This document shows positions 1-58,631 of a stretch of DNA of 58,631 nucleotides, piece after piece. The stretch spans positions 5,193 through 63,823 of the forward strand of contig NZ_HG424442.1 of assembly GCF_000336385.2 (NCBI RefSeq), given 5' to 3'. This DNA comes from Lysobacter antibioticus HS124 (GTDB taxonomy: Bacteria; Pseudomonadota; Gammaproteobacteria; Xanthomonadales; Xanthomonadaceae). A program made the position numbers and the translations under genes. The notes beneath the pieces are model-generated. The model made no database searches and had not been told where the DNA came from. It saw only the letters and a list, made by a program, of their open reading frames with translations. How positions within the stretch are numbered: position 1 is the first letter of the stretch; every line of letters begins with the position of its first letter.

Positions 1-1
1 G

Positions 2-2503
2 TTGCGCGCCGCCGAACAGGCCCGGCACGACGCCGACGCCGCCACGGCCGAACTGCAGGCGATCCTGCGCCGGCGCGACCTGCCCGCGCTGGGGCGCTTC
101 GCCGACACCCGCCTGTATCCGTCGATCGACCCGCTGACCCAGCGCCTGCAGGCCATCTCCGACCTGGAGCTGATCCAGGCCGATGCGGTGGTCCGCGCCG
201 ACATCGCCCGCAGCGAACGGGTCAGCCTGCTGCGCATCGGCCTGTCGCTGGCGACGCTGTTGCTGGCGGCGCTGGTCGGCCGGCGGGTGCTGCGCAACGC
301 CTCGCGCGGCGTGGTCCGGCTGACCTGGCTGGCGCGGCGCATGCGCGAGCACGACTACACCGCCGAGCCCGGCGAGTTGCCGCCGGGCGAACTCGGCGGG
401 GTCATGCAGGCCTTCATCGACATGCGCCGCGATGTGCTCGGCTTCGAGACCGAACTGACCGGCCAACTGATCCGCAACGAGCGCACCCGCGCCGCGCTGG
501 AGCGGCGCGAACGCTTCCAGCGCTCGCTGCTGGAAGCGGCGCAGACCGCGATCCTGGCGGTCGACGAGCAAGGCCGCTTCAGCCTGGTCAATCCTTTCGC
601 CGAACGCCTGCTCGGCATCCGCGCCGAGGAAGCGATCGGCCGCGATTACCTGCACTCGGTGTTCGAAGGTCGCGCGCTGCGCGCGCTGGCCAGCGAACTG
701 GGCATGCGCCTGGGCCGGCCGGTGGAGGCCGACTGGACTGCGCTGCGCGAACTCGCCCGCTTGCGCGCCGCGCCGCGCGAGATCCGTCTGCGCCACCGCA
801 ACGGCACCTGGGTGCCGGCGCTGGTCGCGGTCTCGGCCACCGCCGACGAAGACGACCGTCCCGGCCTGCTGCTGATCGCCGCCGACCTCAGCGCGCTGAA
901 GCGGCTGGAACGCGAACTGCGGGCCAGCGAAGCGCGCGCGCAGGACGCGAGCCGGGCCAAGTCCTCGTTCCTGGCGGCGATGAGCCACGAGATCCGCACG
1001 CCGATGATCGGCGTCACCGGCATGATCGAAGTGCTGGCGCATTCGCGCCTGGACCCGGAGCAGCGGCACGCGCTGGAAGTGATCCAACAATCCTCGCAGT
1101 CGCTGCTGCAGATCATCGGCGACATTCTCGATTTCTCCAAGATCGAGGCCGGCCGGCTGGAGCTGACGCTGGAACCGACCGCGCTGCCGGCCTTGCTGCG
1201 GACCACCGTCGCCGGCTTTCTCGGCGCCGCCGCCAGCCGCGGCATCGAACTGCACTGCGAGGTCGACCCGCGGGTGCCGCCGGCGCATCGCGCCGATGCG
1301 CTGCGGTTGCGGCAGATCCTCGGCAACTTCCTGTCCAACGCGGTCAAGTTCACCGAACGCGGCACGGTCGAGGCGGCGCTGGTCTACGAGGGCGAGGCCG
1401 CGCCCGACGCCGGCGGCCGGCCGCGCGACGCGCTGTGCTTCCGCGTCTGCGACACCGGCATCGGCATCGGCGCCGAGCAGCAACAGCATTTGTTCGAACC
1501 CTTCAGCCAGGCCGACAACGAGACCACCCGCCGTTACGGCGGCACCGGCCTGGGCCTGGCGATCTGCCGCCGACTGGCGACGCTGATGGAGGGCGAGATC
1601 GAACTCGACAGCGAACCCGGTCGCGGCACCACCCTGCGGTTGCGCCTGCCCTTGGCGCGCGCCCGCGAAGCCGAGTTGCCGCCCGCGACCGCGCCGATCG
1701 GCGACGGTGCGGCCCTGGCCGCGCGCACGGTGCCCGACGTCGAGCAAGCGCAGCGCCAGCGCAGCCTGATCCTGCTGATCGACGACCATCCGACCAATCG
1801 CCTGGTGATCGCGCGGCAACTGGCCTTGGCCGGCTACGCCAGCGAGCCGGCGGCCGGCGGCGAGGACGGCTTGCAGCGCTGGCGCAGCGGCCGCTACGCG
1901 CTGCTGCTGTCGGACGTGCACATGCCGGGCATGGACGGCTACGCCCTGGCGCGCGCGGTGCGCGCGGAGGAGGCGCGCGAGCGCCGGCCGCGCACGCCGA
2001 TCGTGGCCCTGACCGCCTCGGCCCTGAAAGGCGAGGCCGAGGCCTGCCTGGACGCGGGCATGGACGATTACCTGGTCAAGCCGGTCGCGGTCGCGCGACT
2101 GGCCGCCTGCCTGCAACGCTGGTTGCCGCATACCGCGAACGCCGCCGAAGCGGCGCCGGACGAGCGCGACCCGGCCGAACAGGCGCAGGTGTTGGACCGC
2201 GAGGTCCTGCGCGACCTGCTCGCCGAAGGCGAGGGCGACGCCGGCGACGTGCTCGACGACTTTCTCGCTGCGATGGCCCAGGACCACAGCGTGCTGCACG
2301 GCGCGCACCGCGACGGCGACATCGTCGCCGTACAGCGCCAGGCGCACCGGATCAAAGGCGCCGCCGCACTGGTCGGCGCGCACGAACTCGAACGCGCCGC
2401 GCTGGCCCTGGAGCAGGCCGCGCGCGCCCAGGACTGGGCCCTCGTACTGCCGCTGCTGAGCGACTTGGAGACGGCGTTGGAACGCTTGCGGCGTCTGGTT
2501 TGA
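2..2503 (+). CDS. Hybrid sensor histidine kinase (5' end cut by window)
   Basis: Inner-membrane phosphorelay kinase; 833 residues are visible and the frame is open to the window edge, so the true start lies upstream. Order: the end of a periplasmic or sensor segment, one membrane helix (about residues 75-95), a HAMP-like linker, a PAS domain (about 165-290), HisKA with MSHEIRTP (phospho-His H329), HATPase_c with the N box and GTGLGL, a receiver domain (phospho-Asp D638 in SDVHMPGMDG, KPV near its end), and a C-terminal Hpt domain (AHRIKGAA, H782). This is the full His-Asp-His chain of BvgS/ArcB-type kinases. A response regulator is not in the window, so the output is unknown. Domain calls are secure; the signal sensed is not. 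Confidence 0.95.
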   Translation: MRAAEQARHDADAATAELQAILRRRDLPALGRFADTRLYPSIDPLTQRLQAISDLELIQADAVVRADIARSERVSLLRIGLSLATLLLAALVGRRVLRNASRGVVRLTWLARRMREHDYTAEPGELPPGELGGVMQAFIDMRRDVLGFETELTGQLIRNERTRAALERRERFQRSLLEAAQTAILAVDEQGRFSLVNPFAERLLGIRAEEAIGRDYLHSVFEGRALRALASELGMRLGRPVEADWTALRELARLRAAPREIRLRHRNGTWVPALVAVSATADEDDRPGLLLIAADLSALKRLERELRASEARAQDASRAKSSFLAAMSHEIRTPMIGVTGMIEVLAHSRLDPEQRHALEVIQQSSQSLLQIIGDILDFSKIEAGRLELTLEPTALPALLRTTVAGFLGAAASRGIELHCEVDPRVPPAHRADALRLRQILGNFLSNAVKFTERGTVEAALVYEGEAAPDAGGRPRDALCFRVCDTGIGIGAEQQQHLFEPFSQADNETTRRYGGTGLGLAICRRLATLMEGEIELDSEPGRGTTLRLRLPLARAREAELPPATAPIGDGAALAARTVPDVEQAQRQRSLILLIDDHPTNRLVIARQLALAGYASEPAAGGEDGLQRWRSGRYALLLSDVHMPGMDGYALARAVRAEEARERRPRTPIVALTASALKGEAEACLDAGMDDYLVKPVAVARLAACLQRWLPHTANAAEAAPDERDPAEQAQVLDREVLRDLLAEGEGDAGDVLDDFLAAMAQDHSVLHGAHRDGDIVAVQRQAHRIKGAAALVGAHELERAALALEQAARAQDWALVLPLLSDLETALERLRRLV

Positions 2504-2592
2504 GGGCGGGCCTCGAGAGCTGAGAGCTGAGAGCAAGCTCCCTCGGTGCGCCCCTGGCAAGGTGGAACCGGCACGCGCTGCGCGTACACGGG

Positions 2593-2620
2593 GTAGGAGC
2601 GGCGCAAGCCGCGACCACGA
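2593..2620 (+). repeat. REP-like element, copy 1
   Basis: GTAGGAGCGGCGCAAGCCGCG followed by ACCACGA. The internal GCGGC..GCCGC arms can fold. It is one of six copies in the window, all in gaps or at gene ends. Such extragenic palindromes are common in Xanthomonadaceae. Confidence 0.8.
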
Positions 2621-2674
2621 AAAGGCAGAGCCTTCAACACCGCCGCCGCCGAACGAAGCCGCAAACGCCCGCCG

Positions 2675-2705
2675 GTAGGAGCGGCGTAAGCCGCGACAAC
2701 CGAAG
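2675..2705 (+). repeat. REP-like element, copy 2
   Basis: GTAGGAGCGGCGTAAGCCGCG followed by ACAACCGAAG. Same orientation as copy 1 and 82 bp downstream of it. Confidence 0.8.
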
Positions 2706-2968
2706 CAGCGGAATGCCACGCCGCCGACCGAAAATCGCCATCGGCCCAAAGAACACCCGATTGCCCCGGCGTCGGTGGCTGACCAACTGCGCGGCGCAGC
2801 GGCGGGCAGCGGTTACACCGCTCCTGCCCAAAGGCGGGAACACCGTTCCGAACCAGAACGCGGCCGTCAGGACGGCTGCGCATCTCCCGTCGCGGCTTAT
2901 GACCGGAAAAATCCCCGCGCTACGCCGCCCCTACCCGGAACGCTGCCCGAAACGCGCTCGGCGCAGGC

Positions 2969-3742
2969 TCACTTGGCCTGCGCGTCCTCGACCGGGATGC
3001 GATGCTCGCGCAGCCACTCCACCACCGCCTCGCGCTGATCGCGGGTGCGGGCGTTGAGCAGCTTGCTGGGGGTCATGAACATGAAGCGCTGGAAGCTCGC
3101 GCCCTGCACGTTGCGCGCGTTCGGACTGGCGCCGGCCTTGAGCAGGGTCAGGGCATGACCGAATTCGTTGACCTTGGCCGCCTCGTGCAGCGGCGTGTTG
3201 CCGGTGCGGTCGGCGAGGTCGGGCTTGGCGCCGGCGGCCAGCAGCGCCTCGAAGTTTTCCTCGCGCTCGCCCATCAACGCCGACGCCAGCGGGCTGGCGC
3301 GGGTCACGGTGTTGGGCAGGTTCGGGTCCACGCCTTGGTCGAGCAGCGCGCGCAGCAGCCGCGGGTCGTTGGCCATCGCCGCCAGATGGACCACGGTCAT
3401 GCCGTCGTCGCTGCCGACCGCAGGGTCGGCGCCGGCGCTGAGCAACGCCTTTAGGCCGTCGGTGCTGCGGTGGTACAGCGCCCACTGCAGCGGCGTCACT
3501 CCCTTGGCGCCGCGGGCATTGGGGTCGGCGCCGGCGGCGACCAGCTCGCGCACGCGCGCGCCGTTGCCTTCGGCGGCCGCCTCGGCCAGCTCGGCGTTGC
3601 GCAGGTCGGGGAAAACTTCGCTGGCTTGCATCGATCCGCTCCCAGGGCCGGCACACGCCGTGCAGACCGACAGCATAAGCAAGACGGCGGCGGCCATCAC
3701 GCGCGAGGGCAGGCGCCGCAGGATCGGAGAGTGCGCGGGCAT
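2969..3742 (-). CDS. Exported ankyrin-repeat protein
   Basis: Protein of 257 residues. A hydrophobic N-terminal signal (about residues 12-33, ending near a Cys-Thr-Ala-Cys-Ala stretch) suggests export; a lipoprotein anchor is possible but the lipobox is poor. About five ankyrin repeats follow, with GADPN, TPLQWAL, TPLHEAAK and AGASPN signatures, so the protein probably binds a protein partner in the periplasm. The ATG at 3742 is chosen over an in-frame GTG nine bases upstream because AGGTGA sits about 6 bases before it. It is convergent with the sensor kinase. The partner is unknown. Confidence 0.85.
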   Translation of the reverse strand: MPAHSPILRRLPSRVMAAAVLLMLSVCTACAGPGSGSMQASEVFPDLRNAELAEAAAEGNGARVRELVAAGADPNARGAKGVTPLQWALYHRSTDGLKALLSAGADPAVGSDDGMTVVHLAAMANDPRLLRALLDQGVDPNLPNTVTRASPLASALMGEREENFEALLAAGAKPDLADRTGNTPLHEAAKVNEFGHALTLLKAGASPNARNVQGASFQRFMFMTPSKLLNARTRDQREAVVEWLREHRIPVEDAQAK

Positions 3743-3914
3743 GGCGATCACCTGGATTCGCTGGGTCGGCCGATGCTAGCGCAGGCCGGCGCCGACGGCT
3801 GCGAAGTCAGTCTCGTCGCGCCGTCCGGCCCCCCGTCGCGATCCCCAGCCCGCCGAACGAATCTCGGGCCGGGAAGAGCATGCGCTCGTAACCCCGGAGC
3901 GGGGCCGAAACCGC

Positions 3915-3950
3915 CCCCTCCCCCTTTTTCAATGCAGGTACGGGGAGGGG
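3915..3950. repeat. Inverted repeat downstream of the lipase gene
   Basis: Perfect 9-bp arms CCCCTCCCC (3915-3923) and GGGGAGGGG (3942-3950) around an 18-nt loop, 37 bp past the stop of the minus-strand lipase gene. There is no U-tract on the minus strand, so this may be an intergenic repeat or a weak terminator. Confidence 0.45.
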
Positions 3951-3987
3951 CTTCCGCTCTTGGCCCGACAAGCGACGGCGGCGCGAC

Positions 3988-5493
3988 TCAATCGAAGGGG
4001 TTGAGGAAGCTGCCGACGTCCTTGGCCACATTGACCGTGCCCTCGGCGACGTCGCCGACCACGTCGAAGGTCGCCTCGGCCACGGTGCCGACGCCGTCGA
4101 TCACCGCCTCGCTGACGTCGCCCAGGTCCTCGGCGCGCGCGCCCAACCATTGGCCGCTGTCCTCGAGCCAACCGCCGACCGTGTCGCCGGCGCCTTCCAG
4201 GCCGACGTATTCGCCGAGGTCGCGGATCAGCCCGCCGCTCAGTTCGCCGGCGCCCTGCAGCACGTCGCCGGTCAGGTCGAACGCGCCTTCGGCGACGTCG
4301 CCGGTCAGATTGACCAGACCTTCGGTGACGTCGCCGGCCAGCTTCAGCGTGCCGTCGATGTAGCGGCCGTTGGCGTATTCGTTGTTGATCACGCCGTCCA
4401 GGTCGCCGCCGAAGTCGTAGCCGACGTTGAAAGCGTCGACGCCGAGGTCGACCACTTCCTGGATGCCGTCGCCGAGCAGGTCGATGCCGGTTTCGGACAC
4501 GGTTTCGGCCATCGCGTCGAGCGCGCCGAGTTCGTCGCCCTCGATGCTTTCGGTCGGGGTCGGCGTCTGGGTCTTCATCGCCTCGATCACGGTCGCGCTG
4601 CCGTGCGCGCTGAGCACGTTGGGCCAGCCTTCCGGATGCTTGAGGTTGAGCTCGAAGCCGACCGCATCGGGCATGCCGTTGAGCACTTCGACGCTCTGCT
4701 GCACGCCGGTCAGCGGATCGCCGTCGACGTTGTAGCGGCGGATCTGCCCGTCTTCGGCCTGCGAGCGCGCCTCGTGCGGGCTGAAGCCCAGGTCGCGCAG
4801 GGTGTCGTTGCTGAGGCCGGCGGCGTTGAAGGTCACCGCGGTGTTGCCGGTGGCCAGGGCCGCGGTCGAGGCCAGGCCGCCGCCGAGGGAGTGTCCGGTG
4901 TAGACCACGTTGTCGCCGAACGCGGCCTCGGCTTCCTTGGCCAGCGCCACCGCCTGCTTGTACTGGCTGGTGTTGAAGCCCAGGCCCTGGCCGACGTCGT
5001 TGGCGATGTCGCCGTCGCCGAGCGGGTTGTAGCCGTTGGTGCCGGCGAAGGCGACCACGTACTGGCCGTTGCCGTTGGTGTAGATCGCGGCGCGGAAGCC
5101 CGAGCTTTCGACTTCCAGATCGTTCGGGTCGATGCCCGCCGGCTGGCCGTCCGGCGTCTTGAGCGCGCTGACCTGCTCCGGGCTCAGGCGCGTCCAGCCC
5201 GCGGCGCCCTTGCCTTCGGTGTCGTAGACATCGCTGGACAATTCGGCCAGCGCGGTGTCGATCTCTTTCTGCGGCTGCTGGCCGTAGAGCTGTTCGCTGA
5301 AAGGCTTGGTCTCGGCCTTCGGCACCGGCGCGTACGGGCTGTAGGGCAGTTCGATCGGCGCCGCCGGCGCCTGCTCGACCGCCGGGGCCGGCGTCGCCGG
5401 CTGTTGCGGTTGCTGCTGGTGCAGCAGCTGGTCGATCAGCCCGGGCAGTTGCGCGAAGCGCAGCAGCGGATTCGAGAATTCGGGAAAGCTCAT
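3988..5493 (-). CDS. Alpha/beta-hydrolase lipase with 11-residue repeat tail
   Basis: Protein of 501 residues with no signal peptide. A Pro/Gln-rich N-terminus (about 1-75) precedes a class-3/Mbeg1-like lipase fold with VVYTGHSLGGG (nucleophile S202) and a likely catalytic His at H297 in LSAHGS; an Asp in NVDGDPL is a candidate third member. From about residue 330 to the end the protein is low in Lys and rich in Gly, Asp, Val and Glu, in repeats of 11 residues with consensus V-x-E-G-x-x-D/N-L/V-x-G-D (see findings). It probably hydrolyses a lipid ester; the substrate is unknown. The start at 5493 is the only Met before the hydrolase region that fits a divergent promoter with ggt. The open frame runs further upstream, but that part lies inside the divergent gap. 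Confidence 0.8.
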   Translation of the reverse strand: MSFPEFSNPLLRFAQLPGLIDQLLHQQQPQQPATPAPAVEQAPAAPIELPYSPYAPVPKAETKPFSEQLYGQQPQKEIDTALAELSSDVYDTEGKGAAGWTRLSPEQVSALKTPDGQPAGIDPNDLEVESSGFRAAIYTNGNGQYVVAFAGTNGYNPLGDGDIANDVGQGLGFNTSQYKQAVALAKEAEAAFGDNVVYTGHSLGGGLASTAALATGNTAVTFNAAGLSNDTLRDLGFSPHEARSQAEDGQIRRYNVDGDPLTGVQQSVEVLNGMPDAVGFELNLKHPEGWPNVLSAHGSATVIEAMKTQTPTPTESIEGDELGALDAMAETVSETGIDLLGDGIQEVVDLGVDAFNVGYDFGGDLDGVINNEYANGRYIDGTLKLAGDVTEGLVNLTGDVAEGAFDLTGDVLQGAGELSGGLIRDLGEYVGLEGAGDTVGGWLEDSGQWLGARAEDLGDVSEAVIDGVGTVAEATFDVVGDVAEGTVNVAKDVGSFLNPFD

Positions 5494-5569
5494 GGCGCGA
5501 CCCTGTTCCGTTATCTGGACGGCAGCGTATGTACTGACAAGATCGGCAAACAGCTGGTGCCTTCCCCAG

Positions 5570-5585
5570 CTAGGGTCGACCCTAG
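5570..5585. promoter_or_regulatory. 16-bp perfect palindrome in divergent gap
   Basis: CTAGGGTCGACCCTAG is a perfect palindrome in the 235-bp gap between the divergent lipase and ggt genes. Symmetry and position fit a dimeric repressor or activator site. No regulator gene is adjacent, so this is inference. Confidence 0.45.
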
Positions 5586-5608
5586 GTCGCCCCCTGGGGG
5601 ACGGAGGG

Positions 5609-5630
5609 GCCGGCCGCGGAATCGGCCGGC
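5609..5630. repeat. Hairpin in ggt leader region
   Basis: Perfect 8-bp arms GCCGGCCG and CGGCCGGC around a 6-nt loop, about 100 bp before the ggt start. It could fold in a ggt leader transcript or be an extragenic palindrome. Confidence 0.4.
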
Positions 5631-5728
5631 ATGAGCCGGGCGGCTTGAGCCCCTTCGCCCCCTTGCCTTCGGCCCGGGCGGGCCCGGCGCCGACTGCGCT
5701 ATCGTCGCTCGTCCACCGGAGAACCTTC

Positions 5729-7468
5729 ATGTCCCGACCGATCATCGCGCGACGCCGGCCGGCGCTGCGCGCCGCGCTCGCCCTGGCCTGCGCCCTCGCC
5801 CTGCCCGGCACCGCGCCGGCGGCCGACCGCATCGGCGGCCAGCCGTTCGCCACCCGCAGCGAGGTCTACGCCCCGCACGCGATCGCCGCGACCTCGCACC
5901 CGCTGGCCACCCAAATCGCGCTGGACGTGATGAAGGCCGGCGGCAGCGCGATCGACGCGGCGATCGCCGCCAACGCCGCGCTCGGGCTGATGGAACCGAC
6001 CGGCAACGGCATCGGCGGCGATCTGTTCGCGATCGTGTGGGACCCCAAGAGCAAAAAGCTGCACGGCTACAACGGCTCCGGCCGCTCGCCCAAGGCGCTG
6101 AGCCTGGCCGAGTTCGAAAAGCGCGGGCTCAAGGACATTCCGCCGCACGGCCCGCTGCCGGTCACCGTCCCCGGCACGGTCGACGCCTGGTTCGCCCTGC
6201 ACCAGCGCTTCGGCCGCAAGCCGATGGCCGAGAACCTGGCGCCGGCGATCCGCTATGCCCGCGAAGGCCACCCGGTGCACGAGGTGATCGCCTATTACTG
6301 GAACGCCTCGGTGCCGCGGCTGTCGAAGTGGCCGGGCTTCAAGGAGCAGTTCACCGTCGACGGGCGCGCCCCGCGCACCGGCGAGATATGGAAGAACCCG
6401 AATCTGGCCGACACTCTGGAACAGATCGCGCGCGGCGGCCGCGATGCGTTCTACCAGGGCGATATCGCCCGTACCATCGACGCCTATTTCAAGGCCAACG
6501 ACGGCTTCCTGCGCTACGAGGACCTGGCCGAGCACCGCGGCGAATGGGTCGAGCCGGTCAGCAGCAATTACCGCGGCTACGACGTCTGGGAACTGCCGCC
6601 CAACGGCCAGGGCATCGCCGCGCTGCAGATCCTCAACATCCTGGAAGGCTACGACCTGAAGGCGCACGGCTTCGGCAGCGTCGAGCACGTGCACCTGTTC
6701 GCCGAGGCCAAGAAACTGGCCTTCGCCGACCGCGCGCGCTGGTACGCCGACCCGGCGTTCGAGAAATCCTCGCCGGTGGCCAAGCTGATCTCCAAGGACT
6801 ACGCCGCGCAACGCCGCAAGCTGATCTCGATGGACAAGGCGCTGCGCGAGGCGCAGCCAGCGACGCCGGCGCAGCTCGACCAGGGCGACACCATCTACCT
6901 GACCGTGGCCGACGCCGACGGCATGATGGTTTCGCTGATCCAATCCAACTACCGCGGCATGGGCAGCGGCATGGCCCCGCCGGGGCTGGGCTTCATCTTC
7001 CAGGACCGCGGCGAGCAGTTCGTACTCAAGGAAGGGCACCCGAACTCGTTCGCGCCGGGCAAGCGCCCGTTCCACACCATCATTCCCGCGTTCGTGACCA
7101 AGGACGGCAAGCCCTGGCTGTCGTTCGGGGTGATGGGCGGGGCGATGCAGCCGCAGGGGCATGCGCAGATCCTGATCAACCTGATCGACTTCGGCATGAA
7201 CCTGCAGGAAGCCGGCGACGCGCCGCGGATCCAGCACGACGGTTCGACCGAACCGGCCGGGCAGGCCACGGCGATGAGCGACGGCGGCGAGCTCGACCTG
7301 GAGACCGGCTACCCGTACGAAACCGTGCGCGAACTGATGCGCCGCGGCCACAGCGTGCGGTTCGCGCACGGGCCTTACGGCGGCTACCAGGCGATCATGG
7401 TCAACCCGCACGGCGGCTACATCGGCGCCAGCGAGTCGCGCAAGGACGGTCAGGCGGCCGGCTATTGA
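5729..7468 (+). CDS. ggt: Gamma-glutamyltransferase
   Basis: Periplasmic proenzyme of 579 residues that cleaves the gamma-glutamyl bond of glutathione and transfers the group to water or amino acids. A Sec signal with Arg-rich start covers residues 1-32. The large-subunit signature GNGIGGDLFAIVWD is present. The nucleophile that starts the small subunit after autocleavage should be T388 in QGDTIYLTVAD, and NYRGMGSGM and the MGGAMQPQGHAQ motif near the C-terminus fit the family. Length matches typical ggt. The ATG at 5729 follows CCGGAG, and upstream in-frame Met codons lack a signal peptide behind them. An AIG2-like gene lies 49 bp downstream in the same direction. Confidence 0.95.
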   Translation: MSRPIIARRRPALRAALALACALALPGTAPAADRIGGQPFATRSEVYAPHAIAATSHPLATQIALDVMKAGGSAIDAAIAANAALGLMEPTGNGIGGDLFAIVWDPKSKKLHGYNGSGRSPKALSLAEFEKRGLKDIPPHGPLPVTVPGTVDAWFALHQRFGRKPMAENLAPAIRYAREGHPVHEVIAYYWNASVPRLSKWPGFKEQFTVDGRAPRTGEIWKNPNLADTLEQIARGGRDAFYQGDIARTIDAYFKANDGFLRYEDLAEHRGEWVEPVSSNYRGYDVWELPPNGQGIAALQILNILEGYDLKAHGFGSVEHVHLFAEAKKLAFADRARWYADPAFEKSSPVAKLISKDYAAQRRKLISMDKALREAQPATPAQLDQGDTIYLTVADADGMMVSLIQSNYRGMGSGMAPPGLGFIFQDRGEQFVLKEGHPNSFAPGKRPFHTIIPAFVTKDGKPWLSFGVMGGAMQPQGHAQILINLIDFGMNLQEAGDAPRIQHDGSTEPAGQATAMSDGGELDLETGYPYETVRELMRRGHSVRFAHGPYGGYQAIMVNPHGGYIGASESRKDGQAAGY

Positions 7469-7517
7469 TCCGCGGCCTTCTCGGCGGGTACGTCGCTCCT
7501 TTACCGCGAACTCCGAC

Positions 7518-7871
7518 ATGACCGACACATACGACCAACGCCTGTTCTCCTACGGCACCCTGCAACTGCCGGCCGTGCAGCAGGCCACCTTCGGCCGCCT
7601 GCTGCAGGGCCGCGCCGACGCGTTGACCGGCTTCCGCCGCACGATGGTCGGGATCGAAGATCCGCAGGTCGTCGCCACCAGCGGCGAGGCCTATCACCCC
7701 ATCGTCGAGGCCAGCGGCGACCCGCACGACCGCGTCGACGGCACGGTGTTCGCGATCAGCGCCGCGGAACTGGCGCAGGCCGACGCGTACGAAGTGGACG
7801 AGTACGAACGCGTCCAAGCCGAACTGGCCTCCGGGCAACGCGCCTGGGTATACGTCAAGCGGCGCGGTTGA
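7518..7871 (+). CDS. AIG2-like gamma-glutamylcyclotransferase-fold protein
   Basis: Small cytosolic protein of 117 residues with the family signature LFSYGTLQ at residues 9-16 and the acidic motif ADAYEVDEYERV near the C-terminus, which holds the likely catalytic Glu. The family cyclises gamma-glutamyl amines or peptides to 5-oxoproline derivatives, but many AIG2-like members have no tested substrate. The close position behind ggt suggests a shared role in gamma-glutamyl turnover; this is inference. The gene is convergent with the AAA ATPase gene, with a 130-bp gap in which I see nothing specific. Confidence 0.85.
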   Translation: MTDTYDQRLFSYGTLQLPAVQQATFGRLLQGRADALTGFRRTMVGIEDPQVVATSGEAYHPIVEASGDPHDRVDGTVFAISAAELAQADAYEVDEYERVQAELASGQRAWVYVKRRG

Positions 7872-8001
7872 CGCCGCGCCGCGGCATTCGGCGCCGCAAC
7901 GATCCGCGCCCCTTCAACGCCGCAGCGACGATCGTGGCCATGGCGGTCGTCGCCGCGATCGCCGCATTGCCTCCTGCATCCCGCCCGAAAACGGCGCGCG
8001 C

Positions 8002-9489
8002 TCAATCCGCCGCGACGGTGCGGCCGCGCGCCCATTCGCGCAAGGCCTCGACCTGTTCGGCCATCGTCACCGACAGCGGCCGGGTCTGCTTGAGTTCGCC
8101 GCGCAGCACGAAATCCGACAGCGGCGCGCCGGCCGCATGCGCGGCGTACAGCGCGGCGACGATGGCCTGTTCGATCTCGGCGCCGGAAAAGCCCTCGCTG
8201 GCGGCGGCCAGCGCCGGCAGATCGAACTGCTGCGGTTCCAGCGCGCGCTTGCGCAGATGGGTCGCGAACAATGCCTCGCGCACCTCGGCCACCGGCAGGT
8301 CGACGAAGAAGATCTCGTCGAAGCGGCCCTTGCGCAGCAGTTCCGGCGGCAAGGCCTCGATCTGGTTCGCGGTCGCGACCAGGAACAGCCTGGACTTGCG
8401 CTCGGCCATCCAGGTCAACAGATAGCCGAGCACGCGCCGCGACACGCCGCCGTCGCCATCGCCGCCGCCGGAGGCCAGTCCCTTCTCGATTTCGTCGATC
8501 CACAGCACCGCCGGCGCCAGTTGCTCGGCCGAGGCCAGCGCCGCGCGCAGGTTCTTTTCGGTTTCGCCGTGGAACTTGTCGTACAGGGTGCCGAAATCCA
8601 GGCGCAGCAGCGGCACGCCGAAGCCGGAAGCCACCGCCTTGGCCAGCATCGATTTGCCGCAGCCCTGCACGCCCAGCAGCAACATGCCCTTGGGCGGGTC
8701 CAGGCCCGGCGGCGGTTCGGCGCCGGTAAACACGCTGCGGCGCTGTTCGACCCAGCGCTTGAGCCGGCGCGCGCCGGCCACCTCGTTCATGCGCGCGCTG
8801 TCGTATTCGTAATGCAGATGGCCGGAACGGTTGAGCAGTTCGAACTTGAGCTTGGCCAACTCCGGCAGGTCGTCGGCGCCGATCGCACCGTCGCGGAAGA
8901 TCAGGTGGCGGGCGATACGGCGCGCATCGACCAGGTCCAGGCCGCGCAGATTGCGCACGATCTGCCCGACCGCCTCGGCATCGCTCTCGACCCGGCGCCC
9001 GCCGTGCTCGCGCATGTAGTTGGCCGCTTCCTCGCGCACCAGCTTGAGCAGCGCGTTGGCGTCGGGCAGGCGCGGCGCGAAGCGCACCGCCAGCGAGTCC
9101 AGATCCGCCGGCAACTCGACCTGATGCCCGACCAGCACCAGCACGTGCGGCTCGCAGTCGCGGCGCTGGGCGATCTCGCGCAGCTGGCGCTGGGTGCTGG
9201 CGTAGCCCAGGTAAGGGTGGGCGTCGAACAGCAGATAGATGCCGCGCTGGTCGGCATCGCGGATCGCCTGCAAGGTGGTGGAGATGTCCGGCGCGACATC
9301 GGCCTCGTCCTCGCGGTCCAGATCGATCCGGCGCAGGCCTTCGGTGATCGACCAGCGATGCAGCGCGCGCCAGACGTTCATCAGCGCCTGGCGGAACAGT
9401 TCGACCACCCGCGCTTCGTCGCGGGTCTCGATCACGATCAGGGCGGTGTTGGAACGGATCAGCGCGGTCAGGTCTTGCAGGTCGCTCAT
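8002..9489 (-). CDS. AAA+ ATPase, Ycf46-like
   Basis: Protein of 495 residues. The first about 240 residues resemble an inactive AAA-like module starting MSDLQDLTALIRSNTALI. A complete AAA+ core follows: Walker A GVQGCGKSM (K279), Walker B VLWIDEIEKG, sensor 1 ATANQIEALPPELLRKGRFDE with the Arg finger, then the helical lid GFSGAEIEQAI. This two-part layout fits the Ycf46 family of chloroplasts and cyanobacteria, whose bacterial function is not settled (roles in carbon uptake and proteolysis have been suggested). The ATG at 9489 is used because the frame upstream becomes low-complexity reading of other genes. Transcribed alone, divergent from the AEC transporter. Confidence 0.88.
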   Translation of the reverse strand: MSDLQDLTALIRSNTALIVIETRDEARVVELFRQALMNVWRALHRWSITEGLRRIDLDREDEADVAPDISTTLQAIRDADQRGIYLLFDAHPYLGYASTQRQLREIAQRRDCEPHVLVLVGHQVELPADLDSLAVRFAPRLPDANALLKLVREEAANYMREHGGRRVESDAEAVGQIVRNLRGLDLVDARRIARHLIFRDGAIGADDLPELAKLKFELLNRSGHLHYEYDSARMNEVAGARRLKRWVEQRRSVFTGAEPPPGLDPPKGMLLLGVQGCGKSMLAKAVASGFGVPLLRLDFGTLYDKFHGETEKNLRAALASAEQLAPAVLWIDEIEKGLASGGGDGDGGVSRRVLGYLLTWMAERKSRLFLVATANQIEALPPELLRKGRFDEIFFVDLPVAEVREALFATHLRKRALEPQQFDLPALAAASEGFSGAEIEQAIVAALYAAHAAGAPLSDFVLRGELKQTRPLSVTMAEQVEALREWARGRTVAAD

Positions 9490-9789
9490 CGGGATAGTTC
9501 TTCCGTGGAGCGGACATGATACGGCGGCGGGACGGGGCCGCCGAAAGCCAGGGCAGCGCCAATGCCCGCGCCCGCTGCGCGGTCGCCGCCGCTTCTTGCG
9601 AAGCGGGCGACGGCAACGTCCGCATCGACGCCAAACCGGCGGCGGTGAGCGATAGCAGGCCGGGAGAGATTCGCTTTTGCTCCCTCCGTCCGAGCGCCCC
9701 CCTACCGCGCCCGAGCCGAAAGCCGCCTTGAGCCCGCGCCGCGCAACCGCGACCATCGTCCTACCGTTGCGCACCGACGACTCCCGCCC
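9490..9789. other. Divergent intergenic region
   Basis: A 300-bp gap between the AAA ATPase (minus) and AEC transporter (plus) start codons. It must hold both promoters, but I cannot point to convincing -35/-10 boxes or an operator. Confidence 0.4.
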
Positions 9790-10698
9790 ATGGCCTTCGA
9801 CGCCTTCGCCCTGGTCCTGGCCATGCTGGTCCTGGGCTACCTGTTCCAGCGCCTGCGCGCGCTGCCGGACAACGCCGCCCAGACCCTCAACCTGGTCGTG
9901 CTCTACGTCTGCCTGCCGGCGGCGGTGCTGCGCTACGCCCCGCGGCTGCAGCTGGAGCCGGCCCTGCTCGGCGTCGCCGCGGTACCGTGGCTGTTGCTCG
10001 GCGCGACCGTCCTGCTGGTCGGCGCCCTGGCTCGGCTGCTGAAGCTGCGCCGCGACGAACAAGCGGTGCTGCTGCTGACCGTGGCCCTGGGCAACACCAG
10101 CTTCCTCGGCTACCCGCTGACCCGCGCCCTGATCGGCGAACACGCCCTGCCCTATGCGGTGGTCTACGACCAGTTCGGCGCCTTCCTGATCCTGTCGACC
10201 TTCGGCCTGTGGGTGCTGGCCCGTTACGGCGGCGACGCCCGCCCCGGCCCGCGCGACATGCTGCGGCGGGTGCTGCGCTTCCCGCCGCTGTGGGCGCTGC
10301 TGATCGGTTTCGGCGTCATGCCCGCCGAGCCGCCGGGCTGGATCGCCGGCGGACTGCAGCGCCTGTCCGACGCCCTGCTGCCGCTGGCCATGCTGACGAT
10401 CGGCCTGTCGGTGAAACTGACCCTGCCGCGCGAAGAACTCAAACCGCTGGCCGCCGGCCTGGCGCTGAAACTGGCGCTGATGCCGGCCCTGGCCTGGCTG
10501 CTGCTGCCCTGGCTGGGCCTGCACGGCGAAGCGGCCCGCACCGTGGTGCTGGAATCGGCGATGCCGTCGATGGTCACCGCCGGCGCCCTCGCCATTGCCC
10601 ACAACCTGGCCCCGCGCCTGGCCGCGGCGATGGTCGGCTACGGCTTGCTGCTGTCCCTGCTGACCTTGCCGTTGTGGGCCGGCGTCGGCACCGGCTGA
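9790..10698 (+). CDS. AEC family transporter (auxin efflux carrier-type permease)
   Basis: Integral membrane protein of 302 residues with about 8-10 hydrophobic segments arranged as two halves, beginning MAFDAFALVLAMLVLGYLF. The helix-break motif with Asn and Pro near YVCLPAAVLR and the GNTSFLGYPL segment are typical of AEC permeases, which export or import carboxylates such as malate in bacteria. The substrate cannot be read from the sequence. ParA follows after 105 bp, and the two are not obviously co-transcribed. Confidence 0.85.
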   Translation: MAFDAFALVLAMLVLGYLFQRLRALPDNAAQTLNLVVLYVCLPAAVLRYAPRLQLEPALLGVAAVPWLLLGATVLLVGALARLLKLRRDEQAVLLLTVALGNTSFLGYPLTRALIGEHALPYAVVYDQFGAFLILSTFGLWVLARYGGDARPGPRDMLRRVLRFPPLWALLIGFGVMPAEPPGWIAGGLQRLSDALLPLAMLTIGLSVKLTLPREELKPLAAGLALKLALMPALAWLLLPWLGLHGEAARTVVLESAMPSMVTAGALAIAHNLAPRLAAAMVGYGLLLSLLTLPLWAGVGTG

Positions 10699-10803
10699 GG
10701 TCGGCGCCGGCTTGGCGTTACCGGTCACACCCCACCCCGCCCCTGTGATGACCCGTCCCCGCCCCCGGTGTACGCTGCGGGTTCCTTCCGGAGGGGAGCT
10801 CGC

Positions 10804-11433
10804 ATGAAGACCGTGCTGGTGGCCAGTTCCAAGGGCGGGGTCGGCAAGACCACGATCGCGACCCATCTCGCCGCACAGGCGGCCTTGGACGGGTTGCGCA
10901 CGGCCTTGATCGACGCCGATCCGCAGGGCTCCTCGACCCGCTGGGCGCAGCGCCGCTCGGTGCTGGAAAGCGCGGTCCTGCCGGTGGACGGCACGCGCAG
11001 GAAGGCCTGGCGCAAACACCTGCCCGAAGACGCCCAGCGCACGGTCATCGACGCGCCGGCCGGGGCGATGGCCGAGGACCTCGACGGCTTTCTCGAAATC
11101 GCCGACGCGGTGGTGGTGCCGGTGCAGCCCTCGACGCTCGACATCGAGGCCACCGTGCCCTTCCTCGACACCCTGGCCCAGCACCCGCGGGTGCGCCGCG
11201 GCCAGCTCCGGGTCGGCCTGCTCGGCAACAAGCTCAAGCCCTGGACCAACGCCTCGCAGCAGGCGGTGGAACTGCTGCGCGAATGGCCCTACCCGGTGGT
11301 CGGGCAGATCCGCGACAGCCAGGCCTATGTGGTCATGACCGCGCTCGGCAAGAGCCTGTTCGACTACCACTCGCAGCAGATCCGCGACCACCAGGCCGAC
11401 TGGCAGCCGCTGCTGAAGTGGATCCGCAAGTAA
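10804..11433 (+). CDS. ParA/MinD-type ATPase, orphan
   Basis: Cytosolic Walker-type ATPase of 209 residues with deviant Walker A KGGVGKTT (K10 signature Lys, K15), switch I DADPQGSS and an A-prime motif at VIDAPAG. ParA-like ATPases position DNA or protein cargo on the nucleoid or membrane. No parB, parS-like repeat or chemotaxis gene is adjacent, so the cargo is unknown. The N-terminus is short with no HTH, as in small ParA/MipZ-like forms. The ATG at 10804 follows GGAGGGGAG with good spacing; an upstream in-frame ATG at 10768 lacks this. Confidence 0.9.
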   Translation: MKTVLVASSKGGVGKTTIATHLAAQAALDGLRTALIDADPQGSSTRWAQRRSVLESAVLPVDGTRRKAWRKHLPEDAQRTVIDAPAGAMAEDLDGFLEIADAVVVPVQPSTLDIEATVPFLDTLAQHPRVRRGQLRVGLLGNKLKPWTNASQQAVELLREWPYPVVGQIRDSQAYVVMTALGKSLFDYHSQQIRDHQADWQPLLKWIRK

Positions 11434-11590
11434 GCCCTTCGCCCGCGCGCGCCGGCGTCGCCGCCTGCGGCGCGCGTTCACGCGCCTGCCGCCGACGCGC
11501 CGCTACCCTTGGGCGACGCCGGCAGGCATGCTTCGACCACGTTCGCGCCCCCGCCGCGGTCCGTTTCCTTTCCTCACCACACTGGCTCTC

Positions 11591-12067
11591 ATGCGCGAAT
11601 TGATCCTGTTGCGTCACGCCCACGCCGAGCCCGCCGCCCAAGGCCAGGCCGACCTCGACCGCCCGCTGTCCGCCGAGGGGTTGGCCGAAGCCGAAGCCGC
11701 CGGACGCTGGCTGGCACAGAACAAACTGGTCCCCGACTGCGTGCTGTGTTCGCCATCGCGGCGCACCCGCGAGACCCTCGAGGCCGTGCTCGGCGCGGTC
11801 GGCTATGTCGAGCAGCGCATCGAGCCGTCGATCTACGAGGCCACGCCGGGCACCCTGATCGGCCTGGCCGATACCCACCCGGAGGCCGACCGGCTGATGC
11901 TGGTCGGCCACAACCCGGGCCTGGAGCGGCTGGCGGCGCTGCTGCACAGCGGCCAGTCCGGCGACTACCGCGGCATGCCGCCGGCGGGCATCGCCGTGCT
12001 CACCGTGCCGCCCGGCACCAGCCTGGAACCGGGCATCGCCCAGCTCAGCCAGTTCTGGTGGCCGTGA
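11591..12067 (+). CDS. sixA: Phosphohistidine phosphatase SixA
   Basis: Histidine phosphatase superfamily protein of 158 residues with LLRHAHAE (nucleophile H9) and the second catalytic His H107 in LVGHNPG. SixA removes phosphate from histidine-phosphotransfer proteins, and in E. coli from the nitrogen phosphotransferase protein NPr. The cluster Arg of SPSRRTRET is also present. The stop overlaps the GTG start of the YceI gene (GTGA), so the two are probably translationally coupled. The link between SixA and the next two envelope genes is not known. Confidence 0.92.
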   Translation: MRELILLRHAHAEPAAQGQADLDRPLSAEGLAEAEAAGRWLAQNKLVPDCVLCSPSRRTRETLEAVLGAVGYVEQRIEPSIYEATPGTLIGLADTHPEADRLMLVGHNPGLERLAALLHSGQSGDYRGMPPAGIAVLTVPPGTSLEPGIAQLSQFWWP

Positions 12068-12771
12068 GCCCATCGGCGCCGGCGCCGAGGCGCTGGCGGG
12101 GCCGGGCCCTGCGCGTCCTGGGCGGTATCGCGCTGGCGCTGTGCGCCGCAGCGGCCGGCGCGGCGCAGCCCCCGGCCGCGCCGCACAACCCGCCGTCGAG
12201 CCAGGGCTTCGATCCGCTCCACACCCGTTTCGGCTTCGAACTGCGCACCCGCTGGGGCCAGAAGGTCAGCGGCGAGTTCCCGCGCTACGAAGGCGAGGTC
12301 GCGACCCTCGCCGACGGTCGCCACCAGGTCCGTATCCGCCTCGCCACCGCCGCGGTGGTGGTCGGCGACTCCGAGCGCTACACCCGGCTGGCGCGCGGCG
12401 AGCGTTTCTTCGATGCCGCCCGCTATCCGACCATCGAATTCGTGTCCGAGCCGCACGCCGCCGACCTGGTCCGCACCGGCGGCCCGCTGCGCGGCCGGCT
12501 GACCCTGCATGGGGTCAGCCGCTGGGAAACCTTCGTCCTGCCGCCGGGCGCCTGCGCCCGCCCCGGCGAAGACTGCGACGCTTACGCCTACGGCAGCGTC
12601 AGCCGCTACGACTACCGCCTGGACGGCTGGCAGCTCGCGCTCGGCGACCGGGTCCGTTTCACCATGCAGGTACGGTTGAAGCCTGCAGGCCTCAGAATGG
12701 CCGACCCGAAACCCAGCGACAGCAAGACTCCGGCCGGCGACGGCGCGGAACGCAAGGAGCCGTCCCGTTGA
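12064..12771 (+). CDS. YceI-like periplasmic lipid-binding-fold protein
   Basis: Secreted protein of 235 residues. The N-terminus has basic residues and a hydrophobic stretch (about 16-33, ending AAAGAA). A YceI lipocalin-like domain follows, with HTRFGFELRTRWGQKVSGEF at about 57-76, RFFDAARYPTIEF, and GRLTLHGVSR. YceI proteins bind isoprenoid-type lipids in a beta-barrel. The C-terminus adds a charged tail. The GTG at 12064 overlaps the sixA stop and is preferred because it puts the signal peptide at the N-terminus. It overlaps the next gene by TTGA. Confidence 0.88.
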   Translation: MSPSAPAPRRWRGRALRVLGGIALALCAAAAGAAQPPAAPHNPPSSQGFDPLHTRFGFELRTRWGQKVSGEFPRYEGEVATLADGRHQVRIRLATAAVVVGDSERYTRLARGERFFDAARYPTIEFVSEPHAADLVRTGGPLRGRLTLHGVSRWETFVLPPGACARPGEDCDAYAYGSVSRYDYRLDGWQLALGDRVRFTMQVRLKPAGLRMADPKPSDSKTPAGDGAERKEPSR

Positions 12772-14762
12772 ACCCCGTGCCGCGCGGCCTGGCCGCCGCC
12801 CTGCTGGCCTTGAGCCTGTCCGCCTGCGCGACCCTGAGTCCGGCGCAGCGCGACCGCGCCAGCGAGATCGCCGCGCAGGCCCGCTCGCAGCAGCTCGACT
12901 GCACCGCCGCCGACGCCTGCGCCCAGCCCTCGCCGCTGCGCGAACTGGGTCTGCGCGCGCGCGCCGCCTCGACCCCGGAACAACCGCGCCATTACGCCCT
13001 GATCCTGGACCGCGGCCCCGACGCGATGCTGGCGCGGCTGGACCTGATCCGCGGCGCCCGCCGCAGCCTGGACCTGCAGACCTACATCTTCGACGAGGAC
13101 GACGCCGGCAAGCTGGTGCTGGACGAACTGCTCGCCGCCGCGCGCCGCGGCGTGCGCGTGCGCCTGCTGCTGGACCAACTGTCGGCGCTGCGCCACGTCG
13201 ACACCCTGGCCGCGCTGTCGGGCGCGCACGTCAACTTCGAAGTCCGGCTGTACAACCCGGTGCTGCAGCGCGCCCGGATAAGCTATCCGCAGTACGTGCT
13301 CGCCGCGGCCTGCTGCTGGCGCCGGCTCAACCAGCGCATGCACACCAAGCTGCTGCTCGCCGATCGCCAGACCGGCATCGCCGGCGGGCGCAACTACCAG
13401 GACGACTATTACGACTGGGACGACGAGTACAACTTCCGCGATCGCGACGTGCTGGTCGCCGGTCCGGTCGCCGACCTGATGGGCGACGACTTCGAACTGT
13501 TCTGGAACGACCGCCGCAGCGTGCCGGTCGAGCGCCTCGGCGATGTCGGCCGGCGCCTGCTCAAGCAGGGCGTGCCGGAACTGCCCAAGGCCGAGTTCGA
13601 ACGCCCGCAGCGCGCCGCGCGCATGCGCGAGGACGCCGCCGACACCGAGCAGGTGCGCCAGCGGCTGGCCGCGCACGCGCTGGAGGTCGGCGCGGTGCGC
13701 TACATCTCCGACACGCCGGACAAGCATCGCGAGGACAGCGCCGCTGCCGCGCTGGCCTCCGATTCGCTGCGCAACCTGATCGCCAACTCGCGCAGCGAAG
13801 TGATGCTGCAAACGCCCTACCTGGTGCTGTCGAAGTCGGCGCAGCAATTGTTCCGCACCCTGCACGAACGTCCCGACGCGCCGCGGGTGATCGTCTCGAC
13901 CAACAGCCTGGCGGCGACCGACGCCTTCATCGCCTACGCGCTGTCGTACAAGTACAAGCGCCGCTACCTGCGCGAGTTCGGCTTCGATATCTACGAGTAC
14001 AAGCCCTTCCCGGCCGATGCGCCGATCGACATCGCCGCCACCGGCGCGCAGCTGCCCGACCTGGATCTGCCCGGCCTGCCCGACTCGGACGGCGCGGACC
14101 AGAGCGTGCGCCGCGATCGCAGCCGACCCAGCCGCGTCGCGTTGCAGGGCAGCGGATCGCGCGGCAGCCTGCCCGACCGCAGCAGCGTGCTCTACGGCCA
14201 GCGCTACCGCCAGCCGCTGGCGCGCGAGTACGCCGCGATCCGCTACGCGCGCCGGCGCAGCAACGAGCCGGTGCCGCTCAAGCGCGCCGGCGTGCGCATC
14301 GGCATGCACGCCAAGTCGATGGTCATCGACGAACGCATCGGCGTGATCGGCACCCACAACTTCGACCCGCGCGGCGATCACTACAATACCGAAAGCGCGG
14401 TGGTGATCGACGATCCGGCCTTCGCCCGCGCATTGGCGGACAGCATCCGCCGCGACATCGCCCCGGCCAACTCTTGGGTGATCGCGCGCCGCGACAAACC
14501 GCCGGTGTTCTCGGGCCTGGAGTATTCGCTGGCCAAGATCTCCGAGCATTTGCCGATCTTCGACCTGTGGCCGGTGCGTTACGCGACCAGCTACGAATTC
14601 GTGCCGGGTCCGAACTGCCCGCACCCGCTGTACCGCAACGACCCGGGCTTCCGCGCCTGCTACAAGCCGGTCGGCGACTTCCCCGAGGTCAACCTCGGCG
14701 TGAAGAGCCTGACCACGCGCATGTTCACCGCCTTCGGAGCGGGCTTGGCGCCGATTCTTTAG
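12768..14762 (+). CDS. Phospholipase D-family lipoprotein
   Basis: Protein of 664 residues with a lipoprotein signal (LALSLSACATL, lipobox LSAC) and two HKD catalytic motifs: MHTKLLLADRQTG (H192, K194) followed by GGRN, and MHAKSMVIDERIG (H514, K516) followed by GTHNFDPRG. Two-HKD proteins with a lipobox act on phospholipids at the cell envelope, some as cardiolipin synthase-like transferases, so transphosphatidylation is as likely as hydrolysis. A Ser/Arg-rich insert lies between the halves (about 430-475). The TTG start is supported by AAGGAG eight bases upstream and by the TTGA overlap with the YceI gene; a GTG three codons later is the alternative. Confidence 0.9.
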   Translation: MNPVPRGLAAALLALSLSACATLSPAQRDRASEIAAQARSQQLDCTAADACAQPSPLRELGLRARAASTPEQPRHYALILDRGPDAMLARLDLIRGARRSLDLQTYIFDEDDAGKLVLDELLAAARRGVRVRLLLDQLSALRHVDTLAALSGAHVNFEVRLYNPVLQRARISYPQYVLAAACCWRRLNQRMHTKLLLADRQTGIAGGRNYQDDYYDWDDEYNFRDRDVLVAGPVADLMGDDFELFWNDRRSVPVERLGDVGRRLLKQGVPELPKAEFERPQRAARMREDAADTEQVRQRLAAHALEVGAVRYISDTPDKHREDSAAAALASDSLRNLIANSRSEVMLQTPYLVLSKSAQQLFRTLHERPDAPRVIVSTNSLAATDAFIAYALSYKYKRRYLREFGFDIYEYKPFPADAPIDIAATGAQLPDLDLPGLPDSDGADQSVRRDRSRPSRVALQGSGSRGSLPDRSSVLYGQRYRQPLAREYAAIRYARRRSNEPVPLKRAGVRIGMHAKSMVIDERIGVIGTHNFDPRGDHYNTESAVVIDDPAFARALADSIRRDIAPANSWVIARRDKPPVFSGLEYSLAKISEHLPIFDLWPVRYATSYEFVPGPNCPHPLYRNDPGFRACYKPVGDFPEVNLGVKSLTTRMFTAFGAGLAPIL

Positions 14763-14892
14763 AAGCGCGGATCGTAGACGCGGCGGCGCCCGACCGTCCG
14801 CACGCTGCGGCGTTGCTGCAGCGGGGCGCGAGCGCAGCCGCTTCGAACGCAAGGACGCGCCCCGGGCATGGCCCGGGGTCCGCCGCCGGGCG

Positions 14893-15405
14893 CTACCTCC
14901 GCCCGGGGTCGCGTTCGACGATCGTGCCCGGGGGAAGATCGGGCCGAGCCGGGCCGTCGTCGGTGATCACCCAGTAGCGGCCGTCCCTCTGCTTTTCGAT
15001 ACGCGCCCTGGGAATGTTGGAGCGGACGCTTTCGGCCGGCGTCGGCGCAACCCTGGGACCGAACCGCTCGCGGGCCACGTAGGCCATGCGTTCGGCTTCC
15101 GGCAGCGTTTCGGGATCGGCCGGCGCGATCGGTTCCTCGGCGGCAGCGCGCGCCGGCGTTCCCGGGTCGTGGTCGGTCAGGTGCCGGTTCAGCAGTTCCT
15201 GGTCGCGCACCTCGGACCGCCCCGCGCGCTCGGATCCATCGCCGCTGCGCTGCGCTCCCGGGACGGACGCCGAGCCGGTGGCCGATCGGGTGGCGTCTTG
15301 CCCGAACCACCCCGCGAGCTTGCCCCGCAGCGGCTCGCAAGCCACCAAGAGCAACCCTCCGAACAGCGCCGCCAGCGCGGCGCCCCAGACCCATTTCGCT
15401 TGCAT
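14893..15405 (-). CDS. Small lipoprotein of unknown function
   Basis: Protein of 170 residues. A hydrophobic signal with GGLLLVACEP (lipobox LVAC) predicts a lipid-anchored product. The rest is polar and probably disordered, with ARIEKQRDGRYWVITDDGPARPDLPPG near the C-terminus as the only compact-looking part. No family recognised. The ATG at 15405 has GAGG nine bases upstream; an in-frame ATG at 15420 would add MRQRI and lacks a ribosome site. It lies 53 bp behind the large protease gene in the same direction, so it may serve that protein. Confidence 0.7.
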   Translation of the reverse strand: MQAKWVWGAALAALFGGLLLVACEPLRGKLAGWFGQDATRSATGSASVPGAQRSGDGSERAGRSEVRDQELLNRHLTDHDPGTPARAAAEEPIAPADPETLPEAERMAYVARERFGPRVAPTPAESVRSNIPRARIEKQRDGRYWVITDDGPARPDLPPGTIVERDPGRR

Positions 15406-15409
15406 GATT

Positions 15410-15432
15410 CGCTGCCTCATTGGTAGGCAGCG
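15410..15432 (-). promoter_or_regulatory. Hairpin over the lipoprotein ribosome-binding site
   Basis: Perfect 7-bp arms CGCTGCC and GGCAGCG on the minus strand, with the second arm covering the GAGG that precedes the ATG at 15405. It could limit translation of the lipoprotein or act as a pause between the two genes. Confidence 0.35.
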
Positions 15433-15458
15433 CCCCGTCGCCGGGGCGCTGCGCGCGA

Positions 15459-18317
15459 TCACTCCACCAGCTTGCCGGGATTTTCCCGTACGAACTGCTC
15501 CTTGGCGCTGCGCATGCCCTGCGAGAACGGCGCCTCGTACATGTTGCGCAAACCGCCCGCGTAGTAGTCGTTCGCCGTAGCGTACGCGCCCGCTCGCTTG
15601 CGGTCGTTGAGGTAATCGAGCTGCGCCGGGTCCTTGTCGATCAGATACTTGTAGATGCTGGTATTGATGTCGTAAACGCAGCCGCCGCGGTTCTTGCAGT
15701 ACGCGCTGTCGTCGTGCAGGACGCCCGCCCGCCAGATTTCCGTCGTCGACTTCGCCGACACCGTGCCGTAGGCGGCATGGGCCAGGAACGAGATCGGGCG
15801 GCCGGTGGCCTTGGTGGTGAGATACCGGCTATCGGCCAGCCGGTCCAGATCTTCGTTCAGGTACGTCTGCACGACTTCCGCCAGGCCTTCGGTGATCGCC
15901 GTGCTCGGCCAACCGTTGTTGCCCGCGTGACTCAGGAACAAACTCTTGCGATCCAACTCGTGCGCCATTTCGTGCCCAAGCTCCCAAGGGACGTACATCC
16001 CGGCGCGGTAGGACGGATTGTCGGCGAAGGCATAGATCCAGAAGGCTCGGTTCAAGCCCGCCTCCGACCGGTCGGACACCTCGCCGTACGAGGTGCCGCC
16101 TGCGAACGTCGCGTTCTGGTGATATTCGTTGAAATCGATGATCCCTTCGACGAACGGCGAGAAGCTTTCCTGCCAGTTGTAGGAGTTCGCGGTTACGTAG
16201 AAATCGCCGGCGCGATAGTTATGGCCGTTCTTCTCCGATTCGCTCCAGCGGTTCCGCAACACCTTCTTGTAGAAGTGCTCGTGCGCCAGATCGAACTCTT
16301 TGACGATCCGATCCATGATGTAGGTAGATGAAGCTGCGACCAAATCGCTCGGCTTCTGCGCCCAGACGCGCCAATCGTAGCCGCCGCGGTTGTAGGTGAA
16401 CTTGACGTCGAAGTAATAGTCGTCTGCGCCCGCCCGGTCCCGATAGGGCCGGCACATGCTGTATTGCTCGCAGCCCCCCAGCAGACCGGTCTTGCTCAGT
16501 ACGTAGCTCAAGGCCATGACCATGCCCTTGTGCCGCGTCTTGCCGGCGAGGATCGCGTTGCTGACCGTGGCGGTGATCGGCTTGATCCGATCCCTCCACC
16601 AGGCCAGCAGCACGTCGTACTGGAGAGCGGCCTGGTAGCGCGAGGAGAACTGGTACGTACCGTAGGCCTCCATCAGCTCGCGCATCAGTGCGGCCTGCGC
16701 CCCGCCCGATTGGTAAGGACTCTCGGACAGGATCGCGCTGTTGGCGGCGTCGAACGCCGCGCCGTAGGTGTTGTAGAAGGCGTTGCGCAACGTCGATTCG
16801 TTGCGGATCCGTTCGGCGGCCACCTGCCCCCTCGTCGTCCGGCATTGGTACTTGAACTTGCCGATGCTGACTTCGGATTGGCTGTAGCTGCCCCGGCTGT
16901 CGGTGACCAGCAGGGTTCCGTCGCTATTGCGATACACCGGAAGCCCTTGCAGCAGCTGGACGTCGAACATGGTCAGGGGATATTCGACCGCATCGATCCC
17001 GCTGCCGGCGTTGAGCTTGAAGGTCGCCGAATAGGTGTAGCTGCCGTTGCGCGCGTCCGTAGCCTGCAGATAGACCTTCTGCGGCAGGCCGCCAGGCGTG
17101 GTGCCATAGCTGGTGTTGGTGGCGATATTGCGCTTGTCCTTGGCGTCGTAGTACCCGGCCGAGCCCACGCTGAGGCTCAACGGAAAGTACAACGGGTTGT
17201 CGCCGACGGACTTCGGCGTGTAGTTGGGCTTATAGACGATCTCGAACTGCACGCTGTCGCAATGCGGCGCGACCGCATTCACCTCGACGTTCGGGTTCTG
17301 GTAGCTCTGATCGTAGGCCCGGTTCGACATGCTGAAGCTGACCCAGCTCCCGGTCGAAATCGCTTGTCGATAGCCCTTATCCGTGCCTGCGGCGAACGCG
17401 ACGTCGACCCGGTCGTCCGCGCCCGGCAGGGCGCCGGAGTCGGTCTTGCGCTTCGGGTAGCGCACTTCGGTGGTGAACGGCTGGGCGTTGTGCGCCAGCT
17501 TGGTCGAGAACAGGCTGTTGCGCAGCACGTTCATCAGATAGCCGGGCAAGCGGCTCATGAACGCGTTGGCGTTGAGGTATTCGTGCGCCCGATGTCCCGG
17601 CGCGTCGGCCGGAACGAACAAGGACACATAGTTGTTCATGTACTTCAGACGCTCGATCACCGCCTGGGTGGTGGTGATCAGATAGTCCTTGCGCGCGGCG
17701 TCGTAGGGCAGCGTATCGGCGCCGTCGGCGAACAACAGGGCGATGTTGCGGACCAGTTCGCTGTTGGTCGCGGTGGGGAAGTTCGCCGGCGCGTCGCTGT
17801 TGAACGCGTAGATGGAGCGGTTCGGCGTGCCCGAGCTGTAGACCAGCACGTCCATGGCGGCCTGGATCTTCTCGATCAGCCAGCTCGGCTGGCTCGAGAT
17901 GGGCCGGTCGATCGGCTGGTTGACCAGCCCCATGCGCAGGAACGCCACCAGGCTGTTGAGCTCGTTGAGCTTGGAATCGAACGCATCGGCGTCGCCGCTC
18001 AGGCCCGGCAGCTCCCGCGCTTTGCCGGCGATCGCGTCCGCGACCCAGTACAGGTGGTCCGCGGTATAGACGTCGCTGGCCGAAACCTGGCCCGCGCCCA
18101 TCCCCACATTCGAATTGATGCAGACGATTCCGCCGCTGAAATTCATCTGCGCCACCTTGGCGGCGAAGTTGGAATCGTTCCAGAACTTGGCGACGTTGTT
18201 TTCCGGACGACTGCATGTGTCGTCGCGCGGATTGCTTACCGCAGCCGCGGTCGCTGCCGCCGGAACGGCCCCCGCCGCCATCAGCAACAACGCCAATGAA
18301 CCACTTTTCGCTCGCAT
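15459..18317 (-). CDS. Large secreted zinc metalloprotease, collagenase (M9)-like
   Basis: Secreted protein of 952 residues. A Sec signal covers about residues 1-26 (MRAKSGSLALLLMAAGAVPA then AxA). The middle has no domain I recognise. The C-terminal third has the zinc motif HEMAH (H782, E783, H786) followed by ELD, and EGLAE at 810-814; E814 lies 28 residues after the second His. The pattern HExxHxLD...EGLAE matches gluzincins of the collagenase M9 type. Cysteines at several sites suggest disulfides. Substrate and true family need a profile search. AGGGG sits 7 bases before the ATG at 18317. The GC content looks lower than the neighbours. Confidence 0.75.
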   Translation of the reverse strand: MRAKSGSLALLLMAAGAVPAAATAAAVSNPRDDTCSRPENNVAKFWNDSNFAAKVAQMNFSGGIVCINSNVGMGAGQVSASDVYTADHLYWVADAIAGKARELPGLSGDADAFDSKLNELNSLVAFLRMGLVNQPIDRPISSQPSWLIEKIQAAMDVLVYSSGTPNRSIYAFNSDAPANFPTATNSELVRNIALLFADGADTLPYDAARKDYLITTTQAVIERLKYMNNYVSLFVPADAPGHRAHEYLNANAFMSRLPGYLMNVLRNSLFSTKLAHNAQPFTTEVRYPKRKTDSGALPGADDRVDVAFAAGTDKGYRQAISTGSWVSFSMSNRAYDQSYQNPNVEVNAVAPHCDSVQFEIVYKPNYTPKSVGDNPLYFPLSLSVGSAGYYDAKDKRNIATNTSYGTTPGGLPQKVYLQATDARNGSYTYSATFKLNAGSGIDAVEYPLTMFDVQLLQGLPVYRNSDGTLLVTDSRGSYSQSEVSIGKFKYQCRTTRGQVAAERIRNESTLRNAFYNTYGAAFDAANSAILSESPYQSGGAQAALMRELMEAYGTYQFSSRYQAALQYDVLLAWWRDRIKPITATVSNAILAGKTRHKGMVMALSYVLSKTGLLGGCEQYSMCRPYRDRAGADDYYFDVKFTYNRGGYDWRVWAQKPSDLVAASSTYIMDRIVKEFDLAHEHFYKKVLRNRWSESEKNGHNYRAGDFYVTANSYNWQESFSPFVEGIIDFNEYHQNATFAGGTSYGEVSDRSEAGLNRAFWIYAFADNPSYRAGMYVPWELGHEMAHELDRKSLFLSHAGNNGWPSTAITEGLAEVVQTYLNEDLDRLADSRYLTTKATGRPISFLAHAAYGTVSAKSTTEIWRAGVLHDDSAYCKNRGGCVYDINTSIYKYLIDKDPAQLDYLNDRKRAGAYATANDYYAGGLRNMYEAPFSQGMRSAKEQFVRENPGKLVE

Positions 18318-19045
18318 GATCGAACCCCTGTTGGCGAGGCCCCGGGCGTGGCCCGGTCTCGGATACGTGGAGAAACGCGTTTTGGGCACATGCGGTAGCC
18401 GGATCCGCTATCCGTTTCGGAGCCTCCCCCCGGCTGGGTGGCACAGCCGGTTCCGATGCCGCGGCGACACGCCCAAGCGCGGATCGAGCGTCGGCCGGCG
18501 CACCCGGGCCGGGCTCCGACGTTCGACTGCGCGCTCAGGGCCTCGCTCGACGGCGTCCGTCGATCCTGCGTTCCCCGGGACGATGTTCCGCTCCGGGGCC
18601 TTCGAGCCCGATCCCATTAGGGCAGACCTGCGCGCAAAATCGTATACGGAATACTCTTAGATGCCGGACCGGGCACAGCCCTCGTCCGACGCGGCCTGAT
18701 GCGGGCCCAAACGGCCCGGAGGGCTCGGCACAGGGGCGAAAGGCAGCGGGCGGGGGGCGTCGCAGGCGGCCCGGGTGCAGCGGCCGCGCGCCCAGGCGGT
18801 CACATTTTCCGCCCTTGCTAGGTCTTCAGTCATAGGCGCGGCGATGCAACCAAGCCGCTCCAGCAGACATCTCTATCTACGAACCCTGGCAGGTGCGCCG
18901 CACCCGCCGCCCGGTCCGGCCCCCCGTTCAGGATCTCGCCGAAAGGACCATGACTTACGGCACGGGTGGGAACTACGTTAGGTGTTGTACTTTACCAATA
19001 CACCGAAGCACTACGACTCCACAACACGAGGAAGAGGAAACCGCC
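18318..19045. other. Long intergenic region (728 bp)
   Basis: Lies between the minus-strand protease and the plus-strand 61-residue peptide gene. It has two relatively AT-rich parts, about 18625-18660 and 18950-19045. The second contains the short inverted repeat GGTGT..ACACC at about 18980-19003, in the probable leader of the peptide gene. Reading frames here are short and unlike proteins. I cannot assign promoters with confidence. Confidence 0.45.
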
Positions 19046-19231
19046 ATGAACGCTCTGACCACCAACCGCACCGCCACCACGACCGCCCCGACCAACGCCA
19101 AGACCGCCGCTCCGGTCCGCCACCTGCACCGCCAGCGCGATTTCGGCGTCGGCTACGGCAACAGCAGCGGCTACGCCAGCAACCGCAGCTACACCAGCAA
19201 CTGGGTCCAGCCGCGCTTCCGCTTCGCCTGA
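19046..19231 (+). CDS. 61-residue Gly/Ser/Tyr/Arg peptide of unknown function
   Basis: The N-terminal half is rich in Thr, Ala and Asn. The C-terminal half begins VRHLHRQRDFGVGYG and has paired repeats GYASNRSY / SYTSNW, ending in an aromatic-basic tail PRFRFA. There is no Cys, signal peptide or membrane segment. The ATG at 19046 follows GAGGAAGAGGAAA with about 8-base spacing; an in-frame ATG at 18950 is possible but its AAAGGA is too close. I know of similar small proteins in Xanthomonadaceae only by general impression, so conservation is untested. It could be a nucleic-acid-binding peptide or a precursor peptide; both are guesses. Confidence 0.65.
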   Translation: MNALTTNRTATTTAPTNAKTAAPVRHLHRQRDFGVGYGNSSGYASNRSYTSNWVQPRFRFA

Positions 19232-19446
19232 TCGCCGGTCGCCGACCATGGACCGGCCGATCGCAGCAATACCCCTGCCCCTTTCACCCCGACCCGGATC
19301 GGCGCGCCCTCGCAGTCACTGCCCGGCGCGCCGAATCCGGGCTTCTTGATCCACCGCGCGGGTTCCGCGCCGCTGCCGTTTCCGTCGCAACGCGTTCCGC
19401 CGCATCGCGGCTGGCCGGGCCCCGCCCGCGCCGCTATCGTGGCGCG

Positions 19447-19899
19447 ATGAACGCCCCCGACTCCGCTTCCGCCGCGCGCCCTGTGTTCCGCGGCACCACC
19501 ACCGTCGACGACCTCAATCGGCTTTCGCGCAACACCGCGATGGAACCGCTCGGCATCGTCTTCACCGAAATCGGCCCCGACTACGTGCGCGGCACCATGC
19601 CGGTCGACGCCCGAACCCACCAGCCCTACGGCCTGCTGCACGGCGGCGCCTCGGTCCTGCTCGCCGAAACCCTGGGCAGCAGCGCCGGCAACCTGTGCTG
19701 CCCCGAGGGCAAGGTCTGCGTCGGCATCGAGATCAACGCCAACCATGTGCGCGGCGTGCGCCGCGGCCTGGTCACCGGCACCGCGCGGCCGCTGCACATC
19801 GGCGGCAGCACCCAGGTGTGGGAGATCCGTATCGAAGACGAGGCCGGCCGCCTGGCCTGCATCTCGCGCCTGACCCTGGCCGTGGTACCCAAGGTCTGA
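19447..19899 (+). CDS. Hotdog-fold acyl-CoA thioesterase, YdiI/MenI type
   Basis: Protein of 150 residues matching the YdiI/EntH branch of hotdog thioesterases through MPVDARTHQPYGLLHGGASVLLAETLGS (about 47-74), containing the catalytic Glu of the AETLGS helix and the HGG turn, plus NANHVR and PLHIGGSTQVWEI. The family hydrolyses aromatic and short acyl-CoAs; E. coli YdiI acts on dihydroxynaphthoyl-CoA in menaquinone synthesis. Xanthomonads make ubiquinone, so a housekeeping CoA-release role is more likely. Stands alone, 64 bp before the LacI gene. Confidence 0.88.
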   Translation: MNAPDSASAARPVFRGTTTVDDLNRLSRNTAMEPLGIVFTEIGPDYVRGTMPVDARTHQPYGLLHGGASVLLAETLGSSAGNLCCPEGKVCVGIEINANHVRGVRRGLVTGTARPLHIGGSTQVWEIRIEDEAGRLACISRLTLAVVPKV

Positions 19900-19963
19900 G
19901 CCGGCGAGTAGGCTAGACCTCCGACGGCGCCGTCCGCGCCGGCCGCGCCGCCGCAGGAGCCCC

Positions 19964-21019
19964 GTGCGCCGACCCACCATCAAAGACGTCGCCGAACTCG
20001 CCCAGGTCTCGCTGAAGACCGTCTCGCGGGTCATCAACGACGAATCCGGCGTCCGCGCGCGCACCCGCGCGCGGGTGCACGAGGCCATCGCCGAGCTCGA
20101 CTACCGGCCCGACCCCTCGGCGCGCAGTCTGCGCAGCGCTCAGCCGTATGCGCTGGGCGTGGTCTACGACAATCCGAACCCGTACTACATCATCAGCGTG
20201 CAGAACGGCGTGCTCGCCGCTTGCCGCGAGACCGGCTACGGACTGCAGATCCATCCCTGCGATTCGTCCTCGCCGCTGTTGGCCGCCGACCTGATCGACC
20301 TGGTCCAGGGCGCGCGTCTGGCCGGGCTGGTGCTGGCGCCGCCGATGTCCGAGCGCATGGAGCTGGTCAGCGAACTGGTCGCGCACGGCATCAAGCTGGT
20401 GCGCATCGTGTCCGCCGCCGAGGACCCCAAGGACGGCTCGCCCTGCGTCTGGGTCGACGACCGCGACGCCGCCTACGACATCACCGAGCACCTGATCCAG
20501 CTCGGCCACCAGCGCATCGGCTTCCTGTGGGGCGGCAAATCGCACCGCTCCAGCTGGGAGCGCTACAAGGGCTATGCGCAGGCGCTGGCCGACTACGGCA
20601 TCGGCGAGGACGAAAACCTGGTCCTGCCGGGCGACTATTCCTTCGACGACGGTTTCCGCGGCGCGCGCCGCCTGTTCGCCCTGCCGGACCGGCCGACCGC
20701 GATCTTCGGCAGCAACGACGAGATCGCCGCCGGCGTGCTGGCGGCGGCCAAATCCTCGGGCATGCACGTGCCCTACGACCTGTCGATCGCCGGCTTCGAG
20801 GACAGCCCGTTCTCCAAGCAGTCCTGGCCGACGTTGACCACGGCGCGGCAGGCCACCGAAGAAATCGCCCGGCATGCAGCGTACCGGCTGATCGCCGAGC
20901 TGCGCCGCGAGACCGACCAGCCGGTGGAAGCGCCGGCCAACGAGGGCTTCAGCCCGATCCTGGTGGTGCGCGGCTCGACCGCGCCGCCGCGGCCGGCCGG
21001 GGGCCCCGGGGGCGCCTGA
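19964..21019 (+). CDS. LacI-family transcriptional regulator
   Basis: Protein of 351 residues. N-terminal LacI helix-turn-helix TIKDVAELAQVSLKTVSRVI at 5-24 and hinge region to about 60, then a periplasmic-binding-like sugar-sensing domain with ALGVVYDNPNPYY and GFLWGGKSHRSS. It starts at GTG (19964) after AGGAG at 19955-19959, a short 4-base spacing. It faces the Entner-Doudoroff genes (convergent with eda), so it may control sugar catabolism, but no operator is identified. The C-terminal Gly/Pro/Ala tail is not part of the fold. Confidence 0.92.
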   Translation: MRRPTIKDVAELAQVSLKTVSRVINDESGVRARTRARVHEAIAELDYRPDPSARSLRSAQPYALGVVYDNPNPYYIISVQNGVLAACRETGYGLQIHPCDSSSPLLAADLIDLVQGARLAGLVLAPPMSERMELVSELVAHGIKLVRIVSAAEDPKDGSPCVWVDDRDAAYDITEHLIQLGHQRIGFLWGGKSHRSSWERYKGYAQALADYGIGEDENLVLPGDYSFDDGFRGARRLFALPDRPTAIFGSNDEIAAGVLAAAKSSGMHVPYDLSIAGFEDSPFSKQSWPTLTTARQATEEIARHAAYRLIAELRRETDQPVEAPANEGFSPILVVRGSTAPPRPAGGPGGA

Positions 21020-21070
21020 GCCGGCGCAGCGGTCGGAACCGGAACCGGTCGTCGCGCGCCCTCACCCCGT

Positions 21071-21094
21071 CCCTCTCCCGCAGGCGGGAGAGGG
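21071..21094. terminator. Hairpin between convergent LacI and eda genes
   Basis: Perfect 11-bp arms CCCTCTCCCGC and GCGGGAGAGGG around a 2-nt centre, in the gap between two converging genes. A second imperfect copy follows at about 21138-21160. There is no U-tract, so it is a repeat that may act as a two-way terminator. Confidence 0.5.
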
Positions 21095-21171
21095 AGACCG
21101 GCCGGCTTCGCCGCAATTTCCCCGGGCGGCGCATCCGTCCCCTCTCCCATACGCGAGAGAGGAAAACACAC

Positions 21172-21816
21172 TCACTTCAACGCCGCCGCCTCGCGCGCCA
21201 GCGCTTCGATCTTGGTCCAATCGCCGGCCTGCACCGCCGCCGCCGGCGCCACCCAGGAGCCGCCGACGCAGGGCACGTTCTTCAACGCCAGATACTCGCC
21301 GGCGTTGTGCGCGCCGATCCCGCCGGTGGCGCAGAAGCGCAGCTCGGGCAGGGGCCCGCCGATGCCCTTGAGCGCGGTCGCGCCGCCGATCGATTCGGCC
21401 GGGAAGAACTTGAGCTGGGTGTACCCCTGCTCCAACAATGCCATCGCTTCCGAGGCGGTGGCCGCGCCGGGCAGCCACGGCAGGTCGATGTCGCGCGCGG
21501 CGGCGAGCAGGCCCGGCGAACTGCCCGGCGACACCGCGAAAGTCGCGCCGGCCTTCAACGCGTCGGTGAAATCCGACGGCCGGCGCACGCTGCCGACGCC
21601 GACCGCAGCGCCTTCGACTTCGGCCGCGATCGCGCGCACCGCGTCCAGCGCCACCGGCGTGCGCAAGGTGACTTCGATCGCCGGCAAGCCGCCGGCGACC
21701 AGGGCGCGCGCCAGCGGCACGGCATCCTTCACGTCCTCGATCACCAACACCGGCACCACCGGCGCCAGCGCCAATACCGCGCCGACGCGCTTTTGCAGAT
21801 CCTGGATCGAACTCAT
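21172..21816 (-). CDS. eda: KDPG aldolase (2-keto-3-deoxy-6-phosphogluconate aldolase)
   Basis: Class I aldolase of 214 residues that splits KDPG into pyruvate and glyceraldehyde 3-phosphate, the last Entner-Doudoroff step. Schiff-base Lys is K136 in TQLKFFPAE, and the catalytic Glu is in PAIEVTLRT. The substrate-binding GAGTV motif reads GVGSV here, a conservative variant. The ATG at 21816 has GGAG nine bases upstream; a GTG at 21837 in frame would add seven residues. It lies 32 bp downstream of the HAD gene, so it is last in the edd-HAD-eda unit. Confidence 0.95.
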
Positions 21817-21848
21817 GGATTGAAACTCCGGATTCACGGGCGCCGCGC

Positions 21849-22529
21849 TTACGGACGCGCAGCCACTTCGTCGATGTGCTTGAGCAGGTCGGCCGGGTCC
21901 TCGTAGACCCGGAACGCGCCGGCGCGCTCGAGTTCTTCCTGGCCGTAACCGCCCGACAGCAACCCCACGCCGAGCGCACGCGCGCGGCGCGCGGCGAGCA
22001 GGTCCCAGATGCTGTCGCCGACCACCACCGAATGCTCGATGTCGGCGCCGACCTGGTCGGCCGCGGCCAGGAACAGGTCCGGGTCGGGCTTGGCGTGCTT
22101 GACCATGTCGCGGGTGATCACCACCGAACGCTCCGGATCGACGCCGAGCGCGACCAGATTATGGCGCGCGGTCTCCATCCGGCCGCTGGTCGCGATCGCC
22201 CAAGGAATGCCGTTGTCGCTCAGATACGCCAGCAGCTCGACCGCGCCCGGCAGCGGCCGGATCTGGGTCGCCTGCGCGGCGTAAGCCTGCGCATGCAGAC
22301 GGTGCAGGCGCTCGACCCGCTCCGGGGTGATGTCGATCCCGGTCTCGCGCAGCAGGATGTTGGTGAACAAGCCGCCGCTCATGCCGATCTTGCGGTGGAT
22401 GCGCCACACCGACAGCGGAATGCCGTCGGCGTCGAGCGCGTGCTTCCACGCCAGCACATGCTGGTAAACGCTGTCGACGAGCGTGCCGTCGAGGTCGAAC
22501 AGGAAGGTGGTACGTACGGGGGCGGGCAT
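21849..22529 (-). CDS. HAD-superfamily sugar-phosphate phosphatase
   Basis: Protein of 226 residues. HAD motif [13 protein letters not shown] (nucleophile D12, acid/base D14), a helical cap (about 20-85), motif II IATSGR, motif III Lys in KHAKPDPD, and motif [10 protein letters not shown]. The cap type resembles phosphoglycolate phosphatase and beta-phosphoglucomutase. It sits between edd and eda, so it may remove a phosphorylated sugar or sugar-acid by-product of this pathway; this is inference. Spacing is 54 bp to edd upstream, and that gap holds a GGGATTGGGGAT-type repeat. Confidence 0.88.
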
Positions 22530-22583
22530 GGGCGGCCGGGATTGGGGATGAGGGGATTCGGGATTCAGGACTCGAGCGGGCGA

Positions 22584-24416
22584 TCAAAGCGGCAGCGGCG
22601 GAAACACGCCGGCGCCCTGATCGGCCGGTGCGGCGTAGCCGCGGAAGGCGGCGAACAGTTCGCGGCCGAAACCGACATGGTGCGCCGACAGGTCGACCGT
22701 GGCGTGCTCGCGCGTCGCCCAGTCGCCCGGTTCGACCACGCTCAGCGTGCCGGCGACCGCATCCACCCGCACCACGTCGCCGTCGCGCAGCTTGGCCAGC
22801 GGGCCGCCGGCGCTGGCTTCGGGGGTGACGTGGATCGCCGCCGGCACCTGCCCCGACGCGCCGGACATGCGCCCGTCGGTGACCAGGGCGACGCGGTGGC
22901 CGCGCTTCTGCAGCACGGTCAGGGTCGGGGTGAGCTGGTGCAGTTCGGGCATGCCGTTGGCGCGCGGGCCCTGGAAGCGCACCACCACGACCACGTCGCG
23001 GTCGAGTTCGCCGCGTTCGAAGGCTTGCTTGACCTCGTGCTGCTCGGCGAACACCCGGCACGGCGCCTGCACCGTCCAACGGTCTTCCGGCACCGCCGAG
23101 ACCTTGATCGCGGCGGTGCCGAGATTGCCGTTCAGCACGCGCAGGCCGCCGTCGGCGCGGAACGGCTCGGCGACCGGGCGCAGCACCGCGGTGTCGGCGC
23201 TGGCCGGCGCCGAGGGCACATAAGCGACCGTGCCGTCGTCGGCCAATCGCGCTTCGACCCGGTAGCGCGCCAGGCCCGGGCCGGCGACGGTTTCGACGTC
23301 GCCGTGCAACAGGCCGTGGTCGAGCAGTTCGCCGATCAGGAAGGCCAGCCCGCCGGCGGCGTGGAAATGGTTCACGTCGGCGCTGCCGTTCGGATACACC
23401 CGTGCCAGCAGCGGAATCGCCGAGGACAGCGCGTCGAAGTCTTCCAGACGCAATTCGATGCCGGCCGCCGCCGCCATCGCGATCAGGTGCAGCAGGTGGT
23501 TGGTCGAACCGCCGGTGGCGTGCAGGCCGATCACGCCGTTGACGATCGCGCGCTCGTCGACGATCCGGCCGATCGGGCGGTAGTCGTCGCCCAGCGCGGT
23601 GATCTGCGCGGCGCGCTGCGCCGCCTGCGCGGTCAGCGCATCGCGCAGCGGCGTATTGGGATGGACGAAGCTCGAACCCGGCAGGTGCAGGCCCATCATC
23701 TCCATCAACATCTGGTTGGAGTTGGCGGTGCCGTAGAAAGTGCAGGTGCCGGGGCCGTGGTAGCTGCGCGCCTCGGCCTCGAGCAGTTCCTCGCGGCTGG
23801 CCTCGCCGGTGGCGTAGCGCTGGCGCACGCGCGACTTCTCGTCGTTGGGCAGGCCCGAGGTCATCGGCCCAGCCGGCACGAAGATGCCCGGCAAGTGGCC
23901 GTACTGCAGCGCGCCGATCAGCAGGCCGGGCACGATCTTGTCGCACACGCCCAGGTACAGCGCCGCATCGAACATGTCGTGCGACAGCGCGATCGCGGTC
24001 GACATCGCGATCACATCGCGCGAGAACAGCGACAGCTCCATGCCTTCGCGGCCCTGGGTGACGCCGTCGCACATCGCCGGCACGCCGCCGGCGACCTGGG
24101 CGGTGGCGCCGCAATCGCGCGCCGCGGTCTTGATCAGTTCGGGAAAGCGCTCCAGCGGCTGATGCGCGGAGAGCATGTCGTTGTAGGAATTGACGATGCC
24201 CAGGTTGGGCGCGACGCCGCTGCGCAGCGCCTGCTTGTCGCCGACCGTGCAGGCGGCGAAGCCGTGGGCCAGATTGCCGCAGGACAGACGCCGCCGGTGC
24301 GGACCGCTGCCGCTGGCCGCCTCGATGCGGGCCAGATAGGCGGTCCGGCGCGCTCGGCTGCGTTCGACGATGCGTTGCGTGACTTGCGCGACTACGGGGT
24401 GCAGTTGGGTATTCAC
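22584..24416 (-). CDS. edd: 6-phosphogluconate dehydratase
   Basis: Iron-sulfur dehydratase of 610 residues, matching family length, that converts 6-phosphogluconate to KDPG. Cluster-binding Cys are in [10 protein letters not shown] and [11 protein letters not shown], with a further Cys in the [13 protein letters not shown] region, the IlvD/Edd arrangement. It starts at GTG (24416). It is separated from pgl by 333 bp with repeats and hairpins, so it may have its own promoter although it reads in the same direction as zwf-pgl. Downstream are the HAD phosphatase and eda. Confidence 0.96.
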
Positions 24417-24749
24417 GGGTACTCGGTCAATGCCAGGCGCTGGCGGAAGAAGCCGGACGATCCTCTCTCCAGCGACAGAGGCCGACCGGTTCCCCCTTCG
24501 AAAAGGAGGTAGGGGGGATGTGCTCTTCCTACACCTTCCGCAGAAGCAAAGGCAAAAGCAAATCCCCCCACGCCCGCGAAGCGGGCGCTGCCCCTTTCGT
24601 CGAAAGGGGCGACAGCAAAAGCCGTAACTTGGGAGGGGAGGGAGTCAGGGCTTGGCTGTCTTGGGCGCCCAAGCTGTGGCGGGCGCCAAGGAGTCCGAGA
24701 TTAGGGATTCGGGATTAGGGATTGGCAGAGCAGAGCGGACGGCTCTCGC
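24417..24749. other. Intergenic region with repeats inside the ED cluster
   Basis: 333 bp between pgl and edd. Holds a short repeated string GATTAGGGATTCGGGATTAG at about 24699-24725, related to strings before the HAD gene (22545-22570) and before mnmG's end (46590-46620), and the two tandem hairpins listed next. The edd promoter must lie here if it has one. Confidence 0.5.
24571..24610. repeat. Two tandem hairpins between pgl and edd
   Basis: First hairpin: arms CGCCCGC / GCGGGCG with a GAA loop (24571-24587). Second: 10-bp arms GCCCCTTTCG / CGAAAGGGGC around one base (24590-24610). On the minus strand they are followed by a T-rich stretch, so they could end the zwf-pgl transcript about 140 bp after pgl. 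Confidence 0.5.
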
Positions 24750-25505
24750 TCACGGGCTCCAGTAAAGGGTCGGGGGGTGCGGGGCGCCCAGCAGCACGGA
24801 ACGGATCGGCAGGTTGTTGCGCGGGTCGCGCTGGGCGTTGTCGAGCACCGCGCGCTTCTTCTCGCCTTCGATGTGCAGGTACAGCGCCGGCGCGGTGAAG
24901 ATCGCGCTCAGGGTCAGGGTCATGCGCGGCTCCGGCATGGCCTCGGTGCGGATCGCCATCACCGGCGCGCGGCCGCGCGGCTGCAGGCCGATTTCGCGCA
25001 GCGCCGGGTTGTCGCGGCCCAGGTCCGGAAACAGCGAGGCGACATGGCCGTCGTCGCCCATGCCGAGCACCGCGACGTCCAGCGGCAGGCCTTCGTTGGC
25101 GATCTTGGTCAGCACCGGCATCAGCGCCGCTTCCGGCGTCTCGGTCGGCCGGTACAGCGGCAGCAGGCGCGCCGCGACGGCGTTGTGCTGCAACAGGTGT
25201 TCGCGCAGCAGGCGTTCGTTCGAACGCGGATGCTCCGGCGGCAACCAGCGTTCGTCGATCGGCAGCACGGTGACCCGCGCCCAGTCCAGGGTCTGGGTCG
25301 ACAATGCCTGGAAGAAGCGCTTGGGCGTGTTGCCGCCGGACAGGGCGATGCAGGCCTCGCCGTGGCGAGCCAGGGCACCGCGCAGGTCGGCGGCGACCTG
25401 GCGCGCCAGCGCCTGGGCCAGGTGTTCGCCGTCGTCGAACAGGCGTTCGTGCAGCGGCAGCGGCAAGGGTTCGATCACTTTCAGTCGCTCAGCCTGCATC
25501 TTCAT
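24750..25505 (-). CDS. pgl: 6-phosphogluconolactonase
   Basis: Protein of 251 residues that hydrolyses 6-phosphogluconolactone, the step after zwf. Signatures: ALSGGNTPKRFF, PIDERWLPPEHPRSN and GMGDDGHVASLFP (catalytic His). The ATG at 25505 has GGGAGG seven bases upstream and overlaps the zwf stop by 17 bases, so translation is probably coupled. An ATG at 25520 in frame is less likely. Confidence 0.95.
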   Translation of the reverse strand: MKMQAERLKVIEPLPLPLHERLFDDGEHLAQALARQVAADLRGALARHGEACIALSGGNTPKRFFQALSTQTLDWARVTVLPIDERWLPPEHPRSNERLLREHLLQHNAVAARLLPLYRPTETPEAALMPVLTKIANEGLPLDVAVLGMGDDGHVASLFPDLGRDNPALREIGLQPRGRAPVMAIRTEAMPEPRMTLTLSAIFTAPALYLHIEGEKKRAVLDNAQRDPRNNLPIRSVLLGAPHPPTLYWSP

Positions 25506-27006
25506 GCCAGGTCCTCCCATCGCGTTCGATCAAGGCCACCGCGGCGCTCGGGCCCCAGCTGCCGGCGGTGTACGGACGCGCCGCGTCGGCGCTCGCCGCC
25601 CAGGCGGCGCGGATCGGGTCGATCCATTTCCAGGCCGCGTCGACTTCGTCGCGGCGCATGAACAACATCGGGTTGCCGCGCACCACGTCCATCAACAGGC
25701 GCTCGTAGGCGTCGGCCTGGCGCCCGCCGAACGCGGCGGCGAAGCTCATGTCCAGCGGCACGTGGCGCAGGCGCAGGCCGCCGGGGCCCGGCACCTTGTT
25801 CATCAGCCACAGCTTCACGCCTTCGTCGGGCTGCAGACGCAGCACCAGCTTGTTCGGCGCCAGGCGGCTGGACGGGTCCTGCTCGGTCAGGTCTTCGAAG
25901 ATCGAATGCGGCACCTGGCGGAAGGTGACCACGATCTCCGAGACGCGCTCGGCCAGGCGCTTGCCGGTGCGCAGGTAGAACGGCACCCCGGCCCAGCGCC
26001 AGTTCTTCACTTCGGCTTTGAGCGCGACGAAGGTTTCGGTCAGCGACTGCGCGCCGAGTTCCTGCGCATAGCCCGGCACCGCGCGGCCTTCGACCGCGCC
26101 GGCCTTGTACTGGCCGCGCACGGTCAATTGCGCGGCGTTGCCGTTCTCGATCGGGCGCAGCGCGCGCAGCACCTTCAGCTTCTCGTCGCGGATCGCGTCG
26201 GCGGCGAGCGAGGACGGCGGTTCCATCGCCACCAGGCACAGCAACTGCAGCAGATGGTTCTGGACCATGTCGCGCAACGCCCCGGACTTGTCGTAGTACG
26301 GCGCGCGCGATTCCACGCCGACGGTTTCGGCGACGGTGATCTGCACGTGGTCGATGTGCTCGGCCTTCCACAGCGGCTCGAACAGCGCATTGCCGAAGCG
26401 CAGCGCAGTCAGGTTCTGCACCGTCTCTTTGCCGAGGTAGTGGTCGATGCGGAAGATCTGGGTTTCGGCGAACACCCGCGCCAGCGCGTCGTTGATGGTG
26501 TCGGCGCTGCGGCCGTCCTTGCCCAGCGGCTTCTCCACCACCACCCGCGTCTTCGGGTTGACCAGGCCGTGCGACTGCAGGCGGTCGCCGACCACGCCGA
26601 ACAGGTCCGGGCCGACCGCGAGATAGAACACCCGCACGCGTTCCTGGTCGGGAAACTCGGCCGCGAACTCCGGCCAGCCGGCATCGGAACTCAGGTCCAG
26701 GCGGCGGTAATGCAGCAGCGCCAGGAAACCGTCCAAGGCCTCGCCCTGCTGCGCCTGCTCGCCGGCGAAGCTGCGCAGCGCGTCGCGGACCTTGCCGCGG
26801 TAGTCCTCGTCGCTGCGCTCGTCGCGGGCGATGCCGACCAGGCGGGTGCCGGCGACGATCTGGCCGTCGACATAGCGATGGAACAGCGCCGGCAGCAGCT
26901 TGCGCAGGGCCAGGTCGCCGGTGCCGCCGAAGATCACCAGATCGAACGGGGCCAGCGGCGCCGAATGCGGGGCCTGGGAGGGGGACGGCACGGAGTAGAC
27001 GCTCAT
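25489..27006 (-). CDS. zwf: Glucose-6-phosphate dehydrogenase
   Basis: Enzyme of 505 residues oxidising glucose 6-phosphate to the lactone with NAD(P)+. Nucleotide-binding FGGTGDLALRK near the N-terminus (residues about 26-36), the VVVEKPLGKD loop, and the catalytic RIDHYLGKE motif (His H189). Start at the ATG at 27006, which lies in the divergent control region shared with the GntR gene. Overlaps pgl and is the first gene of this unit. Regulation is likely by the GntR product through the ATACCA sites just upstream. Confidence 0.97.
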   Translation of the reverse strand: MSVYSVPSPSQAPHSAPLAPFDLVIFGGTGDLALRKLLPALFHRYVDGQIVAGTRLVGIARDERSDEDYRGKVRDALRSFAGEQAQQGEALDGFLALLHYRRLDLSSDAGWPEFAAEFPDQERVRVFYLAVGPDLFGVVGDRLQSHGLVNPKTRVVVEKPLGKDGRSADTINDALARVFAETQIFRIDHYLGKETVQNLTALRFGNALFEPLWKAEHIDHVQITVAETVGVESRAPYYDKSGALRDMVQNHLLQLLCLVAMEPPSSLAADAIRDEKLKVLRALRPIENGNAAQLTVRGQYKAGAVEGRAVPGYAQELGAQSLTETFVALKAEVKNWRWAGVPFYLRTGKRLAERVSEIVVTFRQVPHSIFEDLTEQDPSSRLAPNKLVLRLQPDEGVKLWLMNKVPGPGGLRLRHVPLDMSFAAAFGGRQADAYERLLMDVVRGNPMLFMRRDEVDAAWKWIDPIRAAWAASADAARPYTAGSWGPSAAVALIERDGRTWHEDAG

Positions 27007-27020
27007 GGTCGGGCTCGGAC

Positions 27021-27145
27021 TGGTCTGGGTGAAACCATACCAGCAAAGATACCAGTAAGATACCACTCCGACAAATTAACCATAATTCAACCATTTAGAC
27101 GCGACTTACGCGCCTTTGTTGCCGCCATTGGTCTTGCACTGGTAT
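27021..27145. promoter_or_regulatory. Cluster of TGGTAT/TGGTCT half-sites between zwf and gntR
   Basis: ATACCA at 27037-27042, 27049-27054 and 27060-27065 (starts 12 and 11 bp apart), TGGTCT at 27129-27134 and TGGTAT at 27140-27145 (starts 11 bp apart), and TGGTCT at 27021-27026. The three ATACCA copies read as TGGTAT toward zwf and the others toward gntR, so each gene has a phased ladder of half-sites pointing at it. A possible minus-strand promoter (TTGTCG, 17 bp, TATCTT) overlaps the zwf-side copies. HutC-type GntR regulators of amino-sugar genes use TGGT/ACCA half-sites. Confidence 0.65.
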
Positions 27146-27156
27146 CTTTTCACACT

Positions 27157-27909
27157 ATGCAGCCCTACCTGCTCGACGAGTTCCGCCGGCAGTCCGACGC
27201 GCGACGCGCGCCGGCCTACCAGCACCTGCGCCGGACCCTGCAGCACGCGATCGAGAACGGCGAGCTGACCGCCGGCCAGGCCCTGCCCGGCGAGCGCGAG
27301 CTCGGCAAATGGCTGGACCTGTCGCGGGTCACCGTGCGCAAGGCCATCGCCGGCCTGGTCGCCGACGGCCTGCTGGTGCAGCGCCAGGGCGCCGGCACCT
27401 TCGTCGCCGAGCGCATCGTCAAATCGTTCTCGCGCCTGACCAGCTTCACCGACGACCTGCGCGCGCGCGGCCTCGATCCGCGTTCGACCTTCCTCGAGCG
27501 CGGCGTCGGCGAGGTCACGCCGGAAGAAGCGATGGCGCTGAACCTGTCGCCGGGTGCGCAGGTGATCCGCTACTACCGCCTGCGCACCGCCGACGGCGTG
27601 GCGCTCGCGCTCGAGCGCACGGTGGTTCCCGCATCGGTGCTGACCACGCCCGACATGGTCGAGAACTCGCTGTACGAAGCCTTCGCCAAGCTCGGCATCC
27701 GCCCCAGCCGCGCCCTGCAGCGGCTGCGCGCGATCGCCTTCGACGCCGAGCAGGCGCGGCTGATGAACCTGCCCGAAGGCGCGCCCGGATTGTTCATCGA
27801 ACGCCGCACCTTCCTCGACGACGGCCGCGTCGTCGAATTCACCCGGTCCTTCTACCGCGGCGACGCCTACGACTTCGTCGCCGAACTACAGAGCGAAACC
27901 ACGCCGTGA
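27157..27909 (+). CDS. GntR/HutC-family regulator of amino-sugar catabolism (NagQ-like)
   Basis: Protein of 250 residues. Winged helix of the GntR type at about 17-85 (APAYQHLRRTLQHAI, LPGERELGKWLDLSRVTVRKAI, QGAGTFVAE), then a UTRA effector domain to the C-terminus. Members next to nag genes bind GlcNAc-6-P or glucosamine-6-P. The ATG at 27157 is 11 bp from the nearest half-site, so autoregulation is likely. Its stop overlaps the GTG of nagB-II (GTGA). The window shows only part of the regulon, since no transporter or kinase gene is here. Confidence 0.92.
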   Translation: MQPYLLDEFRRQSDARRAPAYQHLRRTLQHAIENGELTAGQALPGERELGKWLDLSRVTVRKAIAGLVADGLLVQRQGAGTFVAERIVKSFSRLTSFTDDLRARGLDPRSTFLERGVGEVTPEEAMALNLSPGAQVIRYYRLRTADGVALALERTVVPASVLTTPDMVENSLYEAFAKLGIRPSRALQRLRAIAFDAEQARLMNLPEGAPGLFIERRTFLDDGRVVEFTRSFYRGDAYDFVAELQSETTP

Positions 27910-28955
27910 CCACCCAGACCCTGCTCGACCCGACCGGTACCCGCATGTACGCCGAGGCGCAGGAGGCCGGCGACGCAGTCGCGCGCCAGTTCCAAGCCAA
28001 TGCCGACCTCGTCGACGATCTGGTCGACCGTCTGCGCCAGCGCCCGCCGCGCTTCATCGTCACCTGCGCGCGCGGCAGCTCGGACCACGCCGCCACTTAC
28101 GGCAAGTACCTGTTCGAAACCCAGCTCGGCCTGGTCACCGCCTCGGCCTCGCCCTCGGTGGGCTCGGTCTATGCGGTCAAGCCGCAGCTGCAGGACGCGC
28201 TGTTCGTCGCCGTCTCGCAGTCGGGCAAGAGCCCGGACCTGGTGCGCAACGCCGAGATCGCCAAAGCCGCCGGCGCCCACGTCGTCGCCCTGGTCAACGT
28301 GACCGATTCGCCGCTGGCCCAGATCGCCGACACCGTGCTCGGCCTGCACGCCGGGCCGGAGACCAGCGTGGCGGCGACCAAGAGTTACCTGTGTTCGCTG
28401 GCCGCGCTGCTGCAGCTGACCGCGCGCTGGAGCCACGAGGCGCGCCTGTTCGACGCCGTGCACGCCCTGCCCGACGCGCTGCGCGAGGCCTCGCGCCAGG
28501 ACTGGTCGGCGCTGGTCGACGGCCTGGTCGATGCGCGCAATCTGTTCGTGATCGGCCGCGGCCTCGGCCTCGGCGCGGCCCAGGAAGCGGCGCTCAAGTT
28601 CAAGGAAACCTGCGGCCTGCACGCCGAGGCGTTCAGCAGCGCCGAGGTCAAGCACGGGCCGATGGCGATCGTCGGCCCGGGCTTCCCGGTGCTGGCCTTC
28701 GCCCAGGACGACGGCACCGGCGACGGCACGGTCGCGGTGGCGCGCGAATTCCGCCAGCGCGGCGCGCCGGTATGGCTGGCCGCGCCGGGCATCCACGGCG
28801 GCGACAGCCTGCCGCTGGCGCGCTCGCTGCATCCGGCGATGACGCCGCTGATCACCGTGGCCAGCTTCTACAAAGCGGTGAACGCCTTGTCCGTGGCGCG
28901 CGGGCACAACCCGGACCTGCCGCCGCATCTCAACAAAGTCACCGAAACGGTTTGA
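27906..28955 (+). CDS. Glucosamine-6-phosphate deaminase, SIS type (NagB-II)
   Basis: Protein of 349 residues made of two SIS domains (signatures CARGSSDHAATYGKY, VSQSGKSPDLV, and IGRGLGLGAAQEAALKFKETCGLHAEAFSSAEVKHGP). It resembles the isomerase half of GlmS but lacks a glutaminase domain, which is the form known as NagB-II in Shewanella and xanthomonads: it deaminates glucosamine 6-phosphate to fructose 6-phosphate. Fructose 6-phosphate can be isomerised to glucose 6-phosphate, the substrate of the divergent zwf. GTG start overlaps the gntR stop. Confidence 0.92.
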   Translation: MTTQTLLDPTGTRMYAEAQEAGDAVARQFQANADLVDDLVDRLRQRPPRFIVTCARGSSDHAATYGKYLFETQLGLVTASASPSVGSVYAVKPQLQDALFVAVSQSGKSPDLVRNAEIAKAAGAHVVALVNVTDSPLAQIADTVLGLHAGPETSVAATKSYLCSLAALLQLTARWSHEARLFDAVHALPDALREASRQDWSALVDGLVDARNLFVIGRGLGLGAAQEAALKFKETCGLHAEAFSSAEVKHGPMAIVGPGFPVLAFAQDDGTGDGTVAVAREFRQRGAPVWLAAPGIHGGDSLPLARSLHPAMTPLITVASFYKAVNALSVARGHNPDLPPHLNKVTETV

Positions 28956-28965
28956 GGACGCTGCC

Positions 28966-30099
28966 ATGACGGCCACCGCCTTCGTCAACGGCCGCGTGCT
29001 CGGCGAGCGCGGCTTCGAATCCGACCTCAGCGTGATCGTCGAGGAAGGCCACATCGTCGCGGTGCTGCCCGGCCCCGCGCCGCGCAGCGCCGACACGATC
29101 GACCTGCGCGGCCGCTATCTGGTGCCCGGCTTCATCGACACCCAGGTCAACGGCGGCGGCGACGTGCTGTTCAACGACCAGCCGACGGTCGAAGGCGTGC
29201 GCCGCATCGCCCAGGCGCACCGCAAGTTCGGCACCACCGGCCTGCTGCCGACCCTGATCAGCGACGACGTCGCGGTGATGCGCGACGCGATCGGCGCAGT
29301 GCGCGAGGCCATGCACCAAGGCCTGCCCGGCGTGCTCGGCATCCATCTGGAAGGCCCTTACCTGGCGCAGGCGCGCAAAGGCGTGCACGACCCGGACAAG
29401 TTCCACACCCCGGGCGAGGACGAACTGGAGCTGGTCGCCTCGCTCGGCATCGGCAAGACCGTGCTGACCCTGGCCCCGGAACGTTTCGACGACGCCGTCC
29501 TGCAGGCCCTGGCCGCGCGCGGCGTGCTGGTCTGCGCCGGCCACACCGCCGCCGATTACCAACGCCTGCGCTCGGCCTTCGCCCACGGCGTGCGCGGCGT
29601 GACCCATCTGTTCAACGCCATGACCCCGCTCGGCAGCCGCGAGCCCGGCGGCGTCGGCGCCTGCATCGACGACCCGGACAGCTGGTGCGGGGTGATCGTC
29701 GACGGCGAACACGTGCACGACGCCTCGCTGCGCATCGCCATCGCCGCCAAGCCGCGCGGCAAGATCATGCTGGTCACCGACGCGATGCCGCCGGTCGGCG
29801 GCGAGCGGGAGGACTTCGTCCTCTACGGCCAGACCATGACCTGCCGCGACGGCAAGTGCAGCACCGCCGAGGGCACCCTGGCCGGCTCCGCGCTGGACAT
29901 GGCCAGCGCGGTGCGCAACAGCGTGCGCCGGCTCGGCCTGCCGCTGGACGAAGCCTGCCGCATGGCCTCGGCCTACCCGGCCGACTTCCTCGGCCTGGGC
30001 GACGAGTTGGGCCGGATCGCGCCGGGCTACCGCGCCGACCTGGTCGCGCTGGACGAGGACCTGCAGGTGACCGGGACCTGGATCGGCGGCTTGCCTTGA
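28966..30099 (+). CDS. nagA: N-acetylglucosamine-6-phosphate deacetylase
   Basis: Amidohydrolase-fold enzyme of 377 residues, typical length, that removes acetate from GlcNAc-6-P. Motifs: VPGFIDTQVNGGGDVLF, HLEGPYL (metal Glu), CAGHTAA, THLFNAMTPL and LVTDAMPP (catalytic Asp). Begins 10 bp after nagB-II with GAGGA as ribosome site. Together with nagB-II it turns GlcNAc-6-P into fructose 6-phosphate plus acetate and ammonia. Chitin use would fit a Lysobacter-like lifestyle; uptake genes lie elsewhere. Confidence 0.96.
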   Translation: MTATAFVNGRVLGERGFESDLSVIVEEGHIVAVLPGPAPRSADTIDLRGRYLVPGFIDTQVNGGGDVLFNDQPTVEGVRRIAQAHRKFGTTGLLPTLISDDVAVMRDAIGAVREAMHQGLPGVLGIHLEGPYLAQARKGVHDPDKFHTPGEDELELVASLGIGKTVLTLAPERFDDAVLQALAARGVLVCAGHTAADYQRLRSAFAHGVRGVTHLFNAMTPLGSREPGGVGACIDDPDSWCGVIVDGEHVHDASLRIAIAAKPRGKIMLVTDAMPPVGGEREDFVLYGQTMTCRDGKCSTAEGTLAGSALDMASAVRNSVRRLGLPLDEACRMASAYPADFLGLGDELGRIAPGYRADLVALDEDLQVTGTWIGGLP

Positions 30100-30112
30100 G
30101 CGCTGCCGGGCG

Positions 30113-30472
30113 CTAGATCCGTTCCGGCGCGGCTTCGGCGCCGAGCAGGATCGGGTTGAACACCTCCAGCACGGTCGCGAAGCCGACCGGCCGCGCGCCC
30201 TCGCTGATATCCAGGCGGCGTCCGACCCAGAGCGTGCCCGGGTAGTGTTCGGGCGTCAGCAGCCACACTTCAGCCTCGGCGGATTCCCCGGTCAGGACTT
30301 CGGTCGCATCGAGAAAACGATGCTGAGCGGACGTGTGGTAATCCGGCCGGATGCGGTAGTGCGGCCGGTAGCCGTCGAGCACGCGCCTACGCCGGCCGTC
30401 CGCGCCAAGCCCGGTCAGTTCGAAGCGCACGCGGGCATCGGCGGCGCGCATTGGGTACAACACTTGGGTCAT
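30113..30472 (-). CDS. Stand-alone EF-Tu domain III-like protein
   Basis: Protein of 119 residues. The segment DGYRPHYRIRPDYHT and the later AEVWLLTPEHYPGTLWVGRRLDISEGARPVGFATVLEV align by eye with domain III of EF-Tu (GYRPQFYFRT... and ..EGGRTVGAGVV). There is no GTPase domain, so it cannot act as an elongation factor alone; it may bind tRNA or another RNA, or be a structural remnant. It lies 23 bp behind the receiver-like protein in the same direction, so the two probably share a transcript. Function unknown. Confidence 0.7.
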   Translation of the reverse strand: MTQVLYPMRAADARVRFELTGLGADGRRRRVLDGYRPHYRIRPDYHTSAQHRFLDATEVLTGESAEAEVWLLTPEHYPGTLWVGRRLDISEGARPVGFATVLEVFNPILLGAEAAPERI

Positions 30473-30495
30473 GGGACTCGGGTCATGGATTCGGT

Positions 30496-30792
30496 TCAGG
30501 GGATCCGCGCCAGGTGCTCGATCACGGCGATACCCGCCTGCATCCGCAACCGCGCCGACGGATTGGCCGAATGCACGCGGATCGACGGCGGCACGAACCC
30601 GTCCAGGGCGACCGCCTCCTCGATCCAGGCGATCACGTCGTAGCCGGTGCCGCGCGCGTCGTCGCCGAGGTCGTGATCCAGGCTGATCTCGGTCACCCCG
30701 CCCTGGCGCAGCAGGGCGATGGCCTCATCGGGCCAGTACACCCGCACCCCGCCCTCGGGCGTGGAGCGTTCGTCGTCGAGATAGACACGCAT
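30496..30792 (-). CDS. Cyclic-phosphate processing receiver-domain protein (cREC-like)
   Basis: Protein of 98 residues starting MRVYLDDERSTPEGG and containing ISLDHDLGDDARGTGYDVIAWIEE. The LDDxR start and LDHDLG motif define the receiver-like cREC family, which comparative genomics has placed with RNA repair and 2',3'-cyclic phosphate processing. It is not a two-component regulator, as the usual Lys and output domain are missing. Pairing with the EF-Tu domain III-like gene suggests RNA as the shared substrate; this is inference. Confidence 0.8.
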   Translation of the reverse strand: MRVYLDDERSTPEGGVRVYWPDEAIALLRQGGVTEISLDHDLGDDARGTGYDVIAWIEEAVALDGFVPPSIRVHSANPSARLRMQAGIAVIEHLARIP

Positions 30793-30850
30793 GACGGCAA
30801 TCTAGTCGATGCGGCCGGCGCGCCGCCAGGAGCGCGGCTCACGGTACCCT

Positions 30851-30882
30851 TGTAGGAGCGGCGTGAGCCGCGACCACCGAAG
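30851..30882 (+). repeat. REP-like element, copy 3
   Basis: 32 nt starting TGTAGGAGCGGCGTGAGCCG. It forms a perfect inverted pair with copy 4, 90 bp away, in the short gap between the cREC gene and the GNAT gene. Confidence 0.85.
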
Positions 30883-30972
30883 CGGTGAGATACCACGCCA
30901 TTCGCCGAAATCCGGGAAGGGCAAATCGCAGCCGCAGGTCCGAATTTCGCCGAAATATGCTTACGTCCACCT

Positions 30973-31004
30973 CTTCGGTGGTCGCGGCTCACGCCGCTCC
31001 TACA
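30973..31004 (-). repeat. REP-like element, copy 4 (supplies the GNAT stop codon)
   Basis: Exact reverse complement of copy 3 over 32 nt. The TAG in its TGTAGGAGC start is the stop codon of the minus-strand GNAT gene (31000-31002), so the gene ends inside the repeat. Confidence 0.85.
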
Positions 31005-31554
31005 GGGGACTAGCGCGCCAGTCTCGACGTAGCAGGCCGTACAGGGCGGTGTCGGAGACTTCGCCGGCGACGATCCAGCGCTCGCGCAGCAGGCCTTCGC
31101 GGACGAAGCCCAGACGCTCCAGGCAACGCACCGAGGCGCGGTTGCGCGGGTCGGTGTCGGCCTCGACCCGGTGCAGGTCGAGCGCGTCGAAGCCGTAGTC
31201 GAGCAGGGCGCGCAGCGCTTCGCCCATGTAGCCCTGCGACCAGGCCGCGGCGGCGAGCACGTAGCCCAGTTCGGCGCGACGGTTCTGCGCGTCGAGCTGG
31301 AACAGGGTGCAGTAGCCGATCAGGCGGCCGTCGCGCTCGAGGCCCAGGCGCAGGTACTGCCCGGCCGCCATCGCCTCGCGGTCGCGTGCGATCAGCGCCC
31401 GCGCCTGGTCGATCGCCTTCCACGGCGGCGAACTCCAGTAGCGCATCACCTGCGGATCGGAGCAGATCGCCAGCAAGGCCGCCCCATCGCCAGGCCGCAA
31501 TGGCCGCAGCGACAGGCGCGGGGTGGTCAGGACGACGGAATCGAAGGCGGCCAT
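31000..31554 (-). CDS. GNAT N-acetyltransferase (RimJ/RimL-like)
   Basis: Protein of 184 residues with LTTPRLSLRPLRPGD at the N-terminus, the acetyl-CoA loop region AAAAWSQGYMGEALRALLDYGF, and HRVEADTDPRNRASVRCLERLGF, the pattern of RimJ/RimL-type acetyltransferases that modify protein N-termini or small amines. Substrate unknown. ATG at 31554. The stop codon is provided by REP copy 4, so a longer ancestral C-terminus may have been lost or the repeat inserted at the stop. Confidence 0.9.
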   Translation of the reverse strand: MAAFDSVVLTTPRLSLRPLRPGDGAALLAICSDPQVMRYWSSPPWKAIDQARALIARDREAMAAGQYLRLGLERDGRLIGYCTLFQLDAQNRRAELGYVLAAAAWSQGYMGEALRALLDYGFDALDLHRVEADTDPRNRASVRCLERLGFVREGLLRERWIVAGEVSDTALYGLLRRDWRASPL

Positions 31555-31621
31555 GCGCGCATGGTAGCTGCGCCCGGGATCGGGCATAGCGGATCAGGCA
31601 ACGCGCCGTCGCTGCCGGCGC

Positions 31622-31987
31622 TCAGCCCGCGCGCGGCGTCCCGCAACTCGCGCAAAAGCTCGCGCGCTGCGTGCGCAGGGGCTTGCCGCAGTGGGCGCAG
31701 GGCGGGCCGATCTCGCTGAGCCGATGGTGATCGATCGCATAGGCCTCGAAGAAATTGCAGTCCGGGTCGACCACCGGATAGCCCACCAGGCTCTGGTAGA
31801 AGTCCGCGACGACTTCGATGAGGCTCTTCGCCGGCTGCGGCAAGCGCCGGCCGGCGGCGTCGCGGCTGCCTTCGCGCTTGAAATCGCGAACATAGTCTTC
31901 GACCAGCGCCCGGTACCGCGCCCACTCGGCTTCGTCGAGCATCGGCACCACGCGCTTGCATCGCCAGCAATACAGGTCCTGGGTCAC
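31622..31987 (-). CDS. Zinc-ribbon protein of unknown function
   Basis: Protein of 121 residues with CWRC at 7-10 and a C-terminal CAHCGKPLRTQRASFCASCG, which together offer six Cys for one or two zinc sites. The middle is helical and acidic (LDEAEWARYRALVEDYVRDFKREG). GTG start at 31987. No family known to me; nucleic-acid or protein binding is possible. 67 bp before the GNAT gene in the same direction. Confidence 0.75.
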   Translation of the reverse strand: MTQDLYCWRCKRVVPMLDEAEWARYRALVEDYVRDFKREGSRDAAGRRLPQPAKSLIEVVADFYQSLVGYPVVDPDCNFFEAYAIDHHRLSEIGPPCAHCGKPLRTQRASFCASCGTPRAG

Positions 31988-32322
31988 GCCTCCTCCTCGG
32001 CGTCGTACATCGCGCAGGCTGCGAGGCCGAACCGGACCGGCGCGCTCGCGCCGCCGTGCCCGTCGCCGCCTCGCCAGCGCGGCCGCGAATCATGGCATCC
32101 ACGCAACCGAAAGCGCAGGCCCGGCAATGCGCTTCGGTACGGACGTCGCATTCAGCCAACGCCCGCCGCCCCCGTCGGGCGCCCCGGCGTCGCCTGGCGG
32201 CCCGATTCGGCACAAAGGCTATAATTCCGAGTCTTTGTTCGGGCCTCGGCGCGCCACCGCCGTCCCGCCGGACGCCGCCCCGCCCCGCCAGCCAACCCGC
32301 GGCACCGCCGCGAGAGCCCGCC
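31988..32322 (+). promoter_or_regulatory. Intergenic region with a TATAAT box before the oxidoreductase gene
   Basis: 335-bp gap between divergent genes. A perfect TATAAT lies at 32220-32225 with an untranslated leader of about 90 nt to the ATG at 32323. No good -35 box is found at 16-18 bp spacing, so this is a weak assignment. Confidence 0.4.
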
Positions 32323-35300
32323 ATGACCAGCACCGCAGAACTCAGCTCGCCGTCCTCGGCGAACACCGAACTGACCAACTCCGTACTCGATCCGGATTAC
32401 ACCCTGGAGCACAAGTACACCCGTCAGGAAGGCCGCATCTATCTGTCCGGCGTGCAGGCGCTGGTGCGCCTGCCGCTGATGCAGCGGCTGCGCGACCAGG
32501 CCGCGGGGCTGAACACCGCCGGCTTCATCTCCGGCTACCGCGGCTCGCCGCTGGGCGGCTTCGACCTGGAACTGTGGCGCGCGCGCAAGCATCTGGAGGC
32601 GGCCGGGGTGAAGTTCACCCCGGGCCTCAACGAGGACCTGGGCGCGACCATGGTCTGGGGCACCCAGCAGACCAACCTGTTCCCGGGCGCCAAGGTCGAA
32701 GGCGTGTACGGCATGTGGTACGGCAAGGGCCCGGGCGTGGACCGCACCGGCGACGTGTTCAAGCACGCCAACGCCGCCGGCACCAGCAAGTACGGCGGCG
32801 TGCTGGCGCTGGCCGCCGACGACCACGCCTGCCGCTCCTCGACCCTGCCGCACGGCTCGGAGGGCGAGTTCACCAGCGCGATGATGCCGATCCTCAATCC
32901 GGCCGGGGTGCAGGACATCCTCGACATGGGCCTGATCGGCTGGGCGATGTCGCGCTATACCGGCCGCTGGGTCGGCTTCAAGACCATCGCCGAGACGGTC
33001 GAATCCTCGGCCTCGGTCGACGTCAATCCGCTGGCGCTGCAGATCGTCACCCCCGACGACTTCGTGATGCCGCCGGGCGGCCTCAATATCCGTTGGCCGG
33101 ACCCGCCGATGGACCAGGAGATGCGCCTGCACCAGTACGCGGTCAAGGCCGCGCAGGCGTTCGCGCGCGCGAACCGGATCGACCGCATCGTGATCGATTC
33201 GCCGAACCCGCGCCTGGGCATCATCACCACCGGCAAGAGCTACCTCGACGTGTTGCAGGCGCTGGAGTACCTGGGCCTGGACGCGCGCGCCTGCGCCGAC
33301 CTCGGCATCCGCGTGTACAAGGTCGGCATGACCTGGCCGCTGGAGCCGGTCGGCCTGCGCGCATTCGCGCGCGGCCTGGACGACATCGTCGTGGTCGAGG
33401 AGAAGCACGCCTTCATCGAAAGCCAGATGAAGGAGTCGATGTACAACTGGGACGAGGGCCGCCGGCCGTCGATCGTCGGCAAGTACGACGAGAACGGCGA
33501 GTGGATCCTGCCCTCGACCGGCGAACTGACCCCTGCGCGCATCGCCGGCGTGATCGCGCGCCGCATCCAGCGCTTCCACAACTCCGAGCAGATGCAGAAC
33601 GTGCTGCGCTGGATGGAGGAGAAGGAAAGCGAACTGGCGCTGCCGCGCGCCGCGTTCCCGCGCGTGCCGCACTACTGCTCGGGCTGCCCACACAACACCT
33701 CCACGGTGGTGCCGGAAGGCTCGCGCGCGCTCGGCGGCATCGGTTGCCATTACATGGTCACCTGGATGGACCGCGCCACCGACACCTTCACCCAGATGGG
33801 CGGCGAAGGCGTGACCTGGTGCGGGCAGTCGGCGTTCACCGAGACCGAGCACGTATTCCAGAACCTCGGCGACGGCACCTATTTCCACAGCGGCTCGCTG
33901 GCGATCCGCCAGTCGGTCGCCGCCGGCGTCAACATCACCTACAAGATCCTCTACAACGACGCGGTGGCGATGACCGGCGGCCAGCCGGTCGACGGCACCC
34001 TGTCGGTGCCGCAGATCGCCCACCAGGTGCGCTCCGAAGGCGTGCACACGATCGTCCTGCTGTCCGACGACATCGGCAAGTGGAACCGACGCGAGCTGTT
34101 CCCCAGCGACGTCGAATTCCACGACCGCAAGGAACTCGACGCGATCCAGAAGCGCCTGCGCGAAACCAAGGGCGTCAGCGTCCTCATCTACGACCAGACC
34201 TGCGCCACCGAGAAGCGCCGCCGGCGCAAGCGCGGCAAGATGGTCGACCCGCAGAAGCGGGTCATGGTCAACACCCTGGTCTGCGAAGGCTGCGGCGACT
34301 GCGGCAAGAAGTCGTTCTGCGTCTCGGTGTTGCCGAAGGAAACCGAGTTCGGCCGCAAGCGCGAGATCGACCAGTCGAACTGCAACAAGGACTATTCCTG
34401 CGTGAATGGTTTTTGTCCCAGCTTCGTCACCGTCGAGGGCGGCGGGCTGAAGAAGAAGAAGGGTTCCTCGGCCAAGGACCGTTTGTCCGATCTGCCGATG
34501 CCGGTCCTGCCGTCGCTGGACCAGCCCTGGAACATCCTCATCACCGGCGTCGGCGGCACCGGCGTGGTCACCATCGGCGCCCTGCTCGGCATGGCCGGCC
34601 ACCTGGAAGGCAAGGGCGCCAGCGTGCTCGACCAGACCGGCCTGGCGCAGAAGGGCGGCGCGGTGACCACCCACATCCGCATCGCCAAGACCCCGCACGA
34701 CATCCACGCCGTGCGCATCGCCGCCGGCGAGGCCGACCTGGTGCTGGGCTGCGACATGGTCGTGGTCAACGACTACTGGGCGCTGTCGAAGATCCGCGCC
34801 GGCCGCAGTCAGGTCGTGCTCAACAGCTACGAGGCGATGCCGGGCACCTTCACCACCCGTCCGGACATGCAGTTCCCGGCCACCGACATCGTCGCCGCGA
34901 TCAAGCTCGCGCTCGGCGACCAGGACCCGCACCTGGTCGACGCGACCCAGCTCGCCACCGCCCTGCTCGGCGACGCCATCGCCGCCAACCTGTTCATCCT
35001 GGGCTACGCCTGGCAGCGCGCGCTGGTGCCGATCGCCTTCGACGCGCTGATGCGCGCGATCGAGCTCAACGGCGCGGCAATCGAGATGAACAAGACCGCC
35101 TTCGCCTGGGGCCGCCTGGCCGCGATCGATCCGCTGGCGGTGGCCGAAGCCGCCGGCGTCACCCGCAAGGTGCCGACCGCCGCCGAAGCCACCCCGCACG
35201 ATCTGCCGCACCTCAAGCCCGGCGAGTGGGAGGGCAACGAATGGGGCGCGACCTCGGCGCCGCGCGCGACCCGCAACGAGGACGAGCTGCGCCACGTGCC

Positions 35301-36018
35301 GGCGAAGGCCGCCGACGGCGACGGCGTCGCCTTCCTGCCGCTCGACGACCTGCGCCTGTCGCGCTCGCTCGACGAACTGATCGCGCGCCGCGTCGCCTTC
35401 CTCACCGACTACCAGGACGCCGCCTACGCCAAGCGCTACAGCGATTTCGTCGCCAAGGTGCGCGAGGCCGAGCAGGTCAAGGCGCCGGGCTCGACCGATC
35501 TGGCCGAGGCGGTGGCGCGCTACTTCTTCAAGCTGATGGCCTACAAGGACGAGTACGAAGTCGCGCGCCTGTACACCAGCGGCGAGTTCCAGCGCCGCCT
35601 GCAGCAGCAGTTCGACGGCGACTACAAGCTCAAGTTCCACCTCGCTCCGCCGCTGTTGGCGAAGAAGGACGCGCAGGGCCGGCTGATCAAGCAGGAGTTC
35701 GGTCCCTGGGTGTTCACCGCGTTCAAGTGGCTGGCCAAGCTGCGCAAGCTGCGCGGCGGCACCTTCGACCTCTTCGGCTACACCGAAGAGCGCAAGATGG
35801 AGCGCCGCCTGATCGCCGACTACGAGAAGACCGTCGGCGACCTGCTGTCGTCGCTGGACGGCGGCAACGTCGACCTGGCCGCGGAAATCGCCAGCATCCC
35901 CGAGCACATCCGCGGCTACGGCCACGTCAAGGAAGACCACCTGCACAAGGCCAAGGCGCGCGAGGCGGAGCTGCTGAAGGAATTCCGCAATCCGCTGCGG
36001 ATCGTGCAGGCAGCGTAA
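32323..36018 (+). CDS. Indolepyruvate ferredoxin oxidoreductase, fused alpha-beta type
   Basis: Protein of 1231 residues that oxidatively decarboxylates aryl or branched 2-oxo acids to acyl-CoA with ferredoxin reduction. Order: pyruvate:ferredoxin oxidoreductase-type N-terminal and thiamine-diphosphate domains (GYRGSPLGGFD; PHYCSGCPHNTST; GGEGVTWCGQSAF), a Cys-rich Fe-S segment CEGCGDCGKKSFC with further Cys in SNCNKDYSCVNGFCPSF (about 655-700), then the gamma/IorB-like domain (ITGVGGTGVVTIGALLGMA) and a C-terminal extension. This one-chain form is found in many aerobic proteobacteria. It is followed by a strong terminator. Confidence 0.93.
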   Translation: MTSTAELSSPSSANTELTNSVLDPDYTLEHKYTRQEGRIYLSGVQALVRLPLMQRLRDQAAGLNTAGFISGYRGSPLGGFDLELWRARKHLEAAGVKFTPGLNEDLGATMVWGTQQTNLFPGAKVEGVYGMWYGKGPGVDRTGDVFKHANAAGTSKYGGVLALAADDHACRSSTLPHGSEGEFTSAMMPILNPAGVQDILDMGLIGWAMSRYTGRWVGFKTIAETVESSASVDVNPLALQIVTPDDFVMPPGGLNIRWPDPPMDQEMRLHQYAVKAAQAFARANRIDRIVIDSPNPRLGIITTGKSYLDVLQALEYLGLDARACADLGIRVYKVGMTWPLEPVGLRAFARGLDDIVVVEEKHAFIESQMKESMYNWDEGRRPSIVGKYDENGEWILPSTGELTPARIAGVIARRIQRFHNSEQMQNVLRWMEEKESELALPRAAFPRVPHYCSGCPHNTSTVVPEGSRALGGIGCHYMVTWMDRATDTFTQMGGEGVTWCGQSAFTETEHVFQNLGDGTYFHSGSLAIRQSVAAGVNITYKILYNDAVAMTGGQPVDGTLSVPQIAHQVRSEGVHTIVLLSDDIGKWNRRELFPSDVEFHDRKELDAIQKRLRETKGVSVLIYDQTCATEKRRRRKRGKMVDPQKRVMVNTLVCEGCGDCGKKSFCVSVLPKETEFGRKREIDQSNCNKDYSCVNGFCPSFVTVEGGGLKKKKGSSAKDRLSDLPMPVLPSLDQPWNILITGVGGTGVVTIGALLGMAGHLEGKGASVLDQTGLAQKGGAVTTHIRIAKTPHDIHAVRIAAGEADLVLGCDMVVVNDYWALSKIRAGRSQVVLNSYEAMPGTFTTRPDMQFPATDIVAAIKLALGDQDPHLVDATQLATALLGDAIAANLFILGYAWQRALVPIAFDALMRAIELNGAAIEMNKTAFAWGRLAAIDPLAVAEAAGVTRKVPTAAEATPHDLPHLKPGEWEGNEWGATSAPRATRNEDELRHVPAKAADGDGVAFLPLDDLRLSRSLDELIARRVAFLTDYQDAAYAKRYSDFVAKVREAEQVKAPGSTDLAEAVARYFFKLMAYKDEYEVARLYTSGEFQRRLQQQFDGDYKLKFHLAPPLLAKKDAQGRLIKQEFGPWVFTAFKWLAKLRKLRGGTFDLFGYTEERKMERRLIADYEKTVGDLLSSLDGGNVDLAAEIASIPEHIRGYGHVKEDHLHKAKAREAELLKEFRNPLRIVQAA

Positions 36019-36032
36019 GCCCGCAGGCAGCG

Positions 36033-36058
36033 AAAAAGCCCCGCTCGCGGGGCTTTTT
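36033..36058 (+). terminator. Intrinsic terminator
   Basis: 11-bp stem AAAAAGCCCCG / CGGGGCTTTTT with CTCG loop and T-run, 14 bp after the oxidoreductase stop. The A-run on the other side lets it also stop the minus-strand sigma operon, whose last gene ends at 36086. Confidence 0.92.
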
Positions 36059-36085
36059 CTTTGGCCGCCGGACGCGCGCGATGCC

Positions 36086-36328
36086 TCAGGCGTTGAAGCG
36101 GCGGCCGATCTCGTCCGCCAGCGCCTGCACTTTGGCCGACTCGGTCGGCATCTGCGGTTGGTGTTGCGAGGCGCGGACCAGCGCGACCCGGGCCAGTTCC
36201 AGCGCCGGGTCTTGATACTGCGCGATCGTGAAGCGGCGCCAGTCCTGCTGCGTCGCCGAGCCTTCCGCCAGCGAGCGCAAAAACGTTTCGAACGCGTCGC
36301 GCGTTTCCGGGGTGTGCGCAGAGATCAT
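36086..36328 (-). CDS. 80-residue hypothetical protein, end of sigma operon
   Basis: Small helical-looking protein starting MISAHTPETRDAFETFLRSL and containing ALELARVALVRASQHQPQMP. No family known to me and no signal peptide. It follows the anti-sigma gene by 23 bp, so it is likely the third gene of the ECF operon. It may modulate sigma or anti-sigma activity; this is inference. Confidence 0.65.
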   Translation of the reverse strand: MISAHTPETRDAFETFLRSLAEGSATQQDWRRFTIAQYQDPALELARVALVRASQHQPQMPTESAKVQALADEIGRRFNA

Positions 36329-36351
36329 CGTCGTGGCCTTGGCTGAATGCG

Positions 36352-37107
36352 TCAGATGGCGCCGGCGAGCGCCCGCCTGACGACCGCCGCCGACGCTCCG
36401 TCGCTCACCATTGCATAGTTGTACGCGCCGCGCGACCAATACTGGGCCAGCAGGCCGCCGTCGCGGCGGTCGCCGCGCGGCAGCAGGTAATGGCGCGGGC
36501 CCGGCGGGCGGATGTAGAAGCTGATCGCCGCGCCGGCCGGCCCCTGGTAAAGCACCAGCGCCGCGGGGCCCTGGTCGGTGGCGAGGGCGCGCGCGCCGAC
36601 CGGGCGATAGCCCGCGGCACTCAGATCGGGCAGGCGCATGGGTTCGCGGAAATTCGCATCCAGCCACGACTGCACCTCGCCGCCGGCCGCGTCGGTGCGC
36701 AGATCGCGGCGCGCAGCGAACAATCGGTGTGCGGCGATCGCGTCGGCCATCGGCGCGGCCGCGATCATCGACCGCGGCGCAGGGCGGCTCCATTCGCGCG
36801 CTTGCCAGCCGCCGATGCCGCCCACGCCGAGGCTCAGCAGCACCGACGCGGCGACCGCGTAGCGCGCGCTGCGCCTGCGCGCGAGACCGTTGCGCAGGCG
36901 CGCGGGGTCGAGCATGGGCTCGGGGGGCGGCACGGCGCCGGCGAGTCCGGCGCGCAGTTGCTGCGCGTCGCGTTGCCAGGCCTGCAGTTCGGCCAGGCGC
37001 TCGGGTTGGCGCGCCAGCCAGGCCTCGACCTCGGCGCGGCGCTCGGGGTCCAGGCGCCCGTCGATGTAGGCGTGCAGGTCGTGTTCGTCGGGGGCTTGGG
37101 GCGTCAT
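36352..37107 (-). CDS. Anti-sigma factor, membrane-anchored
   Basis: Protein of 251 residues. The cytosolic N-terminus (about 1-80) has the anti-sigma zinc-less layout DEHDLHAYIDGRLDPERRAEVEAWL, followed by one membrane helix (about 83-103, YAVAASVLLSLGVGGIGGW) and a periplasmic sensor part. It has no HxxxCxxC zinc motif in the N-terminus, so it is the non-ZAS type. It should hold the ECF sigma factor encoded just upstream inactive until an envelope or oxidant signal arrives. Start at 37107 lies 58 bp after the sigma stop. Confidence 0.88.
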   Translation of the reverse strand: MTPQAPDEHDLHAYIDGRLDPERRAEVEAWLARQPERLAELQAWQRDAQQLRAGLAGAVPPPEPMLDPARLRNGLARRRSARYAVAASVLLSLGVGGIGGWQAREWSRPAPRSMIAAAPMADAIAAHRLFAARRDLRTDAAGGEVQSWLDANFREPMRLPDLSAAGYRPVGARALATDQGPAALVLYQGPAGAAISFYIRPPGPRHYLLPRGDRRDGGLLAQYWSRGAYNYAMVSDGASAAVVRRALAGAI

Positions 37108-37165
37108 ACGGAACTCGCAAACGGAAGCAGAGCGCGGCGGCGCGGGTTACGGCGGGACGGGATGG

Positions 37166-37681
37166 TCATTTCAACAGCCTCAACGGCGGCGCCGCGGTCT
37201 CGCCTTCGCTGAGCCGGCGCAGCGCCTGTCGCGCGCGCGACAGGCGCGACATCACCGTGCCGATCGGAACCTCGAGGATGTCGGCCACCTCCTGATAGCT
37301 CAGTCCTTCGACCGACACCCACAGCAGCAGGCTGCGTTGCTCCACCGGCAACTGCTGCAACGCTTCCAGCGCCGAACGCGCCATGAACTCGCGTTCGGCC
37401 GAGGGCTGGCTTTCCGTCGCGCCCAGCCCGATCCGCGCCAGCAGGCCGGCGTAGCGCTGGGCGCGGCGCTGGCCGTCGAGGAATTGGCGATACAGGATCG
37501 AGAACAGCCACGGCCGCAGCGCGGCTTCGTCGCGGCGCTGGCCCCAGCCGGCGATCGCGCGTTCGAGCGCGCTCTGGACCAGGTCGTCGGCGGCGTGCGG
37601 GTCGCGCGCCAGCCAACGCGCGAAGCGTCGCAGCGAGGGCAGCTGTTCGCGCAAGGCCTGATCGAGTTCGTGCGGGGACAT
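37166..37681 (-). CDS. ECF-type RNA polymerase sigma factor
   Basis: Protein of 171 residues with region 2 (SLRRFARWLARDPHAADDLVQSALERAI and RPWLFSILYRQFLD) and region 4 (LEALQQLPVEQRSLLLWVSVEGLSYQEVADIL, GTVMSRLSRARQAL helix-turn-helix). It directs polymerase to its own promoter and to the divergent catalase/cytochrome genes; both carry the same GGGAATA-N15-CGTCCTA element. Anti-sigma and an 80-residue protein follow. An oxidative-stress role is suggested by the divergent genes. Confidence 0.95.
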   Translation of the reverse strand: MSPHELDQALREQLPSLRRFARWLARDPHAADDLVQSALERAIAGWGQRRDEAALRPWLFSILYRQFLDGQRRAQRYAGLLARIGLGATESQPSAEREFMARSALEALQQLPVEQRSLLLWVSVEGLSYQEVADILEVPIGTVMSRLSRARQALRRLSEGETAAPPLRLLK

Positions 37682-37714
37682 GGGCGCAGGGCCGGTTCGG
37701 AAGGGATTCGTCCG

Positions 37715-37743
37715 TAGGACGCCGCCGAGCGCAGTGTATTCCC
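37715..37743 (-). promoter_or_regulatory. ECF promoter of the sigma operon
   Basis: On the minus strand GGGAATA (37743-37737), 15 bp, CGTCCTA (37721-37715), about 34 bp before the sigma ATG. It is identical in both boxes and spacing to the plus-strand element before the catalase-like gene, and CGTC is a common ECF -10 core. Confidence 0.8.
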
Positions 37744-37826
37744 GCGGCGCTCGCCGCGCCGGCGACGTCCGCGTTCGCGACCGGCCGACGGCGCGGGGAT
37801 CGAAGCGTCGCCGACGGCGGCGACGC

Positions 37827-37850
37827 GGCCGCGGCTTGCGCCGCCCCTAC
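37827..37850 (-). repeat. REP-like element, copy 5 (divergent)
   Basis: Reverse complement reads GTAGGGGCGGCGCAAGCCGC then GGCC, two changes from copies 1-4. Lies between the two ECF promoters. Confidence 0.6.
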
Positions 37851-37898
37851 CGGGGCCGCGTCGCGCCTGGCCAATCCCCGCGCATCCCCGATCCCGGC

Positions 37899-37927
37899 GG
37901 GAATAAACCGCGCCCGTACGCGTCCTA
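37899..37927 (+). promoter_or_regulatory. ECF promoter of the catalase-cytochrome b561 operon
   Basis: GGGAATA (37899-37905), 15 bp, CGTCCTA (37921-37927), 27 bp before the ATG at 37955. Same boxes and same spacing as the sigma operon promoter. Confidence 0.82.
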
Positions 37928-37954
37928 CCCGGTATCGCAGCCACGGCCTTCGCC

Positions 37955-39031
37955 ATGAACCAGCCCCTCGCCCCGCCCCGACCGCCCTTCCCCTTCGCCC
38001 GCTGGGCCCTGATCGCGCTCGCGGTCGGCGGCCTCGGCACCGCTTTCGCCTACGTCGCCGGCCCGCTCGACCCGCAGCGGCTGACGCCGCATCGCCTGGT
38101 CGACCGGTTGCAGGCCAACGGCGGCACGCATCCGGGCTATCGCCGCAATCACGCCAAGGGCGTGTGCGTGATCGGCCGCTTCGACAGCAGCGGCGCGGCG
38201 GCGCCCTACTCGCGCGCCGCGCTGTTCGCGGCCGGCGCGCGCACGCCGCTGGTCGGCCGCTTCGCCCTGCCCGGGGGCAACCCCTACGCGCCCGACGGCG
38301 GCGTGCCGATCCGCAGCTTCGCCCTGCGCCTGACCCAGGCCGACGGCCAACAGTGGCGGACCGGCATGAACAACATGCCGGTGTTTCCGGTGGCCACGCC
38401 GCAGGCTTTCTTCGAACAGTTGCAGGCCACCGCGCCCGATCCGGCCACCGGCAAGCCCGATCCGGCCCGGCAGAAGGCGTTCTTCCAGGCGCACCCGGAA
38501 ACCGCCGCGTTCCGCGCCTGGATCAAGGACCAACGTCCGTCGGCCAGCTACGCGACCGAACCCTACTACGGCCTCAACGCGTTCTATTTCGTCGCCGCCG
38601 ACGGCGCGCGCCACGCGGTGCGCTGGCAGGTCGAACCGGACAACGGCGCGGCCGCCGCGCCGCTGGGCGCGCAGGACGTCGACGCGCTCGCCGGCGAGCT
38701 CGAGCGCCGTCTGGCGCGAGGGCCGCTGCGCTGGCGCCTGTGGGCGACCTTGGCCGCGCCCGGCGATCCGATCGACGACGCCACCCGCCCCTGGCCCGCG
38801 CAACGCCAACGGATCGACGCCGGCACAGTGGTGATCGAACGCGCCCAGGACCAGGACAGCGGCGAATGCCGCGACATCAATTACGACCCGCTGGTGCTGC
38901 CCGACGGCATCGTCGCCTCGGCCGATCCGCTGCTGCCGGCGCGCTCGGCCGCCTATGCCGAGTCCTATCGCCGCCGCACCCTCGAGGAAGCGCGCGCCGG
39001 CGGCCGTCCGCCCAAGGAGAGCGCACGATGA
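37955..39031 (+). CDS. Catalase-family peroxidase (SrpA-like)
   Basis: Heme peroxidase of 358 residues with an N-terminal membrane or signal helix (about 15-36), so it acts at the periplasmic side. The catalase distal His is H66 in YRRNHAKGVCVIGRF, and RSAAY near the C-terminus fits the RxxxY heme-ligand motif. It is shorter than true catalases (about 480), as usual for the SrpA-like peroxidase group. It overlaps the next gene (ATGA). Product is likely to remove peroxide at the envelope with electrons from the adjacent b561. Confidence 0.9.
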   Translation: MNQPLAPPRPPFPFARWALIALAVGGLGTAFAYVAGPLDPQRLTPHRLVDRLQANGGTHPGYRRNHAKGVCVIGRFDSSGAAAPYSRAALFAAGARTPLVGRFALPGGNPYAPDGGVPIRSFALRLTQADGQQWRTGMNNMPVFPVATPQAFFEQLQATAPDPATGKPDPARQKAFFQAHPETAAFRAWIKDQRPSASYATEPYYGLNAFYFVAADGARHAVRWQVEPDNGAAAAPLGAQDVDALAGELERRLARGPLRWRLWATLAAPGDPIDDATRPWPAQRQRIDAGTVVIERAQDQDSGECRDINYDPLVLPDGIVASADPLLPARSAAYAESYRRRTLEEARAGGRPPKESAR

Positions 39032-39600
39032 ACCGCGACGAGACGATGTTCTGGTGGCCGGCGCGCGTGCTGCACTGGCTGATGGCGATCATGATCCTGG
39101 CCATGCTGTTCGTCGGCGCGGGCATGGTGGCGAGCGTGTCGGAGCGGCACGCCTGGCTGTTGGCGCTGCACAAGCCGCTGGGGATCGCGATCCTGGCGCT
39201 GGCGGTGTTGCGCCTGGCGCTGCGGCTGTGGCGCCGGCCGCCGCCGTTGCCGCGCGAACTCGGCGCGGCGCAACGGCTGGCGGCGCAGGCTTCGCACTGG
39301 CTGCTGTACGCATTGATGCTGGCGATGCCGCTGATCGGCTGGGCGATGCTGTCGGCCGGCGGGTACCCGGTCGAGCTCGGCGGCGGCTGGCGGCTGCCGC
39401 CGATCGCGCCGTTCGACCCGAGCGGGTTCGCGACGCTGCGTTGGCTGCATCGGACTCTGGCCTATGCGCTGTTCGCGCTGGTGCTGCTGCACCTCGGCGC
39501 GGCCCTGCATCACGGACTGATCCGACGCGACGGGGTGTTGCGCAGCATGTTGTGGCGACGCCGCGATGCCGTCGCGGCAGCCGAAGGCGATGCGGATTGA
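39028..39600 (+). CDS. Cytochrome b561
   Basis: Membrane cytochrome of 190 residues with four helices. Candidate heme His residues are in VLHWLMAI, LHKPLGIAI, ASHWLLYAL and LHLGAALHHG, the bis-His pattern of bacterial b561. It can pass electrons from the quinol pool to the periplasm, so it is a plausible electron donor for the overlapping peroxidase. Its ATG overlaps the peroxidase stop. Confidence 0.92.
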   Translation: MNRDETMFWWPARVLHWLMAIMILAMLFVGAGMVASVSERHAWLLALHKPLGIAILALAVLRLALRLWRRPPPLPRELGAAQRLAAQASHWLLYALMLAMPLIGWAMLSAGGYPVELGGGWRLPPIAPFDPSGFATLRWLHRTLAYALFALVLLHLGAALHHGLIRRDGVLRSMLWRRRDAVAAAEGDAD

Positions 39601-39680
39601 AAGATCGCGCTCGCGCAGCGCGGGACGCTCCCGCGAGCCTGCGTTCGCGAACCGCGCCGGCCTCGTCGCTGCGGTTTCGC

Positions 39681-39704
39681 GGCCGCGGCTTGCGCCGTTC
39701 CTAC
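39681..39704 (-). repeat. REP-like element, copy 6
   Basis: Reverse complement GTAGGAACGGCGCAAGCCGC then GGCC, about 80 bp after the cytochrome stop and 52 bp from the ABM gene. Confidence 0.65.
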
Positions 39705-39756
39705 CCCAGTGCCGGTGCATTCGCCGGCATCGGCAACCACACGCGGCGCACCGGCG

Positions 39757-40059
39757 TTAACCGGTCGGCGCCCACCCATGGCCGCCGACCGGTTCGGTTT
39801 CGATGTGCGAATCGAAGCCGGCGATCAGCGGCCGGGCCCGGGCGATCGCCGCCTGCACCTGCGGCAACGCCAACGAGGCGCGGTGGCTGTCGGCGCTGTC
39901 CCAGACTTCGGTGATCCAGATTGCATCGGCGTCCTTGGGATCGCGCGCGACGACATAGCTGAGGCAACCCGGCATCGCCTCGATGCCGTCGAGCAGGATC
40001 GCCGTCAGCGCGTCGCGCTGGCCGGCGACGGCGGTCATTTTTCCGATCAGTCCGTACAT
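39757..40059 (-). CDS. ABM-domain monooxygenase-like protein
   Basis: Protein of 100 residues: one antibiotic biosynthesis monooxygenase (dimeric alpha-beta barrel) domain with MYGLIGKMTAVAGQRDALTAIL and AIWITEVWDSADSHRASLA. Related proteins such as YgiN oxidise quinols, others degrade heme or tailor polyketides. The needed His/Asn can be seen only in part, so no substrate is assigned. Transcribed alone; the next 235 bp to the M61 gene hold nothing I can name. Confidence 0.85.
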   Translation of the reverse strand: MYGLIGKMTAVAGQRDALTAILLDGIEAMPGCLSYVVARDPKDADAIWITEVWDSADSHRASLALPQVQAAIARARPLIAGFDSHIETEPVGGHGWAPTG

Positions 40060-40294
40060 GGCGGGAGCATCCGAAGAGGAAGGGGCGACGTCGGCGGCGT
40101 GCGCCGGTCGTGGCGGTGCGGCGGAAGCGTTATCTGCGGGCCGGTCGCGGCAACCGAAGCGGACGCGCGCGGCGTGGGCCGGGGCCGCCGCGACTGTCGC
40201 GCCGAACTGTAGCGCCGAACCGAGGACAGATCGCGGACAAGCCCGGCGCGTCGGGAGACGGCGACCCGCGGCAGGTCGCCATGCCGGGCGCCGT

Positions 40295-42196
40295 TCACTT
40301 CGGCGCGAAGATCTTGCCCAGGCGATCCGGCGTACCGGGGACGCGCTCCAGCCGCGGGTACTTCAGGCCTTCGCGGTAATCGATCCGCACCGTGCGCACC
40401 ACATCGGCGTTCTTGACGATCAACTCGATCGGCTTGCCGTCCTTGGCCGCGGTCACCGCGTCCTTGAGCCGTTCGCCGTTGGCGGCATAGCCGTTGACCG
40501 CGAGCAGGTGGCTGCCCGGAGCGATGCCGGCATTGAACGCCGGCCCGTCCCAGCGCACCGAGACCACGTTGGCGTCGCTGTTGGCCACGCTCATGCCCAG
40601 CGAATAAGTCAGGTCGGTCGCCTTGCGTTCGCCCTCGGCGAGCTTCTGGTACTCGCTCGGGGTGTCGGCGAAACTCAGTTTCCAGCCGCTCGCGGCCAGG
40701 CCGTCGAGCGGCGGCGCATGGGCGTCCAGGCGCGCGCGCAGGAAGCCGGCCCAATCGAACGCGACGACGCCGTTCAAGGCCGCGACCACGTCCTCGAACG
40801 CGTACGGCCGGACCCGGTAGTCGCCGTTCTCGCCGCCGAAAAAGGCGCGCGCGAAATCGTCGAGAGAACGCTTGTCGCCGCTGAGTTCGCGCAGCTTGGC
40901 GTCGACCGCGAGCCAGACCAGTTGGCCGCCGCTGTAGTAGTCCTCGCTGAGCTGGTAACTGCCGTAGGGCTTGGGCCGGCGCTGGGCGATCACCGGGTCG
41001 TAGGTGGTGTCCTGCAGCGAGCGCCAGGCCAGGCCCGGCCGATCGTGCGCGTAGCGCGCCACCACCTGGGCCAGCGCGTCGCGGGCGAACTCCTGCTTCC
41101 ACAGGCCCGAGCGCGCGGCGAGCACATAGCCCCAGTACTGGGTCTGGCCTTCGTAGACCCACAGCAGCTCGTCGTTCAAGGGCTGGTTGAAGTTGTCGAC
41201 CACCAGCCCGGCCGGGCGCCGCGACTTGCCGTTCCAGGCGTGGACGAATTCGTGCGCGAGCAAGTCGCGGCCGGTCGCACTGCCGCCATCCCAACCGGTG
41301 AAATAGTCGGTGTCGACGCCGTTCTCGCTGGAGCGGTGGTGCTCCAGGCCGATGCCGCTGAGCTGGCCCGACAACGACAACAGGAAATCGTAGCGATCGT
41401 AGGGCTGCGAACCGAACAGACGCCCGGCCTGCACCACCAGCTCGCGATGCGGCTTGAGCTGTTCGGGTTTGGCTTCCAGATACTTGGCCGCGTCGGCGAC
41501 CACGTTGAGCCGCACCGGAATCTTGGCCCCCGGCGCCAGATCGAACTGCTTGAAATGGCGGCCGGCGAACACCGGCGAATCCAGCAGGGTATGCAGCGGT
41601 ACCGTGCGGTAGCGCAGGCGGTCGCCGTCGCGCGCTTCCAGCTCGAGCGCGGTGCCGGCCTGCCAGCCGGCCGGCAGGGTCAGGCTCGGCGCGACCTCGA
41701 TCGTGCGCGCCGGCACGCCGGCCGGGTACAGCGCGACCTGGTTCCACTGCAGGTTGAGCACGTCCGGCGTCATCACCACTCGGCCCTGGTTGCCGGCGGT
41801 CGGGGTCAGCACGTCGAAGCTCAACTCCAGCTCGTTCACGCCCTCGGGCACGACCAGCTTGAACGCGTACACGTCGAGCGGATCGCGCTGCCAGGCGATG
41901 GCCTGGCCGTTGCCGCGGATGCGCAGGCCGGCCAGCTTCTCGATCGGCCCGGTCGGCGAATGGTTGCCTTGGATCCATTGCGGATACAGCAGGGTCAGCG
42001 CGCCCGCCCGTACCGAAATGCGCTGGCGCGCGTGCAGCACGCGCCGCGACAGGTCGCTGGCGTCGACGTCCAGGCGCATGACGTCGGCAGCGGCCGCCGC
42101 CGTCGACGGCGCAGTTTGCGCGGCGGTCGGGAACGGAACCGGGGCGAGGGCCGAGGCGATCAACAGCGGCAAGGCGGCGGCGGCGAGTCGGGGCAT
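40295..42196 (-). CDS. M61-family aminopeptidase with PDZ domain
   Basis: Periplasmic zinc peptidase of 633 residues. A Sec signal covers about residues 1-27 (MPRLAAAALPLLIASALAPV, then FPTAAQ). The M61 core has SGIGLEHHRSS and the zinc motif HEFVHAWNGK (H315, E316, H319) with the later Glu in LLWVYEGQTQYWG. A PDZ domain (about 515-610) with GMSVANSDANVVSVRWDGPAFNAGI follows. The family trims N-terminal Gly or Ala from peptides. The ATG at 42196 is the last Met before the signal; two Met codons upstream in frame would add a charged leader. Confidence 0.9.
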   Translation of the reverse strand: MPRLAAAALPLLIASALAPVPFPTAAQTAPSTAAAAADVMRLDVDASDLSRRVLHARQRISVRAGALTLLYPQWIQGNHSPTGPIEKLAGLRIRGNGQAIAWQRDPLDVYAFKLVVPEGVNELELSFDVLTPTAGNQGRVVMTPDVLNLQWNQVALYPAGVPARTIEVAPSLTLPAGWQAGTALELEARDGDRLRYRTVPLHTLLDSPVFAGRHFKQFDLAPGAKIPVRLNVVADAAKYLEAKPEQLKPHRELVVQAGRLFGSQPYDRYDFLLSLSGQLSGIGLEHHRSSENGVDTDYFTGWDGGSATGRDLLAHEFVHAWNGKSRRPAGLVVDNFNQPLNDELLWVYEGQTQYWGYVLAARSGLWKQEFARDALAQVVARYAHDRPGLAWRSLQDTTYDPVIAQRRPKPYGSYQLSEDYYSGGQLVWLAVDAKLRELSGDKRSLDDFARAFFGGENGDYRVRPYAFEDVVAALNGVVAFDWAGFLRARLDAHAPPLDGLAASGWKLSFADTPSEYQKLAEGERKATDLTYSLGMSVANSDANVVSVRWDGPAFNAGIAPGSHLLAVNGYAANGERLKDAVTAAKDGKPIELIVKNADVVRTVRIDYREGLKYPRLERVPGTPDRLGKIFAPK

Positions 42197-42591
42197 GGCG
42201 AGTCCGGTGGCACGAAGACGATCCCGCATCCTACCCATCGCACCCGCCCTGCCCCCTGCCATTCGGCATGACCGCGCCGACCGGGCCGTGCTTGGCCCGA
42301 TCGCGCACACGGCATGCGCAACGAGGGCGCAAGGCGAGCCTCCTGCGGTCGTGCCCGCGAAGGCGGGACATCGAGACTTCATCCCAGCATGGCGCTGAAG
42401 TCTCTGGATGCCCTGTCTGCGCCGGCATGACGGGTTCGCCGCGATGCGATCAAGCCCATCCAGCGTCGATCCCGCGAAGGCGGGAGCCCAGCGGTCATTC
42501 CGGCCGGACGCTCCGATCTGCGGAGCCGGGCGAACTGGAAGGGCCCGGCGGCAGCGCCGCCGGCGACGCCCGCTCGAGCCTGGGCGCGGCC
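42197..42591. other. Intergenic region with repeats (395 bp)
   Basis: Divergence region upstream of the M61 gene and downstream of the FAD enzyme. Most of it is the repeat listed next. No reading frame is believable. Confidence 0.5.
42350..42505. repeat. CCCGCGAAGGCGGG repeat pair
   Basis: CCCGCGAAGGCGGG occurs at 42354-42367 and 42471-42484 and can fold as a CCCGC/GCGGG hairpin. Between them GACTTC (42375-42380) and GAAGTC (42397-42402) form another arm pair, and GGCATGACGGG / GGTCATTCCGG bracket the unit. This resembles a dispersed xanthomonad intergenic element. Confidence 0.6.
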
Positions 42592-44283
42592 TCAGCCGCG
42601 CGCCACTCCCGCCAGAATGCTCAACGCCACCGCTTCGGCGGTCTTGATCCCGTCCACCGCCGCCGACAGGATGCCGCCGGCGTAGCCCGCGCCTTCGCCG
42701 GCCGGGAACAGGCCGCGGGTATTGAGGCTGTGGCCGTCGGGGCCGCGGGCGATGCGCACCGGCGAGGACGTGCGCGTTTCGACGCCGGTCAACATCGCAT
42801 CGGGCATCGCGAAGCCCTTGATCTGCTTGTCGAACGCCGGCAGCGCTTCGCGGATCGCCGCGATCGCGTACTCGGGCAGCGAGTTGCCCAGGTCGGTCAG
42901 GCGCACGCCCGGCGTGTACGACGGCTGCACCGCGCCGAGCGCGGTGGAGGGCCGGCCGGCGAGAAAGTCGCCGACGGTCTGCCCCGGCGCTTCGTATTCG
43001 CCGCCGCCCAGGGCGAAGGCCTGCGCCTCCCAATGCCGCTGCAGGGCGATGCCGGCCAGCGGGCTGCCGCCTGGGTCGGCGGTGTCGTCGTAGGCGCGAT
43101 AGTCCTCGGGCGTGATCCCGACCACGATCGCCGCATTGGCGTTGCGTTCGTTGCGCGAGTATTGGCTCATGCCGTTGGTGACCACCCGCCCGGGCTCGCT
43201 CGCGGCCGCGACCACGGTCCCGCCGGGGCACATGCAGAAGCTGTACACCGAGCGGCCGTTGCGGCAGTGATGGACCAGCTTGTAGTCGGCCGCGCCGAGG
43301 ATCTCGTGGCCGGCCTGCGGCCCGAAGCGGGCGCGATCGATCAGCGATTGCGGGTGCTCGATGCGGAATCCGATCGAGAACGGCTTGGCCTCCATGTACA
43401 CGCCGCGCGCGTGCAGCATGGCGAAGGTATCGCGCGCGCTGTGGCCGAGCGCGAACACCACGTGGTCGGCGCGCAGTTGCGTGCCGTCGGCGAGCTGCAC
43501 CCCACGCAGTTGCCCGTCTTCGATCAGCACGTCGTCGACCCGCTGCGAGAAGCGGATCTCGCCGCCGAGCGATTGGATGGTCTCGCGCATGTTCTCGACC
43601 ATCGACACCAGGCGGAAGGTGCCGATGTGCGGCTTGCTGACGTAGAGGATTTCCTCCGGCGCGCCGGCCTTGACGAACTCGGTCAGCACCTTGCGGCCGT
43701 GGTGCTGCTTGTCGCTGATCTGGCTGTAGAGCTTGCCGTCGGAAAAGGTGCCGGCGCCGCCTTCGCCGAACTGCACGTTCGACTCCGGGTTGAGCACGCG
43801 CTTGCGCCACAGGCCGAAGGTGTCGACGGTGCGCTCGCGCACCGCCTTGCCGCGTTCCAGGATGATCGGGCGGAAGCCCATCTGCGCCAGCACCAGGCCG
43901 GCGAACAGGCCGCAGGGGCCCATGCCGATCACGATCGGCCGCAGCGGCAGCGAGGCCGGCGCGCGGGCGACGAACTTGTATTCGGTGTCGGGCGTCGGCA
44001 GGACCTTGACCTTGTCGGCGCCGGCCGCGCCTTGGCGCGGGCCTGGGGACGGCCCGGCCGCGGCGGCGTGTTCGCGCTGCAGGATCTCGGCCTCGCGCGG
44101 CGTATCGACGTCGATCGAGTAGATCAGCTCGATGCCGCCGCGCTTGCGCGCGTCGTAGCTGCGCTTGGCGACGGTGTAGCCGCTCAGTTCGGCCGCGGCG
44201 ATGCCCAGGCGGGCGAGGATGGCGTCGGTGAGCGCGCTGGTCGGATGGTCCAGCGGCAGTCGGAGGTCGGTGAGTCGAAGCAT
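42592..44283 (-). CDS. FAD-dependent dehydrogenase of unknown substrate
   Basis: Protein of 563 residues. FAD-binding VIGMGPCGLFAGLVLAQMG at about 118-136, an ATP- or CoA-like patch GEGGAGTFSDGKL, a CMCPGG motif with Cys that may take part in redox chemistry, and the C-terminal FAD motif GEGAGYAGGILSAAVDGIKTAEAV. It matches the conserved 'uncharacterised FAD-dependent dehydrogenase' group. The first about 100 residues form a separate small domain (MLRLTDLRLPLDHP). Function unknown; it is transcribed alone. Confidence 0.88.
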   Translation of the reverse strand: MLRLTDLRLPLDHPTSALTDAILARLGIAAAELSGYTVAKRSYDARKRGGIELIYSIDVDTPREAEILQREHAAAAGPSPGPRQGAAGADKVKVLPTPDTEYKFVARAPASLPLRPIVIGMGPCGLFAGLVLAQMGFRPIILERGKAVRERTVDTFGLWRKRVLNPESNVQFGEGGAGTFSDGKLYSQISDKQHHGRKVLTEFVKAGAPEEILYVSKPHIGTFRLVSMVENMRETIQSLGGEIRFSQRVDDVLIEDGQLRGVQLADGTQLRADHVVFALGHSARDTFAMLHARGVYMEAKPFSIGFRIEHPQSLIDRARFGPQAGHEILGAADYKLVHHCRNGRSVYSFCMCPGGTVVAAASEPGRVVTNGMSQYSRNERNANAAIVVGITPEDYRAYDDTADPGGSPLAGIALQRHWEAQAFALGGGEYEAPGQTVGDFLAGRPSTALGAVQPSYTPGVRLTDLGNSLPEYAIAAIREALPAFDKQIKGFAMPDAMLTGVETRTSSPVRIARGPDGHSLNTRGLFPAGEGAGYAGGILSAAVDGIKTAEAVALSILAGVARG

Positions 44284-44591
44284 GGCGATATTCTAGAGGC
44301 TTCGGTCGCGAGCGGTTTTTGCCGCGGCGCGGGACCCGGTTTTCGCGGCGCCGGGCGGCCGCCCCGGCCCTCTTGGCGTCGCACGTCCTGCGATCGCCGA
44401 CGCGGAGCGTGCGCCGGAAGCGATCGTCGGAGCGGTCGCAAGCCATCGACGTCCCTGCCCCCTTCGCGCAAGAACGGCCGGCCCTTCAAGCCCATTGGCT
44501 CGGGATGCCCCGCTCTCAACGCCCGCATAACCATCGCCGCAGCGGGATTGGCTAGCATGCTGCGTCCCGTTGCCACGACGTCGCCTGCCCC
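44284..44591. other. Divergent intergenic region (308 bp)
   Basis: Between the FAD enzyme start (minus) and opgD (plus). I see no strong box, repeat or small gene here. Confidence 0.4.
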
Positions 44592-46181
44592 ATGATCCGA
44601 CGCCAGTTCCTCAAGCGCGCCGCCGGCGCTCTCGCCGCCGCCGGCCTGCCGCTGCCCCTGTTGGCCTTCGCTGCGCCCTCGGCCCGGCTGGGTCCGCCGC
44701 AACCGTTCGATTTCGCCGCGCTCAAGGGCCAGGCCCGGGCCCTGGCCGAGCGCGCTTACGTCGCCCGCAACGCGACCCTGCCGGCGCCGGTGGCGGCGAT
44801 GGACTGGGACCAGTACCAGTCGATCCGCTTCCAGCGCGACCATGCCTTGTGGGGCGCGGACGACGGCAAGTTCCTGGCCCAGTTCTTCCACCTCGGCCTG
44901 TTCTTCAAGTCGGCGGTGCGCATGTACGAAGTCGCCGACGGCCAGGCGCGCGAGATCGGCTACGACCCGACGATGTTCGATCGCCGCCGCAGCGGCCTGG
45001 ACGGCAAGCCGCTGCCGGCCGACCTGGGCTTCGCCGGCTTCCGCCTCAACACCCGTCGCGACCCGGACCGCGATTTCGCCGCCTTCCTCGGCGCCAGCTA
45101 TTTCCGCGCGGTCGGCGGCGAAGGCCAGTACGGCCAGTCCGCGCGCGGGCTGGCGATCGACACCGGCACCGGCCGGCCCGAGGAATTCCCGGACTTCACC
45201 GCGTTCTGGCTGGAGCGCCCCGCCCCGGGCTCGGACACGCTGATCGTCTACGCCCTGCTCGACTCGCCCAGCATCGCCGGCGCCTATCGCTTCGCGATCA
45301 CCCCGGGCGAGGTGTTGCTGATGGACATCGACTGCGCGCTGTATCCGCGCAAGACCATCGAGCGCATGGGCCTGGGCCCGTGCACCAGCATGTACCAGGT
45401 CGGCGAGAACGACCGCCGCATGGACTGGGACTGGCGTCCGGAAATCCACGACACCGACGGCCTGGCGATGTGGACCGGCCGCGGCGAGTGGATCTGGCGG
45501 CCGCTGTGCAATCCCGAGCGACTGCGCTTCAACATGTTCGCCGACGAAAACCCGCGCGGTTTCGGCCTGCTGCAGCGCGACCGCAACTTCGATCATTACC
45601 AGGACGACGGCGTGTTCTACGAGAAGCGCCCCTGCCTGTGGGTCGAGCCCAAGCAGGCTTGGGGCGCCGGGTCGGTGCAGTTGGTCGAGATCCCGACCGT
45701 CGACGAATCCTTCGACAACATCGTCGCGTTCTGGAACCCGCGCGAGAAGCCGCAGCCTGGGCAGGAACTGCTGTACGGCTATCGCCTGTACTGGGGCGCG
45801 CAACCGCCGGCGACGCCGCCCCTGGCGCGCTGCGTCGCCACCCGCACCGGTCTGGGCGGGCGCATCGGCTTCAAGCGCGATTACTTTTCCTGGCGCTTCG
45901 CGGTCGACTTCGCCGGCGGCCGCCTGGCCGAGTTGGCCAAGCGCAACGCCAGCGTCGAACCGGTGGTGCAGATCGGCCGCGGCGGCCGACTGGAAACGGT
46001 GTCGTGCCGGCCCCTGCACGAGATCGGCGGCTACCGGGCGATGTTCGATGCGGTGCCGCCGGACGACTCGACCGAGCAGATCGATCTGCGCCTGTTCCTG
46101 CGCGACGCCAGCGGGGCGCTGAGCGAGACCTGGCTGTATCAGTGGTCGCCGCCGAGCAAGAGCGAGCGGCGCTTGTACTGA
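44592..46181 (+). CDS. opgD: Periplasmic glucan biosynthesis protein OpgD/MdoD
   Basis: Protein of 529 residues exported by the Tat route: RRQFLK at residues 3-8 then a hydrophobic stretch to about 27. The MdoG-like domain includes AMDWDQYQSIRFQRDHALWG, FADENPRGFGLLQRDRNFDHYQD and LVEIPTVDESFDNIVAFW, with length typical of the family. It trims or shapes osmoregulated periplasmic glucans. Not near opgH here, so it is a stand-alone copy. A GC hairpin lies 34 bp after the stop. Confidence 0.95.
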   Translation: MIRRQFLKRAAGALAAAGLPLPLLAFAAPSARLGPPQPFDFAALKGQARALAERAYVARNATLPAPVAAMDWDQYQSIRFQRDHALWGADDGKFLAQFFHLGLFFKSAVRMYEVADGQAREIGYDPTMFDRRRSGLDGKPLPADLGFAGFRLNTRRDPDRDFAAFLGASYFRAVGGEGQYGQSARGLAIDTGTGRPEEFPDFTAFWLERPAPGSDTLIVYALLDSPSIAGAYRFAITPGEVLLMDIDCALYPRKTIERMGLGPCTSMYQVGENDRRMDWDWRPEIHDTDGLAMWTGRGEWIWRPLCNPERLRFNMFADENPRGFGLLQRDRNFDHYQDDGVFYEKRPCLWVEPKQAWGAGSVQLVEIPTVDESFDNIVAFWNPREKPQPGQELLYGYRLYWGAQPPATPPLARCVATRTGLGGRIGFKRDYFSWRFAVDFAGGRLAELAKRNASVEPVVQIGRGGRLETVSCRPLHEIGGYRAMFDAVPPDDSTEQIDLRLFLRDASGALSETWLYQWSPPSKSERRLY

Positions 46182-46623
46182 GGCCGGGAACGCGCAGCAC
46201 GAGCAGGAACGAATCCCCCGTCTTCAACGGGGGGAAGTGCAACGCCAAGCATCGTCGCTCGTGCAGACATGCCGCGGCACGGCGACGCCGACGTTGGCAG
46301 CGCGTTGCGTTGTCCGTCAGCCGCTGGCCTGGGCGCTTGGTTGCCGTTGGCGGTCGACGATCGGTGCTTGGCCGCGAGCGACCGGCCGTTGGCTGTTAGC
46401 CGTTAGCCGTTAGCCATACCGTTTCGCCTCTTCGACGGAGCGCGCCAGTTCGCCCTTTGAAAAAAAGCGGCTGGCGCTCGCGCTGGCCCGGCATGCGGAC
46501 GCACGGCCTGCGCTGGGGGATTTGCCTGAGTCGCGCAACGCGGCGAACCCGCAGCAGCGAAGCCCTCGCCAAGCCCGGCTCCGCTTCAACCAATCCCCAA
46601 TCCCGGCTCCCTAATCCCCGCCC
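46182..46623. other. Intergenic region with hairpin and heptamer repeat (442 bp)
   Basis: Between convergent opgD and mnmG. A hairpin CCCCCGT / ACGGGGG (46215-46233, 5-nt loop) may end opgD. Three tandem GTTAGCC heptamers lie at 46395-46415. A string CCCAATCCCGGCTCCCTAAT at about 46594-46613 belongs to the GGGATT repeat type. No gene seen. Confidence 0.55.
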
Positions 46624-48513
<1,890 letters not shown>

Positions 48514-48602
48514 CGCATCGTCGTCGTGGCTGCGGTCGTCGCCCGCGGACGACCCGGTCGCAATTTTAGGCCAGGCGCGCGGCCCGGGGCTTCACCCAGA
48601 GT

Positions 48603-48618
48603 TGGCACACTTCATGCT
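48603..48618 (+). promoter_or_regulatory. Sigma-54 (-24/-12) promoter
   Basis: TGGCAC at 48603-48608 and TGCT at 48615-48618, with the GG and GC elements at the required distance; only the first T of the -12 TTGC is changed (A). A preceding T gives TTGGCAC. No coding sequence covers it. It reads away from mnmG. Such a match in a gap is rare, so this is likely real; it needs an enhancer-binding activator, which is not in the window. Confidence 0.75.
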
Positions 48619-48628
48619 TGGGATAGAA

Positions 48629-48742
48629 GTGCACCTTGCGGGGCAGGCGCTAGACGCCGGCTGGAATTGGAACAGGGGCTGGCCAAGCGCTCGCGGGGGA
48701 AGCCGGGGGGCCGAATGTCGGGGGACATTCGGCCCCTTTTTT
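48629..48742 (+). ncRNA. Candidate sigma-54-dependent small RNA (about 114 nt)
   Basis: Bounded by the sigma-54 promoter and a very strong intrinsic terminator with no convincing gene between. Visible folds: GGCG/CGCC arms at 48646-48658 and the terminator stem at 48707-48736. The transcript would start near 48629. Known sigma-54-driven small RNAs elsewhere (Qrr in Vibrio, CrcZ in Pseudomonas, GlmY in enterobacteria) show this plan, but I see no sequence match to them. The target is unknown. Confidence 0.6.
48707..48742 (+). terminator. Strong intrinsic terminator of the candidate small RNA
   Basis: 13-bp perfect stem GGGGCCGAATGTC / GACATTCGGCCCC with GGGG loop, then TTTTTT. On the minus strand there is no T-run after the stem, so it works only in the plus direction. 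Confidence 0.92.
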
Positions 48743-48844
48743 ATTGCGCGTTTTTTGCGCGCGCGGCGCGCTCGCTGCGCCATCGCCGCCACTGCGAGGC
48801 CGCCGCCGCCGAGTCGCTCGCGACGCGCAAGTCCTTGAATCGCA

Positions 48845-48877
48845 TAAAGCAAAAGCGCACGCCGATGCGTGCGCTTT
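48845..48877 (-). terminator. Minus-strand intrinsic terminator
   Basis: Arms AAAGCGCACGC / GCGTGCGCTTT with a 4-nt loop (48852-48877); on the minus strand the stem ends in TTTTGCTTTATG. It would end the lipoprotein operon with a 3' untranslated part of about 240 nt. Confidence 0.6.
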
Positions 48878-49075
48878 GGCTGTGTCCCCGGCTTGCGGGG
48901 GAATGGGCGCCGACGCCTGACGGGGACGGAACAGGGGGGATCCGTGATTCCTCGCCAGGCGCCGACATAGAAGTCTTGCTTACCGAAAACGTCCAAATAC
49001 GACGTAAGCGGTCAGTAGCGGTAGATTGCGGTCACTTCGGCCTGAACGCAAGTGCGCACCGTTCCACTTTGCAGT

Positions 49076-49103
49076 GCCGGGGCGCACGACCGTGCACCCC
49101 GGC
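49076..49103 (-). terminator. Hairpin just after the Tyr/Gly lipoprotein gene
   Basis: 13-bp stem GCCGGGGTGCACG / CGTGCGCCCCGGC (one G-U pair on the minus strand) with a 2-nt loop, 11 bp after the stop at 49114. There is no T-run, so it may protect the 3' end or pause polymerase. Confidence 0.45.
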
Positions 49104-49113
49104 AGGGCTCCGT

Positions 49114-49617
49114 TCAGCGTTGGACCTCGCGCCAGGGCACGCCGCGCCGGCCGCTGGCGGGCGGGCTCGACGGCTGCGGCCGCGGCTGCGGGATGCTGCT
49201 CGGTTGCGGGATGCCGCTGGGGCCCGGGCCGCTCCAGCGCTGGCCGCGGTCCGTACGCGCGTCGCGCCACGGAATGCCGCGCGGATGGTCCGGCAGCGAC
49301 GGCCGGGTGGTCGGCGGGCGGTGCGGACGGTTCGGGTAGTAGTGGCGCGGATACGGCGACGGGTAATAGCCGTAGGGATAGCCATAACCGCCGTAACGGT
49401 AGGGATTGCCGTAGTAGCCGCCGTAGCGGTAGTACGAGCTGCCGTAGCCGTAGGGGTAATAGCCGTAGCCGTACGGCGCGCCGTAGTAGCGATAATCGAC
49501 GCTCGGGCGGCCGTAGTAATACGAACCGCCGCCGCTGCCGCCGCGCAGGGAATAGTCGGTGACGCAGCCCGCCAGCAGGGCGGTTGCGAGCAAGGGCAAT
49601 AGCAGTTTGCGAATCAT
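49114..49617 (-). CDS. Tyr/Gly-rich lipoprotein
   Basis: Protein of 167 residues with a clear lipoprotein signal (PLLATALLAGCVTDY, lipobox LAGC). The next about 70 residues are a low-complexity Tyr/Gly/Pro run (YYGAPYGYGYYPYGYG and similar), followed by a Pro/Arg-rich tail. Such sequences are found on surface lipoproteins and can phase-separate or bind polymers. No family recognised. Follows the 42-residue lipoprotein gene by 83 bp. Its ribosome site is in a hairpin. Confidence 0.8.
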   Translation of the reverse strand: MIRKLLLPLLATALLAGCVTDYSLRGGSGGGSYYYGRPSVDYRYYGAPYGYGYYPYGYGSSYYRYGGYYGNPYRYGGYGYPYGYYPSPYPRHYYPNRPHRPPTTRPSLPDHPRGIPWRDARTDRGQRWSGPGPSGIPQPSSIPQPRPQPSSPPASGRRGVPWREVQR

Positions 49618-49620
49618 GTC

Positions 49621-49642
49621 GGACCCCCGGTATCAGGGGTCC
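49621..49642 (-). promoter_or_regulatory. Hairpin over the lipoprotein ribosome-binding site
   Basis: On the minus strand GGACCCC / GGGGTCC arms around TGATACCG; the second arm contains the G-rich ribosome site just before the ATG at 49617. It could act as an on/off switch of translation or a processing site between the two genes. Confidence 0.45.
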
Positions 49643-49700
49643 AGCTTCGATCCGGCGTTTTGAACTCGGGCTTAATTCGGCCCGGCCCGGCCTGTACGGT

Positions 49701-49829
49701 TCAGCCCGCGGCCTGGGCGTCGGCCGTGGCCTGGGCGTTGGGGGCCGACACCATGGTCGGGTCGAGGCGGGGCGGTATGCATCCGACGAGCAGGACCGCG
49801 AGCAGGCATACCGATAATTTGCGGAGCAT
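49701..49829 (-). CDS. 42-residue lipoprotein
   Basis: Small gene below usual size cut-offs. Product starts MLRKLSVCLLAVLLVGCIPP with a good lipobox LVGC (Cys at 17), then RLDPTMVSAPNAQATADAQ and a short end. AGGGG lies 8 bases upstream of the ATG at 49829. Same direction as the Tyr/Gly lipoprotein and 83 bp before it, so they are probably one operon. Mature form would be only 26 residues on a lipid anchor. Function unknown. Confidence 0.75.
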   Translation of the reverse strand: MLRKLSVCLLAVLLVGCIPPRLDPTMVSAPNAQATADAQAAG

Positions 49830-50230
49830 GATGCATCCCCTGTTTTATTGGGCGTCGACGGAATACCGCGCCGTGGGTTCGCTTGGGCCATCGTGGCGCG
49901 TCGCCCGGAGTATAGCCAACCGCACTCCGGCGTCGTTCCGTGACCGGATCGGCGCACGATGAGATCCAAACTAGCCGCGGCCGGGCGCGAATTCCGGTAC
50001 GGGCTCACAGATTCGCATGGCGCGGCCGTGCCGCGCGCGGCCGCGATCGGCACACTTGCCGCGCGCCCCTGGGCTTGAGGTAGATTGCCGCCACGGTCGA
50101 CCGGCCCGTCCGCGCGATGCGCGGAGGCGATCCGCCGGCGGGAACCTTCCGCGTCTGCGGCCGGTCCTGTATCGCGGCGCCGGGAGCGGCGCCGTCGCGC
50201 ACCACCTCATCTTTGGCCCGGCAGTTCTCG
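49830..50230. other. Divergent intergenic region (401 bp)
   Basis: Between the lipoprotein operon and the ABC operon. Contains the hairpin CCGCGC/GCGCGG near 50109-50124 and no clear gene. Promoters for both operons should be here; a weak -10 candidate TAGATT lies at about 50081-50086. Confidence 0.4.
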
Positions 50231-50905
50231 ATGATCGAATTGGAAGCGGTCCATCGTCGCTACGAGATGAATGGGCAGGCGGTAAACGCATTGGATGGGG
50301 TGGACCTGAGCATCGAAGCCGGCGAATTCGTCGCCATCACCGGCGCCTCCGGCTCGGGCAAGTCCAGCCTGCTCAACATCCTCGGCTGCCTCGACCGCCC
50401 CACCCGCGGCCGCTATCTGATCGAAGGCCGCGACGTCGCCGCGCTCGACGACGAAGCCGCCAGCGACATCCGCAACCGCCGCATCGGCTTCGTGTTCCAA
50501 AGCTTCCATCTGCTGCCGCGGCTGAGCGTGCTGGAGAACGTGCTGCTGCCGCTGCGCTTCCATCGCGCGCCGCCGGCCGACAGTGCGCAGCGGGCGCGGC
50601 ACTTGCTCGACCGGGTCGGCCTGGGCGCGCGCAGCGGGCATCGGCCCAGCGAGCTATCCGGCGGCCAGCAACAACGCGCGGCGATCGCCCGCGCCCTGCT
50701 GCTGCAGCCGGCGCTGCTGCTCGCCGACGAGCCCACCGGCAACCTGGACTCGAAAAGCGCCGCCGACGTGCTCGACCTGATCGGCGAAGTCCATGCCGGC
50801 GGCCAGACCGTGGTGCTGGTGACCCACGACCGCGACCTCGCCGCGCGCGCGCCGCGCGAGGTGCGTCTGCACGACGGCAGGATCGAACATGACTCGGCGG
50901 CCTGA
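50231..50905 (+). CDS. MacB-type ABC transporter, ATP-binding subunit
   Basis: Cytosolic ATPase of 224 residues of the LolD/MacB class: Walker A GASGSGKSS (K44), Q-loop FVFQSFHLLPRLSVLENVLLP, signature LSGGQQQRAAIARAL, Walker B LLLADEPTGNLDS, H-loop VTHDRD. In this operon the ATPase and the FtsX-type permease are separate genes. It overlaps the next gene by 17 bases. The partner permease is the last gene of the set. Confidence 0.94.
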   Translation: MIELEAVHRRYEMNGQAVNALDGVDLSIEAGEFVAITGASGSGKSSLLNILGCLDRPTRGRYLIEGRDVAALDDEAASDIRNRRIGFVFQSFHLLPRLSVLENVLLPLRFHRAPPADSAQRARHLLDRVGLGARSGHRPSELSGGQQQRAAIARALLLQPALLLADEPTGNLDSKSAADVLDLIGEVHAGGQTVVLVTHDRDLAARAPREVRLHDGRIEHDSAA

Positions 50906-51863
50906 TCGCTACGGCGCCGCGGCGCTGGCGCTGCTGGCCTGCGCGCCGGCGGCGGCGGCCGTGCTGACCGGCGAGGTGCGCTCGGTCGGCGCGCAGCCGA
51001 TCTACACCCCGCAATCCAGCACCGCGCCGGTGACGATCCGCTACTTCGTACCCGAAGGCCAGGCGGTCAAGGCCGGCGAAGTGGTGCTGCGCATCGACCC
51101 CGGCCAGGCCGGCACCCAGATTCCCGAGCTCGACGCCAAGCTCGAACAGACCCGGGCCAAGGCCGCCAAGGAATTGGTCGAACTTGAGGTCAAGACGGTC
51201 GACGCCGAAGTCGCGCTGGCCGACGCCGAGGCCGCGCTGGCCACCGCCAGGATCGAAGCGGCGATTCCGCGCGGCCTGATCTCGCAGCTCGACTACGACC
51301 GCCATCAGGGCGAATTGGACAAGACCACCCGCGAGCTCAAGCTCAAGCGCGAGCAACTCGCCGCCGCGCGCGCCGCCCATGCGCGCCGGAGCGAGGACGC
51401 GCGGTTAGAGCTGGCCAAGCTGAGCGGCCAACGCGACTACTACGCCCTGCTGCTGCGCCAGTCGGAGGTGCGCGCCGAACGCGACGGCATCGTCCTGCAC
51501 GGGTTCAATACCAGTTGGAGCGGTGGCCGCATCGACGAAGGCAGCTCCACCATGCCCGGCAGCAAAGCCGGCGAGATCGCCAGCGGCGGCAGCGGCATGC
51601 AAATCCGCGCCTGGGCGCTGGAGCCGGACCGGCGCGGCTTGCGCGTCGGCCAGCCGGTGCAACTGGCCTTCGACGCTCTGCCGCGGCAACGCCTGCAGGG
51701 ACGCATCACCGCGATCGCCGGCGCACCCGACCGCAAACCCGAATGGGGCGAAGGCCGTTACTTCAGCGTCGACATCGCCCTGCCCGAACGGCATGCGCTC
51801 AAGTTGCTGCCGGGCATGAGCGTGCGGGTCAGCCCCCTGGCCGCACCCGGAGCGGCGCGATGA
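50889..51863 (+). CDS. HlyD/MacA-like periplasmic adaptor 1
   Basis: Protein of 324 residues with an N-terminal signal (LALLACAPAAAA; possible lipobox LLAC), lipoyl-like half-motifs (about 35-70 and 195-215, VTIRYFVPEGQAVKAGEVVLRIDPG), a coiled coil (about 80-185, rich in Glu, Lys and Ala) and a beta-barrel end. Such adaptors link inner-membrane pumps to an outer-membrane channel. It overlaps both neighbours. First of three in tandem. Confidence 0.88.
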   Translation: MTRRPDRYGAAALALLACAPAAAAVLTGEVRSVGAQPIYTPQSSTAPVTIRYFVPEGQAVKAGEVVLRIDPGQAGTQIPELDAKLEQTRAKAAKELVELEVKTVDAEVALADAEAALATARIEAAIPRGLISQLDYDRHQGELDKTTRELKLKREQLAAARAAHARRSEDARLELAKLSGQRDYYALLLRQSEVRAERDGIVLHGFNTSWSGGRIDEGSSTMPGSKAGEIASGGSGMQIRAWALEPDRRGLRVGQPVQLAFDALPRQRLQGRITAIAGAPDRKPEWGEGRYFSVDIALPERHALKLLPGMSVRVSPLAAPGAAR

Positions 51864-52834
51864 ATCCGCGCCGCGGCTTCCTCGCCTTGGCGCTGGCCGC
51901 CGGCGCCACCGCGGCCGCGGCCGCGGCCGCGCCGTTGCGCGTGGACGGCGAAGTCTATGCACGCCGCACGTCGGCGCTGATGCCGCCGACGGTCGAGCGC
52001 ATGTGGCAGTTCAACATCACCCAGCTCGCCCCCGACGGCGCGCCGGTCAAGCGCGGCCAGCCGGTGATCGCCTTCGACAGCAACGAGGTGGTCAAGCAGC
52101 TTGTGGAGAAGCGCAGCCGGCTCAAGGAAAAGCAGGTCGAGCTGGACAAACTCGACCTGGAACTGGCCGAGCGCGAGCGCACCGAACGCCTGGCCACCGA
52201 CGAGGCGCGCGCCGCGCTCGACAAGGCGCAACGCAAGACCCAGCAACCGGCCGAGCTGATCGCCGGCATCGAGTACCGCAAGCTGCTGATCGCACGCAGC
52301 CAGGCCGAGCGCAAGCTGGCCCTGGCGCAGCGCCGCGAAACCTTGTCCGCCGAGCAACGCCGGCAGGAGCGGCGCCTGCTCGCCGCCGAGCGCGCGCAGC
52401 TGCAGGCCGACGTCGACCGCCTGCAGCGCTCGCTGGCGGCGCTGGAAGTGCGCGCGCCGCGCGACGGATTGATGATGCACCGAAGCAATTGGGAAGGCGA
52501 AAAGTACGACGTCGGCTCGCAGGCCTGGGTCGGCCAGACGGTGGCCGAGATTCCCGACATGAGCACGCTGGCGGTGCGCGCCGAACTGCCCGAGCGCGAG
52601 CTGCAGCGCGTCGCGGTCGGCGCGCCGGTGCGGATCGTGGTCGAAGGCGGCGCCGGCAGCGTGCTGCGCGGACGGATCGAGTCGGTCGGACGCGCGGTGC
52701 GCAGCAAATCGCAAGTACAGCCGGTGCCGGTGCTGGACCTGGACGTACGCCTGGACGATCCGCGCGCGCCGTTGCGTCCGGGCCAGGCGGTGCGGGTCGA
52801 GATTCCGGCGCCGACGCGGAGCGCGCGGCCATGA
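51860..52834 (+). CDS. HlyD/MacA-like periplasmic adaptor 2
   Basis: Also 324 residues but different in sequence from adaptor 1. Signal of about 24 residues (RRGFLALALAAGATAAAAAA), lipoyl halves (APDGAPVKRGQPVIAFDS and LEVRAPRDGLMMH), long coiled coil rich in Arg, Glu and Gln (about 80-185). ATGA overlap with adaptor 1 and with adaptor 3. Its role next to the other two is unknown. Confidence 0.87.
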   Translation: MNPRRGFLALALAAGATAAAAAAAPLRVDGEVYARRTSALMPPTVERMWQFNITQLAPDGAPVKRGQPVIAFDSNEVVKQLVEKRSRLKEKQVELDKLDLELAERERTERLATDEARAALDKAQRKTQQPAELIAGIEYRKLLIARSQAERKLALAQRRETLSAEQRRQERRLLAAERAQLQADVDRLQRSLAALEVRAPRDGLMMHRSNWEGEKYDVGSQAWVGQTVAEIPDMSTLAVRAELPERELQRVAVGAPVRIVVEGGAGSVLRGRIESVGRAVRSKSQVQPVPVLDLDVRLDDPRAPLRPGQAVRVEIPAPTRSARP

Positions 52835-54180
52835 GCGCGTACCGGCTTCGATTGCGCGCCGTCGCGGCAGCGAGCCTGGCGCTGGCCGGCGGCTTGGGCG
52901 TCGCATCGACGACCGGTTGCACCGCCGAGCAGGCCCCGGCGGCGACCGAAATCGTGGCCGCGGCGCCGCTGCGGCTCAGTGTCGCCGGCGAAGGCGAGCT
53001 CAAGCCGGCCAAAGCCACGCCCTTGCAGGTGCCCGGGCGCAATTGGTCGGCGCGGCAACTGGAGTGGATGTTGCCGGAGGGCAGCGCGGTCAAGCGCGGC
53101 GACCTGATCGCGCGTTTTTCCGCTGCGCAAGGCCAACAGGAACTGGCCCAGACCCTGATCGACCTGCAGCGCAACGAACTCGCCCGCGCGGCCAAGCAGG
53201 GCGATCTCGACACCGCGCAAAGCAAGGTCGCGGTCGACCTGGCCCAGGTCGCGGTGCAACTGGGCATCGCCGAGCGCTACGCCGGCGCCGACTTGAGCAC
53301 GATGGCGCGCAACGAGGTGCTGGACGCGGTCGAGGACGCACGCTTCCTGCACGCCAAGCGCGACACCTTGGAATGGCAGCGCGACCAGGCCGGCGTGCGA
53401 GGCGGCGCCGAGCTGGCGGTGCTCGATGCGCAACGCGCGACCTTCGACATCACCGCCAAAGCGCGCCAGGCCGACCTGGACGCGCTGGAACTGCGCGCGC
53501 CCAACGACGGCGTGCTGATGCTCAGCGCCAACTGGTCCGGCGACAAGCCCAGCGTCGGCGCCACCCTGCGCGCCGGCTTCGACTACGGCAGCCTGCCCGA
53601 CGCCTCGGCGATGGAACTGGAACTGAGCCTGCCGCAGATCGAGGCGCAGGGGGTCGAGGTCGGCGACGCGGTCGAGATGGCGCCGGTCGGCCGCCCCGAG
53701 CAGCGCATCGTCGCCAAGCTGTCGTGGGTCGCCAGTGCGGCCAAGGTCCGCAGCCAGGAAAGTCCGGTGAAGTATCTGTCGATGAAGGCGCCGATCCCGG
53801 CCGAAGCGATCGCGCGCTACAAGCTGGTGCCGGGACAACGCCTGCGCGCGCGGGTGATTCTGTTCGACGCGCCGCGTACGCTCAGCGTCGCCAACGTCGC
53901 CATCGAGGGCGATGCCGGCAAGGAGTACGTCAGGGTGCGCCAGGGCGGCGACTTCCTGCGCCGCGAGGTGCGCCTGGGCGCGCGCGGGCCGGCGCGGTCG
54001 CAGGTGCTGTCCGGCTTGCGCGACGGCGACGAAGTGCTGCTGGCCGCGGCCGGCGCGGTCGCCGGTCACGACGGAGCCGGCGACGACGACACGGATGCCG
54101 GCGGCGACGCGGCGCCGGCCAGTACGGCCGCCGACGCTCCCGCCGCGGCGGCGCGCAGTCCGCGCCAGGCCCACCCATGA
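52831..54180 (+). CDS. HlyD/MacA-like periplasmic adaptor 3 (long form)
   Basis: Protein of 449 residues. A signal (about 1-30, with STTGC that is only a weak lipobox), lipoyl halves (LEWMLPEGSAVKRGDLIARFS; LELRAPNDGVLMLSANW), a coiled coil, a barrel and a membrane-proximal domain (about 335-420), then an Asp/Ala-rich disordered tail. The extra domain makes it closest to a complete MacA-type adaptor. ATGA overlaps on both sides. Confidence 0.87.
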   Translation: MSAYRLRLRAVAAASLALAGGLGVASTTGCTAEQAPAATEIVAAAPLRLSVAGEGELKPAKATPLQVPGRNWSARQLEWMLPEGSAVKRGDLIARFSAAQGQQELAQTLIDLQRNELARAAKQGDLDTAQSKVAVDLAQVAVQLGIAERYAGADLSTMARNEVLDAVEDARFLHAKRDTLEWQRDQAGVRGGAELAVLDAQRATFDITAKARQADLDALELRAPNDGVLMLSANWSGDKPSVGATLRAGFDYGSLPDASAMELELSLPQIEAQGVEVGDAVEMAPVGRPEQRIVAKLSWVASAAKVRSQESPVKYLSMKAPIPAEAIARYKLVPGQRLRARVILFDAPRTLSVANVAIEGDAGKEYVRVRQGGDFLRREVRLGARGPARSQVLSGLRDGDEVLLAAAGAVAGHDGAGDDDTDAGGDAAPASTAADAPAAAARSPRQAHP

Positions 54181-55427
54181 GCGCACTGTTGAAGGCGTTG
54201 CCGCCGATCTGGCGCGAGGCGGTCGAGGAGCTGTGGCGGCGACGCCTGCGCACGCTGCTGACCCTGCTCGGCCTGATCTTCGGCGTCGGCGCCATCGTCG
54301 CCATGCAGGCGGTCGGCGAAGGCAGCCGGCGCGAAGCGCTGCGTCTGGTCGAGAGCCTAGGCCTCAACAATCTCATCGCCGAAGCCAAGGCCCAGGACGA
54401 AAACAGCCTGCGCGAGACCCGCGCGCGCAGCCTCGGCCTGAGCCTGGCCGACGCCGACGCCGCGTTGGCGGTGGTGCCCGGCGCCGAACGCTACGCCGCG
54501 GAAAAGCCGGTGCGCACCCATTCGGTGTTCAGCGACTACGGCCGCAGCGACGCCCAGACCAGCGGCGTGAGCCCGGACTACTTCGCCCTGTCCTCGCTGC
54601 GCATCGCCCGCGGACGCGCCCTCGGCGCCCAGGACGACCAGCGCCTGGCCGCGGTCGCGGTGCTCGGCCATCAGGCCGCGGCGGATCTGTTTCCCGGCAT
54701 GGACCCGATCGGGCAGTTGCTCAAGGTCAATCACGTCTGGCTGGAAGTGGTCGGCGTGCTGGCCGACCGCGACCTGAGCAAGGACCAGTTCGAAGGCGTG
54801 CAGTTGGGACTGGAGAGCAACCGCGTCTACCTGCCGCTGGCCAGCGCCCGCGCGCGCTTCCGCTTCCAGCCGCAAGAGGACGAAGTCGACCGCTTCCTGC
54901 TGCGCCTGCGCGATCCGTCGCAACTCGCCGCCGGCGCGCGCGTGCTGTCGACCGTGCTGACCCAGCGCCACGCCGGCATGGCCGATTTCCGCCTGGTGGT
55001 GCCGCAGCAGTTGTTCCAGCAGCACCAGAAGACCCAGCGCATCTTCCGCGTGGTGATGGGGGCGATCGCCGGCGTCAGCCTGCTGGTCGGCGGCATCGGC
55101 ATCATGAACATCATGCTCGCCAACGTGCTCGAACGCCGGCGCGAGATCGGCTTGTTGCGGGCGCTCGGCGCGCGCCGGCGCGACGTGATCGCGCAGTTCC
55201 TGCGCGAGGCCACGGTGATCTGCGTCGCCGGCGCCGCGCTGGGATTGCTGTTCGGCATCGCGCTGGCCTATCTGATCGCCTTCTTCGCCGGCTGGCAGGT
55301 GGCCTGGGCGCCGCTGCCGGTGCTGTCCTCGGCGCTGTTCTGCGCCGCCGTCGGCCTGGCCTTCGGCGTCTACCCCGCGCGCCAGGCGGCGCGCCTGGAC
55401 CCGATCGCCGCCCTGCGCCACGATTGA
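54177..55427 (+). CDS. MacB-like ABC permease (FtsX type)
   Basis: Membrane protein of 416 residues: helix 1 (about 24-46, LRTLLTLLGLIFGVGAIVAMQ), a large periplasmic MacB core domain (about 50-290), and three helices at the end (about 292-318, 340-372, 380-402) with GIGIMNIMLANVLERRREIGLLRALGA, the mechanotransmission hallmark of FtsX/MacB permeases. It works with the ATPase five genes' length upstream and moves substrates out of the periplasm rather than across the inner membrane in known MacB systems. No tolC-type gene follows. Confidence 0.93.
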   Translation: MSALLKALPPIWREAVEELWRRRLRTLLTLLGLIFGVGAIVAMQAVGEGSRREALRLVESLGLNNLIAEAKAQDENSLRETRARSLGLSLADADAALAVVPGAERYAAEKPVRTHSVFSDYGRSDAQTSGVSPDYFALSSLRIARGRALGAQDDQRLAAVAVLGHQAAADLFPGMDPIGQLLKVNHVWLEVVGVLADRDLSKDQFEGVQLGLESNRVYLPLASARARFRFQPQEDEVDRFLLRLRDPSQLAAGARVLSTVLTQRHAGMADFRLVVPQQLFQQHQKTQRIFRVVMGAIAGVSLLVGGIGIMNIMLANVLERRREIGLLRALGARRRDVIAQFLREATVICVAGAALGLLFGIALAYLIAFFAGWQVAWAPLPVLSSALFCAAVGLAFGVYPARQAARLDPIAALRHD

Positions 55428-55534
55428 TCCTCCGCCGGGCCCGGCGCCGGACCCGGCACACACTTCGCAGCCGTCCCGACGCACCCGCCACGCCCCGCAC
55501 GCTGCGTTCGCCGCCCCTGCGCTACGCTTGGGCC

Positions 55535-56542
55535 ATGAACGACCTGACCGTCTCCCCCGCGGCCGATGCCGCCCTCGCCCCGGCCGCGCCGGAATTCGCC
55601 GACATCCTCGCCGCCGCCGCGCGCATCGCGCCGCACGCGCACGCCACGCCGGTGCTGCGCTCGCGCGCGATCGACGAATTGGCCGGCTGCGAGCTGCACT
55701 TCAAATGCGAGAACCTGCAGCGCGGCGGCGCGTTCAAGTTCCGCGGCGCCTGCAATGCGGTGTTCGCCCTCAGCGACGAAGACGCCGCACGCGGCATCGT
55801 CACTCAAAGCTCGGGCAATCACGGCGGCGCGATCGCGCTGGCCGCGCGCCTGCGCGGCACCACCGCGACCGTGGTCGCGCCGCACAACACGCCGCAGGTC
55901 AAGCTCGCCGCGATCCGCGCCTACGGCGCGCGCATCGTGCCCTGCGAGCCGCTGCAATCCTCGCGCGACGCGGTCACCGCCCAGGTGCTGGCCGACACCG
56001 GCGGGGTGCTGGTGCATCCGTTCAACGATCCCAAGGTGATCGCCGGCCAGGGCACCGCGACCCTGGAACTGCTCGGCCATGCACCGCAGCTGGACGCGGT
56101 GATCGCCCCGGTCAGCGGTGGCGGATTGCTGTCCGGCACCGCGATCGCGGCGCACGGCGTCGATCCGGCGATCGAGGTCTACGGCGCCGAACCGCAAGGC
56201 GCCCGCGATGCGCACGATTCGCTGCGCGAAGGGCGCAGGATCACCGGCCGCACCCCGGACACGATCTGCGACGGCCTGCGCGCCGAGCTGGGCACGCTCA
56301 CCTTTCCTATCCTGAGCCGGCACGTGCGCGAGATCCTGCTGGTCGACGACGCCCAGGTGATCGCGGCGATGCGGCTGATCTGGGAACGCATGAAGCTGGT
56401 GGTCGAGCCCTCCGGCGCGGTGCCGCTGGCGGTGGTCCTGGCCCAGCGCGAACGCTTCGCCGGACGCCGGGTCGGGCTGATCGTGTCCGGCGGCAATGTC
56501 GATCTGGGATTGGCGTCCGCCTGGTTCGCCGACGCCTCCTGA
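55535..56542 (+). CDS. PLP-dependent threonine/serine dehydratase-like enzyme
   Basis: Fold-type II PLP enzyme of 335 residues: LQRGGAFKFRGACN (PLP Lys K68), SSGNHGGAIALAARLRG (phosphate and substrate loop), SGGGLLSGTA (PLP phosphate site) and VSGGNVDL at the end. No regulatory ACT domain, as in catabolic threonine dehydratase and serine racemase. The SGNHGGAIA form fits serine racemase or hydroxyaspartate-type enzymes, so the exact substrate is open. Transcribed alone, 107 bp after the ABC operon. Confidence 0.9.
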   Translation: MNDLTVSPAADAALAPAAPEFADILAAAARIAPHAHATPVLRSRAIDELAGCELHFKCENLQRGGAFKFRGACNAVFALSDEDAARGIVTQSSGNHGGAIALAARLRGTTATVVAPHNTPQVKLAAIRAYGARIVPCEPLQSSRDAVTAQVLADTGGVLVHPFNDPKVIAGQGTATLELLGHAPQLDAVIAPVSGGGLLSGTAIAAHGVDPAIEVYGAEPQGARDAHDSLREGRRITGRTPDTICDGLRAELGTLTFPILSRHVREILLVDDAQVIAAMRLIWERMKLVVEPSGAVPLAVVLAQRERFAGRRVGLIVSGGNVDLGLASAWFADAS

Positions 56543-56568
56543 CCGGTTCGCGAACGGTTTCGCGTTTG

Positions 56569-56609
56569 TTATGCGGCAGCGTTTTCTACGGACGCGTACG
56601 GCCGCATAA
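56569..56609. repeat. Inverted repeat after the dehydratase gene
   Basis: Perfect 9-bp arms TTATGCGGC / GCCGCATAA around a 23-nt GC-rich centre, 26 bp after the stop. It may terminate the dehydratase transcript, or control the V4R gene downstream. Confidence 0.5.
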
Positions 56610-56761
56610 AACGCGGAAAAACTCCCTTCATCTGTGATCTTGGTTTGCGTTTTTTGTGAACGCAGCTGGCACGCTGCGCCATCGCGCGCCAGTCCCTGTC
56701 ATGACGCGCCGCTCGGACAGCGAGCGTCTTCAGGAACATGCACAGGCCAGGGGAGTTACAC

Positions 56762-57568
56762 ATGGTGGATGTCGAATTCCGCGTGGTGTCCGACCGGCGC
56801 GACGGGCTGCTGCTCGCGCTGGGACAGGTGGTGATCGCCAACGGTTTCACCCTGCTGCGCCAACGCATGCTCAACAGCGAGGAGGGCGTGGTCCTGAGCA
56901 TGGTCGTGCGCGGCCCGGCCGAGTCCTTGCTGGTGCTGGAAGAACGCCTGGGAACGCATCACCTGGTGCAGAGCTTCGAGGCCTCGGCCTACGAGGGCGG
57001 CAACGGCGCGGCCGCAGCGCCGGCACCGGTGCGCAGCAACGGCGCGGCCAGCGCGCCGAACATCCCGCCGCCCGCCGCTGCGCCGGCCGCCGCAGCCGCG
57101 CCGGCCCAGGCGACCGCGGCGCCGATCGATACCCAGCGGGTGGAGACCCTGCTGCCGCAGCTGGCGCGCAACTACCCCAACATCCTGCTGCAGTTGGTGG
57201 CGCTGGAACGCGAGCTGCCGCCGAGCCAGCGCGAAGCGACCCTGCGCTACATCGGCCAGCGCGTCGGCGCCTGGGTCTACAAACGCGACTACGCGCTGGG
57301 CGGACAACTGCCGCTGCACGACTCGGTGCGGCGCATCGCTTTGCCGGCGATGCGCCAGCTGGTCCAGGCCGAACTGCAGGACGACGCCCTGCGGATCCGC
57401 AACAGCCCCTTCTGCCATCGCGGCGAAAGCGGCGAATGCTGCCACTTCCTGCGCGGCATGCTCGGCGGCCTGCTGGAAGGCCAGCACGGCGCCGACGGCG
57501 TGCGGGTGGTGGAAAGCCAATGCCGCAACACCGGCGCGGAGGCGTGCCGGTTCGAGTTCCAGGCCTGA
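56762..57568 (+). CDS. V4R-domain protein with ACT-like N-terminus
   Basis: Protein of 268 residues. The first about 75 residues resemble a ligand-binding ACT/regulatory module (MVDVEFRVVSDRRDGLLLAL). A Pro/Ala linker (about 80-125) follows, then a C-terminal V4R domain with FCHRGESGECCHFLRGMLGG and ESQCRNTGAEACRFEF; the Cys residues are in the V4R ligand-binding pattern. V4R domains sense small molecules such as hydrocarbons or porphyrin intermediates. AGGGGAG sits before the ATG at 56762. Role unknown. Confidence 0.78.
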   Translation: MVDVEFRVVSDRRDGLLLALGQVVIANGFTLLRQRMLNSEEGVVLSMVVRGPAESLLVLEERLGTHHLVQSFEASAYEGGNGAAAAPAPVRSNGAASAPNIPPPAAAPAAAAAPAQATAAPIDTQRVETLLPQLARNYPNILLQLVALERELPPSQREATLRYIGQRVGAWVYKRDYALGGQLPLHDSVRRIALPAMRQLVQAELQDDALRIRNSPFCHRGESGECCHFLRGMLGGLLEGQHGADGVRVVESQCRNTGAEACRFEFQA

Positions 57569-57609
57569 CCGGTCCGACACCGGTCGGCCACGGCGCGGAC
57601 GGCCGTGGC
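57567..57609 (+). terminator. Two tandem hairpins after the V4R gene
   Basis: GACCGGT / ACCGGTC (57567-57585, starting in the stop codon) and GCCACGGC / GCCGTGGC (57587-57609). No T-run follows; likely 3'-end structures. Confidence 0.5.
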
Positions 57610-57711
57610 GCTACGGACACTCCGGTCGACCGCCGGAGCCGCATTGCCGCTACGGCGCGGGGAAGGCGCCGGCGCGGCCCCTAGCCAGACAACCCACCAG
57701 GGGGTTCCGCC

Positions 57712-58464
57712 ATGCCGATCGATCACGCCATCCAGTGCATCCATGACCCGTTCCTCGTCGTCCTGTCCTATGTCGTGTCGGTGCTGGGCTCGTTCACCGC
57801 CTTGCAGCTGGCGATCGCGATCCCGAGCGCGACCACGCCGGGACAACGCTGGCGCGCGGTGACCGCCGCCGGCATCGCGATGGGCGGCGGCGCGATCTGG
57901 GCCATGCATTTCATCGCCATGCTCGCCTGCAAGATGGACGTGGCGGTGACCTACGACCTGCCGATCACGGTCGGCTCGGCGATCATCGCGGTGGTCTCGT
58001 GCATGGCCGGCCTGGCCATCGCCGGCAGCGGCCTGTTCAACTGGGGCAAGCTGATCCTCGGCGGCGTGCTGATGGGCCTGGGCGTGACCGGCATGCATTA
58101 CGCCGGCATGGCGGCGATGCTGATGCCGGCCGACACCGTCTACAACACCAACCTGGTGCTGGCTTCGGCGGCGATCGCCGTGGTCGCCTCGATCGTCGCC
58201 CTGTGGCTGGCGTTCAACCTGCGCGGCTGGGGCCAGATGCTCGGCAGCGCCCTGGTCATGGGCGTGGCGGTGTGCGGCATGCATTACACCGGCATGCTCG
58301 CGGCCAGCTTCATCCCCAACAAGGCCGGCAGCGCCGCGCTCGCCGGCGGCATCAGCGGCGGCTACCTGGGCATCGGCATCTTCGTCGTCACCACCGCCCT
58401 GCTCGCCGCGGTGCTGACCCTGAGCCTGCTGCGCCAACGCCAGCGTGCGATGGTGCGGATTTGA
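57712..58464 (+). CDS. MHYT-domain membrane sensor protein
   Basis: Integral membrane protein of 250 residues with seven predicted helices and three MHYT-type motifs: WAMHFIAML, TGMHYAGMA and CGMHYTGML. MHYT domains are proposed to bind copper and sense O2, CO or NO. Usually they are fused to GGDEF/EAL output domains, but here the protein ends right after the last helix, so it is a free-standing sensor or oxidase-like unit. A 16-bp hairpin follows. Signal and partner unknown. Confidence 0.9.
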   Translation: MPIDHAIQCIHDPFLVVLSYVVSVLGSFTALQLAIAIPSATTPGQRWRAVTAAGIAMGGGAIWAMHFIAMLACKMDVAVTYDLPITVGSAIIAVVSCMAGLAIAGSGLFNWGKLILGGVLMGLGVTGMHYAGMAAMLMPADTVYNTNLVLASAAIAVVASIVALWLAFNLRGWGQMLGSALVMGVAVCGMHYTGMLAASFIPNKAGSAALAGGISGGYLGIGIFVVTTALLAAVLTLSLLRQRQRAMVRI

Positions 58465-58503
58465 TCCTGCGCGCCCGATCCCGCCGATCGGGCGACCGCC
58501 GCG

Positions 58504-58540
58504 ACGACACAAGGCCCGCCACGCGCGGGCCTTGTGTCGT
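58504..58540. terminator. Long perfect hairpin after the MHYT gene
   Basis: 16-bp perfect stem ACGACACAAGGCCCGC / GCGGGCCTTGTGTCGT with a 5-nt loop, 39 bp after the stop. No T-run, but the stem is strong; it likely ends the transcript. Confidence 0.65.
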
Positions 58541-58616
58541 CCGGCCGCCGCGGCCACGGCGCGCGCCGGCGGGATCGGCGATCATGTCCGCCGGCCCCGC
58601 ACCGCCTGGAGTTCCG

Positions 58617-58631
58617 ATGAAGATCGACGGC
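58617..58631 (+). CDS. Start of a further gene (cut by window end)
   Basis: ATG AAG ATC GAC GGC (MKIDG) with CTGGAG nine bases before it. Only five codons are present; no function can be given. Confidence 0.4.

Follow-up and report, generated by a model that had tools for sequence, protein, structure and literature searches.

Between mnmG and the genes beyond it, a stretch of 58,631 nucleotides from Lysobacter antibioticus HS124 (hereafter, the window) carries what a preliminary description had proposed as a small RNA under a sigma-54 promoter. The locus raises the question of which RNA this is, under which control it is made, and on what it could act. The neighbour had been named correctly, as the adjacent divergent gene matches TIGR00136 (Table 1).

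The identity of the RNA came from the Rfam search. RF02235 (asX1) was the sole family to match at the cut-offs in the whole window, at 48632-48742 on the plus strand, with 89.2 bits against a gathering score of 70 and with the full model covered (positions 1-115). This match rules out the unnamed RNA that had been considered possible: with a full-length match above the curated cut-off and no sequence difference, the RNA of the window is a member of the asX1 family. Its strand and size agree with the proposal, about 111-114 nt here for a claimed length of roughly 114 nt; the promoter box points to a start at 48629, and the Rfam match begins 3 nt further downstream. Qrr, CrcZ, and GlmY, which the description had cited as RNAs driven by sigma-54, are not homologues as far as Rfam shows: none of these families matched in the window at the cut-offs, which only asX1 reached, and none was present when the limit for 48400-49100 was relaxed to an E of 1, which gave five matches.

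The asX1 RNA was reportedly first described by Schmidtke in 2012, in Xanthomonas campestris pv. vesicatoria 85-10. Its expression has been reported for X. campestris pv. raphani (PMC4652430), and in Xylella, where it is listed as RF02235, it is reported as present in cells and absent from vesicles (PMC12189769). The literature searched, which did not extend to the discovery paper of asX1, reports neither a function nor a promoter class for it, nor any sigma-54 control.

Table 1. Features of the asX1 locus in the window (positions counted from its first letter)
Feature	Position	Strand	Remark
mnmG (gidA), divergent neighbour of asX1	46624..48513	-	TIGR00136, 882 bits
Sigma-54 (-24/-12) promoter of asX1, TTGGCACACTTCATGC	48602..48617	+	Core invariant in 60/60 loci
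asX1 small RNA (RF02235)	48629..48742	+	Matched by Rfam over 48632-48742; box implies start at 48629; fold, covariation
GGAACAGGGG, apical loop of asX1 second hairpin, complementary to P loop	48669..48678	+	
asX1 intrinsic terminator	48705..48742	+	Loop GGGG inside GTCGGGGGAC (48717-48726)
Predicted transcript of convergent RNA P	48845..49016	-	Start inferred from promoter-like boxes, end from terminator
Terminator-like hairpin of P	48852..48877	-	11 pairs, 7 G-C; weak T tail
Conserved covarying hairpin of P (model R1)	48902..48973	-	
Invariant loop of P, GGATCCCCCCTGTTCC on minus strand	48922..48937	-	Placement approximate; complement GGAACAGGGG at 48928-48937 on +
-10-like CAATCT of P	49023..49028	-	
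-35-like TTGCGT of P	49046..49051	-	17 nt from -10-like box

The structure of the RNA was evaluated in the window and across 60 asX1 loci, the best-scoring among the asX1 matches listed. With -60.5 kcal/mol (z = -3.48), the fold of the segment 48629-48742 was equalled by 0/200 shuffles. The RNAalifold consensus of 56 of the 60 loci (alignment A1, with the near copies L053, L055, L058, and L059 left out) contains 36 pairs, of which 23 show at least one change on both sides and three lie within the promoter and are hence meaningless. The conserved unpaired parts are GGAACAGGG in the loop of the second hairpin and GGGG in the loop of the terminator. The GGGG loop and the T tail of this terminator are as first described, while its stem consists of 15 pairs (9 G-C, 48705-48738) and not of 13 bp. 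At E <= 0.001, asX1 is present in 173 of 198 Xanthomonadaceae genomes, in 145 of them above the cut-off; in the order-wide sample, it was found in 18/121 genomes, all within Xanthomonadaceae.

As regards the control of asX1, the preliminary description had pointed to a -24/-12 box with exact spacing, and this is what the sequence upstream of the RNA contains: TTGGCAC-N6-TGC, with GG at 48604-48605 and GC at 48616-48617. Counting the C as -12 sets +1 at 48629. The pattern TTGGCAN7TGC is expected 0.42 times per window and occurred at least once in 34/100 shuffles, so that a single box is weak evidence by itself. Promoter and terminator are conserved in relatives. In the 60 loci, which represent 38 genera and, being drawn from the best-scoring matches, exclude weak ones, the core of the box (TTGGCA...TGC, positions 2-6 and 14-16) is invariant and the spacer varies. 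T-GGCA and TGC stand at the exact spacing in 60/60 loci, with 11/11 scored positions in 48, ten in 11, and nine in one, and the distance from the end of the box to the Rfam start is 12 to 16 nt, mostly 13 or 14. Among the weak-scoring asX1 loci, a strict pattern recovered box and loop in 7/14. From low-scoring or negative genomes we took 22 loci anchored on mnmG, 12 of which were readable by script; by eye, the TTGGCA box with an asX1-like loop was seen in L145, L147, and L158, an altered box in L139 and L157, and none in L138, L141, L148, L149, L152, and L155, with L143 ambiguous.

A simple scan of 47800-49400 returned no sigma-70-like promoter. A dyad search in the 54/60 usable upstream regions found no conserved enhancer, only a repeat ascribed to mnmG codons. 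In two of the 60 loci (L070 and L099), a perfect palindrome of the CRP/Clp type (TGTGATGTACATCACA and TGTGATTCATATCACA) lies 68 nt upstream of the asX1 start, beside the box. The small RNA genes crcZ and crcY are mentioned in a review on sigma-54 in plant pathogens (PMC8657755). The RNA asX1 itself was already known; its promoter class appears not to have been.

The apical loop of the second asX1 hairpin opens the way to the third part of the question. Two copies of the motif GGAACAGGGG are present in the window (48669-48678 and 48928-48937), where 0.12 occurrences are expected and 0/100 shuffles contained two. An inverted repeat surrounds the second copy and is present in 59/60 loci, with 136 to 442 nt between the asX1 start and the motif. 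On the minus strand, this repeat forms a long hairpin with the loop GGAUCCCCCCUGUUCC, and 15/16 loop columns are invariant in 57 sequences (alignment A2, 57/59 loci, with L055 and L059 left out). Compensatory changes on both sides affect 18/21 pairs of the hairpin, and 94.8% of the cells are paired, a value reached in 0/500 shuffles and far from those of slid versions, which are much lower. G-U cells outnumber A-C cells 194 to 14, an excess that marks an RNA read from the minus strand. The plus-strand fold also has more G-U than A-C (78 vs 41), though it is far weaker; the alifold energy is -14.3 on the plus strand vs -32.6 on the minus strand, and we discarded the plus-strand reading. The minus strand folds better in 48/59 loci. 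Rfam returned no match to this element at E up to 1, neither in the stretch 48400-49100 of the window nor in six loci. Hereafter called P, it appears to be a second conserved structured RNA, apparently new, as predicted from the alignments. This RNA (48902-48973, minus strand), convergent with asX1 and complementary to it, was absent from the earlier reading of this DNA.

The predicted P transcript (49016-48845) has a z of -5.78, with 0/200 shuffles as good. Upstream of P, a promoter-like TTG[CA]...CAAnCTA with a spacing of 17-18 nt is found in 33/58 usable loci vs 0.35 in shuffles, the pattern having been written after viewing the same alignment in which it was counted; a CGTC...GAC motif is found in 53/58 loci, a count that has no control. 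Terminator-like hairpins follow P in only 17/59 loci, the window included, vs 1.5 in shuffles.

In the window, 159 nt separate asX1 from the P hairpin, which lies on the opposite strand. A minus-strand ORF of 134 aa (48592-48996) spans both RNAs and has no Pfam match. The name asX1 hints at a cis-antisense of a protein gene, and this candidate role was set aside given that the overlapping ORF is without a Pfam match. Further along, the ORF at 49114-49617 (minus strand) is convergent with asX1 and encodes a Gly/Tyr-rich, small lipoprotein-like product with no Pfam/NCBIfam match.

Then, we considered how widely the two RNAs occur together. With model R1, P was found in 185/198 Xanthomonadaceae genomes, with one match each except for two in G137; these counts include the genomes used to build R1, and the E-values of the model are rough. 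Order-wide, P was found in 49/121 genomes, 30 of them outside Xanthomonadaceae. In the survey of named records, many of the matches listed fell in unrelated taxa and were taken for chance. P adjoins asX1 in 60/60 loci, being convergent in 59 and tandem in L061, with the P motif upstream of asX1. The asX1-mnmG block of L061, and by coordinates alone that of G132, is inverted relative to P, so the RNAs are in tandem there and still neighbours.

Outside the family, we examined 20 of the 30 P loci, and the mnmG motif is close to P in 19/20. Between mnmG and P, a sigma-54-like box followed by a CAGGG loop is present in 18/20 loci (15 boxes with TGGCA, three with TGGCCC), so that an RNA resembling asX1 also exists where the Rfam model no longer detects it. 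Of the other two, L195 has GGAACAGGGG without the box, and L196 has neither. In L182, L183, and L192, the RNA gene of sigma-54 type between mnmG and P is much shortened; it comprises a TGGCCC box, a stretch of CAGGGGG, and a terminator. In these other families of the order, two more elements stand upstream of P, towards a gene resembling the 3' end of pepN: a palindrome resembling TGTGATGTGCATCACA, seen in L178, and a second plus-strand sigma-54-like box. They are found at about 1235-1265 in L178 (P on minus), with similar stretches in several of L179-L197.

The sigma-54 gene itself, rpoN, is present in the genome of the window (G000:C107) and in 27/30 genomes searched, so its co-occurrence with asX1 hardly discriminates. 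One genome (G034, 99% complete) is without rpoN, asX1, and P; in another (G080, 86% complete), both RNAs are present and rpoN was not found; the genus g10 has rpoN and neither of the two RNAs.

The invariant loop of P, GGAUCCCCCCUGUUCC, is complementary to the asX1 loop GGAACAGGGG. The longest perfect complementarity between the two RNAs sits in the asX1 loop in 55/60 loci and mostly measures 10 nt. Both loops are predicted to be accessible, with a mean unpaired probability of 0.72 for asX1 (54 loci) and 0.90 for P (59 loci). In one locus (L094), one loop pair with P is broken on the asX1 side. As controls, letter-shuffled P reaches at least 9 nt with asX1 in 84/1200 trials and at least 10 in 27, and a match of 9 nt or longer with P was also present in the 120 nt preceding asX1 in 6/60 loci. 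Outside the family, the complementary core shrinks to 6-8 nt, and the longest complementarity falls in the loop in no more than 5/20 loci (L182, L183, L189, L192, and L195). In L182 and L183, the complement moves register and extends to 11 nt, CAGGGGGAATC, within the much shortened RNA. The loop of P is almost invariant, so that covariation from loop to loop offers no test of the pairing.

A reader of these controls could suppose that each of the two loops serves targets of its own and that their complementarity is incidental. Both RNAs are G/C-rich and C-rich and G-rich loops match easily, as the 84/1200 trials with shuffled P indicate. We consider this improbable, given that the match runs from loop to loop in 55/60 loci, that the RNAs are neighbours in 60/60 and remain so through the L061 inversion, and that L182/L183 carry an 11-nt match in another register.

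The C-rich loop of P recalls a known RNA of the same bacteria. The small RNA sX13 has C-rich loops by which it represses messengers that carry a G-rich motif close to their start codon, and it does so without needing Hfq (PMC3771888). Like sX13 (RF02232), P exposes a C run in an apical loop, and the sX13 loops in L125 also contain CCCCTG. Unlike sX13, P matches no Rfam family (in the window stretch and six loci, RF02232 gave no match with an E of 1 or less), has one conserved C-rich hairpin, and occupies a locus of its own next to mnmG; the sX13 gene is a separate one, present in the same genomes (27/30 searched). As a partner of asX1 in the place of P, sX13 was tried and rejected: the longest perfect complementarity is 9 nt in the genome of the window and 8 nt in L122, and it lies outside the asX1 loop. 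The CAGGGG of asX1 could in principle pair with both P and sX13, and a 6-nt CAGGGG/CCCCTG match between asX1 and sX13 is possible at the level of sequence.

If P acted on messengers in the same way, these may carry GGAACAGGGG. In 14 genomes, there are 159 GGAACAGGGG sites vs 52 for the reversed control, of which about two in each genome belong to asX1 and P. Among the 109 of these 159 sites that were examined, with crude ORF calls and a motif that resembles a ribosome-binding site, no messenger target conserved across many genera was found, and the only recurring pairs of homologues were L168/L207, L202/L208, L246/L255, and L280/L290. In L218, L225, L251, L285, L286, and L296, the motif lies 10-18 nt before the ATG of an apparently exported protein, and these may be targets of P.

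The same data bear on the direction of the interaction. The roles could be reversed, with asX1 as the regulator that targets messengers and P as a constitutive sponge that sigma-54 activation overrides. Complementarity and adjacency fit this arrangement equally, and asX1 has a second conserved G-rich loop, at the terminator; the wider distribution of P, as found by its model, favours neither direction. On the other hand, the messenger-targeting device known in Xanthomonadaceae uses C-rich and not G-rich loops, as described for sX13 (PMC3771888), and the excess of GGAACAGGGG sites over the reversed pattern (159 vs 52 in 14 genomes) is what would be expected if P has targets, an excess partly due to the resemblance to ribosome-binding sites. 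We therefore hold the reversed direction to be unlikely, while leaving it some weight.

A further alternative dispenses with pairing: the GGA loops of asX1 would bind and sequester RsmA/CsrA or Hfq, in the way of RsmZ or CrcZ, and the loop of P would be the by-product of an old inverted duplication. The conserved GGAACAGGG and GGGGGAC loops do contain GGA, and a sigma-54-driven decoy of Hfq-Crc is known in CrcZ/CrcY (PMC8657755). Against this, L087, L095, and L108 have a loop without GGA in which GAACAGGGG is kept, the RNA of L182/L183 retains only the complement to P, and the invariance of the P loop over 57 sequences would be left unexplained. We give such a protein decoy little credence.

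The identity of asX1, the invariance of its sigma-54 box, the structure and strand of P, the adjacency of the two RNAs, and the complementarity of their loops can be read from the sequences themselves. As P looks built like sX13 and asX1 carries the complement of its loop under sigma-54, a decoy is the economical reading. We propose, with a probability of a little under 0.6, that P is a small RNA acting through a C-rich loop in the manner of sX13 and that asX1 is a sigma-54-driven decoy pairing with that loop. More in detail, asX1 would be transcribed by the sigma-54 RNA polymerase from the box at 48602-48617, and hence, in this proposal, made only when some enhancer-binding activator is on; this activator may be linked to nutrients or to surfaces. 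P would be made from the minus strand, from about 49016 to 48845, probably via a sigma-70-like promoter, and would expose the C-rich loop UCCCCCCUGU; in sX13, loops of this type pair with G-rich motifs close to the start of translation. The complement GGAACAGGGG would be presented by asX1 in its apical loop, together with GGGGGA at the terminator loop, and a kissing interaction of asX1 with the loop of P in the cell would take P away from its messenger targets. In this assignment, asX1 would be the decoy and P the effector.

Comparable arrangements exist among known sigma-54 systems. In enterobacteria, GlmY and GlmZ form a pair in which a sigma-54-driven small RNA frees or shields another small RNA, GlmY acting as a decoy of the protein RapZ and not pairing with GlmZ. 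The proposed asX1-P pair would share the logic of a sigma-54 RNA that frees or shields another, whereas GlmY does so via a protein decoy, and there is no sequence relation between the systems. The motifs of CrcZ/CrcY are CA-rich. The Pseudomonas CrcZ/CrcY resemble the proposed asX1 in being sigma-54-dependent decoy RNAs, and they decoy Hfq-Crc (PMC8657755); in asX1, by contrast, the loops are rich in G and a complementary RNA lies beside the gene.

Compared with asX1 as published, two elements are added here that the literature found does not mention, the sigma-54 promoter and the partner RNA. The RNA has hitherto been an orphan in Rfam; its invariant sigma-54 box offers a candidate regulator and a candidate condition, and P would supply a specific partner and be a new Rfam family in its own right. 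If the proposal is true, a sigma-54-driven anti-small-RNA joins the known sigma-54 small RNAs, and the extreme conservation of the two loops is explained. For the order as a whole (Lysobacterales/Xanthomonadales), we regard the chances as evenly balanced that the convergent pair beside mnmG, a sigma-54-controlled anti-small-RNA (asX1 with its relatives) and a previously undescribed C-rich P, kept through divergence, register change, and inversion, constitutes a switch that would tie the translation of a set of messengers to sigma-54 activity.
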